This document shows, piece by piece, positions 1 to 64,000 of a stretch of 64,000 bases of DNA. The notes under the pieces were generated by a model. That model searched no databases, had not been told where the DNA came from, and was given only the letters and a program-made list of their open reading frames with translations. How positions within the stretch are numbered: position 1 is the stretch's first letter; each line of letters opens with the position of its first letter. The position numbers and the translations under genes are program-made. The stretch is from Alloalcanivorax dieselolei B5 (lineage in GTDB: Bacteria > Pseudomonadota > Gammaproteobacteria > Pseudomonadales > Alcanivoracaceae): assembly GCF_000300005.1 (NCBI RefSeq), contig NC_018691.1, positions 186,001-250,000 on the forward strand. The letters are read 5' to 3'.

Positions 1-40
1 GCCAGCGAGCATCAGAATGACAACAAGACGAGGAGGTCCC

Positions 41-1270
41 ATGACCCATCAAACCGATATTCCCGCCACATCAGAAGGTCCGCTCAAGGGCATTGTCATC
101 CTCGATCTGACCCGGGTTGTGGCCGGCCCATACTGCGCCATGCTACTGGCCGACATGGGGGCGACGGTGATCAAGATCGAGCATCCCCTGGATCCGGACC
201 TGACGCGGGAATTCCCGCCCTTGCAGGATCAGGATGGCGCGGCGATCAGCGGCTTCTTCGCTCAGTACAACCGCAACAAAATGGCGGTGAGTCTGGATCT
301 GAAGAAAGCGGAAGGCCGCGAGACCTTTCTGCAAATGGTGGCCAGGGCCCACATCGTCATCGAGAACTTCCGGCCCGGCACGCTCGATAAACTGGGATTG
401 GGCTACGGCGTTCTGGCCGAGACCAATCCCGCCATTGTTCTCACCTGTATCAGCGGGTTCGGACAGACCGGACCGAACTCGCCACGGCCGGCGTTCGACA
501 GCAGTGCCCAGGCCACCGGCGGACTGTGGTCCATGAACGGCACGGTGGAAGAGCCAATGCGGGTGGGCACCGTGCTCGGTGATCTGAGCGCGGCCCTGTA
601 CGGCGCCATTGGCACCCTGGGGGCATTACGTCAGGCGGAGAAAACCGGCATCGGGCAATGCGTGGACATTTCCCAGCAGGACTCCATTATCTCGCTTACC
701 GAGAACGCCCTGGTGACTTACACCGCCTCCGGCAAGGTCACGGTTCCCGAAGGCAACGGACATCCTTTCGTCAAGCCCTACGGCCGTTACGCTTGCAAGG
801 ACGGCTATGTGTTCTTCGGCGCCTACACCGATAAATTCTGGCGTGAGGCCTGCATCGTGTTCGGTGACGAACATCTCCTCGATGACCCTGAGATCAACAC
901 CATGGCCAGGCGTTTTGATCCGGACGTCTATGAGCGTCGGGTGAAACCACTGGTGGAACAATGGTGCGGCCGTCATACCAAGGCGGAACTGGAAAAGATG
1001 ACCGGTGCGCGCTTCCCGTTGTCGCCAATCAAGAGCATCGACGAAGTGGTGGCGGATCCTCATGTGCGGTTACGCGACATGGTGATTCCAGTGCAATACC
1101 GGGGCGTGGATTTTCAGGTGTTCGGCAATCCGGTGAAGCTGTCCGGCGGTACCCGCGAGAAGAACGCGATGGCGCCGGAATTGGGCGAACACAACGAACG
1201 GATCTATCGGGATTGGCTTGGCAAGGACGATGAAGAATTCGAGTTCCTGAAAAAAAACGGGGTCATCTGA
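41..1270 (+). CDS. CaiB/BaiF family (type III) CoA-transferase
   Basis: This 409-residue protein probably transfers CoA from an acyl-CoA donor to a free carboxylic acid in the cytoplasm. The N-terminal stretch LDLTRVVAGPYCAMLLADMG followed by VIKIEHP, then NRNKMAVSLDL, VIENFRPGTLDKLGLGY and SGFGQTGP are family hallmarks, and the length is normal. The aspartate within the later GTVLGDLSAALYGA segment is the expected catalytic acid. I chose ATG 41 because AGGAGG lies 5 bases upstream; an in-frame ATG at 17 has no such site. It is followed by a TRAP transporter and two small dehydratases, so the substrate is probably a carboxylate brought in by that transporter. The exact substrate cannot be read from the sequence. 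Confidence 0.9.
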   Translation: MTHQTDIPATSEGPLKGIVILDLTRVVAGPYCAMLLADMGATVIKIEHPLDPDLTREFPPLQDQDGAAISGFFAQYNRNKMAVSLDLKKAEGRETFLQMVARAHIVIENFRPGTLDKLGLGYGVLAETNPAIVLTCISGFGQTGPNSPRPAFDSSAQATGGLWSMNGTVEEPMRVGTVLGDLSAALYGAIGTLGALRQAEKTGIGQCVDISQQDSIISLTENALVTYTASGKVTVPEGNGHPFVKPYGRYACKDGYVFFGAYTDKFWREACIVFGDEHLLDDPEINTMARRFDPDVYERRVKPLVEQWCGRHTKAELEKMTGARFPLSPIKSIDEVVADPHVRLRDMVIPVQYRGVDFQVFGNPVKLSGGTREKNAMAPELGEHNERIYRDWLGKDDEEFEFLKKNGVI

Positions 1271-1312
1271 CGCCGTTTCCATCAACTATTAAATAACAAA
1301 GGTGACCACACT

Positions 1313-2452
1313 ATGAAACGCTTGATGATTATGGCATTGGCCATACTCAGCGGGGTGGCTGCGCTCTCCGCCGAGGCAAGAACGTTGCGTTATGCCATTG
1401 GCCATCCTCCCAGTTCGTTCGTCGTGGACGTGGCAAAACAATACGCGGAATCCGTCAGCGAACTATCCGATGGTGATTTGAAAGTCCGGGTCTTTCCCAT
1501 GTCTTTGCTGAACTTCGCCGAGACCTCCGGCGGTCTGCGGGACGGCATGGCGGATATCGGTTTTGTCCTGACGTCCTATTTTCCCGCCGAGTTTCCGCAC
1601 AGCAACGTGGCGGTGGAGTCGTCGATGTTGCTGGGCTTGCTGGGTGACAAGGTGCGCGGCAAGGAAGGCATGGTGTTCATGGGCGCGCTCTCCGAGTTTA
1701 CCTTCTTCCATTGCCCGGAATGCAATCAGGAATTCGCCAAACAAAATCAGGTGTACACCGGCAGCACCGGCGGCTCCTCCTATGGGTTGGTATGCAACCG
1801 GCCCGTGGAAAGTGCCGCGGACCTCAATGGCATGCGACTTAGAGTCGGCGCCGCCAACTGGTCCCGCTGGACCGAAGCGGTAGGTGCCTCACCGGTGACC
1901 ATGTCCGCCAATGAAATGTACGAAGCGTTGAGCCAGGGCGTCGTGGGCTGCATCGTACTGGCTTCTCCGGAGATTCATAATTTCGGGCTCGCGGATGTGG
2001 TGACCGACATCAATATGGATGTGCCGGGCGGGCCCATGCCGGTGGCGGGGACCAATATCAATGCCGATACCTGGAAGTCGCTGTCTGCGCAACAGAGAAC
2101 GCTGATGCTGCGTGCCGCCAGTGCGTTCACCGCTGGCATTCCCTGGATCTATCACCAGCACGAAGATCGTATCCTGGCGGAAGCGGAGCAGCGCGGCGTC
2201 TCGATTCATCATGCCGACCAGGATCTGGTGGCGAAAACCAACGCCTTTATCGAGAAGGACATGGATTTCATCGCCACGGACTATCAGAAACGTTACAACG
2301 TCAGTCGGGGCGAGGAGATGATCACGGATTTTCGTGAACTATTGGAGAAGTGGGCCGGCCTGGTCCAGGACGTGGACAGTGAACAACAGCTTGTTGACCT
2401 GTACTGGGATGAAATCTTCTCCAAAGTGGACGTCTCCAAACACGGCCTCTGA
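1313..2452 (+). CDS. TRAP transporter solute-binding protein, DctP family
   Basis: This is a periplasmic receptor for a TRAP carboxylate transporter, 379 residues with a cleavable Sec signal ending near residue 22 (LSAEA). The body has the DctP fold signature of an arginine-containing motif, MRLRVGAANWSRW around residue 174. It carries four cysteines, C134-P-E-C137, C161 and C213, which is unusual for this family; the second DctP in this window (30633-31754) has cysteines at exactly the same positions. Its membrane partners are encoded three genes downstream (3428-5307), with two dehydratase genes in between. The ligand is unknown. Confidence 0.9.
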   Translation: MKRLMIMALAILSGVAALSAEARTLRYAIGHPPSSFVVDVAKQYAESVSELSDGDLKVRVFPMSLLNFAETSGGLRDGMADIGFVLTSYFPAEFPHSNVAVESSMLLGLLGDKVRGKEGMVFMGALSEFTFFHCPECNQEFAKQNQVYTGSTGGSSYGLVCNRPVESAADLNGMRLRVGAANWSRWTEAVGASPVTMSANEMYEALSQGVVGCIVLASPEIHNFGLADVVTDINMDVPGGPMPVAGTNINADTWKSLSAQQRTLMLRAASAFTAGIPWIYHQHEDRILAEAEQRGVSIHHADQDLVAKTNAFIEKDMDFIATDYQKRYNVSRGEEMITDFRELLEKWAGLVQDVDSEQQLVDLYWDEIFSKVDVSKHGL

Positions 2453-2506
2453 TCCGATACGGGCGGCCTGGCCGCCCGGTCTCCGTCAATGAATCCGGGA
2501 TATGCC

Positions 2507-2962
2507 ATGACCGTGATTACCGAGGAGCTCAACAATCATGTCGGCGCCGAGCTTCCGCCTTTCGAGTTTGAAATCTCCCGCGGTGACCTGAAGAAGTACG
2601 CCGTGGCCACCGGCCAGCGGCTCGAGCGTTACCTCAATGGTGACGAGGCACCGCTGCTTTACCTGTTCGCGGCGATGATGCCAGTGCTACCGCTGGACCG
2701 CCTGCTGCCGGACGGCCGGCAACCGGACAGCGGTTTGATGCCGCCGCTGCCGCTGAACCGCATCATGGCCGGTGGCAGTGAGTATCAAATTCACCGCAAG
2801 GTGTATGTCGGGGACGTCCTGGTATGCCGGCAGAAACTCGTCGAAGTGTTTGAGAAATCCGGATCCGAGGGGCCACTGCTGTTCCTGATATTCGAAAACC
2901 GATTTGAAACCCGTGATGGCGAGCCGGTGGTCACGGAACGTCTGACCCGGATCGCAAGGTGA
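2507..2962 (+). CDS. FAS1-like / MaoC N-terminal-type dehydratase subunit
   Basis: This 151-residue protein resembles the N-terminal half (FAS1-like dehydratase domain) of two-domain hotdog hydratases. The opening TEELNNHVGAELPPFEFEIS and the RGDLKKYAVATG segment match that family. Later come PLNRIMAGGSEYQIHRKVYVGD, typical of the substrate-tunnel half, and LIFENRFETRDGEPVVTE. The protein probably pairs with the next gene, which encodes the MaoC-like half. ATG 2507 is chosen by comparison with relatives; an in-frame ATG at 2489 is possible and neither has a strong ribosome site. The likely role is hydration or dehydration of an acyl-CoA made by the upstream CoA-transferase. Confidence 0.75.
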   Translation: MTVITEELNNHVGAELPPFEFEISRGDLKKYAVATGQRLERYLNGDEAPLLYLFAAMMPVLPLDRLLPDGRQPDSGLMPPLPLNRIMAGGSEYQIHRKVYVGDVLVCRQKLVEVFEKSGSEGPLLFLIFENRFETRDGEPVVTERLTRIAR

Positions 2963-2967
2963 CAGCG

Positions 2968-3378
2968 ATGATGACAAACCGTATCGAGGTGGGTGAGCAA
3001 TTAACGGGGCGGACCTGGCGCGCGGACACCGTTCAACTGTTCTTGTACAACGCCGCCATCTGGAATCCTCACCGTATTCACTATGACCTGCCCTACACCC
3101 AGGAAGCCGAAGGGCATCCGCAACTGCTGATCGATGGCCCACTGCAAGGTGACTGGTTGACGCAAATGGTCTACGAATGGCTGGGCGAGAGCGGGACTCT
3201 GACGGCGTTCAGTTACAGCAATCGTCGTGCGGCTTATGTGGGTGACGTACTGAGCACCGAAGGCGAAGTGACCGCCGTTGATGGAGACACCGTTACCCTG
3301 GATCTCAGGATTACCAATCAGCGCGGCGAAATCACCACCGTGGGCAACGCCACCGTGGTCATTGAATCCGGTCGTTAA
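2968..3378 (+). CDS. MaoC-like hotdog acyl-CoA hydratase subunit
   Basis: This 136-residue protein is a small MaoC-type dehydratase. The segment LYNAAIWNPHRIHYDLPYT holds the N-x-H-x-I-H-Y pattern of the R-hydratase motif, and LIDGPLQGDWL follows, as in the C-terminal half of mesaconyl-CoA hydratase-like enzymes. AAGG at 2956-2959 sits 8 bases before ATG 2968; a GTG at 2959 overlapping the previous stop is an alternative. The gene is translationally coupled to the preceding FAS1-like half. The assignment to a two-subunit hydratase is an inference from adjacency and complementary domains. Confidence 0.78.
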   Translation: MMTNRIEVGEQLTGRTWRADTVQLFLYNAAIWNPHRIHYDLPYTQEAEGHPQLLIDGPLQGDWLTQMVYEWLGESGTLTAFSYSNRRAAYVGDVLSTEGEVTAVDGDTVTLDLRITNQRGEITTVGNATVVIESGR

Positions 3379-3427
3379 CCGTTATCTCCGGTTTTCACTT
3401 CGCACTCCCGGCTCTCGAGGAAAGACT

Positions 3428-4003
3428 ATGTATCGGTTGGGGCGTTACCTTTCCCGGGTAACGGATATGACCACGCTGGTGGGCGGGCTCGCCATTGCCT
3501 TGATGATGATCCACATCAGCCTGGACGTGGTGTTGCGCTATCTGTTTTCAACACCCATTCCCGGCACCATCACCTACGTGTCCAATTACTATATGATCGT
3601 TGCCGCCTTTCTGCCTTTGGCTTACGCGGAAAAGCTGGGCGCCCACATCAGTGTGGAGGTGGTTACCGAACGGCTGCCGCAGCGGATCCAGTTCCATCTG
3701 GCCCATTGGCTGATCCTGCTGTCCGCGATCATTCTCGGCTTCATGACGGTGAAAACCTGGCTGGAAGCCGTGACCCGCTTTGAAATGGGAACGGCGTTGG
3801 TGGAAGGCGGCACCTCCATCATCATCTGGCCGGGCTACTTCGTTCTGCCCATTGGGCTGGGGCTTATGGTGCTGATGCTGGTCTACAAGTTCGTGGTCTA
3901 TGTCACGGGCGGCGAATCGGGGCTGGCTTCTTCCGGGCAGCACCGGGACGCTGATGAAGTGCCGCGGCCGAATGCTACCCGCGCCAAGGGAGAATCGGTA
4001 TGA
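3428..4003 (+). CDS. TRAP transporter small permease, DctQ family
   Basis: This 191-residue inner-membrane protein is the small subunit of a TRAP transporter. Four hydrophobic helices can be seen, beginning with TTLVGGLAIALMMIHISLDV; RYLFSTPIPGT and the later YYMIVAAFLPLAYAEK segment are typical of DctQ. GAGG precedes ATG 3428; the longer open frame back to 3278 runs over the previous gene and is not credible. The C-terminal 30 residues are hydrophilic and longer than in the second DctQ of this window. Its stop overlaps the DctM start (ATGA). Confidence 0.88.
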   Translation: MYRLGRYLSRVTDMTTLVGGLAIALMMIHISLDVVLRYLFSTPIPGTITYVSNYYMIVAAFLPLAYAEKLGAHISVEVVTERLPQRIQFHLAHWLILLSAIILGFMTVKTWLEAVTRFEMGTALVEGGTSIIIWPGYFVLPIGLGLMVLMLVYKFVVYVTGGESGLASSGQHRDADEVPRPNATRAKGESV

Positions 4004-5307
4004 CCGAAGTCCAGATCGGCCTCGGTGGCCTGGTGGTGCTGTTCGCTCTGATCGCCCTGCGAATGCCGGTGGGCATTGCGCTTATCGGGGTTTCGTTCGG
4101 CGGGTTGTGGTACTTGATGGGCTGGGGAATCGCCTGGGGGTCGTTGGGACTGATTCCCTATCAGTTCTCCGCCAACTGGGTGCTCAGTTCGGTGCCGATG
4201 TTTCTTCTACTGGGCTACGTTTGCTTCCATGCCCAACTGACCCAGGGATTGTTCCGAGCCGCGCGCCTGTGGTTGTCCTCGGTGCCGGGCGGGTTGGCGG
4301 TGGCCTCGATTTTCGGCACCACCGGTTTCGCCGCGGTGTGTGGCTCCTCCGTGGCCTGCTCCGCCGCCATGGGGCGCGTTGCCGTGCCGGAGATGATTGA
4401 CCAAAAATACAATCCGGGGCTGGCGACCAGTACTGTTTCCATCGCCGGTACCGTCGGCGCTCTGCTGCCGCCGTCCATCATCATGATTCTTTACGGCATC
4501 ATCGCCCAGCAATCGATCAGCAAGCTGTTTCTGGGCGGGATCGCCGCCGGCCTGATTACCGTGGCGGGTTACATCGCGGTGGTGATGATACGGGTGAAAC
4601 TGGATCCGTCGCTGGCGCCGCGTACCGATTCGCGCGTGTCACTGAAAGAGAGAATGGCGGCGCTGTGGGATATCTGGCCGATCATGCTGATCATGATGGG
4701 TATCTTCGGCGGCATGTTCGCCGGGTTGTTCACGCCCACGGAGGCTGGTGCGGTCGGTGCCGCGCTGTCCTGTATCGTGGCGCTGTGCAAACGTACCCTG
4801 ACCTGGAGCCGGTTTCGCGCGGCAATACAGGAAACCCTGCTGACCACCGGCACCCTGCTGATCATCGCCATGGGCGCCAGTCTGCTGACGCGCTTTTTGT
4901 CCTTGTCCGGCGCCGGCGATTACCTGTCCTCGCTGGTACTGGACGCCGGTGCCGATACCGTGGCGATCCTGTTGATCATCGTCTGCGTTTATCTGTTGCT
5001 GGGCATGTTTCTGGAGCCCATCGGCGCCATGCTGCTGACCTTGCCCATCGTCCTGCCGATTATCGACAGCGCCGGCCTCAGTCTGATCTGGTTCGGCGTG
5101 GTGCTGACCAAGCTGTTGGAAGTGGGCATGGTGACGCCGCCGGTGGGCATGAACATCTTCGTGATAAAGAGCGTGGTCGGTGACCTGGTATCCACCAGCG
5201 CTATCTTCAAGGGCGTGTTCTGGTTCTTGATGATGGACGCCCTGGTGCTGTTGCTGTTGATGGGCCTGCCGGATCTGATTCTGTTCCTGCCTGAAAGGTT
5301 TGGTTGA
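4000..5307 (+). CDS. TRAP transporter large permease, DctM family
   Basis: This 435-residue protein is the ion-coupled channel subunit of the TRAP system, with about twelve hydrophobic segments. Diagnostic stretches include LRMPVGIALIGVSF near the N terminus, GSSVACSAAMGRVAVPEMI, GTVGALLPPSIIMILYG and FTPTEAGAVGA, the last being a classic DctM signature. The start codon overlaps the DctQ stop by four bases. It has exactly the same length as the second DctM (34525-35832). No clear terminator follows; the next features are the hipB operator repeats. Confidence 0.92.
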   Translation: MTEVQIGLGGLVVLFALIALRMPVGIALIGVSFGGLWYLMGWGIAWGSLGLIPYQFSANWVLSSVPMFLLLGYVCFHAQLTQGLFRAARLWLSSVPGGLAVASIFGTTGFAAVCGSSVACSAAMGRVAVPEMIDQKYNPGLATSTVSIAGTVGALLPPSIIMILYGIIAQQSISKLFLGGIAAGLITVAGYIAVVMIRVKLDPSLAPRTDSRVSLKERMAALWDIWPIMLIMMGIFGGMFAGLFTPTEAGAVGAALSCIVALCKRTLTWSRFRAAIQETLLTTGTLLIIAMGASLLTRFLSLSGAGDYLSSLVLDAGADTVAILLIIVCVYLLLGMFLEPIGAMLLTLPIVLPIIDSAGLSLIWFGVVLTKLLEVGMVTPPVGMNIFVIKSVVGDLVSTSAIFKGVFWFLMMDALVLLLLMGLPDLILFLPERFG

Positions 5308-5328
5308 GCGGTATTGTCCGCAGTCCAA

Positions 5329-5404
5329 TGAGGTCTATTTTGGCCATTATGGTATCTATTTATGCTTGTTTTGGTCATAACTAGACATCATGGTGTCTAT
5401 TCTG
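5329..5404 (+). promoter_or_regulatory. hipB-type operator repeats
   Basis: Three related boxes precede the HipB-like gene: ATGAGGTCTATTTTGG near 5329-5343, CATTATGGTATCTATT at 5345-5360 and CATCATGGTGTCTATT at 5386-5401. The ends of their TCTA cores are spaced 21 and 41 bases, close to two and four helical turns. The last box is part of a near-perfect palindrome at 5382-5399, TAGACATCATGGTGTCTA (16 of 18 positions symmetric). This fits binding of a dimeric HTH autorepressor just before the hipB start at 5412. The function is inferred from symmetry and position. Confidence 0.6.
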
Positions 5405-5411
5405 GTGTAAA

Positions 5412-5699
5412 ATGACCTCTCTTCTTGATGACATTGATGTGCAGCAAGCGTTTGCTGCTCACCTGCGGCGTTTGCGCAAGCAGGCCAAGCTGTCTCGCGA
5501 TGCCCTGGCCGAGCGGAGCGGAGTGCCGGCATCCACCATCAAGAAATTCGAACTCACCGGGCAGATCTCGTTCCGGCAGCTGCTGCTTCTCTGGCAGAGC
5601 CTGGATGATCTGCGCCGCCTGTATGCGTTAACCCGCCATTCTCCTGGAGAGTCCGGAATGCCCTCCAGCATTGATGAGGTATTGAACAGTGAGCTTTAA
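5412..5699 (+). CDS. HipB-like XRE-family antitoxin/autorepressor
   Basis: This 95-residue DNA-binding protein has an XRE helix-turn-helix at about residues 16-65 (LRRLRKQAKLSRDALAERSG, then VPASTIKKFE). Such proteins neutralise the HipA kinase and repress their own operon. The neighbour directly downstream is a broken hipA, whose remnant start GTG at 5690 overlaps this stop, the usual coupling in hipBA operons. Three operator-like repeats lie upstream. The reading frame looks intact, so this appears to be an orphan antitoxin. Confidence 0.8.
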   Translation: MTSLLDDIDVQQAFAAHLRRLRKQAKLSRDALAERSGVPASTIKKFELTGQISFRQLLLLWQSLDDLRRLYALTRHSPGESGMPSSIDEVLNSEL

Positions 5700-6164
5700 G
5701 CCAGTTCGCAAGTTGACGTAACGCGTACGTTGCAACTCCTGTCCCCCGATGCACCTGATCGCTGTTACACGGTTGCACAAACCGGGGATGAGGCTTGGCT
5801 GGTCAGATTTACATCGCGCAACCTGCCGTTGGGTCATGAGGAAGGACTTTGTGAAGCCGCTTATCTGCATCTGGCCGGAAAACTGGGGCCGCAGCCGCAG
5901 TGGCGGCTGTTTGATCCACCGAACCAGAGCGGAGCCTGCGGCTGGCTTGGGATGAAACGGTTTGACTGGGTGAGTCACCCGCAAAAGGCGGGCCATATTC
6001 AACCAGTTCACCTGCAATCAGGATGATCACAGTAAGAACTGGTCTTTTCTCAAGACGATGCTGGCGAGTGGGCGCTGGCGTCTTTCTATGACGTGACCTT
6101 CAGCCCTCATCCATTCCAGGAGCACGCCACCGCCTATGCCGGTTATGGATGTGCGGGGCGATAG
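5690..6164 (+). pseudogene. Decayed hipA (serine/threonine kinase toxin) remnant
   Basis: The remnant opens with GTG AGC TTT AAG and encodes SFKPVRKLT, then runs into a TAA; adding one base restores VTRTL, the normal HipA start. The next readable piece, 5730-6026, gives GDEAWLVRFTSRNLPLGHEE, a lipid-like RLFDPP stretch and WLGMKRFDW, as in the HipA core. After another shift the frame reads FNQFTCNQDDHSKNWSFL, containing the HipA catalytic-loop signature, and after one more shift DDAGEWALASFYDVTFSPHP. The piece ends at TAG 6162. Several frameshifts and at least two internal deletions make an active kinase impossible. Confidence 0.8.
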
Positions 6165-6295
6165 TTCTCAGGCAACCGATGCAGGGGGCTCATACGCCTT
6201 CGTTATGGCGGGTAACCGAGGGCCATATTGGCACTATGACTTCCCGGGTTTAGACTGTTCCTGGTTCCCCTTGATGCCCTGAGAAATATCTAATT

Positions 6296-7438
6296 ATGGC
6301 AACCACTTACGCCAAAATTAATCCGGATATCCTGGGCTGGGCTCGCGAACGGGCCCAGCTCAGCATATCCGTGTTGGCCGGCAAGCTCGGGGTAAACGAG
6401 AAGAAAGTAGAGGCCTGGGAAAGTGGGGAAAAGCGACTCACCTTCCGTCAGGCTCAGCAGTATGCGGCCAAGACCCACGTCCCGTTTGGATATTTGTACC
6501 TGAAGCGTCCGCCGGTTGAAGAGCTCCCGCTGCCAGACCTTCGAACGGTTGGTAGTCAAAGGCCGGTCAGGCCTTCCGCGGAACTGATCGAAATGGTGCA
6601 AATCGTCTTGCGCCGACAGGAGTGGTACGCGGAATACCTCCGGGATCAAGGGGCGGAGCGGAACGAGCGGGTTGGCCATTTCACGACCCAGTCCGGGGTG
6701 CGGGCTGTGGTTGAGGACATGCGGGGGGCCTTGCAGGTACCGCCGCTCCAGACTCGGGGCACTTGGGAAGACTATTTCAGGCTACTGGTCCAGAGGATTG
6801 AGGAGGCCGGTGTCCTCGTTATGCGAGAAAGTTTCGTTGGCCATCATACGCGACCATTGTCCGTACAAGAGTTCCGGGGCTTTGCGATCGCCGATCCCCT
6901 GGCCCCGGTGATTTTCATCAACCAGGCCGACGCACCCAAAGCCCGGCTGTTTACCCTCATCCACGAACTGGCCCATGTCTGGATCGGCCAGACCGGCATA
7001 TCCGACGCCAGCCCTGCTACTAAGCGCGGTGAAGAGGTATTCTGCAACGCCGTAGCGGCGGAATTTCTAGTGCCGGCGGAAGAGTTCGAGCGGCAATGGC
7101 GGGATCTGGATAACTGGCGCCAAAACCTGCCTGACCTTGAGGCCCACTTCCGCGTCAGCACCTGGGTGTTGGCGCGTCGAGCCCTCACGCTGAACAAGAT
7201 CAGCGCCGATGAGTATCACCGCTATGTTCGAGAACTCCAGGAGGAGTACCGAAACAGGGAAAAAGAAAGTATCCCGATGAGTTACTACCAAACACGGAAG
7301 GGGAAGATTAGTCAGACTTTTTCCAAGGCTCTTTTGAGCGAGGCTTTGAGCGGTCGAGTGCTGTTTCGTGATGCCGCACGGCTATTGGGTCTGAAGCCCT
7401 CTCAATTAGCGAAGTACGCAAGGGAATTGGGGGTTTAA
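6296..7438 (+). CDS. HTH-XRE / ImmA-IrrE family metallopeptidase
   Basis: This 380-residue protein has an N-terminal XRE-type helix-turn-helix (about residues 10-65, with LAGKLGVNEKKVEAWESG) and a central ImmA/IrrE zinc-peptidase domain. The zinc motif HELAH is at residues 223-227, and NAVAAEFLVP at 251-260 is the conserved downstream helix carrying a further acid. The C-terminal 60 residues (SQTFSKALLSEALSGRVLFR) resemble a domain common in copies paired with DUF4411. Its stop overlaps the next start by one base. Such proteins often cleave a repressor or act as the antitoxin of a PIN-like toxin. Confidence 0.85.
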   Translation: MATTYAKINPDILGWARERAQLSISVLAGKLGVNEKKVEAWESGEKRLTFRQAQQYAAKTHVPFGYLYLKRPPVEELPLPDLRTVGSQRPVRPSAELIEMVQIVLRRQEWYAEYLRDQGAERNERVGHFTTQSGVRAVVEDMRGALQVPPLQTRGTWEDYFRLLVQRIEEAGVLVMRESFVGHHTRPLSVQEFRGFAIADPLAPVIFINQADAPKARLFTLIHELAHVWIGQTGISDASPATKRGEEVFCNAVAAEFLVPAEEFERQWRDLDNWRQNLPDLEAHFRVSTWVLARRALTLNKISADEYHRYVRELQEEYRNREKESIPMSYYQTRKGKISQTFSKALLSEALSGRVLFRDAARLLGLKPSQLAKYARELGV

Positions 7439-7935
7439 TGTATCTGCTGGATGCGAATACCTATATTCAGGCCAAGAATCTGCATTACCAAATGAGCTTT
7501 TGCCCGGCATATTGGCATTGGTTGGACGAGCAGTTTCAAGCCGGTCAGTTAGCCAGTATCAGCTCGGTCTACCATGAGTTGACCGTGCAGAATGATGAAT
7601 TAACCGAGTGGGTAAAGATGAGAAAGGCGCACTTCCTGCCTGTCTCTTCGGAAGACATCCAGGATCAGTTCGGGAGTGTTGCGGAATACGTCTCTGGTCT
7701 GGAGGATAAAAAGGCGGAGCATATCGCGGACTTTCTGGGAAATGCTGACCCTTGGTTGGTGGCAACCGCTTGTGCCAGCGGCGCCACGGTGGTTACTCAC
7801 GAGGCGCCTGTTCCGGACAACAGCAGCAAAGTAAAGATTCCCAATGTGTGCCGCGCATTTGATGTCCCCTACATCACCACCTATGAACTCTTGAATACGC
7901 TTGATGCTCAGTTCGTTCTAGGCAGGAGCTCCTAG
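7438..7935 (+). CDS. DUF4411 family PIN-like protein, putative toxin
   Basis: This 165-residue protein begins MYLLDANTYIQAKN, where the aspartate at residue 5 matches the first acid of PIN nucleases. Further conserved acids appear in YHELT (about residue 42) and in NADPWLVATACASGATVVTHE, the PIN C-terminal signature. It is the standard partner of HTH-ImmA proteins, with translation coupled through a TAATG junction. The probable role is an RNA-cleaving toxin held in check by the upstream protein. That pairing is an expectation from family context, not something the sequence proves. Confidence 0.8.
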   Translation: MYLLDANTYIQAKNLHYQMSFCPAYWHWLDEQFQAGQLASISSVYHELTVQNDELTEWVKMRKAHFLPVSSEDIQDQFGSVAEYVSGLEDKKAEHIADFLGNADPWLVATACASGATVVTHEAPVPDNSSKVKIPNVCRAFDVPYITTYELLNTLDAQFVLGRSS

Positions 7936-7956
7936 CCGGTCAGGTGCCTGCGGACT

Positions 7957-8820
7957 TTACTCAATATTCTGGATCTGCTCCCGCATTTGTTCGATCAATA
8001 CCTTCAGTTCGACCGCCGCCGTGGTGGTCTCGGCGTCGATGGATTTTGACGCCAGGGTGTTGGCTTCGCGATTGAGTTCCTGCATCAGGAAATCCAGACG
8101 ACGACCGGCCTGGCCGCCCTTCTCCACCACCCGGCGGACTTCTTTTACATGGGCCTCCAGGCGGTCCAGTTCCTCGTCCACATCCATTTTCTGGGCGGCC
8201 AGCACCACTTCCTGTTCCAGACGGTCGTTGTCGGCGGTTTCCAGCACGTCCTCGACCCGTTGCCGCAGCCGTTCGCGCAGGTGGTCGCGGATGCGAGGCA
8301 GGGCCGCGCGGACAATGACAACCTGTTCGCCGATCAGTGTCAGACGGTCAAGCACCAGCTTGGCCAGCTGCTCCCCTTCCCGTTCGCGGGTGGCCAGGAG
8401 GCTGTCCAGGGCTTCGTCGAGCAACGCCACGGCTTTGCTTTGCAGGGCTTCCGGGTCCACCCGGGTGGTTTTCAACACGCCGGGGAAGCGCAGTACTTCC
8501 AAGGGGTCGATTTGCCCGGGGTGCATGACCAGATCGCCTACCCGGCGGGCTGCTTCGGAGATCCGTTTCACCAGCGCTTCGTTGAGTTCCAGATTGGGAT
8601 CCGCTTCGTCTTCCTGGTAGCGCAGGGTAACGTCCAGTTTGCCCCGGGTCAGACGATTACGGCAGCGCTCACGCACCGCTCCCTCCAGAGTGCGCAGGGT
8701 TTCGGGCAGGCGTGGGGAGATTTCCAGGTAGCGGTGGTTTACCGAGCGGATTTCCCAGGCGAGGTCGACGCCGTCGAGGTGCCCGTCGGTGCGGGCGAAA
8801 GCGGTCATGCTGCGGATCAT
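7957..8820 (-). CDS. yicC: YicC/YloC family endoribonuclease
   Basis: This 287-residue protein matches YicC: it starts MIRSMTAFARTDG, has WEIRSVNHRYLEISPRLPE at about residue 22 and ends RLDFLMQELNREANTLASKS followed by VELKVLIEQMREQIQN, the DUF1732 C-terminal domain. YicC proteins are reported as endoribonucleases involved in RNA turnover. The gene is divergent from rph, the classic neighbourhood in gammaproteobacteria. Confidence 0.95.
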   Translation of the reverse strand: MIRSMTAFARTDGHLDGVDLAWEIRSVNHRYLEISPRLPETLRTLEGAVRERCRNRLTRGKLDVTLRYQEDEADPNLELNEALVKRISEAARRVGDLVMHPGQIDPLEVLRFPGVLKTTRVDPEALQSKAVALLDEALDSLLATREREGEQLAKLVLDRLTLIGEQVVIVRAALPRIRDHLRERLRQRVEDVLETADNDRLEQEVVLAAQKMDVDEELDRLEAHVKEVRRVVEKGGQAGRRLDFLMQELNREANTLASKSIDAETTTAAVELKVLIEQMREQIQNIE

Positions 8821-8895
8821 ACGGGGTTCTCGGCCATTGCGTGTGCGGTCAGTGTACCATTGCTGTTCGACAGTTGTGGTCCAGCGACGAAGCTA

Positions 8896-8967
8896 CTGTA
8901 GGAGCTAGCCCTGCTGGCGAATCCTTGATGGTGCCACCCTCTTCGCCAGCAGGGCTAGCTCCTACAG
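8896..8967. repeat. REP-type inverted pair
   Basis: Two 26-base arms, 8896-8921 and 8942-8967, are perfect inverted copies separated by 20 bases. Each arm starts CTGTAGGAGC and ends GCGAA and holds its own small hairpin, GCTAGC-cct-GCTGGC. The element lies between the divergent yicC and rph genes. Confidence 0.85.
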
Positions 8968-9107
8968 CGGCCTTGTAGTGATCTCTCGATTCCTGTCTCC
9001 ACTCGCCGGGATTCGGGACGATCGGCGGCGATGCGCCTCGCAATGGGGCCGGCGGGTTCGTTACAATGGAGGCCTCCCATACCATTATCAGAACCTAAGG
9101 AGCTACC

Positions 9108-9824
9108 ATGCGTCCCTCCGGCCGCGCGCCCGACCAAATGCGTGAAGTGTCTTTTACGCGCCATTACACCAAGCATGCCGAGGGTAGCGTCCTGGTGGCG
9201 TTCGGTGATACCCAGGTGCTCTGCACCGCCTCCGTGGAAGACGGCGTCCCGCGCTTCCTCAAAGGCAAGGGCCAGGGCTGGATCACCGCCGAGTACGGCA
9301 TGCTGCCCCGCGCCACCCACACCCGTTCCGGCCGGGAGGCGGCCCGCGGCAAGCAGGGCGGGCGTACCCTGGAAATCCAGCGCCTGATCGGCCGCTCCCT
9401 GCGTGCCGCCGTGGATCTGCGCAAGCTGGGCGAAAATACCGTCTATCTGGACTGCGATGTGCTGCAGGCTGACGGCGGCACCCGCACCGCTTCCATCTCC
9501 GGGGCCTGTGTCGCGCTTGTGGACGCCTTCTCGGTTTTGCTGGAAAGGAAGCGCATAAAGGAAGATCCCTTGAACGGGTTGATTGCGTCCGTATCCGTGG
9601 GCATGTACAACAATGAGCCGGTGCTGGATCTGGACTATCCGGAGGATTCCAACGCCGATACCGATATGAACGTGGTGATGACCCAGCATGGGGGCTTCGT
9701 GGAGATTCAGGGGACCGCGGAGGGGGTGCCGTTCACCCGTGAACAGTCCGATACCCTGTTGGGCCTGGCGGAGAAGGGCATTCAGGACATCGTGCGCAAG
9801 CAGCAGGAGGCCCTGGGCTGGTAA
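9108..9824 (+). CDS. rph: Ribonuclease PH
   Basis: This 238-residue enzyme trims tRNA 3' ends by phosphorolysis. The sequence shows [20 protein letters not shown], then [19 protein letters not shown], the arginine-rich [20 protein letters not shown] and [20 protein letters not shown], the phosphate-binding and active-site stretches of the family. Full length. AAGGAG lies at 9097-9102 before the ATG. It is followed by pyrE, as in Escherichia coli and pseudomonads. Confidence 0.97.
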
Positions 9825-9836
9825 GCGCCTGGTGAC

Positions 9837-10511
9837 ATGATGAAAAACTACAAAAAGCATTTTTTGCGTTTCGCCGAGCAGCGTCAGGCGCTCAAGTTCG
9901 GCGAATTCACGCTCAAATCAGGGCGTATAAGTCCTTACTTCTTTAACGCCGGCACTTTCCATACCGGGGAGGCGCTGGCGCGTCTGGGACGTCATTACGC
10001 TGATGCCATCGTCGAGTCGGGTATCGAATTCGATATGTTGTTCGGCCCGGCCTACAAGGGGATTCCGCTGGTGTCCTCGGTGGCGGTGGCGCTGGCCGAG
10101 CATCATGGTCTGGATTATCCCTGGGCCTTCAACCGCAAGGAGGTCAAAGACCACGGCGAAGGCGGTTGGCTGGTGGGAGCCCCCCTCAATGGTCGGGCGC
10201 TGATCATCGATGATGTGATTACCGCCGGCACCGCCATTCGTGAAGTGGCGGCGCTGTTCGCGCAGACCGATGCCTCCATCGCCGGGGTGTTCGTGGCGCT
10301 GGATCGCCAGGAGCAGGGTCAAGGGGCCGCTACGGATGACGGCAAGGCAAAATCCGCGATCCAGGAAGTGCAGGACAGCCTGGGCGTGCCGGTGCGCAGT
10401 ATCGTTTCCATGGAAGACATCATCGGCTGGCTGGATCAGCAGCCGGACCGGGAAGCGGAACGGGCCGCCATGGACGCCTACCGGGTACGCTATGGGGTGA
10501 GCGAGTCGTGA
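9837..10511 (+). CDS. pyrE: Orotate phosphoribosyltransferase
   Basis: This 224-residue enzyme joins orotate to PRPP in pyrimidine synthesis. It contains the PRPP-binding signature [16 protein letters not shown] at about residue 121, the flexible catalytic loop [11 protein letters not shown] and [20 protein letters not shown]. It is about ten residues longer than the E. coli enzyme. ATG 9837 is followed by a second ATG at 9840; no strong ribosome site distinguishes them. The stop overlaps the next gene's GTG by four bases. Confidence 0.97.
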
Positions 10512-11128
10512 GAGCAACGGTACTGCTGCTGGGTGTGTTGTTGAGTGTGTTGAGCGCCGTCGGCATGGCGGCGAACAAGACCGGGCAAGTGGAACAGCGG
10601 CTGTACCGTTACCAGTCCGCGGACGGCGCCATGGCGATCAGCGCCACCCTCACCGAAGCGGCCATTCACGCCGGTTACCAGGTGCTCGACCAGCATGGCC
10701 GGGTGCTGGAAACGGTGGCGCCGGCACCGCCGGAGGAGCAGGCCCGCCGCCGCAAGGAACAGGCCCGTCAGCAACAGGCCAAGGCTCAGGCGCAGCGCGA
10801 CGGTGAATTGCGCCGCCTCTACGCCGGGCCGGGGGACGCCGAACGGGCCCGCGACCGGCAGCTTCAGGCGCTGCAGCTCAATATCGACTACGCTAAAAAT
10901 GCCATCCAGCAACTGAATGGCAAGCAGGACGAAGAAATCCGCAAGGCCGCCCGGGCCGAACGGGCTGGCCGGGAAGTGCCTGCCAGCGTGCGCGATGCCA
11001 TTGAACGTTACGGCCGCCAGGCTCGCGAGAACCGCGAGAAAATGGAAGAATACCAGCAGGACATGGCGCGGGTGCGGGAGGAATTCACCCCCATCATCCA
11101 GCGCCTGCGAGAGCTGGAAGCGCAATAA
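10508..11128 (+). CDS. Exported coiled-coil protein, possible DUF4124 type
   Basis: This 206-residue protein has an N-terminal signal peptide ([18 protein letters not shown]) and then a short YRYQSADG segment reminiscent of DUF4124 proteins. From about residue 75 it is a long charged helix rich in Arg, Gln and Ala ([20 protein letters not shown]), very likely coiled coil. It starts with GTG overlapping the pyrE stop, so it is translationally coupled. Its function is not recognised; an envelope location is likely from the signal. Confidence 0.7.
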
Positions 11129-11146
11129 CCACGCCTGTTTTTCGCA

Positions 11147-11218
11147 GCTGTAGGAGCTTGCCTGCAAGCGAATCTTTTGATGCCAGAGCCCATTCGCTTG
11201 CAGGCAAGCTCCTACAGC
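11147..11218. repeat. REP-type inverted pair
   Basis: Arms of 27 bases at 11147-11173 and 11192-11218 are perfect inverted copies. The arm reads GCTGTAGGAGCTTGCC and ends TGCAAGCGAAT; the inner hairpin is GCTTGC/GCAAGC. It lies 18 bases after the preceding stop and may also end that transcript. Confidence 0.88.
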
Positions 11219-11249
11219 GGCTAAAGATCAGGCTGTTTAGTTCTGTCGC

Positions 11250-11279
11250 TGTCAACTGTCCACTGTTAACTGTCAACTG
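11250..11279. repeat. Tandem heptamer tract
   Basis: Four consecutive seven-base units, TGTCAAC, TGTCCAC, TGTTAAC and TGTCAAC, plus two bases of a fifth, lie immediately downstream of slmA (on the opposite strand). No function is evident. Confidence 0.7.
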
Positions 11280-11283
11280 CCTT

Positions 11284-11886
11284 TTAAAGCGCTTCCCCGT
11301 CCGCACGAAAGATCATCGGCGCGATCAGCGCCCATTGCTCATGCCAGTCCTCGGCGGGACGGGCGCGGAAGCCGGAGCGCACGAACTGGGCGATACGCCC
11401 CTCCACCACGGACAACAGCAGATTGGCGGTGATGCCCGGAGTGGCGCGGGTGCGTTTGCCTTCGCGGAATTCGGCGTCGCGGACCACCTGTTTCAACTGG
11501 CTTTCCACCCGATCGTAGAACTGCTGGATACGCTGGCGCAGCCGCTCATTCTCGCCGGTCAGGGCGTCGCCGGTGAGCAGCCGGGTAATGCCCGGATTGC
11601 GCTCGGTGAAGGCCAGAATCAGCGTCAGAATCTGTTCCACCTGTTGCAGGGCATCCCCTTCGGAGATGATGCGGTTGATGCGCGAGAACACCGAGTCCTC
11701 GATGAACTCAATCAGCGCCTCGAGCATGCGTGCCTTGCTGGGAAAATGGCGATACAGCGCGGACTCGGACACCCCCACTTCCCGGGCCAGCCCGGATGTG
11801 GTCACCCGGCCCCCCGGCTCCGCTTCCAGCATGTAGGCCAGTGTTTGCAGGATTTGCTCCTTGCGAGAAGGCTTCTTGTCGGTCAT
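11284..11886 (-). CDS. slmA: Nucleoid occlusion factor SlmA, TetR family
   Basis: This 200-residue protein blocks FtsZ ring assembly over the nucleoid. It starts MTDKKPSRKEQILQTLAYML and has a TetR-type HTH with VTTSGLAREVGVSESALYRH. The C-terminal part, LLLSVVEGRIAQFVRSGF, is characteristic of SlmA. I chose ATG 11886; the longer frame to 11955 lacks a site and crosses a hairpin. It sits next to argB and close to pyrE, as in many gammaproteobacteria. Confidence 0.93.
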   Translation of the reverse strand: MTDKKPSRKEQILQTLAYMLEAEPGGRVTTSGLAREVGVSESALYRHFPSKARMLEALIEFIEDSVFSRINRIISEGDALQQVEQILTLILAFTERNPGITRLLTGDALTGENERLRQRIQQFYDRVESQLKQVVRDAEFREGKRTRATPGITANLLLSVVEGRIAQFVRSGFRARPAEDWHEQWALIAPMIFRADGEAL

Positions 11887-11911
11887 ATCCTGGTTACCCG
11901 TTTTATGTGAG

Positions 11912-11940
11912 CCGGCCCGGCGATACCGCCGCCGGGCCGG
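11912..11940. other. GC-rich hairpin between argB and slmA
   Basis: Perfect 11-base arms, CCGGCCCGGCG at 11912-11922 and its complement at 11930-11940, flank a 7-base loop. No T-run follows on either strand, so it is not a textbook terminator; it could reduce read-through from argB into slmA. Confidence 0.5.
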
Positions 11941-11988
11941 TGTGCTCCACCCCAATTGGAGCCAATAACAAAGCGCCGTTCCGGCGCA

Positions 11989-15074
<3,086 letters not shown>

Positions 15075-15095
15075 GGTGTCCCCCCTTTTTGTACA

Positions 15096-15115
15096 CTTGA
15101 ACGACGATGTTCAAG
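15096..15115. promoter_or_regulatory. Inverted repeat upstream of the algC-like gene
   Basis: CTTGAAC at 15096-15102 and GTTCAAG at 15109-15115 form a perfect 7-6-7 inverted repeat 22 bases before the algC-like start. AAGGGGGG lies between it and the start and may serve as ribosome site. A repressor site is possible; no known consensus is recognised. Confidence 0.4.
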
Positions 15116-15201
15116 CAACAACGCTGGCGGCCCCCACCGCCGGCGTTCGCGCCCGGCCCGCATTGGAATGATGTCATGCGCGGGACGGGCAGGTGCGGAT
15201 G

Positions 15202-15654
15202 TTATTGTCGGCCACTGTGGCCGAAACCGCCGCTACCCCGTTGGCTTTCTGTGAACTGCTCGACCTGCTGCCAGACCACCTGCTGCACCGGCACGATCAC
15301 CAACTGAGCCACTCGCTCACCAGGCTCCAGGGTGAAAGCGTTTTGCCCCCGGTTCCAGCAGGACACCATCAATTCGCCCTGGTAATCGGAGTCGATCAGC
15401 CCCACCAGATTACCCAGCACGATGCCGTGCTTGTGCCCCAGCCCGGAGCGCGGCAGCACCAGGCCGGCGTAACCGGGATCGGCGATGTGAATCGACAAAC
15501 CGGTGGGCAGCAAAGTGGAATCGCCCGGCGCCAGGGTGATGGCTTTGTCCAGCATGGCGCGCAGATCCAGGCCGGCGGAGCCCTCGGTGGCGTAATGAGG
15601 CAAGGGGATGGTGTCGCCCAGACGCGGGTCGAGCACTCGATATTGCAGGTTCAT
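15202..15654 (-). CDS. dut: dUTP diphosphatase
   Basis: This 150-residue trimeric enzyme converts dUTP to dUMP. The five family motifs are visible: [57 protein letters not shown] and the C-terminal GSGGFGHSG that closes over the active site. Full length. It is downstream of coaBC on the same strand with a 28-base gap, the usual dfp-dut arrangement. Confidence 0.97.
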
Positions 15655-15682
15655 GTGTTATCCCGGGTTGATGACGAAACTG

Positions 15683-16882
15683 TCAGTCCTTGTACCGTAT
15701 CGCGATCAGCTCGATCAATTGCTTGGCGATCTGTCGCTTGGACGCCAGCGGCAGCACCTTGTGGCCGCCGGGCCAGATCACGGTCAGGGCGTTATTGTCG
15801 CTGTTGAAACCCACGTTGCTGCCGGACACATCGTTGGTGGCGATCATATCCAGCTTCTTGTTGGTCAGCTTGCCCTGGGCGTAGCTGATCACATCCTGGG
15901 TTTCCGCGGCGAAGCCCACGGTGAAGGGACGTTTGTCGTGGCTGGCCACCGCGGCGATGATGTCCGGGTTCTTCACCAGGGTCAGGTGAATCTCCTCGGT
16001 GGACTTCTTGATCTTGTGGTCCGCGGTCACCGTCGGCCGGTAATCCGCCACGGCGGCGGTGGCGATGAACACATCGCAACCCTGCTCCACCACGTCCATG
16101 CTGGTCTGGTACATATCCTGGGCGCGCACCACATCGATGCGTTGCACCCGCTCCGGGGTCGGCAAGGCCACCGGGCCGGCGATCAGCGTGACTCGGGCCC
16201 CCGCTTCCGCCGCCGCTTCCGCCAGGGCGAAGCCCATCTTGCCGGAGCTTTTGTTGGTCAGATAACGCACCGGGTCGATCGGCTCGCGGGTGGGGCCGGC
16301 GGTGATCACCACATGCCTGCCGGTGAGCAGATCGTAATGAAAGATATCCGCGGCCTGCTGGATGATCTCTTCCGGCTCCAGCATACGGCCCGGGCCCACT
16401 TCACCACAGGCCTGGTTGCCGGAGCCGGGGCCGAAGATGTGAATGCCCTTTTCCTGCAGGATCAGCTGATTCTTCTGCGTGGCGGTGTCCGCCCACATCT
16501 GCTGATTCATGGCCGGGGCGATGGCGATCGGTGCGCCGGTGGCCAGGCACAGTGTGCTCAGCAGGTCGTTGCCATGGCCGTGGGCCAGGCGGGCGAGGAA
16601 ATTGGCGGAGGCCGGGGCGATCAGGATCAGGTCGGCCCAGCGCGCCAGTTCGATATGCCCCATCGCCGCCTCGGCGCGGGGGTCGAGAAGATCGGTGTGC
16701 ACCGGTTGTCCGGACAGCGCCTGCATGGTCAGCGGTGTGATGAATTCACAGGCACCCTGGGTCATCACCACGCGCACCTCGGCGCCGGCGTCCTGCAGGC
16801 GGCGGACCAGATCCGCCGCCTTGTAAGCGGCGATACCGCCGGTGACGCCGAGAAGAATTCGCTTACTAATCAAACGTTGCAT
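15683..16882 (-). CDS. coaBC: Bifunctional phosphopantothenoylcysteine decarboxylase/synthase
   Basis: This 399-residue enzyme performs two steps of coenzyme A synthesis. The N-terminal CoaC half has [20 protein letters not shown], the APAMNQQMW loop and [20 protein letters not shown] with its catalytic cysteine. The CoaB half starts with [20 protein letters not shown] and has [19 protein letters not shown] 16882 is preceded by GGAA seven bases upstream; a perfect LexA-type box overlaps this start region (16882-16901). Full length. Confidence 0.95.
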
Positions 16883-16901
16883 ACTGTATTTCCGTACAGT
16901 A
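16882..16901. promoter_or_regulatory. Perfect LexA (SOS) box between coaBC and radC
   Basis: The sequence TACTGTATTTCCGTACAGTA has perfect TACTGT and ACAGTA half sites with an 8-base spacer, the enterobacterial LexA consensus geometry. It abuts the coaBC start codon and lies 117 bases upstream of the divergent radC. The site itself is seen directly; LexA binding and the regulated gene are inferred. Confidence 0.7.
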
Positions 16902-17018
16902 GTTTGGGGTGGACGCTTTCGCAGTGTATGCCCAATGCCTGGCGGTGACAAACGGGCCAGAGGGCTGCGATTGGCGTCGGCTGGCAGGGCACTAAACCAT
17001 CATCACGGAGGATATCCA

Positions 17019-17693
17019 ATGGCAATAACGGACTGGCCGGAAAACGAACGCCCGCGGGAAAAGCTGCTGCAGCGGGGCGCGGCGGCACTGAGTGACGCGG
17101 AGCTGCTGGCGGTGCTGTTGCGTACCGGCGTGCGGGGCTGTTCCGCGGTGGACCTGGGGCGGAATCTGCTGAATGAGGCCGGTGATTTGCGGGCGCTGCT
17201 GGATCTGCCTCCGGAGCGCATGCGGCGTATGCGGGGGCTGGGGGGCACCCGTCTGACCCAGTTGCTGGCGTCGGTGGAACTGGGAAAACGTTATGTGGCC
17301 CTGGAGCTGAAAAAGGAAGTGACCCTCAGCGAACCGGAGCCGGCCGCGCGCATGTTCATGTCGGAGCTGCGCGGGGAGCCCAGTGAAGTGTTCGCGGTGC
17401 TGTTCATGGACAACAAGAACCGCATGCTGGGCTTCGAGAAGCTGTTCCGTGGTACCGTGGACGCTGCCGCCGTCTACCCCAGGGAAGTGGTGCGGCGGGC
17501 GCTGGACCACAATGCGTCCAGCATCATCGTCGGGCACAATCACCCCTCGGGCATCGCCGAACCCAGCCGCGCGGACCGCGATGTCACCCGCCGCCTCAGC
17601 GACGCCCTGAACCTGGTGGATGTCCGCTTGCTGGACCACCTGGTGATCGGCGACAACCAGTGGCAGTCCCTGGGCCGCCTCGGCTGGTTGTAG
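17019..17693 (+). CDS. radC: RadC family DNA repair-associated protein (JAB domain)
   Basis: This 224-residue protein has an N-terminal UPF0758 domain (ERPREKLLQRGAAALSDAEL, LLAVLLRTG) with a helix-hairpin-helix, and a C-terminal JAB/MPN metalloprotease-like domain with GHNHPSGIAEPSRADRD near residue 172, where His, His, Ser and Asp are the expected metal ligands. ACGGAGG precedes ATG 17019. The true role of RadC is unsettled. It lies divergent from coaBC with the SOS box between them. Its stop codon falls within a REP arm. Confidence 0.92.
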   Translation: MAITDWPENERPREKLLQRGAAALSDAELLAVLLRTGVRGCSAVDLGRNLLNEAGDLRALLDLPPERMRRMRGLGGTRLTQLLASVELGKRYVALELKKEVTLSEPEPAARMFMSELRGEPSEVFAVLFMDNKNRMLGFEKLFRGTVDAAAVYPREVVRRALDHNASSIIVGHNHPSGIAEPSRADRDVTRRLSDALNLVDVRLLDHLVIGDNQWQSLGRLGWL

Positions 17694-17715
17694 GAGCCAG
17701 CCCGGCTGGCGAATC
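17690..17715 (+). repeat. Single REP arm overlapping the radC stop
   Basis: TGTAGGAGCCAGCCCGGCTG starts here and ends GCGAAT. It is a solitary arm with the inner stem GCCAGC/GCTGGC. The TAG inside it is the radC stop codon. Confidence 0.75.
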
Positions 17716-17750
17716 GGGTGTCTAGTGACACCGCCATCGACGCTTTCTGC

Positions 17751-17779
17751 TTGATCCCCGGGGCGGGGTCTGGTATAAA
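17751..17779 (+). promoter_or_regulatory. Sigma-70 promoter for rpmB-rpmG
   Basis: TTGATC at 17751-17756 and TATAAA at 17774-17779 are separated by 17 bases and lie 57 bases upstream of rpmB. The match to consensus is 4 of 6 and 5 of 6. Confidence 0.6.
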
Positions 17780-17836
17780 ACGCGGCCTTATTCCGGGGCT
17801 GCCCCGCCCCTATGTGATCATCACGGGAGCAAGATC

Positions 17837-18073
17837 ATGTCCAAGGTTTGCCAGGTGACCGGCAAGCGCCCGGTAACGGGCCACAACGTGTCCCACTCGA
17901 ACATCAAGACCAAGCGTCGGTTCGAACCGAATTTGCACTACCACCGCTTCTGGGTGGAAAGTGAAAAGCGCTTTGTGCGTCTGCGCGTATCCTCCAAAGG
18001 CATGCGCATCATCGATAAGAAGGGTATCGACTCAGTACTGACCGATATCCGTGCCCGCGGCATTCGAGTTTAA
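17837..18073 (+). CDS. rpmB: 50S ribosomal protein L28
   Basis: This 78-residue ribosomal protein begins [20 protein letters not shown], followed by [14 protein letters not shown] and [20 protein letters not shown], all standard for L28. Full length. GGGAG precedes the ATG. It forms an operon with rpmG 11 bases downstream, ending at the terminator at 18288. Confidence 0.98.
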
Positions 18074-18084
18074 GGAGCTGACCC

Positions 18085-18252
18085 ATGGCCGGTCCGGTTC
18101 GTGAAAAAATTCGTCTGGTGTCCTCTGAAGGCACCGGTCATTTCTATACCACCACCAAAAACAAGCGTCTCCATCCGGAAAAGATGGAAACCAAAAAGTT
18201 TGATCCGGTGGTACGCAAGCACGTGATGTACAAGGAAGCGAAGATCAAGTAA
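18085..18252 (+). CDS. rpmG: 50S ribosomal protein L33
   Basis: A 55-residue open frame encodes [20 protein letters not shown] and then [20 protein letters not shown], ending KEAKIK. This is the zinc-free form of L33, since the CxxC pairs are absent. AAGGAG at 18072-18077 precedes the ATG. It is the second gene of the rpmBG operon. Confidence 0.97.
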
Positions 18253-18287
18253 CGCTTCCCCAGCCTGGCACGGGGCGAACAAATAAA

Positions 18288-18318
18288 GGCCTGGTGGCTA
18301 CAAGCCGCCGGGCCTTTT
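18288..18318 (+). terminator. Rho-independent terminator of rpmBG
   Basis: GGCCTGGTGGC at 18288-18298 pairs with GCCGCCGGGCC at 18304-18314 (two G-U pairs) around a 5-base loop, followed by TTTT. Confidence 0.85.
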
Positions 18319-18375
18319 GTTGTGCCTGCCAATTGCTGCCGTTTTTCCCGCGGAACCAGCTACAAAGCCGCTGTT

Positions 18376-18403
18376 GCTGTAGGAGCTTGCCCTGCAAGCG
18401 AAT
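18376..18403 (+). repeat. Single REP arm
   Basis: GCTGTAGGAGCTTGCCCTGC leads a solitary arm ending AAGCGAAT. No inverted partner lies nearby. Confidence 0.75.
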
Positions 18404-19099
18404 CTTTTTCGGGGATCTCCTGTATCTGTATAACACCAACGGCCTACGATCATCATTTCCCTTCCGCACCCATGCGGAGTACGACAAGATCTGCAAACGA
18501 TACGCGAAAAGGGCTTTATCATGACTACTCTGGTGCTCAAGGAAGCCTGCCGCAGCTTCGCGCAAGCCCCGCCCCAACCTTCCCGCCAGTAGGTTGAAGC
18601 CCCAAATATCACCGTTTATTCATGGCCCGGGAATAAAGTCGAAACCAAGCCCCGCCTTCCCCCCATCAAAACCCCACTCTTATGCAACCTTGTGTAACGC
18701 TTTGTACGGCACCTGCACCTGTGTGATCTGTGCCTCAGCATGATTTTACATATCGCATATAGGAAATGTGACTGAGCGCACTTTTTCATAATGACAAAAT
18801 GACATTATTTCCTTCAGGGTCAGGTTTTTGCACACTCAAAACAACTCAGTGCGTATTCGCAAAATGTAAAATAAAGAAGAGGAGGTGCCAGGAGAATCGG
18901 GGGCTAAGCAAAACCACTTATCGCATGCCACCGGCCGATCATCTTAAGGGTAAGCTTGTAAGTGATTGAAATTGCTACGTGTATTTACGCAGTATGCACA
19001 AAGTAGAACTTGTGACGAACGTCACAACACGCCTACGATCGAAGCTGAAAGGTGCCCCTATCTGGGGGGGCAATCAAAAACCGCAAGGGAGCGCTTAAA
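18404..19099. other. Long non-coding gap before the Tad pilus locus
   Basis: About 700 bases without a convincing gene. The second half (from about 18700) is richer in A and T than the flanks and carries a G7 tract at 19064-19070. It probably contains the promoter and leader of flp, but no promoter match good enough to place was found. Confidence 0.5.
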
Positions 19100-19324
19100 A
19101 TGAAAATGATCCGATCCTTTAATGCCGCCACTCAATCCCTGATGGCGCGTCTCTATACCCAAATGCCAACCCGTAGTAATCGCCAGCGTGGGGCTAGTGC
19201 GTTGGAATATATTGTGCTAGCAGCTGTGATAGTTATTGCCGTTGCTGCAGGAGCTGCTTTGCTTGGAGGGGATACTATCTCTGATGTATTCACCAAAATC
19301 CAAACGGCATTGACGAGCGCCTAG
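19100..19324 (+). CDS. flp: Flp/Fap-type major pilin
   Basis: This 74-residue prepilin has a basic leader (SNRQRG) and the cleavage-site motif G-ASALEYIVLAAVIVI, with Glu at +5 and Tyr at +6 of the mature protein as in Flp pilins. The mature part is about 42 residues, almost all one hydrophobic helix followed by DTISDVFTKIQTALTSA. AAGGGAG lies 8 bases before ATG 19100; the upstream extension to 19052 is not credible. It is the first gene of the Tad locus. No prepilin peptidase is encoded nearby. Confidence 0.88.
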   Translation: MKMIRSFNAATQSLMARLYTQMPTRSNRQRGASALEYIVLAAVIVIAVAAGAALLGGDTISDVFTKIQTALTSA

Positions 19325-19325
19325 G

Positions 19326-19805
19326 GTGAATGCTTATAGCCGCATACCGCTGGCTGTGCTGCATAGAAAGGTGGGAAAAGAAGGAGGGGCCGTTGCTTTA
19401 GAGTTCCTAATTCTATTCCCTTTCGTTATATGCCTGATCTATGCAGCGAGTGTCTACGGCATTCTGTTTTCCTGGCAAGTCAGGATGCAGATTGCCGTGG
19501 ATCGGTCTACCGCTTCGGTAATGCGCTTGGATCGAAGTGCCACTGATAGCCCGAAAGAAGAGGCCGAAGCGCTGGCTAATGGAAGCATTCAGGAACTCGC
19601 TCCAGACTTTATGGGAACAGTGACCGATGCTTGTGTGGTAGATGGAGAGATGGTGGTCTGCTCTCTTAATGTCTCCATGAAGGATGGAGGTTGCACAGGA
19701 AAGGGTGGTGCCGCTGCTACAAATGAACTCGGAAAGTTGGGTTTCTTTGGCGGTTTTCCACCCATGCCGGATTGTTTGCAGGCTACGGCGAAAGTTGCTT
19801 ACTAG
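19326..19805 (+). CDS. TadE-like minor pilin/pseudopilin
   Basis: This 159-residue protein has a short basic N terminus, then GGAVALEFLILFPFVICLIY, the G-x3-LEF prepilin-like signature and hydrophobic helix of TadE. The rest is a periplasmic domain with four cysteines in its second half (DACVVDGEMVVC, GGCTGKG, PDCLQ), likely disulfides. It begins with GTG one base after the flp stop, so it is translated with flp. Function in pilus assembly is inferred from family and position. Confidence 0.8.
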   Translation: MNAYSRIPLAVLHRKVGKEGGAVALEFLILFPFVICLIYAASVYGILFSWQVRMQIAVDRSTASVMRLDRSATDSPKEEAEALANGSIQELAPDFMGTVTDACVVDGEMVVCSLNVSMKDGGCTGKGGAAATNELGKLGFFGGFPPMPDCLQATAKVAY

Positions 19806-19912
19806 CGGTTAAAGATAATAGAGCGGGCAGAATAAGTGGTCTTTTGAAATGAGGCTAAGGGTGTCTTTTGCTTCGCTGAATTCAATAACACGGCCAAACC
19901 CAAGGAGAAGGT

Positions 19913-20857
19913 ATGGGGGCTCGATGGCTATACATGTTGCCGGCGTTACTGCTCAGTGTGTTGGCGGTGATTCTGGCCTTCATCGGACTGGCGCGTGAGC
20001 CGGAATCTTCCGATACGTCTACCCCCGGGGTGGTCATGCAGGTTACGGAAGAGCAAATCGAAGAGGCACTCAAGCATAGCTACTGGGTGGCCTCCCGTGA
20101 GTTGAATATCGGGGCTACCATTAGTGACGATGACTTTCGCAAGGTTGGTGTTTCAGTACCTTTAGCCGAAGCCGTACCTTCCGATAAGCCGGTCAAGGGA
20201 AAACTGCTGCGGCGCAATGTCCGCGAAGGCGAAATTCTTTCGAAATCCCACTTGCAGGCCTCCAATCGGTTGGCAAGAGCCGTACCGGCGGGATTCCGTG
20301 CGTTTTCCATAGGCATTGACGATGTGGTTGCTACAGGGGGACTGCTTCAACCTGGTGACTTGGTTGATGTGCTTGCTCATTTCAAAAACGGTGGAGGTGA
20401 TGATAGTCAACCCACCGCCATGGTTCTCCTCAACAGTATTGAGGTGATGGCGGTCTACGGGAAGCTGGAAGACACCCCGACTGACCCGGAAGCCGAGCAA
20501 CAACAACGCCGTGGACGTAATGCCACCGCCGTCCTGGCGGTTCCAAGAGAAGAGCTGCCCAAGCTGTTCCTTGCAGATAGCAATGGAGATTTACGTCTGG
20601 CGTTGGCGGGCGAATCTCAACATAAGAAAGCACCTCAGGAAGGTCAGGATGAGCTGGAAGTGGCGCAGGTCGAGGCTGGCGGCGTAGAGGGGGCGGGGGA
20701 AAAGGATATCTCCGAGGATCCCATGCTTATGATCAAGATCAGCGATCTGTTTCCTGAAAAGAAAAAAGCACAACCGGTAAGACGAGCGCCGGCTTCGAGA
20801 GGCCAGCGTGTGGAAGTTTATGAGGGATCTACGTCCAGGAGCACCTATGTACATTAA
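19913..20857 (+). CDS. cpaB: Flp pilus assembly protein CpaB/RcpC
   Basis: This 314-residue protein has one N-terminal membrane helix (MLPALLLSVLAVILAFIGLA), then a SAF domain at about residues 58-118 (VASRELNIGATISDDDF, EGEILSKSHLQA). After it comes the conserved RAFSIGIDDVVATGGLLQPG and DVLAHF stretch of CpaB proteins. The C-terminal 70 residues are charged and low in complexity. AAGGAGAAGG precedes the ATG. CpaB probably guides the secretin through the periplasm. It overlaps cpaC by 11 bases. Confidence 0.88.
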   Translation: MGARWLYMLPALLLSVLAVILAFIGLAREPESSDTSTPGVVMQVTEEQIEEALKHSYWVASRELNIGATISDDDFRKVGVSVPLAEAVPSDKPVKGKLLRRNVREGEILSKSHLQASNRLARAVPAGFRAFSIGIDDVVATGGLLQPGDLVDVLAHFKNGGGDDSQPTAMVLLNSIEVMAVYGKLEDTPTDPEAEQQQRRGRNATAVLAVPREELPKLFLADSNGDLRLALAGESQHKKAPQEGQDELEVAQVEAGGVEGAGEKDISEDPMLMIKISDLFPEKKKAQPVRRAPASRGQRVEVYEGSTSRSTYVH

Positions 20858-22031
20858 ACAACGACAAAGCCCCAGCATCGTCGCGCCCGGCATTTTCCCC
20901 GGGGGGGCATACGGTATTTTCGCGGCGTGCGTCTTGTTCATGCTCCTGGCTGTATCCCGGGCTTCCTGGGCGGATGAGGACGCGCTGGACAAGGTGATGC
21001 GGTTGGCCCCCGGGGATCAGCGCGTGCTCGTGTTCCCTAGCCGGGTAACGAAAGTGGCGACCTCTGACCCGGAAGCCGCCGCCGTTTCCGTTAGTGCCAG
21101 TACGGAGCTGCTTTTGACGGCCAAAAAAGAAGGCTCTTCAGTGCTTTCCGTATGGCTCAATGGAAGCAGCGAGCCGCTGAGAAGCACGGTCGTGGTGGCC
21201 GCCACCGCTGGAAATGCGATGCCTTTTGGGACCCAGGTGCAAACGGATATTCGTATTCTTGAGGTCAGCCGTAGTGAGCTGAATGCCTTTGGGTTTCAGT
21301 ATTCGAACATCTTTGATGGAGCCGGAACCGAGGCGGGTGTCACCTCTCCGGCAACAGGTGCAAATGGGTTTAGCTTGTTTCGAATAGGTCGAAATTCCAC
21401 CACCATCATTAATGCGCTGGAAAGTGGCGGGTTTGCATATACGTTGGCGGAACCTTCCTTGACTGCGTTGAGCGGCCAGACTGCAACTTTTCTTTCGGGT
21501 GGGGAATTCCCCGTGCCTACCAGAGGGACAAACGACAGTGTTCAGGTGGAATACAAGAGCTTTGGTGTCGGCTTGGCCCTTACCCCAACAGTCATCGATG
21601 GAAATCAGATTATTCTGAAAGTTGCTCCTGAGGTGAGTGAGCTCGACTTCGGCTCTGCTATTCAAAGTGGCGGTGTCTCAGTACCTGGATTACGTGTCCG
21701 CCGCTCCGAAACCACGGTCTCCATGGCTCCCGGGGAAACCTTTATTATCAGTGGATTGGTCAGCCGGAACACGGTCAACAACAGTGATCGTATTCCCGGT
21801 CTCGGTAATCTACCGATCCTGGGTGTTTTCTTCCGCTCCGGCCGTATCGAACGGGAAGATAAAGAGCTGGTCATGGTGGTCACACCCCATTTGGTTTCCC
21901 CACAAAAATCCACTATGCCTCCAGGCACGTTGCCGGGAGCGGGCTATCACGACAGCAGTACGGGCTGGCTGGATATGATGACGGAAACCCGCCGCGGCTC
22001 GCAGCCCATCCGTCACGGCCTGAGCTGGTAA
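20847..22031 (+). CDS. cpaC: Tad secretin CpaC/RcpA
   Basis: This 394-residue protein forms the outer-membrane pore of the Tad system. After a signal region (AACVLFMLLAVSRASWADE) come the N0-like domain (LAPGDQRVLVFPSRVTKVAT) and the secretin domain, with LAEPSLTALSGQTATFLSGG, FLSGGEFPVP and VSMAPGETFIISGLVS, ending ELVMVVTPHLVSP. CCAGGAG precedes ATG 20847, inside the end of cpaB. The signal-coding part contains a G7 tract at 20901-20907. Confidence 0.9.
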   Translation: MYIKQRQSPSIVAPGIFPGGAYGIFAACVLFMLLAVSRASWADEDALDKVMRLAPGDQRVLVFPSRVTKVATSDPEAAAVSVSASTELLLTAKKEGSSVLSVWLNGSSEPLRSTVVVAATAGNAMPFGTQVQTDIRILEVSRSELNAFGFQYSNIFDGAGTEAGVTSPATGANGFSLFRIGRNSTTIINALESGGFAYTLAEPSLTALSGQTATFLSGGEFPVPTRGTNDSVQVEYKSFGVGLALTPTVIDGNQIILKVAPEVSELDFGSAIQSGGVSVPGLRVRRSETTVSMAPGETFIISGLVSRNTVNNSDRIPGLGNLPILGVFFRSGRIEREDKELVMVVTPHLVSPQKSTMPPGTLPGAGYHDSSTGWLDMMTETRRGSQPIRHGLSW

Positions 22032-22041
22032 GGAGAGAGTG

Positions 22042-23211
22042 ATGGACGGCACCATGCTGGCGGTAGTGGAAGACGCGGGTACGGAAGCCTGGTTGGATCA
22101 GGCGCTTCAAGGCCTGGGCCGCTTGGAAAAAGTGACACGCAGCGACTTGGGGCGTGTGCTTCGTATGCTTGAAGCTACCGGCGCGAGCGTAGCGCTGGTG
22201 GAGATGACCGATCGTGACGCCACCCAATCCATGGCGGTAATCAACGCCCTGAGTAATGCTCGCCCCTGGGTAACGGTAATTGCCGTAACACGTATCGCCG
22301 ACCAGGAAACCGTACTGCAATGCATGCGGTCTGGTGCGCGGGATTGTGTGATCGTGGGCAGCGACGGCGCTGAACTGCGTGACCGGCTGCGCCGTCACCA
22401 ACTGGTAAGGCCCAGTCATTGGGGAGAAGAACTGCAGTCCAAGGTCCGTAATCTGACTATGGTGACAGCGGTAACCCCACAAATTGACAGCGCCTTTTTT
22501 GCCCAGAATCTGGCGGTATCCATGGCCGCGCAAAGGCCGGGGCAAAGGATTCTGGCGATCGACATGGATGCCCGGGGCGATACGGTTTTCCATTCAGACA
22601 GCAAGAATAATTTCGACCTGGGGCAGCTTCTGTCCAGTCCGGATACGCTCGATGAAACCCTGATCGATACGGCCCTGGAGGAGTACCGGCCAGGCTTGCG
22701 GCTGCTTGCGGGCGGGCCTGGAAGCGACTTTCTCGGTGACCGGGGGGCCGACCTGTTTATCGCCCTGACCCGGCTAATGACCATGTTTGATCACATTGTC
22801 TTGAATGTGGGCGCGGTCAGCCAGTCCGCCTGGGTTCGGGTGATTGGCGTGCACGTGCGGGAGCTGCTGTTGCTGGCTAACCAGGAGGTGCCGGTCGTAA
22901 GAGCAGCCCGGGACAATATTGCCGACTGGCGGCCTTATTTGGCTTCCAACACGGACATCCTGGTTGTCGTCGATGGGTACGAACCCGCGGTGCCGCCCAA
23001 GGCGGATGAGTTGGGAGATAGCGTCGGTGCCGAGATCGCGGCGACTTTACCGATGGAGTGGAAACAGCGGCTGGAGGCCATCAACCTGGCCCAGCCAATC
23101 CTTGAGAGTGCGCCGAAAAGTGGCTATGGCAAGGCGGTGAAGGCCCTGTCGGCCCGACTGATGGGAAACACCAAAGCCCAAAGCGGTAAAGGCTGGCTTA
23201 AGAGAGCCTGA
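22042..23211 (+). CDS. tadZ: TadZ/CpaE-like pilus assembly protein
   Basis: This 389-residue protein has a receiver-like N-terminal half (about 1-130, with DRDATQSMAVINAL and SGARDCVIVG) and a ParA/MinD-like half. The usual P-loop of CpaE (GGVGTSTIA) is replaced by VTPQIDSAFFAQNLAVSMA, which has neither the glycines nor a lysine, while ILAIDMDARGD and LLAGGPGSDF retain the fold. It probably marks the pole or places the apparatus without ordinary ATP hydrolysis. AGGAG precedes ATG 22042. Confidence 0.82.
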   Translation: MDGTMLAVVEDAGTEAWLDQALQGLGRLEKVTRSDLGRVLRMLEATGASVALVEMTDRDATQSMAVINALSNARPWVTVIAVTRIADQETVLQCMRSGARDCVIVGSDGAELRDRLRRHQLVRPSHWGEELQSKVRNLTMVTAVTPQIDSAFFAQNLAVSMAAQRPGQRILAIDMDARGDTVFHSDSKNNFDLGQLLSSPDTLDETLIDTALEEYRPGLRLLAGGPGSDFLGDRGADLFIALTRLMTMFDHIVLNVGAVSQSAWVRVIGVHVRELLLLANQEVPVVRAARDNIADWRPYLASNTDILVVVDGYEPAVPPKADELGDSVGAEIAATLPMEWKQRLEAINLAQPILESAPKSGYGKAVKALSARLMGNTKAQSGKGWLKRA

Positions 23212-23253
23212 GGCAAAACGGCTAAGGCCCAAACTAAGGATGAAGGTGTCTGA

Positions 23254-24420
23254 GTGGCGGGACGAATTGACGACGAATACCAGCGATTGAAAGCCCACAC
23301 CCACAAAAGGGTGGTGGACAAGCTGGATGAAGATGGCGTGGAAGTGGGCGGCGCCAACCGTCAGCGTGTGGAAGACGCCATCACTCGTGCGGTGCATCAG
23401 TACATCGCGGAGCAACGCATTCCGATTTCCAATCAGGACCTGAACCAACTGGCCCGGGACATGATTGATGAGGTTATGGGCTTCGGTCCCTTGGAACCGC
23501 TGCTTCGTGATGCTCGGATCAACGATATTCTGGTGAATGGCCCGCAAAGCGTCTTTATTGAGATCGCAGGAGTTTTGCAAAAGGCAGCGATCCGCTTCAT
23601 TGATAACGATCACATCGTCCGCGTGGTCCGCCGGATTCTGGCGCCGCTGGGGCGTCGCCTGGATGAAGCCAGCCCCATGGTGGATGCTCGCTTGCCGGAC
23701 GGCTCACGCGTCAATGCCATTATTCCCCCGCTGGCGCTGGACGGGCCTTCCGTATCCATTCGGAAGTTCAACCGGCACCATCTTTCCGCCGAGGATCTGA
23801 TTCAGTCCGGGTCAATGACCGAGGAGTGCCTGCAAGTACTGGTGGCGGCGGTTCAGGGGCGACGGAATATTCTGGTCAGCGGTGGTACCGGTACCGGTAA
23901 AACCACCATGCTCAATCTGATCAGTCAGTACATTCCCAAGAATGAGCGGATCCTGACCATTGAGGATTCAGCCGAACTGGTATTGAGCCACCCCCATGTG
24001 GTGCGTTTGGAGACGCGCCCCGCCAATACCGAAGGTCGTGGCCGGATTACCGCCCGGGAACTGGTGATCAATGCTCTGCGGATGAGGCCAGACCGAATTA
24101 TCGTCGGCGAGGTGCGCTCAGGGGAAATCATCGAACTGCTGCAGGCCATGAACACCGGCCATGAAGGTTCCATGAGCACTATCCATGCTAACGGCACTCG
24201 GGAAGCGTTGGTACGTATCGAGACCTTGCTGGCGGTAAGCGGCTACGATGCCAGCGAAAAGGCGATTGCCCGTCTTATTGGCTCGGCGTTGGATATGATC
24301 ATTCAGCTTGTGCGGCTACCGGATGGACGCCGCATGATCAGTGAAGTGGTCGCGCTTGACCCTCGCGAGGATGACCCCTACCACATGGAATATGTCTATC
24401 GGGGGCACTATGACCGCTGA
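23254..24420 (+). CDS. cpaF: Tad secretion ATPase CpaF/TadA
   Basis: This 388-residue cytoplasmic ATPase drives pilus extension. The N-terminal part includes [15 protein letters not shown] and [15 protein letters not shown]. The Walker A motif GGTGTGKTT is at about residues 210-218, followed by [11 protein letters not shown] (Asp box), [14 protein letters not shown] (Walker B) and [12 protein letters not shown] (His box). It starts with GTG after GAAGG. Its last bases overlap the tadB start. Confidence 0.94.
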
Positions 24421-25330
24421 AGCTCTGCTTGGGGCCGCCCGTAATCTCGCCATCCTTGCGGTGGTGCTGATCGTAGCCCAACTGCTTTGGGTGGCTCTGC
24501 GCGAGAAGCAACAGGTTAAACGGAACGTGGCGGGCCGTTTGCAGGCCCATGCTGAAGTACCTGGTAGTGAGGAAACAGCGCACATCGCCAACGGACGTTA
24601 TCAGCGTCTTCTGGTTAAAGCTGGTATGTCCTTGGATCAGTCCTCGTTGACGATGGGGGCTCTGCTAATTCTCGCTGCTATCGGGTTGGTGCTGGTGTTC
24701 CTGGGGCCGTTCTGGTTGCCGTTAGTGCCCGTGGCTGCCCTCCTGCTTGTCACAGTGCTATGGAAAGTGCGTTACGAACGGCGCCGCCGGGTCATTTTTG
24801 AAAGCCTGCCGGGGCTGATCGACAACGTCATTCGAGGCATCGACGCCGGGCGCTCCTTGGACCAGGCCATGGTGGACAGTTTTCGAGATGCTCCTTCCGT
24901 GTATGAGGCTCTGTCGTTCCGTATCCGCAGCGCGGTGGAATCCGGCCGTGATTACACCGATCTTCTGGATGATTTCGCCGAGCTGTATCAGATCCCGCCT
25001 CTGGTGTTCGTGGCCGTGGCGTTGCGGACGTCCAACCGCTTCGGCAGTGCGGTTCGCCCGATCCTGAAGCAGACCTCCCGGGCTTTGCGTTCTCAACAGG
25101 AGTTGCGGCGCGAGTTCATGGCCGCCACGGCGGAGACCCGTTTCACCGCTATCGCCTTCTCCGTGTTGCCGCCGGGCATAGGTGTGGCGTTGATCGCCAT
25201 GAACAAGGGCTTCAGGGATGTTCTTCTCGATACACAGTCTGGGCACATCATGTTGGCGGTGTCAGGGGGGCTGATTTTATTGGGTATAATCATCATTTTC
25301 AAAATGGTGCAGGGGGTGGGCCGTGGCTAG
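24410..25330 (+). CDS. tadB: Tad inner-membrane platform protein TadB
   Basis: This 306-residue protein is a type II secretion F-domain membrane protein, with one helix near the N terminus, two at about 70-115, the soluble F domain (LPGLIDNVIRGIDAGRSLDQ, YQIPPLVFVAVALRTSNRFG) and two C-terminal helices. It starts with the ATG at 24410 that overlaps the cpaF stop. It should form the base platform together with TadC. Confidence 0.88.
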   Translation: MTAEALLGAARNLAILAVVLIVAQLLWVALREKQQVKRNVAGRLQAHAEVPGSEETAHIANGRYQRLLVKAGMSLDQSSLTMGALLILAAIGLVLVFLGPFWLPLVPVAALLLVTVLWKVRYERRRRVIFESLPGLIDNVIRGIDAGRSLDQAMVDSFRDAPSVYEALSFRIRSAVESGRDYTDLLDDFAELYQIPPLVFVAVALRTSNRFGSAVRPILKQTSRALRSQQELRREFMAATAETRFTAIAFSVLPPGIGVALIAMNKGFRDVLLDTQSGHIMLAVSGGLILLGIIIIFKMVQGVGRG

Positions 25331-26183
25331 TTTATTTATGGCCATCGTGCTGGCCTTTGTTGCCGCATGGCTGGCTGTATTCCAAAGCCGGCGATGGGAG
25401 CAGCGGCGCAATGTTCTGGAGCGGCTCAACCAGCAAAAAGGAGATGAAGAACAGGGCAACTTGGCTCTGTCCGGTCTCTCTCATCGCCTTACCCGGATTG
25501 GATTCGTCCGGCAGGATTTCAATGAGGTCCATACAGCACTCAAGATCACTGGGCGAGGGGCTAACAATATACAAAACACTTATCTGCTGGTGTGCTGGCT
25601 GATTCCCATCGTAATGACCGTGATTGGCGGCCTTATTTGGGGCGTATTCGGTGCCTTGGCTCTCGGAGCCATCGGTTTCATCGGGTCCCGGCGTTACGTT
25701 CGCGCGCTCGCCAAACGCTCCTGCTATCAGCAGAACCTGGAATCCATCGAGCTGGCTCAAGTGCTGCGAATGCTGCTTGAAGCGGGGCTTTCCATCGAGC
25801 GTGCGTTCCGCATCGCCGCCCTGCAGGCACGCCCTCTTATTCCTTCCCTGGTTTACCGCCTGGACCGTTTTAACCGTCTCATGGACAGCGGCGCTGATCG
25901 AGGAGATGCGTTGGATGATATCGGAGAAGGCAAGGAAATACCCGTGCTGCATAACCTCACTCGTCTTCTGAAGCAGGCGGGAGTTCTGGGTGGCGGCATT
26001 ACCGAAAGTATTGAACAGGTAGTAACCGAGGCACAGGAAATTGAAAAAAGTCGCGTCAAAGAGCAGGTGAACAAACTTGGGGCCAAGATGACCGTGATCA
26101 TGATGGCGCTGATGTTGCCGGCACTCTTCATCATTATTGGTGGTCCGGCGGGCATGAATATCGTACAGGCGCTGTCGCGCTGA
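25323..26183 (+). CDS. tadC: Tad inner-membrane platform protein TadC
   Basis: This 286-residue protein is the second F-domain protein. It has one N-terminal helix, a cytoplasmic part, two helices at about 80-120 (LLVCWLIPIVMTVIGGLIWG) and the F domain with LAQVLRMLLEAGLSIERAF. It ends with MTVIMMALMLPALFIIIGG, the hallmark last helix. Translation starts with GTG inside the end of tadB. Confidence 0.88.
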   Translation: MASLFMAIVLAFVAAWLAVFQSRRWEQRRNVLERLNQQKGDEEQGNLALSGLSHRLTRIGFVRQDFNEVHTALKITGRGANNIQNTYLLVCWLIPIVMTVIGGLIWGVFGALALGAIGFIGSRRYVRALAKRSCYQQNLESIELAQVLRMLLEAGLSIERAFRIAALQARPLIPSLVYRLDRFNRLMDSGADRGDALDDIGEGKEIPVLHNLTRLLKQAGVLGGGITESIEQVVTEAQEIEKSRVKEQVNKLGAKMTVIMMALMLPALFIIIGGPAGMNIVQALSR

Positions 26184-26203
26184 ATGAGGCAGGAGTAATC
26201 ATA

Positions 26204-26893
26204 ATGAAATGGACACAATGGGGTCTCGCATTCGGGGTAATGGCGGCGTTGGGTGGTTGTGCCCATCAGCAGCCGACTACGCTCGGTGATGGAATTGGTA
26301 ATTTTGAACCAGAAATCAAATGTGGTTCTGAACCCGCTCCTGAGCAGAGAGTGGAGCTGGAGATGGTGGACACCTTGATGGCACGGGAGCGGAACTATGC
26401 TGCCCTTGCCCAGCTTCAGAAGGCGGCTCAAAGCAACGTCGAGTACTGGCAACGTTACGGGCAGCTTCTGGCGTTGACAGGAGACCTGCCGACCTCAAAA
26501 CGTGTATTCAACATCATGCGTGATGAATGCGATAGCGGTGAGTCTTACCACGGGCTTGGCATGGTGGCATTGAAACAAGGCAACCTTGACGAGTCGCTGG
26601 CTAATCTGGAAAAGGCCGTGCGCAAGCTGCCCGCTTCCGCCGCGGTTAGAAACGATTATGGCTACGCCCTTCTTATGGCGAAAGATTACACCGCCGCCCA
26701 GCGCCAGCTCAGAACCTCCCTGGAGCTTCAGAATGGTACGGGCAAAGTCCGCCAGAATCTCGCGGTTGCCTATTTGCTGGATGGGAATGAACAGGGGATA
26801 AAGGATCTCCAGGAGCAATATCGCTTTACGGACGATGAGTTGAATCATGCCAGAGGTCTGGCCTTCCAGATTGCGGAGATTGATTATGAATAA
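26204..26893 (+). CDS. tadD: TadD-like TPR lipoprotein
   Basis: This 229-residue protein has a lipoprotein signal with lipobox LGGC (cysteine at about residue 19). It then has at least three tetratricopeptide-type helical pairs, such as ESYHGLGMVALKQGNLDESL and NDYGYALLMAKDYTAAQRQL. TadD lipoproteins assist outer-membrane assembly of the secretin. It overlaps the next small gene by 8 bases. Confidence 0.85.
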   Translation: MKWTQWGLAFGVMAALGGCAHQQPTTLGDGIGNFEPEIKCGSEPAPEQRVELEMVDTLMARERNYAALAQLQKAAQSNVEYWQRYGQLLALTGDLPTSKRVFNIMRDECDSGESYHGLGMVALKQGNLDESLANLEKAVRKLPASAAVRNDYGYALLMAKDYTAAQRQLRTSLELQNGTGKVRQNLAVAYLLDGNEQGIKDLQEQYRFTDDELNHARGLAFQIAEIDYE

Positions 26894-27173
26894 GTCTATT
26901 TTAATAGTGTTGACTTGCATTGCGTCGTCTACCGCAATAGCTCAGGAAAAAAGTTATGAGTTCGGGCTGTCGAACAGCGTATCCAATCCCCAGCGCGAAA
27001 CCGTGACGGACTGGCTTTTGGAGCAGCAACGCAAGTCACCTGCTTCTCAACAGAGCGAGCTTCCTGCTCAGCTGTACGTGGACAGTCAGCGGCGGATTGG
27101 CGACACGTTTAAGTCCAAGATACCGGAGAGTCTTCAAGAGAAGGCTAACTCGATGAAGAAAAATAGTAATTGA
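26886..27173 (+). CDS. Small exported protein, DUF3613-like
   Basis: This 95-residue protein has a signal peptide (ILIVLTCIASSTAIAQ) followed by a short mature part with ETVTDWLLEQQRKSPASQQS and ELPAQLYVDSQRRIGDTFKS. That layout fits the DUF3613 proteins found in Tad loci of pseudomonads and Burkholderia. Translation is coupled to tadD. Function unknown. Confidence 0.65.
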   Translation: MNKSILIVLTCIASSTAIAQEKSYEFGLSNSVSNPQRETVTDWLLEQQRKSPASQQSELPAQLYVDSQRRIGDTFKSKIPESLQEKANSMKKNSN

Positions 27174-27201
27174 TCAGCGACACTGCCAAGAGGGCTCCAT
27201 C

Positions 27202-28854
27202 ATGAATCAGATGAGTTCATTGCCCGGAAAACAGAACGGAACCGCGCTTACTTGGGTGGTTTCTTTGTTTTTTATCTTCATGATGGGAGCTTTGGTCATT
27301 GATGGATCCCGGCTTTATCACGATAAAAGGAAGCTCCAAACGGTAGCAAACAGTTTAGTGACGGAGCTGGCCAATGAGGTTCAGACTTGTGGCGATGTGG
27401 CTTCATCCATTGATTTATCTGGAGAGGCTAAGACAGCTCTTTCCAATATGAGCGCTCTTCCTTTTCCTGTGGAAGATGTCGATATTGGATATGCGGAGTT
27501 GGTTTCGGTTGATAGTCGCAAAGTAGGTGAAGGGCGGGTATACGTAGTTAGTAAGGTTGAGGATAGATATAGAAGTAACGGAGTTTCGGTGTCTATATCA
27601 AAAGATGTCGATGGGTTGCTTGGTTTTGTCATGAGTGAGCCATTGATTGCCGAAGCCTCTGTCAGAAAGGAACTGATAGCTGGTGTCCGAATTGATAGTG
27701 GTGTTGCCACTTTGGATCCCTCTTCATCCCAGCTTCTCGGTCTGGTATTTGGGGAGATTCTTGGAACAGACTTTTCTCTGAGTGTGACGGGGCTGAATGA
27801 TCTCGCGGGTGTCGTGACCGATGTCGGCAGTTTGGTCCAGGATCTTGGTGTGGACTCAGTCCTTGATGCTTTAGATGTGGCTACAGTGCTGGAAGCGGTG
27901 CTGAATTCTACCGAGGGTTTGACTGCTCCAGCAGCAGGCGTTCTTGATGCCCTTATAGATTCAGCCGCAGGCAATAATTTGTCGTTGGAGGATGTGATCC
28001 AAGGTGTCACGGAGGCTGAGGTTCCACCGGGCTCAGAAGCGCCCACTCTAGATCTTATTACATCAATAATTTTGAATGTGGATCATGCGCTGCCCAGTCC
28101 AATTGAGATTGATTTAAATGACGGGCTTGGAATTCCCGTTATCTCCGATTTGCTATCCACACTTGGTTTGGCAGAGACAAAATTGGAGTTGGATATAATG
28201 CCGGCTCCTGGCTTCATTCTGTCTTCCGCCAGAAAAAATGAGGATGGTGAATGGCCCAGCGCGAGAAGTACGAATATATCGGCTCGAATTTTGACACGTG
28301 TAGGACTGGGAAGTGCATTAACATTAGTCGATGTTGATCTGGGAATTAAAGCGGCAAGTGCTATGGTAACGCTGACAGGAGCCGATTGCGTTTCAGGCTC
28401 CAATAATGTTGTAAGTGCTATTGATGTGGCGGGCTCATCCGACCTGCTCAGAGTAGACGCAAAAATTGAAGTTGTTGAGAAATTGGTCACCGTAGGGTTT
28501 GATCCTCAGGAAAGGCCGGGGGGGGGCATTACAGATAGCTTCGATAATGTCGATATCGGTTTTTATGGTCGGGATGGAAACATGATGTCTGTTCAGTTTG
28601 ACGGGACAGACGAAGCTCTAGGTGACCTAGTGGCTGATTTGCTCGATAGCCTGGAGTTGAGGCTGCTCGGTATTAATTTGGGGGGGATTTTGAATTCGAT
28701 TGTTTCCCCATTGTCTGATGTGGTTGGTGACCTTCTGAATGGGCTGCTGGGGCCTCTTCTAAGTGCTCTCGGAGTGTCGCTGGTTCCCTCAGAGATGGTT
28801 TTGGAGTCTGTGGGGCAGTCCTACACCTTAATAGAGCATGGTATCGATCAGTAA
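27202..28854 (+). CDS. Large TadG-like pilus assembly protein
   Basis: This 550-residue protein has an N-terminal TadE/TadG-type helix (TALTWVVSLFFIFMMGALVI, then DGSRLYHDKRKLQTVA) and a long periplasmic region unlike anything I recognise, rich in Leu, Val, Asp and Gly (VTDVGSLVQDLGVDSVLDAL). The last 70 residues are strongly hydrophobic and amphipathic (LLNGLLGPLLSALGVSLVP). Only four or five cysteines occur. Its DNA is visibly richer in A and T than the core genes around the locus. It contains a G9 tract at 28518-28526. It is followed by a clear terminator, so it closes the Tad operon. Confidence 0.65.
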   Translation: MNQMSSLPGKQNGTALTWVVSLFFIFMMGALVIDGSRLYHDKRKLQTVANSLVTELANEVQTCGDVASSIDLSGEAKTALSNMSALPFPVEDVDIGYAELVSVDSRKVGEGRVYVVSKVEDRYRSNGVSVSISKDVDGLLGFVMSEPLIAEASVRKELIAGVRIDSGVATLDPSSSQLLGLVFGEILGTDFSLSVTGLNDLAGVVTDVGSLVQDLGVDSVLDALDVATVLEAVLNSTEGLTAPAAGVLDALIDSAAGNNLSLEDVIQGVTEAEVPPGSEAPTLDLITSIILNVDHALPSPIEIDLNDGLGIPVISDLLSTLGLAETKLELDIMPAPGFILSSARKNEDGEWPSARSTNISARILTRVGLGSALTLVDVDLGIKAASAMVTLTGADCVSGSNNVVSAIDVAGSSDLLRVDAKIEVVEKLVTVGFDPQERPGGGITDSFDNVDIGFYGRDGNMMSVQFDGTDEALGDLVADLLDSLELRLLGINLGGILNSIVSPLSDVVGDLLNGLLGPLLSALGVSLVPSEMVLESVGQSYTLIEHGIDQ

Positions 28855-28886
28855 GGGCGAGGCTTGGGGTCAAGTCTTGCCCTTTT
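28855..28886 (+). terminator. Rho-independent terminator of the Tad locus
   Basis: GGGCGAGGCTTG at 28855-28866 pairs with CAAGTCTTGCCC at 28871-28882 (two G-U pairs) around GGGT, followed by TTTT. It begins at the base after the stop of the tadG-like gene. Confidence 0.85.
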
Positions 28887-28964
28887 CCTGCTATAAAGCG
28901 CCCTCTATGGGGAGCTGCTGATGCTCACGGGAATCTATATATTATCCAAAAAGGAAGCTAAACC

Positions 28965-29567
28965 ATGAAAATAAAATGGACGAAAAATATAATTAAAACA
29001 GGGGGCTTTGCCGGTGTTCAGGGGGGCTGGATGGACAGCAATACGGAACTCACCCTTGAAGAGCCAGGGGTTGGCAAGGTTAGTATCGATGGTTTGGATG
29101 CGGACGGCTTTGTCGGTGGCGCTTTTATCGGTTATGGGTGGCGTGGTATTAGTGGTTTTTTTGCCGTGGAAGCGAATCTTGGGGTAAGTAATGCCAAGGC
29201 GGATTTGAGAGACGGTGATTATAAGGGGGAATTGGAGGCGGGCACCACTTACGGTGCAGGCATTTTGATGGGACGGGATCTGGTTGGCGACGGTGCTGTC
29301 TTCTTGCGCCTGGGTTGGCAGGAAACGGAGTTTGAATTGTCGGAACGGTACCCTGCCTTGGGTTACGCCTGGAACAAAGAGAAACGCCACGGAGGTCCCC
29401 GCGCAGGTATCGGTGTCGTGTTGCCGGCTTCATCCACTTTGGATTGGCGGCTGGAATGGTACAAAACCTGGTACGAGGATCTCGACTACAGTGATGTGCC
29501 GGGGATGGAAGTGGTACTGGAGCCCACGGAAAGTATCTTTTCCGCAGGAGTGAGTTTCCGATTCTAG
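28965..29567 (+). CDS. Outer-membrane beta-barrel protein with abnormal N terminus
   Basis: This 200-residue protein has the alternating pattern of an OmpA-like eight-strand barrel, starting GFAGVQGGWMDSNTELTL and ending SIFSAGVSFRF with the C-terminal phenylalanine needed for barrel insertion. The N terminus, MKIKWTKNIIKT, is basic but lacks the hydrophobic core of a signal peptide and runs straight into the barrel. A stop codon two codons upstream excludes a longer start, and AAGGAAG is a good ribosome site. It may therefore not be exported. It is separated from the Tad locus by a terminator. Confidence 0.7.
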   Translation: MKIKWTKNIIKTGGFAGVQGGWMDSNTELTLEEPGVGKVSIDGLDADGFVGGAFIGYGWRGISGFFAVEANLGVSNAKADLRDGDYKGELEAGTTYGAGILMGRDLVGDGAVFLRLGWQETEFELSERYPALGYAWNKEKRHGGPRAGIGVVLPASSTLDWRLEWYKTWYEDLDYSDVPGMEVVLEPTESIFSAGVSFRF

Positions 29568-29610
29568 GGCATGTTGCCTTGTAGTTATTACAGTCGCTTA
29601 CCCACGATCA

Positions 29611-29648
29611 CACTCCCGCAGCCCTATTAATCATCTGTTGCGGGAGTG
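29611..29648. terminator. Stem-loop between convergent genes
   Basis: CACTCCCGCA at 29611-29620 pairs perfectly with TGCGGGAGTG at 29639-29648 across an 18-base loop. It sits between the ends of the barrel gene and the convergent IclR gene. No T-run follows, so its termination role is uncertain. Confidence 0.5.
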
Positions 29649-29685
29649 GTCCCCTGGATTGTGGTACCCCTGACATTGAGAACTG

Positions 29686-30465
29686 TCACCCATGCCGCAA
29701 CTCCCGATTAATCTTCTCCGCCGTCTTCTGAAGCTCAGGCAATAAACGCTCAATCATGCCCTCCTCATTGGCCTTACTCGGCGCCAAAGTGAGGTTGATA
29801 GCGGCGATGGTTTTGTTTTCCCGATTCTTGATCGGTACGGAGATGCCGAACATGCCTTCCTCCAGTTCCCGGTCAACGATGGACCAGCCCTTGGCACCGT
29901 CTTCCTGAATCGCTCGCTTGAGCTCCGCTTTGTCGGTGATGGTGAAGCGGGTGTAGGGGGTGAGTTCCAGGTTGTTGAGGTAGTGGTCGAGTTCTTCGGG
30001 GGACAAGTCGGCCAGTTGAATGCGTCCCAGGGAGACCACGTGCGCGGGCAGGGTGCTGCCCACGTTGAGGGTGCTTTTGAGCAGTTTGCGAGTGGGGACT
30101 CGCATCACGTAGTAGATGTCATAGCCTTCCAGCACCGCGATGGAACAGGATTCCTGAACGGTTTGCACCAGTTCTTCCATGTAACTCTGGGCGAAGGACC
30201 AGATCTCCATTGAGGAAAGATAGGAGAAACCCAGGTTGAGCATGCGCGGCGTGAGCCAGAACTGCTTGCCGTCGGTGTTGGCGTAGCCCAGGGCGGTCAG
30301 GGTGTGCAGCAGGCGTCTCGCGCTGGCCCGGGAGATGTCGGCCCGCCGGGCCACATCGGACAAAGACTGCCTGGCGGCCCCTTCACCGAAGGTGGTGATC
30401 ACCTTCAAACCCCGCATGAATCCGCTGACCAGCAGGGAGTCATCCCGTTCTCCGTGTTCCGCCAT
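29686..30465 (-). CDS. IclR-family transcriptional regulator
   Basis: This 259-residue regulator has an N-terminal winged helix (FMRGLKVITTFGEGAARQSL, SDVARRADISRASARRLLHT) and a C-terminal effector domain with ILEGYDIYYVMRVPT-like, LSPEELDHYLNNLELTPYT and GMFGISVPIKNRENKTIAAI stretches. ATG 30465 has GGAG about 9 bases upstream; the longer frame to 30483 is less likely. It is divergent from the second TRAP/CoA-transferase module, which it most likely controls, sensing the small acid the module handles. Confidence 0.9.
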   Translation of the reverse strand: MAEHGERDDSLLVSGFMRGLKVITTFGEGAARQSLSDVARRADISRASARRLLHTLTALGYANTDGKQFWLTPRMLNLGFSYLSSMEIWSFAQSYMEELVQTVQESCSIAVLEGYDIYYVMRVPTRKLLKSTLNVGSTLPAHVVSLGRIQLADLSPEELDHYLNNLELTPYTRFTITDKAELKRAIQEDGAKGWSIVDRELEEGMFGISVPIKNRENKTIAAINLTLAPSKANEEGMIERLLPELQKTAEKINRELRHG

Positions 30466-30490
30466 CCGTACCACTCCGTGCAAAGACGTT

Positions 30491-30542
30491 TTGACATTAA
30501 CGAAAGTATGGTCTTATCTTGTTGGTGTTCTTTTAGAGAACA
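30491..30542 (+). promoter_or_regulatory. Promoter and palindromic operator of the IclR-linked module
   Basis: TTGACA at 30491-30496 matches the -35 consensus, and TATCTT at 30515-30520 is a plausible -10 with an 18-base spacer. Just downstream, TGTTCT at 30526-30531 and AGAACA at 30537-30542 form a perfect inverted repeat around TTTAG. A repressor bound there would block the start region of the 30633-35832 operon. The regulator is inferred to be the adjacent IclR protein. Confidence 0.55.
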
Positions 30543-30573
30543 TCATGTGCGTATAGCGAACAATAATCAAAAT

Positions 30574-30613
30574 GGGGTTGGAAGACAACCCCAAACTCGG
30601 AGAAGGCTCCGAG
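30574..30613 (+). promoter_or_regulatory. Two tandem hairpins in the dctP leader
   Basis: GGGGTTG/CAACCCC (30574-30580 with 30586-30592) and CTCGGAG/CTCCGAG (30596-30602 with 30607-30613) are perfect 7-base stems with 5- and 4-base loops. They end about 20 bases before the dctP start. They could stabilise the message or tune translation; no riboswitch class is recognised. Confidence 0.45.
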
Positions 30614-30632
30614 AGAGCCCGGAGAGAGTCCC

Positions 30633-31754
30633 ATGGCTAACAACAACAGCAATCCATTGATATCCGTGTTACTCGGCGGCCTGGCCGTCGTGGCTTCCCT
30701 GATGCCGGCGCTGGCATCCGCGCGAGACCTTACCTACGCCAGTTATCTGCCGCCGCACCACCCCACCAGCGAAGGGATCACCACCTTCATGGCGGCGGCG
30801 AAGGCGCAGTCCGGTGGTGATGTTGCCTTCAAGTTCTTCCCTTCCGGGGCGGCGGCCTCGGGCAAGGAGATGCTGTCGGCGGTGAGCGAGGGCATGATCG
30901 ACGGCGGCTTCCTGGTGACCGTTTATTTCCCTACCTCCGTGCCGGCGAACATGATCATCAGTGATCTGTCGTTCTGGGATCAGGACTCGCTGGTCGCGTC
31001 CGCCGCCTCGGTGGACACTATTCTCAACGATTGTCCGCAATGCCTTGAGGAGTATCAGGAGCATGGCGTGCGTTTTCTCGCCAGTTATGCCACGCCGCCT
31101 TATCAGGCCATGTGCAAGGATCGCTTCGATAATGGTTTTGACGCCGAAGGTAAACGCATGCGCGTAGCCGGCGAGGAGATCGGTCGCTGGGTGTCGGGCA
31201 TCGAAGGTATTCCCGTCAATATTCCCAATAGCGAATCCTACGAGGCCATGGAGCGCAGCCAGCTGGACTGTGTCATCGGCGCCACCAGCTGGTTGAAGTC
31301 CCTGTCGCTGATGGAAGTGGCCAACAGCGTCGTCGAGCTGCCCATGGGCGCTTTTCTTGGTGGTTCGTTGCTGAATGTGCGCGAATCTGTCTGGGAGGAT
31401 CTGGGTGAGAAAGGGCGCCGGGCGTTAATCGACGCCGCTCCGGTAGGCCTCGCTCGTACCTTGTACGCGTATCAGAAAGAAGAACAGGACGTACGTAAGC
31501 TGGCGCAGGAACAGGGTATCAACTTCGTTGAGGTATCCGATGCGCTCAAACAACATCGCGAAGAATTCATGCAATCCCAGATCGAGCAATCGGCCCAAAA
31601 TGCGGCCAAGCGCGGTGTCGAGAATCCGGAAAAGATCGTCGAGAGTTTCATCAAGAATCTGGAGAAGTGGGAAAAGCTGCTCGAAGGCAAGCAACTCACC
31701 GAGCAGCAGTACGCCGAGTTGTTGAAAACCGAAATCTACGACAAGGCGTTTTGA
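30633..31754 (+). CDS. TRAP transporter solute-binding protein, DctP family
   Basis: This 373-residue periplasmic receptor has a signal peptide ending near residue 30 (MPALASA). It shows the arginine motif KRMRVAGEEIGRW near residue 174. Cysteines 134, 137, 161 and 213 (C-P-Q-C, AMC, LDC) occupy the same positions as in the DctP at 1313-2452, although overall sequence identity looks low. That points to a common subfamily with two probable disulfides. It is the first gene of the module following the IclR-controlled promoter. The ligand is unknown. Confidence 0.9.
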   Translation: MANNNSNPLISVLLGGLAVVASLMPALASARDLTYASYLPPHHPTSEGITTFMAAAKAQSGGDVAFKFFPSGAAASGKEMLSAVSEGMIDGGFLVTVYFPTSVPANMIISDLSFWDQDSLVASAASVDTILNDCPQCLEEYQEHGVRFLASYATPPYQAMCKDRFDNGFDAEGKRMRVAGEEIGRWVSGIEGIPVNIPNSESYEAMERSQLDCVIGATSWLKSLSLMEVANSVVELPMGAFLGGSLLNVRESVWEDLGEKGRRALIDAAPVGLARTLYAYQKEEQDVRKLAQEQGINFVEVSDALKQHREEFMQSQIEQSAQNAAKRGVENPEKIVESFIKNLEKWEKLLEGKQLTEQQYAELLKTEIYDKAF

Positions 31755-31811
31755 TGGACCATGCCGGTTTATGAGTCCGGGGATATTCTCACTTTACAGG
31801 TTATTTGATTG

Positions 31812-32999
31812 ATGAATACAGCGACAACGCAGTTCAAGCCGTTTGACGGGGTCCGGGTCCTGGATATGAGCCAGGGGCTGGCCGGGCCCTATGCGGCGCA
31901 GATGCTTCTGATGATGGGCGCCACGGTAGTGAAGGTGGAGCCTCCCCAGGGCGACTGGGGCCGGGTAATGGGATTGGCGCGTAACGGGCACAGTGCGTTG
32001 AGCGTGATCGCCAACTGGGGCAAGAAAGGCATTTGCGTGGACGCTCGCAACGAACAGGGCCGGGAGGTGATCAAGCGTCTGGTCGGTTGTTCGGACCTGG
32101 TTATGGAAAGCTTCCGACCCGGTGTCATGGAGAAACTCGGGCTGGGGTACGACGTTCTGAAATCCCTGAATCCCGGTATTGTGCTGGGTTCCATCTCCGG
32201 CTTCGGGCGCAGCGGGCCCCACGCGCTACGAGCCGGCTCGGACAGTATTCTTCAGGCCGCCACCGGTATGGCGGCCATGAACGGCACGGACGAGGGTGCT
32301 CCCCGGCGGGTCGGCATGCTGGCGGTGGATATGATCACCGGTTTGTATGCCGGCTACGCGTTGTCCGCGGCGATCCACGAGCAACGTGCCTCCGGTGTCG
32401 GCCGGCATCTGGATCTGTCACTGCTTGGCGCCTCGATGGCTTTTCAGGCCATGCCCATGGTGGAGTCCTTTCTACAGGGTGGAGAAAAAAGAAAACCGGT
32501 GACAGTGCCCTCGGGCAACTTCGATGCCGCCGATGGTCAGCTTTCGGTGGTGTGTTTACGCAATCAGATGTTCCACGCCCTGGCAAAGGCGCTCGGCCAT
32601 GAAGAATGGGCAACCGACCCGCGCTTTGCCGATAACGAGGCGCGCCAGCGCAATGTGGAGACCCTGCATGATCTGCTGGCGGGCATTTTCCCGACACAAT
32701 CCCGGGAGTACTGGATCAACCGGCTCAATCAGGCGGGCGTGCTTTGCGGACCGGTGAACAGCTATTCGTCATTGCGTGAGGATGCCCAGGTGGAGGCCTT
32801 GCATTTGTTGACGGATGTGGATCATCCAGACTTCGGCGCCTTCCCTTTCCCGGCGTTCCCGGGGGCGGAGAGCCGGGCGGACGAGTTGCCGCCGGCGCCG
32901 GCTTTGGGGCAGCACACCGTGGATGCCCTGCGAGGGGCGGGCTTCGCCGAGGTGGAGATCCACAACTTGTTGTCATCCGGTGCCTGCATGCAGGCGTGA
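31812..32999 (+). CDS. CaiB/BaiF family (type III) CoA-transferase
   Basis: This 395-residue protein shows the type III signatures VLDMSQGLAGPYAAQMLLMM, VVKVEPPQGD, GKKGICVDARNEQGRE, VMESFRPGVMEKLGLGY and SISGFGRSGP. The acid in MLAVDMITGLYAGYALSAA is the likely catalytic aspartate. It is a paralogue of the enzyme at 41-1270. A second ATG lies three codons into the longer frame; ATG 31812 is used. It probably activates the acid brought in by the TRAP system of the same operon. Confidence 0.9.
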   Translation: MNTATTQFKPFDGVRVLDMSQGLAGPYAAQMLLMMGATVVKVEPPQGDWGRVMGLARNGHSALSVIANWGKKGICVDARNEQGREVIKRLVGCSDLVMESFRPGVMEKLGLGYDVLKSLNPGIVLGSISGFGRSGPHALRAGSDSILQAATGMAAMNGTDEGAPRRVGMLAVDMITGLYAGYALSAAIHEQRASGVGRHLDLSLLGASMAFQAMPMVESFLQGGEKRKPVTVPSGNFDAADGQLSVVCLRNQMFHALAKALGHEEWATDPRFADNEARQRNVETLHDLLAGIFPTQSREYWINRLNQAGVLCGPVNSYSSLREDAQVEALHLLTDVDHPDFGAFPFPAFPGAESRADELPPAPALGQHTVDALRGAGFAEVEIHNLLSSGACMQA

Positions 33000-33019
33000 A
33001 AAAGAATAAGGAGCAGGTG

Positions 33020-34018
33020 ATGCGAGCAGTGCTTTGTGACCGGTTCGGGTCTTATCAGGACCTGGTGTTATCCGAGGTGCCCAGTCCGGCGTTGGCGGAG
33101 GGCAGCGTGCGTATCGCCGTGCACTTCGCCAGCGTCAGCTACGCCATCTCCCTGATGGTGGCGGGGACCTATCAACGCAAAATGACGCCGCCTTTTGTTC
33201 CCGGCACGGAAGTATCCGGTGTTGTTACCGAATGCGGCCCCGGTGTTAACGATCTCAAAGTGGGGGATCGGGTGGCGGCCATTGTCGATTGCGGCGCCTT
33301 TGCTGAAGAGGTGGTGATCGACCGGGCCACCGTCTATCCGGTTCCGCAGGCGGTGCCGCTGGAGCAGGCGGTGGCCTTGCCCTTGTCGTTTGGTACCGCC
33401 ACCACGGCGCTGAAGCGGGCCGGCGAACTGGCCAATAAAACCGTTTTGGTCACTGGCGCGGGCGGGGCCCTCGGGCAAGCCGCCGTACAGGTGGCGTCCC
33501 TGCTTGGCGCCAGGGTGATCGCCATGGCCAGTTCAGCGGAGAAGCTGGGGGCGGCTTTGCAGGTGGGCGCTTCGGAAGGGATCGATTATTCCACCGGGGA
33601 TGTGGTGAAGAAGGTCAAAGCGTTGACGGAAGGGCGCGGTGCCGATGTGGTGTTCGATCCGGTGGGTGGCGAGGTGTTCGCGTCGCTGATTCGGACCACG
33701 GCGGTGGAAGGCACCATTTTGTCCCTGGGTTTTGCCAGCGGTGAGATACCCGCCGCGCCGGTGAATCTGTTGTTGGTGAAGAACATCGGTTTGCTGGGAG
33801 TAAATTTTTCCGAGTACGTGGGTTGGGGAAAAGAGGATCGGCGTCATCAGTTCTCCGATGAAATCCAATCGATGATGCGCTGGCTGTTCCTGTTCGCGGC
33901 GGAAGGAAAAGTAAGGCTCACCACGCCTGAGCTGTTCCGGTTCGAACAGGTGACGGAAGCCATCGATCAGGTGGTTCAGCGCCGGGCCGTGGGCAAGGTG
34001 GCATTACGTATTCGATGA
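33020..34018 (+). CDS. MDR-superfamily NADPH:quinone reductase-like oxidoreductase
   Basis: This 332-residue enzyme is a zinc-free medium-chain dehydrogenase/reductase. Seen are PPFVPGTEVSGVVTECG, LPLSFGTATTALKRAGEL and the NADPH-binding TVLVTGAGGALGQAAVQVAS at about residue 141, then GADVVFDPVGG. The catalytic zinc ligands are missing, as in quinone or enoyl-CoA-type reductases. AAGGAG is 6-7 bases before ATG 33020. Within this module it may reduce an enoyl-CoA made from the imported acid; that is an inference from context. Confidence 0.88.
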   Translation: MRAVLCDRFGSYQDLVLSEVPSPALAEGSVRIAVHFASVSYAISLMVAGTYQRKMTPPFVPGTEVSGVVTECGPGVNDLKVGDRVAAIVDCGAFAEEVVIDRATVYPVPQAVPLEQAVALPLSFGTATTALKRAGELANKTVLVTGAGGALGQAAVQVASLLGARVIAMASSAEKLGAALQVGASEGIDYSTGDVVKKVKALTEGRGADVVFDPVGGEVFASLIRTTAVEGTILSLGFASGEIPAAPVNLLLVKNIGLLGVNFSEYVGWGKEDRRHQFSDEIQSMMRWLFLFAAEGKVRLTTPELFRFEQVTEAIDQVVQRRAVGKVALRIR

Positions 34019-34027
34019 GGTTGGATC

Positions 34028-34528
34028 ATGAACCGGCTAATAAAAAAGACAAAAAGTCTGGCCACCAATGTGGTCGGCGCGATGATCGTTCTGATGATGG
34101 TGCACGTTACCACTGAAGTGCTGTTGAGGTTGCTGTTCGGTATGCATATTCCGGGAACCATGGAGGTCGTCGCCTACTACTACATGGTGACCGCGGTCTT
34201 TATCGGTATTTTCATCTGCGTCGTTGAGGACAGTCACATCCGGGTGGATGTCCTGGTTCAGCACTTCGGCAAGCGTTTGAGATCCGCCACGGACATCTTC
34301 GGGCTGCTGGTGATGACGCTGTACTTCGCCCTGTTCTCCTATGGTTTGTACCTGCAGGCGGTTAAAAGCTGGGGGCGTCGGGAAGGGGTGGACGCGGTGT
34401 TTTTTGAACTGTCGATCTGGCCATCCCGTTGGATTGCCTGGGTGGGCGTTTTCATGGCCGCCCTGGCGGCGGTGTATCTTCTGGTCCGTTTGTTGCGCGG
34501 CAAATCCGGGCGGGAGGTTTCGTCATGA
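34028..34528 (+). CDS. TRAP transporter small permease, DctQ family
   Basis: This 166-residue membrane protein has four hydrophobic helices and the DctQ signature HVTTEVLLRLLFGMHIPGTM followed by YYYMVTAVFIGIFIC. It is a paralogue of the DctQ at 3428-4003 but lacks the long hydrophilic tail. It is nine bases after the oxidoreductase gene, and its stop overlaps the DctM start (ATGA). Confidence 0.88.
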   Translation: MNRLIKKTKSLATNVVGAMIVLMMVHVTTEVLLRLLFGMHIPGTMEVVAYYYMVTAVFIGIFICVVEDSHIRVDVLVQHFGKRLRSATDIFGLLVMTLYFALFSYGLYLQAVKSWGRREGVDAVFFELSIWPSRWIAWVGVFMAALAAVYLLVRLLRGKSGREVSS

Positions 34529-35832
34529 GCGCGGTGCAGATCGGATTCGCTTGTATCGCCTTACTGCTGGTGCTGTTGGCATTGCGCGTGCCGATCGGGG
34601 TATCACTTGGGGTGAGTGCCTTTACCGGGCTGCTCTCCCTTCGTGGCCTGGATGCGGCGTTCGCTCTGATGGGGTCCACCACCTTTCAGTTCATCGCCCA
34701 TTGGTCGTTAACCGCCATTCCCATGTTTATCCTGATGGGCGCGATAGCCTTCCATACCGGTTTGACGCGGACCCTGTTCGATGCGGGCAAGGCCTGGCTG
34801 GGTTTTCTGCCGGGCGGGCTGGCGATCGCCACTAATGTTTCCAGTGCCGGCTTCGCCGCCGCCAGCGGTTCCAGTGTGGCGATGGCCGGTGCCATGTCCC
34901 GTCTTGCCGTGCCGGAAATGCTGAGGGCCAGGTACGACCCTGGTCTGGCCACCGGGGTGGTGGCGGCCTCCGGGACGCTGGGGGCGTTTATTCCTCCGAG
35001 CATTCCTTTTGTGCTTTATGCGGTGTTCATGGAGGCGTCCGTCGGGCAGCTGTTGATGGCGGGGATTATTCCCGGCCTGCTGACCATGTTGGCTTACGCC
35101 GTGCTGATCGTCACCCGGGTGAAACTGAATCCGGATCTCGCGCCGAGGACCGCGCAGGCCTATTCGAACCGGGACCGGTGGGTATTGCTGCTCAAGTCCT
35201 GGCCATTGCCGGTGATCGTCGCCGGCGTTGTGGGCGGGTTGTATACCGGAACGGTAACGGCCACCGAAGCGGGCGCCTTTGGTGCTTTCGTGGCGATTGC
35301 GGCCGCGCTGATTCAGGGCTCCTTCAGTTGGACGGCGATGCAGCAGGCGGTGTCGGAAACGGTCACCAGCACCGCGTCGATTTTTCTCATCGCCATCGGC
35401 GCGGTGTTGTTCAGCCGCATGCTGACGCTCAGCCAGATTCCCATGAACATCGGTGTCTGGGTGGAAGATTATGCGGTGGCCTTGTGGATGTTCCTGCTGG
35501 CGGTCACCGTGTTCTACATCGTTCTGGGTATGTTCCTGGATCCCATTGGCTTGATGCTGGTGACCCTGCCGGTGCTGGCGCCTTTCGTCATCGCGTTCGA
35601 TATCGACGTGATCTGGTTTGGCGTGTTGGTGGTGAAGTTCATCGAGATCGGTTTGCTGACACCACCGATTGGATTGAACCTGTTCGTGGTCAGCGCCGGC
35701 GTGGGGGACAAGGTGCCGTTTGGTCAGGTGGTTCGCGGCACGGTGTGGTTCCTGGCCGCGGAAGCGGTGGTGCTGATTCTGCTGATGGCGTTCCCGCAGT
35801 TGTCCCTGCTGTTGCCATCGCTGATGTACTAG
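34525..35832 (+). CDS. TRAP transporter large permease, DctM family
   Basis: This 435-residue transport subunit has about twelve membrane segments and the same signatures as the first copy: LRVPIGVSLGVSAFTG, GSSVAMAGAMSRLAVPEML, GTLGAFIPPSIPFVLYA and ATEAGAFGAFVAIAAA. Its length is identical to the DctM at 4000-5307. ATG 34525 inside the DctQ stop is used; the upstream open frame to 34429 overlaps DctQ. It ends the module. Confidence 0.92.
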   Translation: MSAVQIGFACIALLLVLLALRVPIGVSLGVSAFTGLLSLRGLDAAFALMGSTTFQFIAHWSLTAIPMFILMGAIAFHTGLTRTLFDAGKAWLGFLPGGLAIATNVSSAGFAAASGSSVAMAGAMSRLAVPEMLRARYDPGLATGVVAASGTLGAFIPPSIPFVLYAVFMEASVGQLLMAGIIPGLLTMLAYAVLIVTRVKLNPDLAPRTAQAYSNRDRWVLLLKSWPLPVIVAGVVGGLYTGTVTATEAGAFGAFVAIAAALIQGSFSWTAMQQAVSETVTSTASIFLIAIGAVLFSRMLTLSQIPMNIGVWVEDYAVALWMFLLAVTVFYIVLGMFLDPIGLMLVTLPVLAPFVIAFDIDVIWFGVLVVKFIEIGLLTPPIGLNLFVVSAGVGDKVPFGQVVRGTVWFLAAEAVVLILLMAFPQLSLLLPSLMY

Positions 35833-35865
35833 TTGGGATGACGCTATATTGACGCGATGCCAAAT

Positions 35866-35885
35866 TTGATGCATTATTGCATCAA
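35866..35885. promoter_or_regulatory. Palindromic operator upstream of vapBC
   Basis: TTGATGCATTATTGCATCAA is a perfect palindromic pair of 8-base arms around TTAT, 21 bases before vapB. This is where a VapB-VapC complex would be expected to repress its own operon. Confidence 0.6.
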
Positions 35886-35906
35886 TAATGATGACGGAGG
35901 GTCGAT

Positions 35907-36116
35907 ATGCGTACCACAATTACGATTGACGATGCCCTCTACGAGCAGGCATTGGAGCTGGCTGACTCAGGCTTGGATAAACCCGCGGATATTCTTCGGG
36001 AGGCCGTCAAAACCTATGTTCGGGTCCAAGCCGCGCGCCGCCTGGCCGCTTTGGGAGGAGCGTCACCTGAGATGGCGGATATCCCGCGGCGGCGTGAGGA
36101 GCCGTTGCAGGAATGA
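35907..36116 (+). CDS. vapB: VapB-type antitoxin (DUF2191 family)
   Basis: This 69-residue protein begins MRTTITIDDALYEQALELAD, a ribbon-helix-helix DNA-binding start, and continues with ILREAVKTYVRVQAARRLAA. The C-terminal tail (MADIPRRREEPLQE) is the part expected to plug the toxin. GGAGG precedes the ATG. Its stop overlaps the vapC start. Confidence 0.88.
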   Translation: MRTTITIDDALYEQALELADSGLDKPADILREAVKTYVRVQAARRLAALGGASPEMADIPRRREEPLQE

Positions 36117-36493
36117 GCGTTTTGGTGGATACCTCGGTATGGGTGGCGCACTTCAGAGAAAAAAATGAGGCGCTGATTAACCTGATAGAAATGGACCGCG
36201 CCCTGGTGCATCCCATGGTCTTGGGCGAGCTTGCCTGCGGGACTCCGCCTGAACCTCGGCAACGAACTTTGGGTTACATTGGTTTATTGCGGCTGAGTAA
36301 TCAGGCCAGCCTTAAGGAGGTCATGACGTTCGTTGAGCAAGAACGCTTATACGGGCGAGGTCGTGGTTTGGTGGATATGATGTTGCTCGCTTCAACCGTC
36401 ATCACTCCCGAAGGGAGGCTTTGGACGTTGGATAAACGCTTGGCTGGATTGGCGGATGAGTTCGACGTGGCGTACCAGCCGCATAGGCATTAG
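36113..36493 (+). CDS. vapC: VapC-type PIN ribonuclease toxin
   Basis: This 126-residue PIN nuclease starts MSVLVDTSVWVAHF with the first catalytic aspartate at residue 6. It has VLGELACG with the conserved glutamate (about residue 42), GLVDMMLLAST with a further aspartate and LWTLDKRL with the last one. VapC toxins usually cut tRNA or rRNA. It overlaps vapB by four bases, as usual for the pair. Confidence 0.88.
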   Translation: MSVLVDTSVWVAHFREKNEALINLIEMDRALVHPMVLGELACGTPPEPRQRTLGYIGLLRLSNQASLKEVMTFVEQERLYGRGRGLVDMMLLASTVITPEGRLWTLDKRLAGLADEFDVAYQPHRH

Positions 36494-36514
36494 GTAGAGC
36501 GGTGGGGGTGCGCT

Positions 36515-36587
36515 TATTCGCGAGCAAGCTCGCTTCCCACAGAGAGAACTACGAAGCCGCTGTGGGAGCGAGCTTGCTCGCGAATAT
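36515..36587. repeat. REP-type inverted pair, second sequence class
   Basis: The arm TATTCGCGAGCAAGCTCGCT at the left end and its inverted copy at the right end (CTGTGGGAGCGAGC onward) flank a short spacer. The inner stem is GCGAGC/GCTCGC and the head is GTGGGAGC, unlike the GTAGGAGC copies. It lies between vapC and the desaturase. Confidence 0.85.
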
Positions 36588-36650
36588 TCTATGAGCGCGC
36601 CTGCGAACTGAGGGGGGCAGCAGTCCGCGAGACGCGAATAGCTTTACTGA

Positions 36651-37853
36651 TCAGGCCCGGGCCGGTTGCGGCTGGTAGCCTTTCAACGCGGTGACAAAAT
36701 CCTGCAGAGCGTGAATGCCGGACTCCTCGGCTTCGCGGCACCATTGTTTCAATGCATCCAGCATTTCCGCGGAATTGCGGCTGGTCTGGCCCCAGATTTC
36801 CTGCAGGCGCAGGCGGTATTCGTAGATGGTGGCCAGCGTGTGGTTGTGTTCGGTCAGCCGCTCCAGGCGTTGCTGATGACGCGGCTTGAAGAAACGCTGA
36901 TCGCGGTACAGCAGGGCCCGGGCGCGACGGTAGAAACCACGGGTGGTGTCGCAGGCGCGGGCTTGCTCCTGCTGGAACACCGGTTTGATCACCGTGCGGC
37001 GGTAATGGGCCATCACCTGGAAACGGTGCTGCACCAGGGCACGCAGGGTATCCAGATCCACGCTGGAACGGGCGGTGGCCAGCACCGGTGTTGGCGCCAG
37101 TTTTTTCACTTTCGCCAGACCCAGCATTTCAAACAGGCGGATCCAGGCCCAGCCCATATCGAACTCGAACCGGCGTACCGACAGCTTGGCGGAGCTGGGG
37201 TAGGTGTGGTGGTTGTTATGCAGCTCTTCGCCACCAATCAGAATGCCCCACGGCAGGATGTTGCGTGAGGCGTCCTTGCATTCGAAGTTGCGGTAGCCCC
37301 AGTAGTGGCCGATACCGTTGATCACGCCGGCGGCGAACAGCGGAATCCACATCATCTGCACCGCCCAGATGGTCACTCCGGCGAAGCCGAACAGCACCAC
37401 GTTGGTCAGTGCCAGCAGCACGATGCCGAGCATGGGGAAGCGGCTGTAAACGTTGCGCTCCATCCAGTCGTCCGGGCAGCCGGCGCCGTATTTGTCCAGG
37501 GTTTCCTGGTTGACGGCTTCGGCCTGGTACAGCTCGGCGCCTTCGCGCAGCACTTTGCGGATGCCAAGTACCTGCGGGCTGTGCGGGTCTTCCTCACTAT
37601 CGCAGTGCGCGTGATGCTTGCGATGAATGGCGGTCCAGGCGCGGGTGTTCATGCCCGTGGTCAGCCACAGCCAGAAACGGAAGAAGTGTTTCAGCACCGG
37701 GTTCAATTCCAGCGCGCGGTGGGCGGAATAGCGGTGCAGATAGACCGTGACGCTGACGATGGTCACATGGGTCAGGGCCAACGTGATCAGCACCAGGCTC
37801 CAGGGACCCAGGGCCAGCAGGCCCTCGGACAGAAACATCAAGATGGTGTGCAT
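36651..37853 (-). CDS. Membrane fatty acid / acyl-CoA desaturase
   Basis: This 400-residue di-iron enzyme introduces a double bond into acyl chains. The histidine boxes are HRYSAH (residues 40-45), HRKHH (77-81) and HNNHH (212-216). Four hydrophobic helices surround them. The C-terminal 140 residues are soluble, rich in Arg and His (RRTVIKPVFQQEQARACDTT), longer than in minimal delta-9 desaturases. The gene stands alone on its strand apart from hyuA upstream. Confidence 0.92.
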   Translation of the reverse strand: MHTILMFLSEGLLALGPWSLVLITLALTHVTIVSVTVYLHRYSAHRALELNPVLKHFFRFWLWLTTGMNTRAWTAIHRKHHAHCDSEEDPHSPQVLGIRKVLREGAELYQAEAVNQETLDKYGAGCPDDWMERNVYSRFPMLGIVLLALTNVVLFGFAGVTIWAVQMMWIPLFAAGVINGIGHYWGYRNFECKDASRNILPWGILIGGEELHNNHHTYPSSAKLSVRRFEFDMGWAWIRLFEMLGLAKVKKLAPTPVLATARSSVDLDTLRALVQHRFQVMAHYRRTVIKPVFQQEQARACDTTRGFYRRARALLYRDQRFFKPRHQQRLERLTEHNHTLATIYEYRLRLQEIWGQTSRNSAEMLDALKQWCREAEESGIHALQDFVTALKGYQPQPARA

Positions 37854-37925
37854 AATAATCCGGCTTGCGGCGGTAGTAATCCATTAGAAAGCGAATGTCG
37901 CCGATTCGTTCCTTGATATACGGCG

Positions 37926-39935
37926 TTATGTACAGGTAAGCAATAAATGGGCCGATGGATGCACCCGGGCCTGCCAATCAGCTTCTATATAGATGGTGCC
38001 TACCGGTTCAAAGATCAATGCGGGGCCGTAGATTACCTGATCGGCTCCTAATTCGTCCCGCCGGTAAACAGGAATTTTGATTTTGTTTCCTTCGCTGTTT
38101 TGGGCGGCGCTTTTATCACCAGCGGAGCCGTAAACTGGAGCCTCCCAGGCCGGCGAGCCCTCGCCCCGCGGCGCCTGGCCCGGCGAGGCCGGCCGCGCCT
38201 CGGCCAGACACCGGACTCGCAGGTTCACCCGCCGCACCGGCAATGACAGCCGGTGGCCATAGCGCTGTTCGTGCAGAGCGTGGAAGGCGACTTCGCTTTG
38301 AGTGGGCTCCTCCCCCTGCCAGGGCAAGGTCAGCACGGAGGACTGGCCCTGATAGCACAGGTCCAGGCCGGTTTCGGTGCGGATCCGGTCGGCGTCGATG
38401 CCTTCCGCTTCCAGTTCCTCCCGGGCCTGGCGCTCCAGCTGCCGAGCCAGAGTCTGAATGTGAGCGGTCTCGGCATCCGCCGGCAGAGCCTGGATGCGTT
38501 CGCGCTGGCGCGGTGCGTAGACCAGCCCTTCCGCCGACAGCACGCCGGCACGTACCGGCACCACCGCCTGGTGCATGCCGAGGTTGGTGGCCAGGGCGCA
38601 CACGTGCAGGCCACCGGCGCCACCGAAACTCACCAGCGTGAAGTCCCGCGGATCAAAGCCCTTCTGGATCGAGATCACCCGCAGCGCCTGGCTCATATGC
38701 TCGTTGGCCAGGTCGATGATGCCTTGCGCGGCCTGAGGGACCGACATGTCGAGGCGTTCCGCCACGCGGGCCACGGCGTCGTGGGCCTTGGCCGGGTCCA
38801 GACGCAGGTTGCCGCCTAGGGCAAATTCCGGTTGCAGGCGGCCCAGCACCAGATTGGCGTCGGTGACCGTGGCGCGGGTGCCACCCTGACCGTAACAGGC
38901 GGGCCCGGGGCTGGCGCCGGCGGATTCCGGCCCCACGTGCAGCAGGCCGGCATCATCCACCTGGGCCAGGGAGCCGCCGCCGGCCCCAATGGTGTGCATG
39001 TCGACCATGGGCACCGCCACCGGATAAGGCCCGATGCGGCCCTGGCGGGTCAGCCGGATGTCGCCGTCCAGCAGCGCCACGTCGGTGGAGGTGCCGCCCA
39101 TATCGAAGGTCATCAGATGATCGCGGCCGAGGGCCTGCCCCAGGCGGCGGGCGGCGTTGAGACCGCCGGCGGGGCCGGACAGCAGCAGATTCACCGCCCG
39201 TTCGGCGGCCTGATCAGCGGCGATGGTGCCGCCGTTGGACTGCATGATGGTCAGCGGCGCCGGCGTGGTGTGCTGTTTTAGCCGCGCCAGATAATCCGCC
39301 ATGCGAGGGGAGAGCCAGGCGTTCAGCCAGGTGGCCATGCCGCGCTCGTACTCGCCGCGGGTCGGCAGGATGTCGCTGGAGAGACTGACCGGATAGCCGG
39401 CCTGCCGGAGTGCCTCGCCGAGTCGTTGTTCCGCGGCGGGGTCCAGGTAGCTGAACAACAGGTTCACGGCCACGGATTCCGGGTCATGGCGGCGAACCGC
39501 GTCCACCGTTTGCCGGATCGTCTCGTCGGTGAGCGGGATCAGGGTGGCCCCCTGGGCGTCCAGACGGGTATCGACGCCGATCACCGGAGTGTCGTGCAGG
39601 GCGGTGTGGGTGGGCAGTGGCCGCAAGTTGTATAACTCGGGTCGGTTCTGGCGGCCGATGAGCAGCAGATCTTCTATGCCGGAGTTAGTGATCACTACCG
39701 TCCTGGCGCCTTTGTTTTCAAGGGCTGCGTTGGTGGCCACGGTACTGCCGTGGACGATGACCAGCTCTCCCTGGGCCAGCGCCACGGTGAGGCCCATATC
39801 CTCGATGCCTTGCAGGATGGCCCGCTCCGGGGCCGCCGGCGTGGACAGTACTTTATGGATGCGAGGTTGCTCGCCGCCCAGCAGAACGAAATCGGTGAAA
39901 GTGCCACCGGTGTCCACCCCTAGCCAGTACCGCAT
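37926..39935 (-). CDS. Hydantoinase/oxoprolinase family protein, HyuA-like
   Basis: This 669-residue protein matches the A subunit of ATP-dependent N-methylhydantoinases and acetone carboxylase relatives. It begins MRYWLGVDTGGTFTDFVLLG (the ATP-binding start), has VIVHGSTVATNAALENKGAR, HLMTFDMGGTSTDVALLDGD and DFTLVSFGGAGGLHVCALA. I use ATG 39935; the open frame to 40454 runs through a REP pair and is not real. No B subunit (HyuB) gene is nearby, so its partner is elsewhere or it works alone. mutM is divergent from it. Confidence 0.88.
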   Translation of the reverse strand: MRYWLGVDTGGTFTDFVLLGGEQPRIHKVLSTPAAPERAILQGIEDMGLTVALAQGELVIVHGSTVATNAALENKGARTVVITNSGIEDLLLIGRQNRPELYNLRPLPTHTALHDTPVIGVDTRLDAQGATLIPLTDETIRQTVDAVRRHDPESVAVNLLFSYLDPAAEQRLGEALRQAGYPVSLSSDILPTRGEYERGMATWLNAWLSPRMADYLARLKQHTTPAPLTIMQSNGGTIAADQAAERAVNLLLSGPAGGLNAARRLGQALGRDHLMTFDMGGTSTDVALLDGDIRLTRQGRIGPYPVAVPMVDMHTIGAGGGSLAQVDDAGLLHVGPESAGASPGPACYGQGGTRATVTDANLVLGRLQPEFALGGNLRLDPAKAHDAVARVAERLDMSVPQAAQGIIDLANEHMSQALRVISIQKGFDPRDFTLVSFGGAGGLHVCALATNLGMHQAVVPVRAGVLSAEGLVYAPRQRERIQALPADAETAHIQTLARQLERQAREELEAEGIDADRIRTETGLDLCYQGQSSVLTLPWQGEEPTQSEVAFHALHEQRYGHRLSLPVRRVNLRVRCLAEARPASPGQAPRGEGSPAWEAPVYGSAGDKSAAQNSEGNKIKIPVYRRDELGADQVIYGPALIFEPVGTIYIEADWQARVHPSAHLLLTCT

Positions 39936-40048
39936 CTTTGCCCCGCTCGTGTTTAAACCCTTTACCGCCTGCGCAAGGACGGTGCCGCGGGTATCATAAC
40001 CGTCCTGGCCGCGGGCATCACGCCAGCCTGCTGCTCGCAACCACGGTC

Positions 40049-40164
40049 GCTGTAGGAGCTTGCCCTGCAAGCGAATCTTTTGCCCCGAGAGCCAATTCGC
40101 TTGCAGGCAAGCTCCTACAGCAGCTTCGTAGTCTGGTCTGTGGGAAGCGAGCTTGCTCGCGAAT
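40049..40164. repeat. REP inverted pair plus a single arm of another class
   Basis: An inverted pair of the GCTTGC class occupies 40049-40076 and 40095-40121. A solitary arm of the GCGAGC class (CTGTGGGAAGCGAGCTTGCT and onward) follows at 40138-40164, ending 12 bases before the mutM ribosome site. Confidence 0.82.
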
Positions 40165-40188
40165 ACAAAATCTTCCAAGGAGCCGTTA

Positions 40189-40998
40189 ATGCCCGAATTA
40201 CCCGAAGTGGAAACCACGCGGCGGGGGATTGAGCCGCATCTGACCGGGCGCCGTCTGCGCTCGGTGACGGTGCGCGAGCCGCGGCTGCGCTGGCCCGTGG
40301 ACGAGCGGGTGGCGGCGTTGCGGGATCGGCCGGTGCTGGCGGTGCGGCGGCGTGCCAAGTATTTGCTGCTGGACCTGGATGGCCTGTATCTGGGGGTGCA
40401 TCTGGGCATGTCCGGAACGCTGCGGGTGGTGCCGGAGGCGGCGCCGCTGCGCAAGCATGATCATGTGGATCTGGTGCTCGATTCCGGGCAGTTATTGCGC
40501 TTCAACGACCCCCGCCGGTTCGGCGCGGTGCTCTATCTGCCGGACCTGGAGCAACACCCGCTGTTCACCGGCCTCGGCCCTGAACCACTGGACGCGGTCT
40601 TCACCGGAGAATGGCTGCACCGGCGCAGCCGTGGCCGCAAGGCCTCGGTGAAGACGTTCATCATGGATAACGCCACGGTGGTGGGCGTTGGCAACATTTA
40701 CGCGCAAGAAAGCCTGTTTTTAGCCGGAATTCACCCCTCCCGGCCGGCGGGACGCATCAGCCTGGCCCGCTACCAGCGTCTGGCGGAAGCGATCCGGGAA
40801 GTTCTGGCGCGGGCCATCGAGGCCGGTGGCACCACATTGCGGGATTTCACCCGGGTCGATGGTCAGCCGGGCTACTTTGCCCAGGAACTGCGCGTCTATG
40901 GTCGCGCGGGGGAGCCTTGCCGGCAGTGCGGAACGCCCCTGCGGGGCGGGCGCCACGGTCAGCGCAGTACGGTGTATTGTCCTCACTGCCAGCGTTGA
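40189..40998 (+). CDS. mutM: Formamidopyrimidine-DNA glycosylase
   Basis: This 269-residue repair enzyme removes 8-oxoguanine. It begins [14 protein letters not shown], where the proline after Met and the following glutamate are catalytic. It has [41 protein letters not shown] and a C-terminal zinc finger with CRQC and CPHC pairs. AAGGAG precedes ATG 40189. Full length. Confidence 0.97.
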
Positions 40999-41073
40999 GG
41001 CGGGTTCAAGCGTTTCCTGAACTCAGTGCAGTATCGTATTGTTTCTATACGAATAAAGATTTAGATTGTGAAC

Positions 41074-41224
41074 CAGTAGTCAGCACGACTGCTGAATTGG
41101 GGTAACAATGCCCCGGCGACTCAGCAAAAGGGGGGAGCCCGGACCATCTTCTTGTGTGTGGGGGTTGAACCTGTGGGGGATGAGTCGCCGCTCCCGCGGT
41201 CGAGGGACGGCCGCGGGGGCTCCT
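41074..41224 (+). promoter_or_regulatory. Possible structured leader upstream of the 41308 gene
   Basis: Four complementary pairs can be seen in about 150 bases. CAGTAGTC/GACTGCTG (41074-41094) is a hairpin with one mismatch. CGGCGACTCA (41114-41123) pairs perfectly with TGAGTCGCCG (41181-41190). GGGAGCCC near 41133 can pair with GGGGGCTCC near 41216, and CCCGCGG/CCGCGGG lies in between. The second and third pairings interlock like a pseudoknot. The rest of the 41000-41307 gap holds nothing I recognise. Confidence 0.4.
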
Positions 41225-41307
41225 TATTCAAAAGGCTGGGTCAAGACGGTTGGGACTGCCCGGCCAATCCTGCTATCCAACGAGAACCTGTCGAAGAGGG
41301 ACTCACA

Positions 41308-41658
41308 ATGAAGCGAGCCCTGCGCCTGCTGGCGGCCGCCACCATCATCTGCACCGTATCCCAAACCGCACAAGCCCGTCCCATGGACGAAGACGCTGAT
41401 CAGCCGTCGGCGCTGGCCATGTTCGGGGACGCGGTGATCGTCAGGCCGGTCATGGCCGTCGGTACGGTGGGCGGTCTGGCCGTGTATGCGGTAATGTTGC
41501 CGTTCTCCGTGCTCGGTGATAACGAAGGCGAAGCCGCCGAAGTGCTGGTGAAGAATCCCGCCCGCGCCACTTTTTTGCGTTGTCTGGGCTGCACGCCGAC
41601 GCAACATGAGCGCAAACAGGCGGAGAAAAAAATACGAGAAGCCAACGCGGCGCAATAA
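41308..41658 (+). CDS. Small conserved membrane/exported protein
   Basis: This 116-residue protein has a signal peptide (LLAAATIICTVSQTAQA), a hydrophobic segment (MAVGTVGGLAVYAVMLPFSV) and then EAAEVLVKNPARATFLRCLGC. The last motif recurs in small proteins of pseudomonads, often loosely annotated as multidrug transporter, without evidence for that function. I use ATG 41308; the longer frame lacks support. The barrel protein gene follows at once. Function unknown. Confidence 0.7.
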   Translation: MKRALRLLAAATIICTVSQTAQARPMDEDADQPSALAMFGDAVIVRPVMAVGTVGGLAVYAVMLPFSVLGDNEGEAAEVLVKNPARATFLRCLGCTPTQHERKQAEKKIREANAAQ

Positions 41659-41695
41659 TCGCGCCGCTACCGATTGATCTTTCGAGGAGTCCGCT

Positions 41696-42238
41696 ATGCA
41701 ACGTTGCGTGGCTGCATTGGCCGCCGTGGCCATGGGCATGGGTGTATCCGTGGCGCACGGCGAAGCCTACGTATCCCTGGGATACGGATATCATGAACAG
41801 GATGACCGCTTTTTCGGCGACGACCGCTTCGAGACCGGTGACCTGATCGCCAAACTGGGCGGCCGTATCAACCGCTGGTTCGCGGTGGAGATGCGCGGCG
41901 GTTCCACGCTGAACAGCAACGAAGACCGTCTCAATGGGACTTCCATTAAAGGAGAGTACCGTCAGAAGTATTTCTATGGCGCTTATGTGAAGCTGAGTGG
42001 TCCCAACGCCACCATGGCCACGCCGTATCTGATTGGCGGTTATACCGAAGGCAAGGAAGAAATGGACGTGGACGGCGGCGGCAAGGTCACGGACAAATGG
42101 TATGACTCGTCCTACGGTCTGGGGATCGATTTCGGTGTCAGCGAGCGCTTCGACGTCAACGTGGAATACATGTTCTATCGTGACAAGGACAACGTCACCC
42201 TGAAAGGCCCCGCCCTGTCCGCTTCCTGGACGTTCTGA
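41696..42238 (+). CDS. OmpA-like outer-membrane beta-barrel protein
   Basis: This 180-residue protein has a normal signal peptide (VAALAAVAMGMGVSVAHG) and then EAYVSLGYGYHEQDDRFF, alternating strands, and a C-terminal ALSASWTF ending in phenylalanine. That pattern fits an eight-strand barrel. GAGGAG precedes the ATG. It follows the small exported protein by 37 bases, likely the same operon. No function can be assigned. Confidence 0.85.
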   Translation: MQRCVAALAAVAMGMGVSVAHGEAYVSLGYGYHEQDDRFFGDDRFETGDLIAKLGGRINRWFAVEMRGGSTLNSNEDRLNGTSIKGEYRQKYFYGAYVKLSGPNATMATPYLIGGYTEGKEEMDVDGGGKVTDKWYDSSYGLGIDFGVSERFDVNVEYMFYRDKDNVTLKGPALSASWTF

Positions 42239-42282
42239 ATCCGTAATACCGCATCGTGGTCTGAGGGTCATCGATGCCTCGG

Positions 42283-42356
42283 ATTCGCTTGCAAGGCACG
42301 CTCCTACAGTGACAACAATTTCCATGACCACTGTAGGAGCCAGCCCTGCTGGCGAA
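42283..42356. repeat. Two REP arms of different classes, head to head
   Basis: A left arm of the GCTTGC class in inverted orientation (42283-42310) faces a right arm of the GCCAGC/GCTGGC class (42330-42356). The outer heads CTCCTACAGT and ACTGTAGGAG are complementary, but the inner parts are not, so this pair is a hybrid. Confidence 0.75.
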
Positions 42357-42376
42357 CCGCATTCTTCAACCCCTTA

Positions 42377-45300
42377 TCAACTCTCCGCCGGTTCCGGCAA
42401 TGCCTCTGTCTCTTCGTCACCGTGCCCTTCGTTGCGGCCCAGCAGCATGTACATGGCCGGTACCACGAACAGGGTAAACAGGGTGCCGATGGTCATGCCG
42501 GCGGCCACCACCAGACCGATGGCGAAGCGGGCGCCGCCGCCGGGGCCGGCGGCGATCAGCAACGGAATCATCGCCAATACCAAAGCGGCGGTGGTCATCA
42601 GTACCGGACGCAGGCGCACGGCGGCGGCGTGTTCGATGGCCTCCCGCTTGCCCATGCCTTCTTCCTGCATTTTGTTGGCGAACTCCACGATCAGAATCCC
42701 GTGTTTTGATATCACCCCGATCAGGGTCACCAGCCCCACCTGCGTGTAGATGTTGAGCGTGGCCAGACCGAGGCTGACGAAGATCATGGCGCCGCACACG
42801 GACATGGGCACCGTGATCAGCATGATGATCGGATCACGGAAGGATTCGAACTGGGCCGCCAGAACCAGATAGATCACGATCAGGGCGAAGAAGAAGGTGA
42901 TCATCAAGTCGCTGCCTTCCTTCTTGAACTGCCGTGACTGGCCGGAATAGTCCACGCTGTAGCCGGGAGGCAGCACTTCCTGTGCCGCGTTTTCCAGAAT
43001 GCCGAGCGCTTCACCCAGCGTCACCCCGGGGCGCTGTACGCCGGAAATGGTCACCGAGTTCAGCTGCTGGAAGCGTTTCAACTGTTGCGGCTGCACGGTT
43101 TCTTCCAGGCGCACCAGGGTGGCCAGTGGAATCAGATCGCCGGAGCCGGTGCGAATGTAGTATTGCTGCAACTGCTCCGGCGTCAGCCGGTCGCTGCGCT
43201 GAACCTGGGGAATCACTTTGTAGGACCGGTTTTCCAGGGAAAAGCGGTTGGCGTAGGCGCCGGATAACATGGCGCCCAGTTCCTGCGCCAGCTGACGCAT
43301 GGTGATGCCCAGCGACGCGGCTTTCTCCCGGTCGATCAGAATGTTGTAGCGCGGTTTGTCGATCTTCAGGTCCGTGTCCAGGAAGATGAACTTGCGGCTC
43401 TCCTGGGCCTTGCCCAGGATCTGGTTGGCCAGTTCCTGCAGATTCTCGGTCGGCTCGGTGGTGCCGATGACGAATTCCACCGGCAACATGCCGCCGCCGC
43501 TGGGCAGGGACGGTGGGACGAACACCGCCGATTGCAGACCGGCGATGCTGTTCACCTGTTCGGACAGTTGCTGCTGGAATTCGTTGGTGGTGACGTCCCG
43601 CTCGTTCCAACTGTCCAGCACGAAACCCGCCAGGGCGGTGTTGGAGGCGGCGGTACCGGCGCCGCCGCCGAGACCATTGAGCAGGAAAATGTTTTCCACC
43701 GCCGGGGCGTCGGCGGCAATCTGTTCCAGCTCCCGGCTGAACGGCTCCAGATAGTCCAGTGTCACGTAAGGATCGGCGGTGGCGGACACCAGCACAAAGC
43801 CTTGGTCTTCCTTGGGTTCCAGTTCGCTCGGCGAGGTGACGAACAGGAAGTAACAGGACACCAGAATGATCAGACCGAACACCAGCACCGTGGGCACGTC
43901 GTTCAAAGCGCCGTGCAGTCGCCGCTCATAGCTGCCGGCCAGTTTCTCGAACTGGCGGTTCAGCCAGGCCTCGAAGCGATTGCCGCGATGCTCCGGGTCG
44001 TGGGCCTTGAGAATTTTGGCGCACATCATTGGTGACAGGGTCAGCGCCACCACGCCGGAGAGCAGCACGGCACCGGCCAGGGAGAAGGCGAATTCGACGA
44101 ACAGGGTGCCGGTGAGCCCTCCCATGAAACCGATTGGCAGGTACACCGCCACCAGTGTGGTGGTCATCGCCACCACCGGCCAGGCCAGCTCGCGCGCGCC
44201 CTTAAGCGCCGCGTCCTTGGGCGAGAGCCCTTCCTCCACATGGCGGTGCACGTTTTCCAGAACAATAATGGCGTCGTCCACCACGATGCCGATGGCCAGC
44301 ACCATGGCCAGCAGGGTCAGCAGGTTGATGGAGAAGCCCATCAGCAGCATCAGGAACAGCGCGCCGACCATGGAGAGCGGCACGGCGATGGCCGGGATCA
44401 GCACCGAACGCAGGGAGCCAAGGAACAGGTAGATCACCAGGATAACGATGATCACCGCTTCCACCAGGGTCTTCACCACCTCATCGATGGAGTCCTGGAT
44501 ATACTCGGTGCCGTCGTAAGGAATATTGCCTTCCAGGCCCTCCGGCATTTGCGGGAAGATCTCGTCTTCCAGAACCTTCCTTACCTCGGCGATCACGTCC
44601 AGGGAGTTGGCGTCCGGCGCCACTTCAATGCCCATGAACGTGGCCTTCTGACCGTTGAAGGTCACCGAGGCGGCATAGGACTCCGAACCCAGTTCCACGT
44701 CGGCCACGTCCTCGAGGCGCACGATGGCATTGTCCTGGGAGCGGATTACCAGACGCCGGAAGCCGGCGACGTCGTTGAGGTCGGTTTCCGCCTTGAGATC
44801 CAGCGCCACATTGGTGCCCTTGGTGCTGCCCACCGCGGCGAGAACATTGTTCTGCTCCAGCGCGGCGTAAACATCAGAAGGGGTAATGCCCAGCGCCGCC
44901 ATGCGCTCCGGTTTCAACCAGGCGCGCATGGCGAAGGTGCGGTCACCAAGAATTCGGGCCCGTTGCACGCCGTTGATGGTGGCCAGTTTCGGCTGCACCA
45001 CGCGCACCAGGTAGTCGGTGATCTGATTGTTATCCAGCACCTCGGAGGAAAACGACAGGTACATGGCGGCGATATCATCGCCGATGGCCAGCTCCACCGT
45101 GGGGTCCTCGGACTCCTCCGGCAGTTCGCTGCGCATCTTGTTCACCTTGGCGACGATCTGCGTCAGGGTTTCGTTGGGATCCTGGCCCAGCCGTACATAA
45201 GCCTGGATTGAGGACGCCCCCTGCAGGGAGGTGGAAACCAGATAGTCGATGCCGTTCGCCGAAGCGATTTCCTGTTCCAGCGGCGTGGTGATAAAGCCCT

Positions 45301-45478
45301 GAATCAGATCCGCGTCGGCGCCGGTATAGATCGTGGTGACGGTGATCACCGCGTTCTCCAGCTCGGGATACTGGCGCACGTTCAGTTCCGTGGCGGCGCG
45401 TAACCCGAGCAGGAAAATAAACAGGCTGACCACCGAGGCCAGAACCGGTTTATTGATGAAGATATCCGTGAATTTCAT
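42377..45478 (-). CDS. RND-family (HAE-1) multidrug efflux permease
   Basis: This 1033-residue inner-membrane pump subunit belongs to the hydrophobe/amphiphile efflux family. It starts MKFTDIFINKPVLASVVSLF, with two large periplasmic loops and twelve membrane helices. AMVLAIGIVVDDAIIVLENV (helix 4, paired acids) and GVISKHGILIVEFANKMQEE mark the proton-relay helices. Its adaptor lies directly upstream on the same strand. No outer-membrane factor gene is adjacent, so a shared TolC-like protein is likely. Confidence 0.95.
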   Translation of the reverse strand: MKFTDIFINKPVLASVVSLFIFLLGLRAATELNVRQYPELENAVITVTTIYTGADADLIQGFITTPLEQEIASANGIDYLVSTSLQGASSIQAYVRLGQDPNETLTQIVAKVNKMRSELPEESEDPTVELAIGDDIAAMYLSFSSEVLDNNQITDYLVRVVQPKLATINGVQRARILGDRTFAMRAWLKPERMAALGITPSDVYAALEQNNVLAAVGSTKGTNVALDLKAETDLNDVAGFRRLVIRSQDNAIVRLEDVADVELGSESYAASVTFNGQKATFMGIEVAPDANSLDVIAEVRKVLEDEIFPQMPEGLEGNIPYDGTEYIQDSIDEVVKTLVEAVIIVILVIYLFLGSLRSVLIPAIAVPLSMVGALFLMLLMGFSINLLTLLAMVLAIGIVVDDAIIVLENVHRHVEEGLSPKDAALKGARELAWPVVAMTTTLVAVYLPIGFMGGLTGTLFVEFAFSLAGAVLLSGVVALTLSPMMCAKILKAHDPEHRGNRFEAWLNRQFEKLAGSYERRLHGALNDVPTVLVFGLIILVSCYFLFVTSPSELEPKEDQGFVLVSATADPYVTLDYLEPFSRELEQIAADAPAVENIFLLNGLGGGAGTAASNTALAGFVLDSWNERDVTTNEFQQQLSEQVNSIAGLQSAVFVPPSLPSGGGMLPVEFVIGTTEPTENLQELANQILGKAQESRKFIFLDTDLKIDKPRYNILIDREKAASLGITMRQLAQELGAMLSGAYANRFSLENRSYKVIPQVQRSDRLTPEQLQQYYIRTGSGDLIPLATLVRLEETVQPQQLKRFQQLNSVTISGVQRPGVTLGEALGILENAAQEVLPPGYSVDYSGQSRQFKKEGSDLMITFFFALIVIYLVLAAQFESFRDPIIMLITVPMSVCGAMIFVSLGLATLNIYTQVGLVTLIGVISKHGILIVEFANKMQEEGMGKREAIEHAAAVRLRPVLMTTAALVLAMIPLLIAAGPGGGARFAIGLVVAAGMTIGTLFTLFVVPAMYMLLGRNEGHGDEETEALPEPAES

Positions 45479-45486
45479 CAGTGACC

Positions 45487-46641
45487 TCAGCTGTTCGCCG
45501 GCTCGGGCGTGGCTTCCGCGGAAGGCTGTACGTCATTCTCAATGGCCACCGGCGCATCATTGCGCAACTTGAGCAGGCCACTGGTGGCGATGATCTCTCC
45601 GGGTTCCAGACCGGATTCCACCACCACCAGGTCGCCGCGCTGGCGCCCTAACTTCACGAACCGCTTGCGCACTATCTTGCCGGCGCCGTCCTCACTTTGC
45701 TGTTCGGTCTGTTCGCCTTCCTTCGCCGGCGCGTCCTGGATCACGAACACAGCGTTGCCGTAAGGCGCGTAGGCCACCGCCGTGCGGGGGATCACCACCA
45801 CCGGTTCGGATTGCGGCAACTGGATCGTTACGTTGGCGAACATGCCCGGACGCATACGCTGATCCGCGTTCTCGAAGGACGCCTGAATGGTGACGTTACG
45901 GGTGGTCTCGTTGACGCCCGGTTCGATGGCGGTGATGGTGCCCTCGAACTTCTGATCGGGGTAGGCGTCCAGCGAAGCGCGGGCGGTCAGGCCGGTTTCG
46001 ATTTTGCTCAGCGTTTGTTCGGGCAGGGCGAAGTTGACAAAGATCGGATCCAGTTGCGCCAGGCTGACCACCGGAGTACCGGGTTGCAGGTACTGGCCGA
46101 TATCCACGCGACGGATCCCCAGGACCCCGTCGAAGGGAGCGCGAATGGTCTTGTAGCTGAGCTGCTGCCGCTGCGCGTCCGCCTGGGCCATGGATTGATC
46201 CCGCTGGGCGCGCCGGCTGTCCAGCTCGGATTGTGAGATCGAACCTTGTTTGAACAGCCGCTGATAGCGATCGTATTCCTGGGCCGCCAACTGTGCCGTG
46301 GCCTGCAACGCCTTCAACTGAGCCTGGTCGGCGCGGGATTCCAGCCGCACCAGAAGGTCGCCTTTTTTCACCTGGTCGCCGGAGGTGAACTCGATGGCCG
46401 CCACTTCGCCGCCCACCTGGCTGGTGACCTCGACGCCGTTGACCGCTTCCACGGTCCCCACGGCATCCAGTGACAGTGCCCATTCGTCCCGGGTTGCCTC
46501 GGCGGTGGAGACGTTCGCCACTGGCATGGGCATATTGTCGAAGAAGCCCGTCATCATATGGTTGACGAAAGCCTTCCAGCCAAAGATGGCGCCAAACAAT
46601 ACGCCAACGCAGACCAGCATAATCACCATGCGTTTTGTCAT
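45487..46641 (-). CDS. RND periplasmic adaptor (membrane fusion) protein
   Basis: This 384-residue protein anchors by one N-terminal helix (MVIMLVCVGVLFGAIFG). The biotinyl-lipoyl half motifs are VGTVEAVNGVEVTSQVGGEV and IRAPFDGVLGIRRVDIGQYL, flanking an alpha-hairpin rich in Gln and Arg (QAELKALQATAQLAAQEY-like). ATG 46641 is preferred over a TTG at 46662. It is 8 bases from the pump gene and forms one transcription unit with it. Confidence 0.92.
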   Translation of the reverse strand: MTKRMVIMLVCVGVLFGAIFGWKAFVNHMMTGFFDNMPMPVANVSTAEATRDEWALSLDAVGTVEAVNGVEVTSQVGGEVAAIEFTSGDQVKKGDLLVRLESRADQAQLKALQATAQLAAQEYDRYQRLFKQGSISQSELDSRRAQRDQSMAQADAQRQQLSYKTIRAPFDGVLGIRRVDIGQYLQPGTPVVSLAQLDPIFVNFALPEQTLSKIETGLTARASLDAYPDQKFEGTITAIEPGVNETTRNVTIQASFENADQRMRPGMFANVTIQLPQSEPVVVIPRTAVAYAPYGNAVFVIQDAPAKEGEQTEQQSEDGAGKIVRKRFVKLGRQRGDLVVVESGLEPGEIIATSGLLKLRNDAPVAIENDVQPSAEATPEPANS

Positions 46642-46721
46642 GATCGAAACCCCGATGTGCAACCTGCTTATTTAGATATGTTCGTTGCCTGGCCGCTTCC
46701 CACGGACCGGACTACGCAGTC

Positions 46722-46796
46722 GCTGTAGGAGCTTGCCTTGCAAGCGAATCTTTTGGGTCGAGTGTCACTCGCGCTTGCAAGGCAAGCTCCTACAGC
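46722..46796. repeat. REP-type inverted pair
   Basis: The arms GCTGTAGGAGCTTGCCTTGC (onward) and its inverted copy end in GCGAAT and ACTCGCGC respectively, so the left tail matches less well. The inner stem is of the GCTTGC/GCAAGC class. It lies upstream of the adaptor gene. The rest of 46797-47008 shows no gene. Confidence 0.82.
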
Positions 46797-47008
46797 GGCC
46801 CTGATACCTGCCGGTGGCTGTAAATCATTTGGCGAACCGGCGAAACCGGAAAACGGATAAGGCTGCGTCCCTGTGGTTTTGGTTTTTCCTCTCCAGGCTG
46901 GGTCGCTCGGGGCAAGGGCAAATCGACAAACCGAATCAAAATAATGAGGGCAGACCCGGCGGCCACGGCGTCCAGAAGGCCCGAGTGTGCCCAGAAATCA
47001 GGCAGGCA

Positions 47009-48166
47009 TCAAGAGGCGGAGAGGGATTCTCCAATAAGCGCCAACACGGTGTTGAGGTGGCGTAATCCCAAAGCGGTGCAAACGATTCGATCCGGATCCG
47101 GTTGTAGCAGACCGCGCTCACGCAAGGGGGCCAGCAGAACCGCGATGCGTTCCTGATCCACGCCGCAGTATTGGCTCAATGTGCATGAGGGAACGCCGTT
47201 GATCAAACGCAGTGCATTCAGCAACGCTTCGAACAGAGGATCTTCTATGGCGCTGACACTACGGCGTGTCTGTTCCGGCGCTCGCAGATAGGCTTCCGGT
47301 TGCCGGGTTTTTTGATAGCGTAAACGTTGTCCGTCACGGCGGGTGAGTTTGCCGTGGGCGCCAGCGCCGATCGCCAGGTAGTCCCCAAAGCGCCAGTAGT
47401 TGAGATTATGACGGCAGCGGCGATCCGGCCGGGCGAAGGCGGAAACTTCATAGCGCTCATAGCCATGGCGCTGCAACAGGGCAAACCCCTGTTCCTCGAT
47501 GTCGGCCATGGTGTCCTCATCCGGCTGGGTCGGAGGGGCGCGGTAGAAGGCGGTATTCGGCTCAATGGTGAGTTCATACCAACTCAGATGAGCGGGTGAT
47601 AACTCGATGGCCGCTTGTAGATCCTCCAGCGCCTGCGCCGGCGTTTGTCCGGGCAGGGCGTGCATCAGATCCAGATTGAAATTATCGAAACCGGCGGCGC
47701 GGGCCAGGGCCACGGCACGGCGGGCTTCCTCGGGGCCGTGAATACGTCCCAGGGCGGCGAGCTGGCCGGGATCAAAGCTCTGTACCCCGATGGACAGGCG
47801 GTTGATGCCGGCCTCGCGAAAGCCTTCGAAGCGGCCCGCTTCCACGGTGCCGGGGTTGGCCTCCAGGGTGATTTCCACGTCGTCTGCCATTGGCAGGCGC
47901 TGGCGTAGGCCATCCAGCAGGCGCCGGTAAAAATCGGCGCTCATCAGGCTCGGTGTGCCGCCGCCGATAAAGATCGAAACAACGGGCCGGTCCAACTCAC
48001 CCTCCAGCCAGAGCCGGTCCGCGTCGAGATCCGCCAGCAGGGCGTCGAGGTATTGGGTTTCAGGCAGCGTGTCGCGCTGATGGGAATTGAAATCGCAATA
48101 CGGACACTTGCGCACGCACCAGGGTACGTGCACGTACAACGCCAGGGGCGGCCGCTCCGGGGTCAC
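47009..48166 (-). CDS. hemW: Radical SAM heme chaperone HemW
   Basis: This 385-residue protein carries the radical SAM cluster motif C17-x3-C21-x2-C24 (CVRKCPYC), then GGGTPSLMS, GVQSFDPGQLAALGRIH and LDLMHALPGQTPAQALEDL, all typical of HemW rather than HemN, which has a different N terminus. HemW delivers heme to target proteins. It starts with GTG overlapping the rdgB stop (GTGA). Confidence 0.94.
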   Translation of the reverse strand: MTPERPPLALYVHVPWCVRKCPYCDFNSHQRDTLPETQYLDALLADLDADRLWLEGELDRPVVSIFIGGGTPSLMSADFYRRLLDGLRQRLPMADDVEITLEANPGTVEAGRFEGFREAGINRLSIGVQSFDPGQLAALGRIHGPEEARRAVALARAAGFDNFNLDLMHALPGQTPAQALEDLQAAIELSPAHLSWYELTIEPNTAFYRAPPTQPDEDTMADIEEQGFALLQRHGYERYEVSAFARPDRRCRHNLNYWRFGDYLAIGAGAHGKLTRRDGQRLRYQKTRQPEAYLRAPEQTRRSVSAIEDPLFEALLNALRLINGVPSCTLSQYCGVDQERIAVLLAPLRERGLLQPDPDRIVCTALGLRHLNTVLALIGESLSAS

Positions 48167-48765
48167 GGCAGTGGATGCTCCCGCAGTTGCGCGATCAATT
48201 GCTGCAGAGCGCGGGCGCGATGGCTGACGCGGTTTTTTTCTTCCGGCGGCATCTCGGCGGCGGTGCGGCCGTCGCCGCTGATCTGGAAGTGCGGATCGTA
48301 GCCGAACCCGTGTTCACCACGTGGTTCCAGGACGATCTCGCCTTCCCAGCTGCCGTGGCAGACCAAGGGCGTCGGGTCCTCGGCGTGGCGCATCAGCACC
48401 AGCAGCGCCTGGTAACGGGCGGTGCGGGGAACGTCGGGCAGGTCGCCGAGCATTTCCACCAGCAAGGCGTTGTTTTTCGCGTCGCTGGCACCGACACCGG
48501 AGAAGCGGGCGGAATAGATGCCGGGGGCGCCGTTAAGGGCGTCCACTTCCAGGCCGGAGTCGTCGGCAATGGCCGGCAGGCCGGTGTGCCGGGCGGCATT
48601 GCGGGCCTTGAGAATGGCGTTCTCGACGAAGGTCAGGCCGGTCTCGTCCGCTTCCGGCACATCGAAATCACTCTGCGGCACGATGGTCATGTCCAGCGGC
48701 GCCAGAATGGCGTTCATTTCCTCCAGCTTTTTGCGATTGCCGGAAGCCAGAACCAGAGTTGCCAT
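48163..48765 (-). CDS. rdgB: dITP/XTP pyrophosphatase
   Basis: This 200-residue enzyme cleans non-canonical purine nucleotides. It begins MATLVLASGNRKKLEEMNAI, has DETGLTFVENAILKARNAA with PAIADDSGLEVDALNGAPGI, and ends GFGYDPHFQ, SHRARALQQLI. Full length. It is translationally coupled to hemW downstream. Confidence 0.96.
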   Translation of the reverse strand: MATLVLASGNRKKLEEMNAILAPLDMTIVPQSDFDVPEADETGLTFVENAILKARNAARHTGLPAIADDSGLEVDALNGAPGIYSARFSGVGASDAKNNALLVEMLGDLPDVPRTARYQALLVLMRHAEDPTPLVCHGSWEGEIVLEPRGEHGFGYDPHFQISGDGRTAAEMPPEEKNRVSHRARALQQLIAQLREHPLP

Positions 48766-48805
48766 GGTCTCTCCTTGAGTAGGGCGTACAGGCCCTAGTG
48801 CGCGG

Positions 48806-49435
48806 TTACCGGGTCACCCGATAGATGGCGATCTCGCCGAACAGATTTGGCAGCAGCCGGGGCAGGGTGCTGCTGCTGTGATCGCGGTTGACCACTTCCC
48901 GCTGAATGATGCGGATGTCGTTTTTGCGACAGTGCGTCTCGAAGTCATTCACCGTGCACAGGTGAATGTTGGGGGTATCGTACCACTCGTAAGGCAGCGC
49001 GGAAGACACCGGCATGCGGCCTTTGAAGGCGAGATAGCTGCGCACCCGCCAGTGGCCGAAGTTGGGGAAGGTGATGATCGCCTCGCGGCCCACCCGCAGC
49101 ATTTCCGCGAGGATGCGGTCCGGGCGCAACACCGCCTGCAGGGCCTGGGTCATCACCACGTAATCGAAGCGATCGTTCTGGAAGTTGTCCAGGCCATTAT
49201 CCAGGTCCTGCTCGATCACGTTGACGCCATTCTCGAAACAGGCGGCCAGATTGTCCTGGTCGATCTCCAGGCCGTAGCCGCGCACCCCTTTGTTGGCTTT
49301 CAGGTACGCCAGCAGCGCGCCGTCACCGCAACCCAGATCCAGCACCGAGGCGTTGCGCGGAATCCAGTCGCTGATCAGGCTCAGATCATTTCGCTCCGGC
49401 ATCCACTCGCGGATCCTCTGTACATCATTGGCCAT
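48806..49435 (-). CDS. metW: Methionine biosynthesis protein MetW
   Basis: This 209-residue methyltransferase-fold protein has the glycine motif [15 protein letters not shown] at about residue 31. [18 protein letters not shown] and [11 protein letters not shown] follow, as do [20 protein letters not shown] and TPNIHLCT, which are specific to MetW. It overlaps the metX end by 11 bases. MetW works with MetX in homoserine acylation. Confidence 0.94.
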
Positions 49436-50582
49436 CGGCATCCACCTCATCGGCCACCCGGCGCAGGTAGGCGCCGAGCAGTTTCACGTACTCCGGGATC
49501 GGCAGCAGGAACGCATCGTGCCCCTTGGGCGTGTCGATCTCCGCGTAGCTCACGTCCCGGCCCACATGGGTCAGGGCGTTGACGATTTCGCGGCTGCGCT
49601 CTGGTGAGAAGCGCCAGTCGGAATTGAAGGACATCACCAGAAAGCCGCAACGGGTACGCTCCAGCGCTTGTTCCAGGGTCCCGCCCTGCTCGCGGGCGGG
49701 ATCGAAGTAATCCAGCGCCTTGGTCATCAGCAGATAGGTATTGGCGTCGAAATTGCGGGAGAAGGTTTCGCCCTGGTGACGCAGGTACGACTCCACCTGG
49801 AATTCCACATCGAAACCGAAATGGAAGCGGCCGGAGCGCAAGTCGCGGCCGAACTTCATGCGCATGGCGTCGTCGCTGAGATAGGTGATATGCCCGACCA
49901 TGCGCGCCAGGATCAGGCCCTGACGGGGATAGGTGTCGTGCAGATAATAGCGGCCGCCATGGAAGTTCGGGTCGGTGAGGATGGACTGGCGGGCCACCTC
50001 GTTGAAAGCGATGTTCTGAGCCGACAATTTTGGGGCGGCGGCGATCACCACGGCGTGGCGCAGCCGGTCCGGAAAATCAATCGCCCATTGCAAGGCCTGC
50101 ATGCCGCCGAGGCTGCCGCCCACCACGGCGGCCCACTGCTCGATCCCGAGGGCGTCGGCCAGCCGGGCCTGGCTCTTGACCCAGTCCTTCACCGTCATCA
50201 TGGGAAAATCCGGGCCCCAAAGCTGACCGGTCTCCGGATTGGTGGAGGTGGGGCCGCTGGAACCGTGGCAGCCGCCCAGGTTGTTCAGACACACCACGAA
50301 GAAACGATTGGTGTCGATGGGCTTGCCCGGGCCGATGCAGCTGTCCCACCAGCCCGGACGTTTCTCGTCCATGCTGTGATAGCCCGCGGCGTGGTGATGG
50401 CCGGACAGGGCATGGCAGATCAACACCGCGTTGCTGGCGCTGGCATTGAGGTTACCGTAGGTCTCGTAGACAAGGTCGCAGGATGGCAACTGACGCCCAC
50501 ATTCCAACTCCAGCGGCTGGTCCACATGGAGGGTATGGGGCTGTACCAGGCCCACGGAGTCCTGGGGGATCGATTCGGGCAT
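49425..50582 (-). CDS. metX: Homoserine O-acyltransferase MetX
   Basis: This 385-residue alpha/beta-hydrolase-type enzyme acylates homoserine in methionine synthesis. The nucleophile motif is [19 protein letters not shown], with [18 protein letters not shown] and [11 protein letters not shown] earlier and [11 protein letters not shown], containing the catalytic Asp-His, near the end. Whether the donor is acetyl- or succinyl-CoA cannot be decided from the sequence alone; relatives with MetW are often succinyl-type. ATG 50582 has a poor ribosome site. Confidence 0.94.
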
Positions 50583-50709
50583 TTCGGGTCATCATCCAAA
50601 GGTGAGGCAAAGTCTATCGACCCCCCCCAAGGCATGCAATGCGGCCACCCCGGTATCGTGGTCCATGGGCTCGTATTGGGGCAGTTCTCCTCCGCCGGGC
50701 CACGCAGCC

Positions 50710-50788
50710 ACTGTAGGAGCTTGCCCTGCAAGCGAATTGGGGCCACAAGACCCGAAAAGAATTCGCTTGCAGGGCAAGCTCCTACAGT
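50710..50788. repeat. REP-type inverted pair
   Basis: Arms of 28 bases, the left beginning ACTGTAGGAGCTTGCCCTGC and the right its inverted copy, flank a spacer of about 23 bases. The pair lies between the divergent metX and MFS genes. Confidence 0.88.
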
Positions 50789-50854
50789 GGGTCTTTTGGC
50801 GGGACGCCGCCGGCAAAATGCTATTCTTCCTCCATGATGCGGTGAGAAGGGGAC

Positions 50855-52180
50855 ATGATGAGCAACGGGAACGTTCATGGCGCGGGGACACGGGCAACGC
50901 TGGACCGCCTTTATGCCCTGGTCGCCAACGACGAGGACGCGCGTACCTGCACCGACATCAGCGAAGCAGCCTGCCGCGAGGTGCCGGGTAATTTCTTCAA
51001 GATCATTGTCGCCAATCTGCTTTCCAAGATCGGTGATCTGCTGATCAATCCGAAAACCGTTCTCGCCTGGTTGATCGGCGCTGTGGGGGCGCCGGGATTT
51101 CTCACTGCCGCCTTGGTGCCGATCCGCGAATCCGGGTCACTGATTCCGCAGTTGCTGATCGGCGCCTGGATGCGCCGGCATCCCGTGCGCAAAGGGTTCT
51201 GGGTGCTGGGTTCGGTGATTCAGGGCGTGTGTGTGCTGGGCATGGCGCTGGCGGTGTGGCAATGGCAGGGGCTGGCCGCCGGTCTGGCTATTGTTAGTTT
51301 GCTGGTGGTGTTCAGTCTGGGGCGGGGTTTCTGCTCGGTGGCGATGAAGGACGTGCAGGGCAAATGCATCCCCAAAGCCCGGCGCGGCCGTCTTACCGGT
51401 CTCGCCGCGACCCTGTCCGGCCTGGTGACCCTGGGGGTTGGCGTGGTGCTGTTCCGCGGGGGCCAGGATCCGGGCATGGTGTTCTATTCGGTGTTGCTGG
51501 TGGGGGCGGCCCTGGCGTGGTTGCTGGCGGCGGGAGTATTCGCCTCGGTGGATGAATTCGCCGGCGAAACCGCGGGTGGCGGGCACGCCCTGCGAGATGC
51601 CTGGCGCAGCCTCGGTTTGCTGATCAGCGATGCGCCTTTCCGCAACTTCGTGATTGCCCGGGCCCTGCTGATGGCGTCCGCTCTGGGCTCGCCGTTTCTG
51701 GTGGTGCTGGCGCAGAAACAGAACTCCGGCGCCGCGCTGCTGGGCGCGTTTCTGGTGGCATCGAGTCTGGCCAGCACGGTCTCCGCCAGTGTCTGGGGCT
51801 TCATGGCCGATACCTCCAGCCGCAAGGTGATGATTCGTGGTGGTGGTCTGGCCTCGGCCACCTGCCTGCTGGTGGCGGTGCTGGCCCTGGCCGGGGAAGG
51901 CGCCGCCGCCTGGTTCTATCCTTTCGCCTTCTTCGTGCTGGCCATCGCCCATGCTGGCGTGCGCATTGGCCGCAAGACCTACCTGGTGGACATGGCCGGC
52001 GGCGTCAAGCGCACCGACTACACCGCGGTCAGCAATACCGTGATTGGCGTACTGCTGTTGGTGGCCGGTGGCATCAGCGCGGCGGTGTCGCTGCTGGGCA
52101 CCGAGTGGGCGTTGATCAGCCTCGGTGCGATGGGTGTGCTGGGGACGCTGTGGTCGTGGAAGTTACCGGAGGTGGAGTAG
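50855..52180 (+). CDS. MFS transporter
   Basis: This 441-residue protein has an unusually long hydrophilic start of about 55 residues (LDRLYALVANDEDARTCTDI), followed by about twelve hydrophobic segments, a central charged loop (GETAGGGHALRDAWRSLG) and MFS-like motifs such as WGFMADTSSRKVMIRGG, a version of the A-motif. AGAAGGGG precedes the first ATG at 50855; ATG 50858 is also possible. The substrate is unknown. The frame continues in phase past its TAG stop into the next gene's signal region. Confidence 0.85.
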   Translation: MMSNGNVHGAGTRATLDRLYALVANDEDARTCTDISEAACREVPGNFFKIIVANLLSKIGDLLINPKTVLAWLIGAVGAPGFLTAALVPIRESGSLIPQLLIGAWMRRHPVRKGFWVLGSVIQGVCVLGMALAVWQWQGLAAGLAIVSLLVVFSLGRGFCSVAMKDVQGKCIPKARRGRLTGLAATLSGLVTLGVGVVLFRGGQDPGMVFYSVLLVGAALAWLLAAGVFASVDEFAGETAGGGHALRDAWRSLGLLISDAPFRNFVIARALLMASALGSPFLVVLAQKQNSGAALLGAFLVASSLASTVSASVWGFMADTSSRKVMIRGGGLASATCLLVAVLALAGEGAAAWFYPFAFFVLAIAHAGVRIGRKTYLVDMAGGVKRTDYTAVSNTVIGVLLLVAGGISAAVSLLGTEWALISLGAMGVLGTLWSWKLPEVE

Positions 52181-52252
52181 GGCGCTGTCGCGGCAACGCT
52201 GTCTCCTCTCGCCCATGCCGAGGATCCGCGCCTGCTGGTCGGCGGCTCGCTG

Positions 52253-52747
52253 ATGCGTGACGAGAGTAATCTGGATGAGGTGGTGGAGAGTATTGATCCG
52301 TTCATCCGTGCCAGTGCGCCTGATGCCGAATGGGGGACGGACCTCTATGTGGGGGTCGCTTTCAATCAGTATTTCCAGGCTCGTTTCGGGCATCGCCTGT
52401 TCGGTGACTCCGAAACCCGGATTTACAGCGGCAAGATGGAGGTGGAAGCAGACGGGGTCTATGTCGCCCTGGACGGTCTGATGCCGGTGACGGAACGGTT
52501 GTCACTGGGGGGCACGCTCGGCATACAGAGTGTGGACGTCACCTTGAAAGTCAGCGATGGCTACAACGGCTTCAAGGATGATGACGATGCCCGTGACTTC
52601 TTCTACGGCTTGCGGCTGCAGTATCTGGTGACCGATCAGCTCGCGCTGACCGCGGCCTATAACCGCTACAAGTTCGAGATCGACGCCAACGGCGTGGATG
52701 ATCTGGAATATGACAGCGTGGGGATCGGTGCGCAATATCGGTTCTAG
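52253..52747 (+). CDS. Outer-membrane beta-barrel protein, 5' end truncated
   Basis: From ATG 52253 the frame gives 164 residues, with alternating barrel strands (GTDLYVGVAFNQYFQARFGH) and a C-terminal VGIGAQYRF. Upstream in the same frame the DNA reads AVAATLSPLAHAEDPRLLVG, the end of a signal peptide with an ALAHA-type cleavage site, but no start codon precedes it before the in-frame TAG that ends the MFS gene. The true start has apparently been lost, so export is doubtful. Treat it as a probable recent pseudogene unless a non-standard start is used. Confidence 0.6.
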   Translation: MRDESNLDEVVESIDPFIRASAPDAEWGTDLYVGVAFNQYFQARFGHRLFGDSETRIYSGKMEVEADGVYVALDGLMPVTERLSLGGTLGIQSVDVTLKVSDGYNGFKDDDDARDFFYGLRLQYLVTDQLALTAAYNRYKFEIDANGVDDLEYDSVGIGAQYRF

Positions 52748-52750
52748 TAG

Positions 52751-52863
52751 CTTTCACCCTCTCCCTGTCCCTTTCCCCTCAAGGGAGAGGGGACCGAATA
52801 GAAAGGTTTGTCTTGTCTCCCCTCTCCCTTGAGGGGAGAGGGGCTGGGGGAGAGGGTGAAAAG
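52751..52863. repeat. Long interrupted inverted repeat of CCCTCTCCC type
   Basis: The outer arms TTTCACCCTCTCCC and GGGAGAGGGTGAAA, and inner arms around CCCCTCAAGGGAGAGGGGA and its inverse, form a 110-base palindromic element between two genes. It differs from the REP family of this window. Confidence 0.75.
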
Positions 52864-52889
52864 CGGTTGATCGTGCCCGACCAGTCTCT

Positions 52890-53606
52890 TTATACCGCCT
52901 CGAACAACAAATCCCAGACACCATGCCCGAGCCGCGCGCCGCGGCGTTCGAACTTGGTTTCCGGCCGCCACGCGGGGCGTTCGGAGAACTGGCCGGCGCC
53001 GGCGAGATTGCGGAAGCCCGGCGCCGGGTTCATTACCGCCATCATGTGCTGCGCGTAGTTTTCCCAGTCGGTGGCCATGTGCAGCGTGCCGCCTTCCTTT
53101 AATTTGCCGCGCACCAGCGCCACCCATTCCGGCTGAACGATACGGCGCTTGTGATGCTTCTTCTTGTGCCACGGATCGGGGAAGTAGAGCTGCACCCGTG
53201 ACAGACTGTGATCGGGGATGCACAGCGTGAGGATGTCCACCGCGTCATCGCAGTAGCTGCGCAGGTTGCTCAGACGCTGTTCCTCGATCTCCATCAGCAG
53301 CGCGCCGACCCCGGGCCGGTGCACTTCCACGCCAATGAAATCCTGCTCCGGGGCGGCCGCCGCCATGGCGGCGAGGGAATGGCCCATGCCGTAGCCGATT
53401 TCCAGTACCCGGGGGGCGTCGCGGCCAAACACCGCTTCCGGTTCCAACCGGCCGCCGGCACGTTCCAGGCCATAACGCGGCCACAGTGTTTCCAGAGCGT
53501 GGCGCTGGCCAACGGTGAGACGGCCTTCACGCAGTACGAAACTGCGCACCTTGCGCATCACCTTGCCGGTGACCGGGTCTTTGTCCTGGTTGATGAAGTC
53601 GAGCAT
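52890..53606 (-). CDS. trmB: tRNA (guanine-N7-)-methyltransferase
   Basis: This 238-residue enzyme makes m7G46 in tRNA. It has [20 protein letters not shown] (SAM site) near residue 67, [40 protein letters not shown] and the C-terminal [23 protein letters not shown] 53606 begins [15 protein letters not shown]; the longer frame lies on a REP arm. Confidence 0.96.
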
Positions 53607-53658
53607 GGCACCGGTCTTGGCGGGAAACGGGGCAGCGATTGTAGCAGAACCGGGGAAA

Positions 53659-53730
53659 GAATCGCTTGCAAGGCAAGCTCCTACAGAGGCTCCGTAGCAC
53701 AATTTGTAGGAGCCAGCCCTGCTGGCGAAT
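53659..53730. repeat. Two REP arms of different classes
   Basis: An inverted arm of the GCTTGC class (53659-53686) is followed by a direct arm of the GCCAGC/GCTGGC class (53705-53730), as in the element at 42283. It lies between trmB and thiG. Confidence 0.75.
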
Positions 53731-53740
53731 GGACTTGGAC

Positions 53741-54520
53741 TTACCGGCTCACGCCATCCAGCGGCGAGGACGCGGCGGCATAGGCCTTGCGTGGCATGCG
53801 GCCGGCCAGGAACGATTCGCGGCCGGCTTCGATGGCCTTGCGCATCGCCGAGGCCATCAGGATCGGCTTGTTCGCATGGGCCACGGCGGAGTTCAGCAGC
53901 ACACCGTCACAACCCAGCTCCATGGCGATGGCGGCGTCGGAAGCGGTGCCCACCCCGGCATCGACGATGATCGGCACTTCCGCCTCTTCCAGGATCAGGC
54001 GAATGTTGTGCGGATTGAGGATGCCGAGGCCGGAACCGATCAGCGAGCCCAGCGGCATCACCGCCACGCAGCCCATGGACTCCAGTTCCTTGGCCACGAT
54101 CGGGTCGTCGTTGGTGTACACCATCACCTTGAAGCCATCGTCCACCAGTTCCCGAGCGGCTTTCAGAGTGTCGGTGATGTTCGGGTACAGGGTTTTCTGA
54201 TCGCCCAGGACTTCCAGTTTCACCAGGTCGTGGCCATCCAGCAGTTCCCGGGCCAGCTTGCAGGTGCGCACCGCGTCCTCGGCGTTAAAGCAGCCGGCGG
54301 TGTTGGGCAGGATGGTGTATTTGTCCGGGCTGACGAAGTCCAGCAGGTTGGGCTCGCCGGCGTTCTGGCCGATGTTGGTGCGGCGAATCGCCACGGTGAC
54401 GATCTGCGCGCCGCTCTCCTCGATGGCCGATCGGGTCTCCTCGAAATCCTTGTACTTGCCGGTGCCGATCAGCAGCCGGGAGGAATAGGTTTTTCCTGCG
54501 ATATCGAGTAGGTCGGACAT
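53741..54520 (-). CDS. thiG: Thiazole synthase
   Basis: This 259-residue enzyme builds the thiazole of thiamine. It has [31 protein letters not shown], where the lysine in VKLEV forms the Schiff base, and [39 protein letters not shown]. Full length. It is downstream of thiS with a 51-base gap. Confidence 0.97.
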
Positions 54521-54571
54521 GATGGCCTCGGGTTGAGATTGGTGGGTTAAGGAGAAGGGTGAGACGGAGGC

Positions 54572-54775
54572 TCACCCGCCCCCAATGGCGTGCACGATTT
54601 CCACGACATCCCCGTCGCTCAGCACATGATCGGCATGGGCGCTCTTGGGGACGATATCCCGGTTCACTTCCACCGCCAGTCGCCGCCCGCTCAGATTCAG
54701 GGCCTGAACCAGATCGGCCACGGTGCGGCCGGAAAGGGAAAAGGGTTCGCCGTTAACGGTCAGGGTGGTCATCAT
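54572..54775 (-). CDS. thiS: Sulfur carrier protein ThiS
   Basis: This 67-residue ubiquitin-like protein ends HAIGGG, giving the C-terminal GG that becomes thiocarboxylated. It also has VNGEPFSLSGRTVADLVQAL. Its start follows the DUF423 stop directly; the second ATG at 54772 is equally possible. It feeds sulfur to ThiG. Confidence 0.93.
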   Translation of the reverse strand: MMTTLTVNGEPFSLSGRTVADLVQALNLSGRRLAVEVNRDIVPKSAHADHVLSDGDVVEIVHAIGGG

Positions 54776-55147
54776 TCAATCCACGGAACGGAATAAAGCC
54801 CAGGCCAGCATCAGCCAGCCCACGATCAGGGCCACACCGCCAAGGGGTGTGATCGCGCCCAGCCAGCGTTGGCCGCTGAGCACCAGTACATACAGGCTAC
54901 CACTGAACACCACCATGCCGGCAAACATCACCCAGCCGGCGGTGACGGCGCCGCCGGCGGAGAATTGACGGGCCAGCAGGCCGGTCAGCAGCAGGGCCAG
55001 AGCATGGTAGAAATGGTATTGGCTGGCGGTCTCCCAGATGGCCAGATCGGCGGGGCTGACCCGCGCCTTGAGACCGTGAGCGCCGAACGCGCCCAGCATC
55101 ACCGCGAGGGCACCGTTGAGCGCGCCGAGAGTGAGTAACGCATTCAT
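54776..55147 (-). CDS. DUF423 family small membrane protein
   Basis: This 123-residue protein has four hydrophobic helices and the DUF423 hallmark LGAFGAHGLKARVSPADLAI, then WETASQYHFYHALALLL. Its stop abuts the thiS start, so it leads the thiS-thiG-trmB row. Function unknown. Confidence 0.9.
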   Translation of the reverse strand: MNALLTLGALNGALAVMLGAFGAHGLKARVSPADLAIWETASQYHFYHALALLLTGLLARQFSAGGAVTAGWVMFAGMVVFSGSLYVLVLSGQRWLGAITPLGGVALIVGWLMLAWALFRSVD

Positions 55148-55215
55148 TGAGAGTCATCCCTCATGCGTGGGTGATCGGGAGAGTGTCGCCGGGTAGCGGA
55201 AAAACGCCGGAATTA

Positions 55216-55243
55216 TAACGCAAACGCCACCCGAAGGTGGCGT
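55216..55243 (-). terminator. Terminator between rpoH and the DUF423 operon
   Basis: On the minus strand ACGCCACC pairs with GGTGGCGT around a UUCG-type tetraloop (55224-55243), followed by TTTGCG. The fit is moderate because the T-run is short. Confidence 0.6.
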
Positions 55244-55322
55244 GCAAAAGGCAGAAAAAGCAAACAAAGCAAAAGTAACAAAAACAAAATCAGCGCATTA
55301 CAAGTTCGATATTACTCCACGA

Positions 55323-56186
55323 TCAGGCAGCAATGGCGTTACGCAGCTTCTTGATCGCGTTGTTCTCCAACTGGCGGATCCGCTCGGCGGACACACCGTA
55401 CTCATCAGCCAGTTCCTGCAGGGTGGACTTGCTGTCCGCCAACCAGCGGCGCTCGAGAATATCGCGGCTGCGATCATCCAGCGCCAGCAGGGCGGAGCCC
55501 AGCTTGCGGGAATTCCGGTCCTGATCGTCCTGCTCGGCGAGCAGCTCAGCGGGGTCGCTGTTGTCGCTGTGCAGGTACGCGGCCGGTGACGGAATGGTGT
55601 TGTCCTCATCGTCATTGATGGGACCGTCGAAGCTGGCGTCATAGGCGCCCAGCCGACCTTCCATTTCCTTCACCTGTTCCGGGGTCACCCCCAGATCATC
55701 GGCCACCCGGGCGGCTTCTTCCGGCGTCAACCGGCCCAGACGTTTCTTCTGACCACGCAGGTTGAAGAAAAGTTTCCGCTGGGCCTTGGTGGTGGCCACT
55801 TTGACGATGCGCCAGTTACGGATCACGTATTCGTGAATCTCCGCCTTGATCCAATGCACCGCGAAGCTGACCAGGCGCACGCCCTTGGCCGGATCAAAGC
55901 GTTTCACCGCCTTCATCAGACCCACGTTGCCTTCCTGGATCAGATCACCCAGCGGCAGGCCGTAGCCGGTGTAGCTGCGTGCGATATGCACGACAAAGCG
56001 CAGGTGGGCCAGTACCAGATTGCGGGCGGCATCCAGGTCTTCCTGAAAGTACAACCGCTCCGCCAGTACCCGCTCTTCCTCGGCACTGAGCACCGGCACG
56101 GCGTTGACCGCGCGGATATAGGCGTCCAGGTCATGACCCGGTACCGCCAGCGGCATGGCCTGTGCACGTTGCAGTTGTGTGTTCAT
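55323..56186 (-). CDS. rpoH: RNA polymerase heat-shock sigma factor RpoH
   Basis: This 287-residue sigma-32 has the RpoH box [16 protein letters not shown], the region 2 stretch [20 protein letters not shown], then [20 protein letters not shown], and a region 4 ending [23 protein letters not shown] 56186 has a GGGAGAAGG site. A perfect CIRCE element begins 33 bases upstream of the start. Confidence 0.97.
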
Positions 56187-56218
56187 GTATCCCTTCTCCC
56201 TTTTGGATGGGAAAGATA

Positions 56219-56245
56219 TTAGCACTCGGTCCCTTTGAGTGCTAA
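56219..56245. promoter_or_regulatory. Perfect CIRCE element (HrcA operator) upstream of rpoH
   Basis: TTAGCACTC at 56219-56227, nine bases, then GAGTGCTAA at 56237-56245: both half sites and the spacer length match the CIRCE consensus exactly. It lies in the rpoH leader. HrcA control of sigma-32 is inferred; no hrcA gene is in this window. Confidence 0.85.
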
Positions 56246-56361
56246 TAGGGGTTTTGGTTCCCCGTCATTGTCGGAATCAATAATGATCCCGCTCTCCCCA
56301 TCGGACCCCGATCTGGATCAATGATTCCATGATTGGATGACGAATCGATGTAACGGGAGGT

Positions 56362-56387
56362 AAAAATCGCGGCTCACGAGCCGCGAT
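56362..56387 (-). terminator. Rho-independent terminator of ftsYEX
   Basis: ATCGCGGCTC and GAGCCGCGAT are perfect 10-base arms (56366-56387), followed on the minus strand by TTTTTA. It lies 18 bases after the ftsX stop. Confidence 0.85.
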
Positions 56388-56404
56388 CCACGAACATCCG
56401 TTCC

Positions 56405-57368
56405 CTAGAACTGCGGCTCGATCTCGCCCAGATGCCGGCTCACCGCCAGCCAGGCGCCAAGCAGGCCCAGGGCGCCACTGAACAGCGGCAGGATCAGCGC
56501 GGTTGCCGGGGACATCCCGGTGAGCGAATACTCACTTTTGTACAGATCCAGTAGCTGATTGACCGGGCCACCCAGCCACCACAGGGCGGTGCCGACCAGG
56601 ATCAGCGCCCCCAGCCCGCCAGCGAAACCGCAGCAGAAGCCGCTATAAAGGAAGGGGCGGCGGACAAAGCCGTCGGTGCCGCCAACGATCTTGATCACCA
56701 CGATCTCCTCGCGGCGGCTCTCGATGGCCAGCCGTATCGTATTCACCACCACCAGCACCACGGCGGCGGCCAGGGCCAGGGTCAGCACACCGATCAGGCG
56801 CTGCCCCAGCTCGATGATGGCATGCAGGCGCCGGACCCAGGCCACATCCAGCTGCGCCAGATCCACTTCCGGCAGCTTCGACAGGCGTTGCTGCAGGGCC
56901 TCCAGCGCCGCCGGCTCGTTGTTGGACGGGAACACCACGATCAGCGGCGGCAGCGGGTTGTCCGGCAGGGCTTCGAGTACGTCACCGAAACCGGATTGTT
57001 CACGGAATTCATCCAGCGCCTGCTGGCGGGTGATCACTTCGGTGTCCGCCACGCCGTCCAGTTCTGCCCAGTCCTTGGCCAGGGCCCGTTGCCGCTCCTC
57101 TTTGACATCCATCTTCAGAAAGACGGACAGCTGGGCGCGGCCATCCCAGCCCTGGGTGATGACCCGGGCGTTGTCCAGCAGCACCGACAGGCCGGTGGGC
57201 AGGGCCAGGGCGATGGCGATCACCAGGATGGTGAGCAGGGTGCTGCCGGGAGTGCCGCGCATGCGCCCCAGGGCATCCGCCAGCGAGTCCCGGTGATGAT
57301 GGCGCCAGGCGGTGAAGTGATCGCCCAGGGAGGTGCGGGCGCTGCGGGCGCCGGCGGGGCGTTTCGGG

Positions 57369-57379
<11 letters not shown>
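56405..57379 (-). CDS. ftsX: Cell division protein FtsX
   Basis: This 324-residue membrane subunit of FtsEX has a cytoplasmic start, one helix (LLTILVIAIALALPTGLSVL), a periplasmic domain and three further helices, including LGQRLIGVLTLALAAAVVLV and TIRLAIESRREEIVVIKIVG, the coupling region. It overlaps the ftsE end by 11 bases. FtsEX regulates cell-wall hydrolases at the septum. Confidence 0.95.
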
Positions 57380-58070
<691 letters not shown>

Positions 58071-58107
58071 GGATGCTGGTCTCGTTGAGCGTGCTGGGGA
58101 GCTTCGA

Positions 58108-59310
58108 TCAGGAGGTAACGTCCTCGAACAGGGCCTGCACGAATTCCTCGGCGTTGAAGGGGCGCAAATCCTCCAGGCGTTCACCGACACCGATGAAGCG
58201 GATCGGCAGACCGGTGCGTTTGGCCAGAGCGAACAGGATACCGCCTTTGGCGGTGCCATCCAGTTTGGTCAGCACCAGGCCGGTGACGCCGGCGGTTTCA
58301 CGGAATTCCAGGGCCTGGTTGATGGCGTTCTGGCCGGTGCCGGCGTCCAGCACCAACAGCACCTCGTGAGGCGCTTCCGGGGACAGCTTCTTCATCACCC
58401 GGGTGACCTTGGACAGCTCTTCCATCAGGTTGCCGCGAGTATGCAGGCGGCCGGCGGTATCGGCGATCAGCACATCCGCCTGGCGGGACTGGGCGGCCTG
58501 TACCGCGTCATAGATGACGCTGGCGGAATCGGCGCCGGTATGCTGCGCCACCACCGGAATATCATTGCGCTCGCCCCATACCTGCAATTGCTCCACGGCG
58601 GCGGCGCGGAAGGTGTCGCCGGCGGCCAGCATTACACTGCGGCCCTCCGCTTTGAAGCGGCAGGCCAGCTTGCCGATGGTGGTGGTCTTGCCGACGCCGT
58701 TCACGCCCACCATCAGGATCACGTAGGGTTTGTGCGCGCCGTCGATGGCCAGCGGCTGATCCACCGGCACCAGCAGCTTGCGCAGTTCTTCCTGCAGCGC
58801 CTCGTACAGGGCGTCGGCGTCCACCAGTTCCTGGCGGCCGACGCGCTCGGTCAGCGCCTGGATAATCACGTCGGTGGCTTCCACGCCAACGTCCGCCACC
58901 AGTAGCTGGGTCTCGATCTCCTCGAAGATCTCGTCGTCGATCTCCTTGGCGCCGACCAGCAGGTCCGCCAGGCCCTTGCCCAGGTTCTTGCTGGTCTTGC
59001 TCATGCCCGCCTTCATGCGGGCCCAGAAGCCGGCATTGTCTTCTTCGGTCGGTTCCGGCGCGGCGGCTGGGGGCTCGGGCATGGCCGTGGGCTGCTCATT
59101 TTCCGCGCGCTCCACCGGCGCCGGAGCGGCTTCGGTCTGCTTCGCCGGAGGGGTGGCGGGGGGCGGCTCGCTGGACTCTGTCTCGTCCGCGGAGGGTTCG
59201 GCCGGGGCCGCTTCCTCACGGTCGCGGCGGAACATGCGCGAGAAGAAACCGCCTTTCTTTTGTTCCTTCTCGGCAGGGTTATCGTCGTCGCGGGAAACTT
59301 CGTCGTTCAT
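58108..59310 (-). CDS. ftsY: Signal recognition particle receptor FtsY
   Basis: This 400-residue GTPase has an acidic, proline-rich N-terminal region of about 95 residues, an N domain, and a G domain with GVNGVGKTTTIGKLA, DTAGRLHTR, TKLDGTAKGG and GVGERLEDLRPF. It directs membrane protein targeting. It starts the ftsY-ftsE-ftsX row, with gaps of 37 bases and an 11-base overlap. Confidence 0.97.
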   Translation of the reverse strand: MNDEVSRDDDNPAEKEQKKGGFFSRMFRRDREEAAPAEPSADETESSEPPPATPPAKQTEAAPAPVERAENEQPTAMPEPPAAAPEPTEEDNAGFWARMKAGMSKTSKNLGKGLADLLVGAKEIDDEIFEEIETQLLVADVGVEATDVIIQALTERVGRQELVDADALYEALQEELRKLLVPVDQPLAIDGAHKPYVILMVGVNGVGKTTTIGKLACRFKAEGRSVMLAAGDTFRAAAVEQLQVWGERNDIPVVAQHTGADSASVIYDAVQAAQSRQADVLIADTAGRLHTRGNLMEELSKVTRVMKKLSPEAPHEVLLVLDAGTGQNAINQALEFRETAGVTGLVLTKLDGTAKGGILFALAKRTGLPIRFIGVGERLEDLRPFNAEEFVQALFEDVTS

Positions 59311-59471
59311 GATCAGTCGTATCCATCGGGTTGTCCGGCTGAGGCCGGAAGAACCCGCCCTGGTGGCGGATTCGGAAAAAGCGTCGCCCGCGTTGGCGGG
59401 CGAGCGGGTATCCTACCACTGTCGTGGAGCCTGTTCATGGCCTATGCGACGCCACCGTGAACGCGGTATGG

Positions 59472-59530
59472 CGGCCGGTGCCCAACCGGCCGTTGGCAAA
59501 AAGGGGGGAGCCGCTGCGCCGACGGCGCGG
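59472..59530 (+). promoter_or_regulatory. Hairpins in the leader of the M16 peptidase operon
   Basis: CGGCCGGT/ACCGGCCG (59472-59479 with 59485-59492) and GCGCC/GGCGC (59516-59528) are perfect stems. Between them lies GCAAAAAGGGGGGAGCC, nearly the same as a stretch at 41123-41139 in another leader. The rest of 59311-59567 is unremarkable. Confidence 0.4.
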
Positions 59531-59567
59531 GTCCGGCATTTCCGATCAGAGCATGAGAGGACGTTTG

Positions 59568-60932
59568 ATGAGAATCCTGGTGGTAGCGTTAGTGTTGGGG
59601 GTACTGTCATCCCTGGCCCGGGCGGACTTGCCGACCCACGAATTCAGCCTGGATAACGGTCTGCGCGTGTTGGTGCGCGAGGATCACCGGGCACCGGTGA
59701 TCACCGTGATGATCTGGTTCAAGGCGGGCAGCATCGACGAGGCCCCCCATGAAACCGGGCTGGCCCATCTGCTCGAGCACATGATGTTCAAAGGCACCAA
59801 ACATCTGGGGCCGGGAGAATACTCACGGATCGTGGCCCGCTTTGGCGGCAGCGACAACGCCTTCACCAGTTACGATTACACCGCATACTTCCAACAGTAT
59901 GAGTCCTCGCGGCTGCCCCTGGCACTGGAACTGGAAGCGGAGCGCCTCAAGAACCTGGAGATCGACGACCAGGAATTCCATCGCGAGCTGCAGGTGGTGA
60001 TGGAGGAGCGCCGGCAGCGCACCGACGATAACCCCAACGCTCTGGCCTGGGAGAAATTCCAGGCGGTGGCGCGGCCGGGCACCGGCTACGCCCACCCGAT
60101 CATCGGCTGGCGCGACTTGCTGGCCCAGTTGCAACCGGAGCAGGCGCGCAGCTGGTTCCAGCGCTATTACGTGCCGTCCAACGCCATCCTGGTGATTGCC
60201 GGGGATGTCACCGAGCAGCAGGTGCGGCCGCTGGTGGAACGCTTCTTCGCCAAGCTGCCGGCCGGGGAGACGCCGCCACGACCGAAACTCAGTCTGGAGC
60301 CGCCCGCCGGAGAGCGGCGCCTGTCCCTGCACCTGCCGGTGAAAGTGCCGGCCCTTTACATGACCTATAACGTGCCGTCGCTGACCACCGCCGAGGACAA
60401 GAAAGCGTTCTATACCCTGACCATGCTGGCCGGAGTTCTGGATGGCGGGCTCAGTGCCCGCATCGAGACGGAACTGGTGCGCGGGCAACGTCTGGCCGCC
60501 GGCGCCGGCGCCGGTTACAGCGGTCTGCAGCGGGGCAGCGGGACCTTCACCTTCACCGCCACGCCCAATCCGGACGTGAACCTGGAGCAGTTGGAACAGG
60601 CCTTGCTGGATCAGGTTCGCGCTCTGGCCGAAACGCCGCCCAGTGCGCAGGAAATGGAACGGGTGCGCGCCAGTGTTACCGCCAGCCAGGTGTATCAGCG
60701 GGATTCGGTGATGGGCCAGGCCATGGAGCTGGGCATGCTGACCACGCTGGGCCTGGATTGGCGTCTGGCCGGCGAGTTCGAGGCCAATCTCGCCAAGGTT
60801 ACCGCCGAGGACGTGCGGGACGCCGCCCGCCGGTGGCTGGTGGATGAACGTCGCACCACCGCCCTTGTTTTGCCAGAGAAGGCGCTGCCTGAGACGACGC
60901 AGCCAGAGAATGCACAGCCGGAGGAACAATAA
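59568..60932 (+). CDS. M16 family zinc metallopeptidase, catalytic subunit
   Basis: This 454-residue periplasmic protein has a signal peptide (LVVALVLGVLSSLARA) and the inverted zinc motif H67-L-L-E-H71 (HLLEHMMFKGT). ELQVVMEERRQRTDDNP follows with the third zinc ligand, and the two M16 halves (inactive second half) are complete. ATG 59568 is chosen because the signal starts there; the upstream frame is GC-rich leader. It pairs with the next gene. Confidence 0.92.
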   Translation: MRILVVALVLGVLSSLARADLPTHEFSLDNGLRVLVREDHRAPVITVMIWFKAGSIDEAPHETGLAHLLEHMMFKGTKHLGPGEYSRIVARFGGSDNAFTSYDYTAYFQQYESSRLPLALELEAERLKNLEIDDQEFHRELQVVMEERRQRTDDNPNALAWEKFQAVARPGTGYAHPIIGWRDLLAQLQPEQARSWFQRYYVPSNAILVIAGDVTEQQVRPLVERFFAKLPAGETPPRPKLSLEPPAGERRLSLHLPVKVPALYMTYNVPSLTTAEDKKAFYTLTMLAGVLDGGLSARIETELVRGQRLAAGAGAGYSGLQRGSGTFTFTATPNPDVNLEQLEQALLDQVRALAETPPSAQEMERVRASVTASQVYQRDSVMGQAMELGMLTTLGLDWRLAGEFEANLAKVTAEDVRDAARRWLVDERRTTALVLPEKALPETTQPENAQPEEQ

Positions 60933-62344
60933 TGCGCGCGATGAAAGTAGCGATTTTGGGTGTGATGTGCGCGTGGTTGCTCGCCGGCTGCGCCAGTTTT
61001 CCCACCTCTGAGCGACAGGTGCGCCAGGCGGAGCCGGCGGCACCGGAACTGGATATCCAGTCCTGGCAGACCTCCGGAGGCGCCCGGGTGATGTTCGTCC
61101 AGAGCGAGGCGTTGCCCATGCTGGATGTGCGTCTGGTAATGAACGCCGGCGGCGCCCGTGACGGTGATCTGCCGGGGCTGGCGGCCATGACCAGCGCGCT
61201 GATCGGCGAGGGTGCCCAGGGGTTGAGCGTGGATGACATCGCCCGGGGCTTCGAGGACAAGGGGGCGCAGTTCTCCTCCGGCAGTTACCAGGACATGGCC
61301 GTGATCAGCCTGCGTACCCTGTCCGAGCCGCAATGGCGGGACCCGGCCCTGACTCTTCTGGCGCGGGTGGCGGGCCAGCCTGACTTCCCGCGGGATGCTC
61401 TGGAGCGCATTCGCACCCAGATGCTGCAAGGGCTGAAGATGGCGCGGCAGGTGCCGGGCCCGCAGGTTCAGAAGGCATACCAGAAACTGCTGTTCGGTAA
61501 TCATCCCTACGGGCATGCGGAGGGCGGCACCTTGGAAAGCCTGCCGCGTATTCAGCGTCAGGATCTGGTGGAGTACCACCAGCGCTACTACACCGCCGGT
61601 AATACTGTCATTGCCTTGGTCGGTGATGTCAGCCGCGCCCAGGCGGAGCGGATCGCCCAGCGTCTCAGCGACGCCTTGCCGCAAGGTGGCGCGGCGCCGG
61701 CGTTGCCCCGGGCCAGGGCGCTGTCCGCCCGTAAGGTGGAGCATCTGACTTTCCCGTCCACCCAGACCCATATTCTGCTCGGCAACCAGGCCACCTGGCG
61801 TGGTGATCCGGATCATGTCGCCTTGTATGTGGGCAATTACATCCTCGGCGGCGGCGGCTTTGCTTCCCTGCTTACTCAGGAAGTGCGTGAAAAGCGTGGC
61901 TATGTGTACGGCATTTCCAGCCACTTCAAGCCCATGGCCGCTGGCGGTCCGTTCACGGTGCAACTACAAACCGCCAACGATAATGCCAGCGATGCGCTCG
62001 CCCTGACCCTGGATCAGATCCGCCGCTTCATCGCCGAAGGGCCCAGTGACGAGGAACTGGCCATGGCCAAGGACAACATTCTTGGCGGCATGGCACTGGA
62101 AACCGCCGACAACAGCGATATCATCGGCCAACTCGGCGCCATCGGCTTCTACGATCTGCCTCTGGACTATCTGCAACAGTTCAACCAGCAGGTGCGGGAT
62201 CTGACCGTGGCGGACATCCAGGCGGCAATGCGGAAAGCGGTGGATCCAGACCATCTGGCGATTGTCAGTATCGGCCCGGAAGCGCCCGCCCTGCCCGCCA
62301 CGCAAACGGTCGAAAGCAATGAAAGCCAAGGGAAAAACCAGTAA
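60932..62344 (+). CDS. M16 family peptidase-like lipoprotein, non-catalytic partner
   Basis: This 470-residue protein has a lipoprotein signal (MCAWLLAGC, cysteine at about residue 20). It has the M16 fold (GGARDGDLPGLAAMTSALIG, YVYGISSHFKPMAAGGPFTV), but the HxxEH zinc motif is replaced by DLPGLAAMTSAL-type sequence, so it should not bind zinc. It starts in a TAATG overlap with the catalytic subunit. The two likely work as a heterodimer. Confidence 0.9.
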   Translation: MRAMKVAILGVMCAWLLAGCASFPTSERQVRQAEPAAPELDIQSWQTSGGARVMFVQSEALPMLDVRLVMNAGGARDGDLPGLAAMTSALIGEGAQGLSVDDIARGFEDKGAQFSSGSYQDMAVISLRTLSEPQWRDPALTLLARVAGQPDFPRDALERIRTQMLQGLKMARQVPGPQVQKAYQKLLFGNHPYGHAEGGTLESLPRIQRQDLVEYHQRYYTAGNTVIALVGDVSRAQAERIAQRLSDALPQGGAAPALPRARALSARKVEHLTFPSTQTHILLGNQATWRGDPDHVALYVGNYILGGGGFASLLTQEVREKRGYVYGISSHFKPMAAGGPFTVQLQTANDNASDALALTLDQIRRFIAEGPSDEELAMAKDNILGGMALETADNSDIIGQLGAIGFYDLPLDYLQQFNQQVRDLTVADIQAAMRKAVDPDHLAIVSIGPEAPALPATQTVESNESQGKNQ

Positions 62345-62894
62345 GGGGCAGGTGCGGATCATTGGCGGCGAATTTCGTGGCCACCGCCTGCACTTCGTCG
62401 ACCAGGGGGGGGATCTGCGCCCCTCCGGGGACCGCATGCGCGAGACCCTATTCAACTGGTTGCAATGGGAGTTGTCCGGGGCCCGGGTGCTAGATCTGTT
62501 CGCCGGCTCCGGAGCCCTGGGCGCGGAAGCGCTGAGCCGTGGTGCCGAGCGCGCCATTTTGGTGGAGAAAAAAAAGGAGCGCTGCTCCGATCTGTCCCGT
62601 CAATTGCGCCCCTTGTTCGGCGAGCGGGTGGTGGTACAGTGCGCCGACGCTTTGAAATGGTTGCCGAGGACGGCGGAGCGTTTTGACCTGGTGTTCATTG
62701 ACCCGCCCTATGATCTGGGGCTGGCGGAGCCTGCCTGCCGCGCCCTGGAGGACCTCAAGCTGCTGATGCCGGAGGCGTTGATCTACGTCGAATCCCGGCG
62801 CCAGGACGGGGCGCCGCAAGTGCCGGAGAATTGGCGGCTGCTGAAGGAAAAAAGCGGCGGCGATGCGCTGGCTCGATTGTTCCAGCGGGAGTAA
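62319..62894 (+). CDS. rsmD: 16S rRNA (guanine-N2)-methyltransferase RsmD
   Basis: This 191-residue enzyme methylates G966 of 16S rRNA. It has VRIIGGEFRGHRLHF, RPSGDRMRETLFNWLQ, VLDLFAGSGALGAEALSRGA (SAM site) and VFIDPPYDLGLAEP, the catalytic DPPY. It overlaps the previous gene by 26 bases. A G8 tract lies near its start at 62405-62412. Confidence 0.96.
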   Translation: MKAKGKTSKGQVRIIGGEFRGHRLHFVDQGGDLRPSGDRMRETLFNWLQWELSGARVLDLFAGSGALGAEALSRGAERAILVEKKKERCSDLSRQLRPLFGERVVVQCADALKWLPRTAERFDLVFIDPPYDLGLAEPACRALEDLKLLMPEALIYVESRRQDGAPQVPENWRLLKEKSGGDALARLFQRE

Positions 62895-62919
62895 CGACTG
62901 GAGCGGGGGCTACGAAGCC

Positions 62920-62991
62920 ACTGTAGGAGCTTGCCCTGCAAGCGAATCTTGGCAGACGGGCCCATTCGCTTGCAGGGCAAGCTCCTACAGT
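62920..62991. repeat. REP-type inverted pair
   Basis: Arms of 28 bases at the two ends are inverted copies, the left starting ACTGTAGGAGCTTGCCCTGC and ending AGCGAAT. It separates rsmD from the antiporter gene. Confidence 0.88.
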
Positions 62992-63099
62992 GGCCTTGTA
63001 GTGACCCGGAATTCTAGGGTGCCAGCGAATTGCGGGGCAGCAGCGGTCCTCTTCATAAACGGAGGGTCCGCAATGTTTCAAAAACATTGAGGAAAGTGT

Positions 63100-64000
63100 A
63101 TGTGGCTTGCCGTGGCGGCAGTGGTTGCCGGCCTGATTGTTCTTGTCTGGAGTGCTGACCGGTTTGTTGATGGTGCCGCCACCACCGCCCGTTACGCGGG
63201 CATGCCGTCCCTGCTGATCGGCATGGTGGTGATCGGTTTTGGCACCTCGGCGCCGGAAATGGTGGTGTCCGCCCTGGCCGCCGCGGATGGCAATCCGGGA
63301 TTGGCATTGGGTAACGCCTATGGCTCCAACATCACCAACATTGCTTTGATTCTCGGCCTGGTGGCGGCGATCAGCCCGATTGCCGTGCATTCCTCGGTGC
63401 TGCGTAAAGAGTTGCCGATACTGCTGGTGATCACCCTGCTGTCCGCCGCGCTGATCTATGACGACCTGGTGAGCCGCATGGATGCGGTGATACTGCTACT
63501 GGTCTTCGCGTTGCTGATGGTCTGGTCCATCTACCAGGGCATGCGGGGAGAAGGCGACCCTCTGGGTGGGGATGTGGACCAGGAAGCCTTCACCCGTCCG
63601 ATGAGCAAGAGACGCGCTCTGTTCTGGCTGGTGCTGGGGTTGGTCTTTCTGGTGCTCAGTTCCCGTTTGTTGGTCTGGGGGGCGGTGGAAATCTCCCAGG
63701 CGCTGGGGGTCAGTGATCTGATCATCGGTCTGACCGTGGTGGCCATTGGTACCTCCCTGCCGGAACTGGCCTCCAGCCTGGTGGCAATCCGCAAGAACGA
63801 ACACGATCTGGCTCTGGGCAATGTGCTAGGCTCCAACCTGTTCAATACCCTGGCGGTGGTGGGGATCGCCGGTGCGATCCATCCGGTGGTGGTGGAACCG
63901 GCGGTGCTTTATCGGGATTGGGCGGTGATGACCGGTCTGACCCTGCTGCTGTTTGTGTTTGGGTATGGCTTCCGTGGGCGGGGGCGAATCAATCGTCTGG
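63100..64000 (+). CDS. Calcium/sodium antiporter, YrbG type, 3' end cut by window
   Basis: An open frame of 300 codons runs off the end. It starts MWLAVAAVVAGLIVLVWSAD and contains the two alpha repeats of the Ca2+/cation antiporter family: VVIGFGTSAPEMVVSALAA with GNAYGSNITNIALILG, and VAIGTSLPELASSLVAI with LALGNVLGSNLFNTLAVVG. Acidic residues in these repeats bind the ion. GAGGAAAG precedes the ATG. About eight helices are visible before the cut. Confidence 0.92.
   Translation, partial: MWLAVAAVVAGLIVLVWSADRFVDGAATTARYAGMPSLLIGMVVIGFGTSAPEMVVSALAAADGNPGLALGNAYGSNITNIALILGLVAAISPIAVHSSVLRKELPILLVITLLSAALIYDDLVSRMDAVILLLVFALLMVWSIYQGMRGEGDPLGGDVDQEAFTRPMSKRRALFWLVLGLVFLVLSSRLLVWGAVEISQALGVSDLIIGLTVVAIGTSLPELASSLVAIRKNEHDLALGNVLGSNLFNTLAVVGIAGAIHPVVVEPAVLYRDWAVMTGLTLLLFVFGYGFRGRGRINRL

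Follow-up and report, generated by a model that had tools for sequence, protein, structure and literature searches.

The analysed window, i.e., the whole stretch of 64,000 nucleotides from the genome of Alloalcanivorax dieselolei B5 (NC_018691.1, positions 186,001 to 250,000), carries on its minus strand an rpoH gene (55323..56186, ATG at 56184-56186) encoding a sigma-32 of 287 aa. The identity of the gene product can be deduced from the NCBIfam equivalog model TIGR02392 (398.9 bits, above the cut-off of 323.1), and its closest named relatives are the RpoH proteins of Alcanivorax (89% and 84% identity). A purine-rich, Shine-Dalgarno-like stretch, GGGAGAAGGG, is found 5' of the start codon (56191..56200, minus strand). 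Further upstream and in the same direction lies a frame (56405..57418, minus strand) which, from its translation, we take to be ftsX-like; in E. coli, an annotated ftsX likewise stands upstream of rpoH. The gap between both genes contains two terminator-like hairpins with a T run (56367..56395, minus strand; 0.2 expected), which suggests that rpoH has its own promoter. Besides, a palindromic-looking, GGAGCTTGCCCTGCAAGCGAAT-like repeat resembling a dispersed REP-type repeat is present near groES (at about 1700-1800 of locus L003) and in the window at about 53660-53790, where the copy was judged from frame translations only.

CIRCE and sigma-E-type boxes upstream of rpoH

At a distance of 32 nt from the rpoH ATG, the window holds a perfect CIRCE element (56219..56245, minus strand), reading TTAGCACTC-AAAGGGACC-GAGTGCTAA in rpoH sense and TTAGCACTCGGTCCCTTTGAGTGCTAA on the plus strand. 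In a pattern search of the window, all 18 arm positions of TTAGCACTC-N9-GAGTGCTAA were matched with 0 mismatches, confirming the exact HrcA operator that had been predicted ahead of rpoH, and this was the sole match when allowing up to 3 mismatches. As only 0.01 matches per window are expected from dinucleotide shuffles, a chance match was rejected as an explanation.

The search of the genome, covering 4,928,223 bases on one contig, gave three places at up to 3 mismatches, namely the rpoH site, a second perfect CIRCE at groESL (3840802) and a site with 3 mismatches at 3019270, while the reversed control pattern had 0 matches in the 4.93 Mb at the same threshold. The latter site is situated inside a reading frame and was judged to be a chance match. 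One copy of hrcA is present (TIGR00331, 307 bits, cut-off 197), standing ahead of grpE- and dnaK-like frames; hence, both genomic counterparts looked for on the basis of the original prediction, hrcA and a further CIRCE copy, do exist. With hrcA encoded and the other perfect CIRCE located at groESL, HrcA control of rpoH in A. dieselolei is likely, as far as can be judged from sequence, and the co-occurrence of site and hrcA described below points in the same direction. A CIRCE at hrcA itself was not found in the genome-wide search at up to 3 mismatches, and autoregulation of hrcA in A. dieselolei was accordingly rejected. In another member of the class, G237, a CIRCE-like site (G237:C1:2162223-2162264) stands directly before hrcA (2161219-2161884), and so hrcA autoregulation may exist there. 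The groESL CIRCE of A. dieselolei precedes the groES and groEL frames and has arms identical to those of the rpoH site, with HrcA shared by both, but it differs in beginning at the end of sigma-70-like boxes (TTGACT-N16-TATGAT) and in its spacer, TCTGGCATA, which lacks the TCNNA signature discussed below.

The rpoH CIRCE is overlapped by a sigma-E (RpoE)-type promoter, GGAACCA-N16-TCAAA. For RpoE, the motifs GGAACTT (-35) and TCAAA (-10) are given in PMC4890791. The -35 box of the window, GGAACCA (56255..56261, minus strand), agrees with GGAACTT at 5 of 7 positions and retains GGAAC, whereas the -10 box, TCAAA (56234..56238, minus strand), follows at 16 nt and is composed of the last 2 bases of the CIRCE left arm and the first 3 bases of the spacer, resulting in a promoter score of 9/11. 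Transcription would start 5-8 nt past the -10 box (56226..56229, minus strand), i.e., inside CIRCE, and the rpoH 5' leader would then comprise about 40 nt. Consequently, the original description as an element of the rpoH leader has to be extended, since CIRCE also overlaps the -10 box and the predicted start region. In view of this overlap, the repressed input at rpoH is most likely sigma-E, although ECF sigma factors besides RpoE recognise similar -35 boxes. A sigma-70 consensus promoter was not found in 56150-56420. A sigma-70 -10 box within the CIRCE spacer, as might be read from TATAAT-like spacers in some family leaders, was discarded as well, because it is absent from the window and because GAAC and TCNNA are widely shared. 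Further rpoH promoters may read through the operator. In line with a sigma-E input, the genome encodes RpoE (TIGR02939, 306 bits, cut-off 236), the only one of 16 matches above the equivalog cut-off, the 15 others being weaker, ECF-type matches. The gene after rpoE is anti-sigma-like, matching Pfam RseA_N (32.9 bits, cut-off 24), while its match to the NCBIfam RseA model stays below the cut-off.

Distribution of the combined element

Within the family, which from its named relatives was taken to be Alcanivoracaceae (class Gammaproteobacteria), 44 rpoH leaders from 46 genomes were compared, leaving out one genome without rpoH (G155) and one with a partial gene (G126). CIRCE is present in all 44 leaders, with flawless arms in 43 and 2 mismatches in the remaining one, whereas its nine-base spacer is variable. 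Counting offsets from the first CIRCE base in rpoH sense, GAAC is found at -16 or -15 in 44/44 leaders and the full GGAACTT in 12/44. The order sample comprised 114 rpoH leaders from 115 genomes (no rpoH was found in G062) and was not conditioned on the promoter. Both order and class sets are samples containing related, and thus not independent, genomes, for which reason the numbers of families are stated as well. At up to 2 mismatches, 35 of the 114 order leaders bear CIRCE, and 32 of these 35, representing 19 of 19 families, show GAAC at -16 to -14, compared to a mean of 0.4 and a maximum of 4 when the upstream 60 nt were shuffled in 1000 runs. In the aligned leaders, GAAC starts at -15 or -14 and more rarely at -16, corresponding to a gap of 15-17 nt between GGAACTT and TC, and the TC ending the left arm forms with the next three bases TCTAA, TCAAA, TCTTA and the like. 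CIRCE-bearing leaders without GAAC at this offset are those of G039, G051 and G058. At groES-type CIRCEs, GAAC occurred at the same offset in only 1 of 16 control loci (L017, at -15). A second, more distant RpoH-like protein is encoded in two order genomes (G003:C22:351243 and G103:C8:31849, with 46 and 45% identity to the window RpoH, respectively).

The site at rpoH closely follows the presence of hrcA. Among the 114 order leaders, 31 have both, 4 have only CIRCE, 4 have only hrcA and 75 have neither (Fisher p = 2.9e-19, with relatives not being independent). CIRCE at rpoH without detected hrcA was observed in G002, G016, G087 and G091; conversely, G022, G028, G067 and G105 possess hrcA but no CIRCE of up to 2 mismatches at rpoH. 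For G022, the leader sequence used comprised 60 bases only. In G028 and G067, a CIRCE with 3 mismatches is in frame with the sigma-E boxes, whereas G105 has none, and a recent rewiring of rpoH is possible in these three genomes.

For the class, the exact composite pattern GAAC-N10/11-TTRGCACTC-N9-GAGTGCTAA was employed, with the count thus conditioned on GAAC; a looser search for GAAC-N11-CIRCE at 3 mismatches had returned 257 of 369 genomes but lets plain CIRCEs pass and was therefore replaced by the exact variable-gap version. The exact composite is present in 109 of 369 class genomes, at one site each, and in 106 cases, distributed over 61 families, it stands directly before rpoH. These 106 were placed by coordinates relative to the rpoH search (60), by tblastn of loci (14) or by tblastn of DNA (32), and over all composites 47 of 109 (14 + 33) were placed from DNA. 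The remaining three, named by reading translations, precede groES (G241 and G318) or a clpB-like frame (G227). The G227 composite (G227:C8:47854-47895, in locus L351, G227:C8:47804-48895) hints at the fused sigma-E/CIRCE module being able to serve other heat-shock genes. Outside the class, where looser forms may occur, the exact composite, a pattern tuned on the class, was found in 0 of 90 genomes of a phylum draw of 120, in which the only two matches were the A. dieselolei genome itself and G241 (groES).

Also in this set the composite goes along with the repressor gene. When read by eye, hrcA is present in 100 of the 106 genomes with an rpoH composite versus 268 of 369 overall, i.e., the composite at rpoH is found in 100/268 hrcA genomes and in 6/101 others (p = 2e-10). 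The exact composite is thus absent from the majority of the hrcA-bearing genomes sampled in the class. Class genomes with the site but without detected hrcA are G161, G249, G259, G332, G383 and G490. Of the 10 hrcA-negative site carriers from both samples (4 from the order and 6 from the class), 7 are less than 90% complete, while G016, G087 and G249 reach 95-99%.

The composite pattern demands nothing of the nine CIRCE spacer bases, whereas spacer base 3 should be an A if the sigma-E -10 box is read as TCNNA. This base is indeed A in 95 of the 106 rpoH composites. At positions 4-9 of the spacer, the share of A is 19% (p = 4e-55, with the sites taken to be independent), and among the groES CIRCEs, 2 of 14 have A at base 3 (p = 1e-8). 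The 14 groES control loci include two, L003 and L008, with identical spacers; left out of this control were L010 and L017, with a groES-like frame according to a crude motif test, and L034, with none.

Operator remnants and the E. coli case

In 79 of the 115 order genomes, hrcA was not detected. A strong sigma-E-type promoter with a score of at least 10/11 is nevertheless present in 36 of 79 leaders without detected hrcA versus 0.24 in shuffles; in the hrcA-bearing order leaders, this score is reached in 18/35 and a score of at least 9 in 30/35. For reading the CIRCE frame of hrcA-less leaders with a strong promoter, a slightly longer stretch was used, giving 37 leaders. CIRCE remnants with up to 8 mismatches at the 18 arm positions stand in this frame in 15/37 compared to 0.14% in shifted frames, and in 11/33 when excluding the four leaders with up to 2 mismatches. 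Two positions of the left arm (TC) are shared with the promoter, and the other seven show on average 3.0 mismatches where about 5.25 are expected by chance; the right arm averages 5.2 mismatches at 9 positions.

E. coli MG1655 has TGAACTT-N16-TCTGA between its ftsX and rpoH genes, fitting P3, the known sigma-E promoter of rpoH (PMC8103513). In neighbouring gene, boxes and spacing, P3 is like the promoter in the window, with the 16 nt between -35 and -10 being the same, but it is located farther from the ATG and is without CIRCE. From ftsX to the rpoH ATG of MG1655, no CIRCE was found, the best match having 8 mismatches at 18 positions, and the search for HrcA gave no match in E. coli, one of the control genomes. 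The statement that E. coli rpoH lacks CIRCE is thus correct. Likewise, the cascade claimed to be different from the E. coli model would differ in this respect, albeit not as a peculiarity of the A. dieselolei genome, since the arrangement is widespread in the class. The derived condition may be that of E. coli. On balance, we lean toward an ancestral rpoH promoter of the Gammaproteobacteria (in the wide sense of the genome set) that would have been an HrcA-gated sigma-E AND gate built as one fused element; the E. coli P3 model would then represent a remnant left after loss of hrcA, and the CIRCE erosion in the retained promoter would record many such losses.

Regulatory readings of the rpoH promoter

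Probably, the HrcA operator forms part of the core of an rpoH promoter that depends on sigma-E, and HrcA occludes this promoter, resulting in AND logic; that HrcA binds there, that sigma-E is used, where transcription starts and that the two inputs combine in this way are all predictions. As is established in other bacteria, HrcA relies on GroEL for its folding and loses its activity once GroEL is occupied. In unstressed cells, CIRCE-bound HrcA dimers would shield the -10 box and the start region, and sigma-E RNA polymerase would consequently be unable to open the promoter even with some sigma-E being free. Heat or misfolded cytoplasmic protein would titrate GroEL, causing HrcA to leave CIRCE, while envelope damage would free sigma-E from its anti-sigma factor, and full rpoH transcription would require both events. 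Sigma-32 would then raise the level of chaperones, HrcA would be refolded and the loop closed. The other CIRCE target, groESL, would be subject to the same HrcA switch but be transcribed from a sigma-70-like promoter, and HrcA would thus control access of a different polymerase at each target. Several observations speak against this reading, namely the two deviations of the window's -35 box from GGAACTT, the promoter scores of the hrcA-bearing order leaders, of which only 18/35 attain 10/11, the three CIRCE-bearing leaders without GAAC at the offset, and the genomes listed above that have the site without detected hrcA or hrcA without the site.

It is improbable that HrcA instead simply represses a housekeeping, sigma-70-dependent rpoH promoter, as at groESL, with the sigma-E-like boxes being incidental. 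CIRCE classically sits at sigma-70 promoters, and the groES CIRCE of A. dieselolei, beginning at the end of TTGACT-N16-TATGAT, conforms to this. At rpoH, however, a sigma-70 consensus promoter is missing in 56150-56420, the combination of fixed-offset GAAC and TCNNA in 61 families is not expected by chance, and groES CIRCEs rarely show the boxes (GAAC in 1/16, spacer A in 2/14). An inverted repeat that functions chiefly at the RNA level, forming a leader hairpin or a thermometer which governs stability or translation of the rpoH mRNA, has very little probability. In its favour, the repeat is close to the ATG, and in E. coli the mRNA of rpoH is known to sense temperature, but the predicted start lies inside CIRCE, and a transcript beginning there would lose the left arm. 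Moreover, a fold at the 5' end of the predicted mRNA (249 nt) is weakly supported, with a z-score of -1.78 and 13 of 200 shuffles being equally stable, no Rfam family scored above its cut-off, with two sub-threshold matches being judged chance, and the site tracks hrcA.

Nearly the same low probability as for a sigma-70 promoter is assigned to HrcA binding with little effect, where rpoH output would be set after transcription (by an mRNA thermometer and by DnaK, GroEL and FtsH) and the site would only trim the basal level. Control of sigma-32 in E. coli is indeed mostly post-transcriptional, and the lack of detected hrcA in 79/115 order genomes together with the eroded sites, suggesting repeated loss, would fit this reading. 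On the other hand, the arms are perfect in 43/44 family leaders beside a varying spacer, which indicates that the operator is kept by selection. The occlusion of a sigma-E-dependent promoter by HrcA is accordingly the preferred reading.

Both ingredients of this arrangement have been described before. Sigma-E control of rpoH is textbook knowledge. A predicted CIRCE at rpoH is on record for Geobacter, a genus outside the genome groups sampled here. In Geobacter sulfurreducens, a CIRCE before rpoH has been predicted (PMC545781, Table 8), and the available part of that study gives the same perfect operator with sites at rpoH (-51), at the hrcA-grpE-dnaK-dnaJ operon and at groESL. In contrast to this Geobacter operon, hrcA of A. 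dieselolei is without CIRCE, and the Geobacter rpoH site is not placed in a sigma-E promoter in the accessible text of PMC545781. Among the papers considered, each available in part, CIRCE at rpoH appears in PMC545781 and not in PMC10696704, PMC4890791 or PMC8103513. A description of a fused sigma-E/CIRCE element was not found in the literature searched, consisting mostly of titles and the beginnings of abstracts, whereas CIRCE at rpoH in Gammaproteobacteria may be listed by Permina and Gelfand 2003 or in RegPrecise.

The textbook picture of sigma-32 control derives from E. coli. Should the proposed reading be true, many Gammaproteobacteria would wire rpoH otherwise, with a repressor sensing GroEL load gating a promoter that senses envelope damage via a single overlapping element. 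This would explain how the stress signals of two compartments are joined, and it would suggest that E. coli represents a derived state, with the hrcA-less relatives providing naturally occurring stages of operator loss on which the evolution of regulation could be studied.
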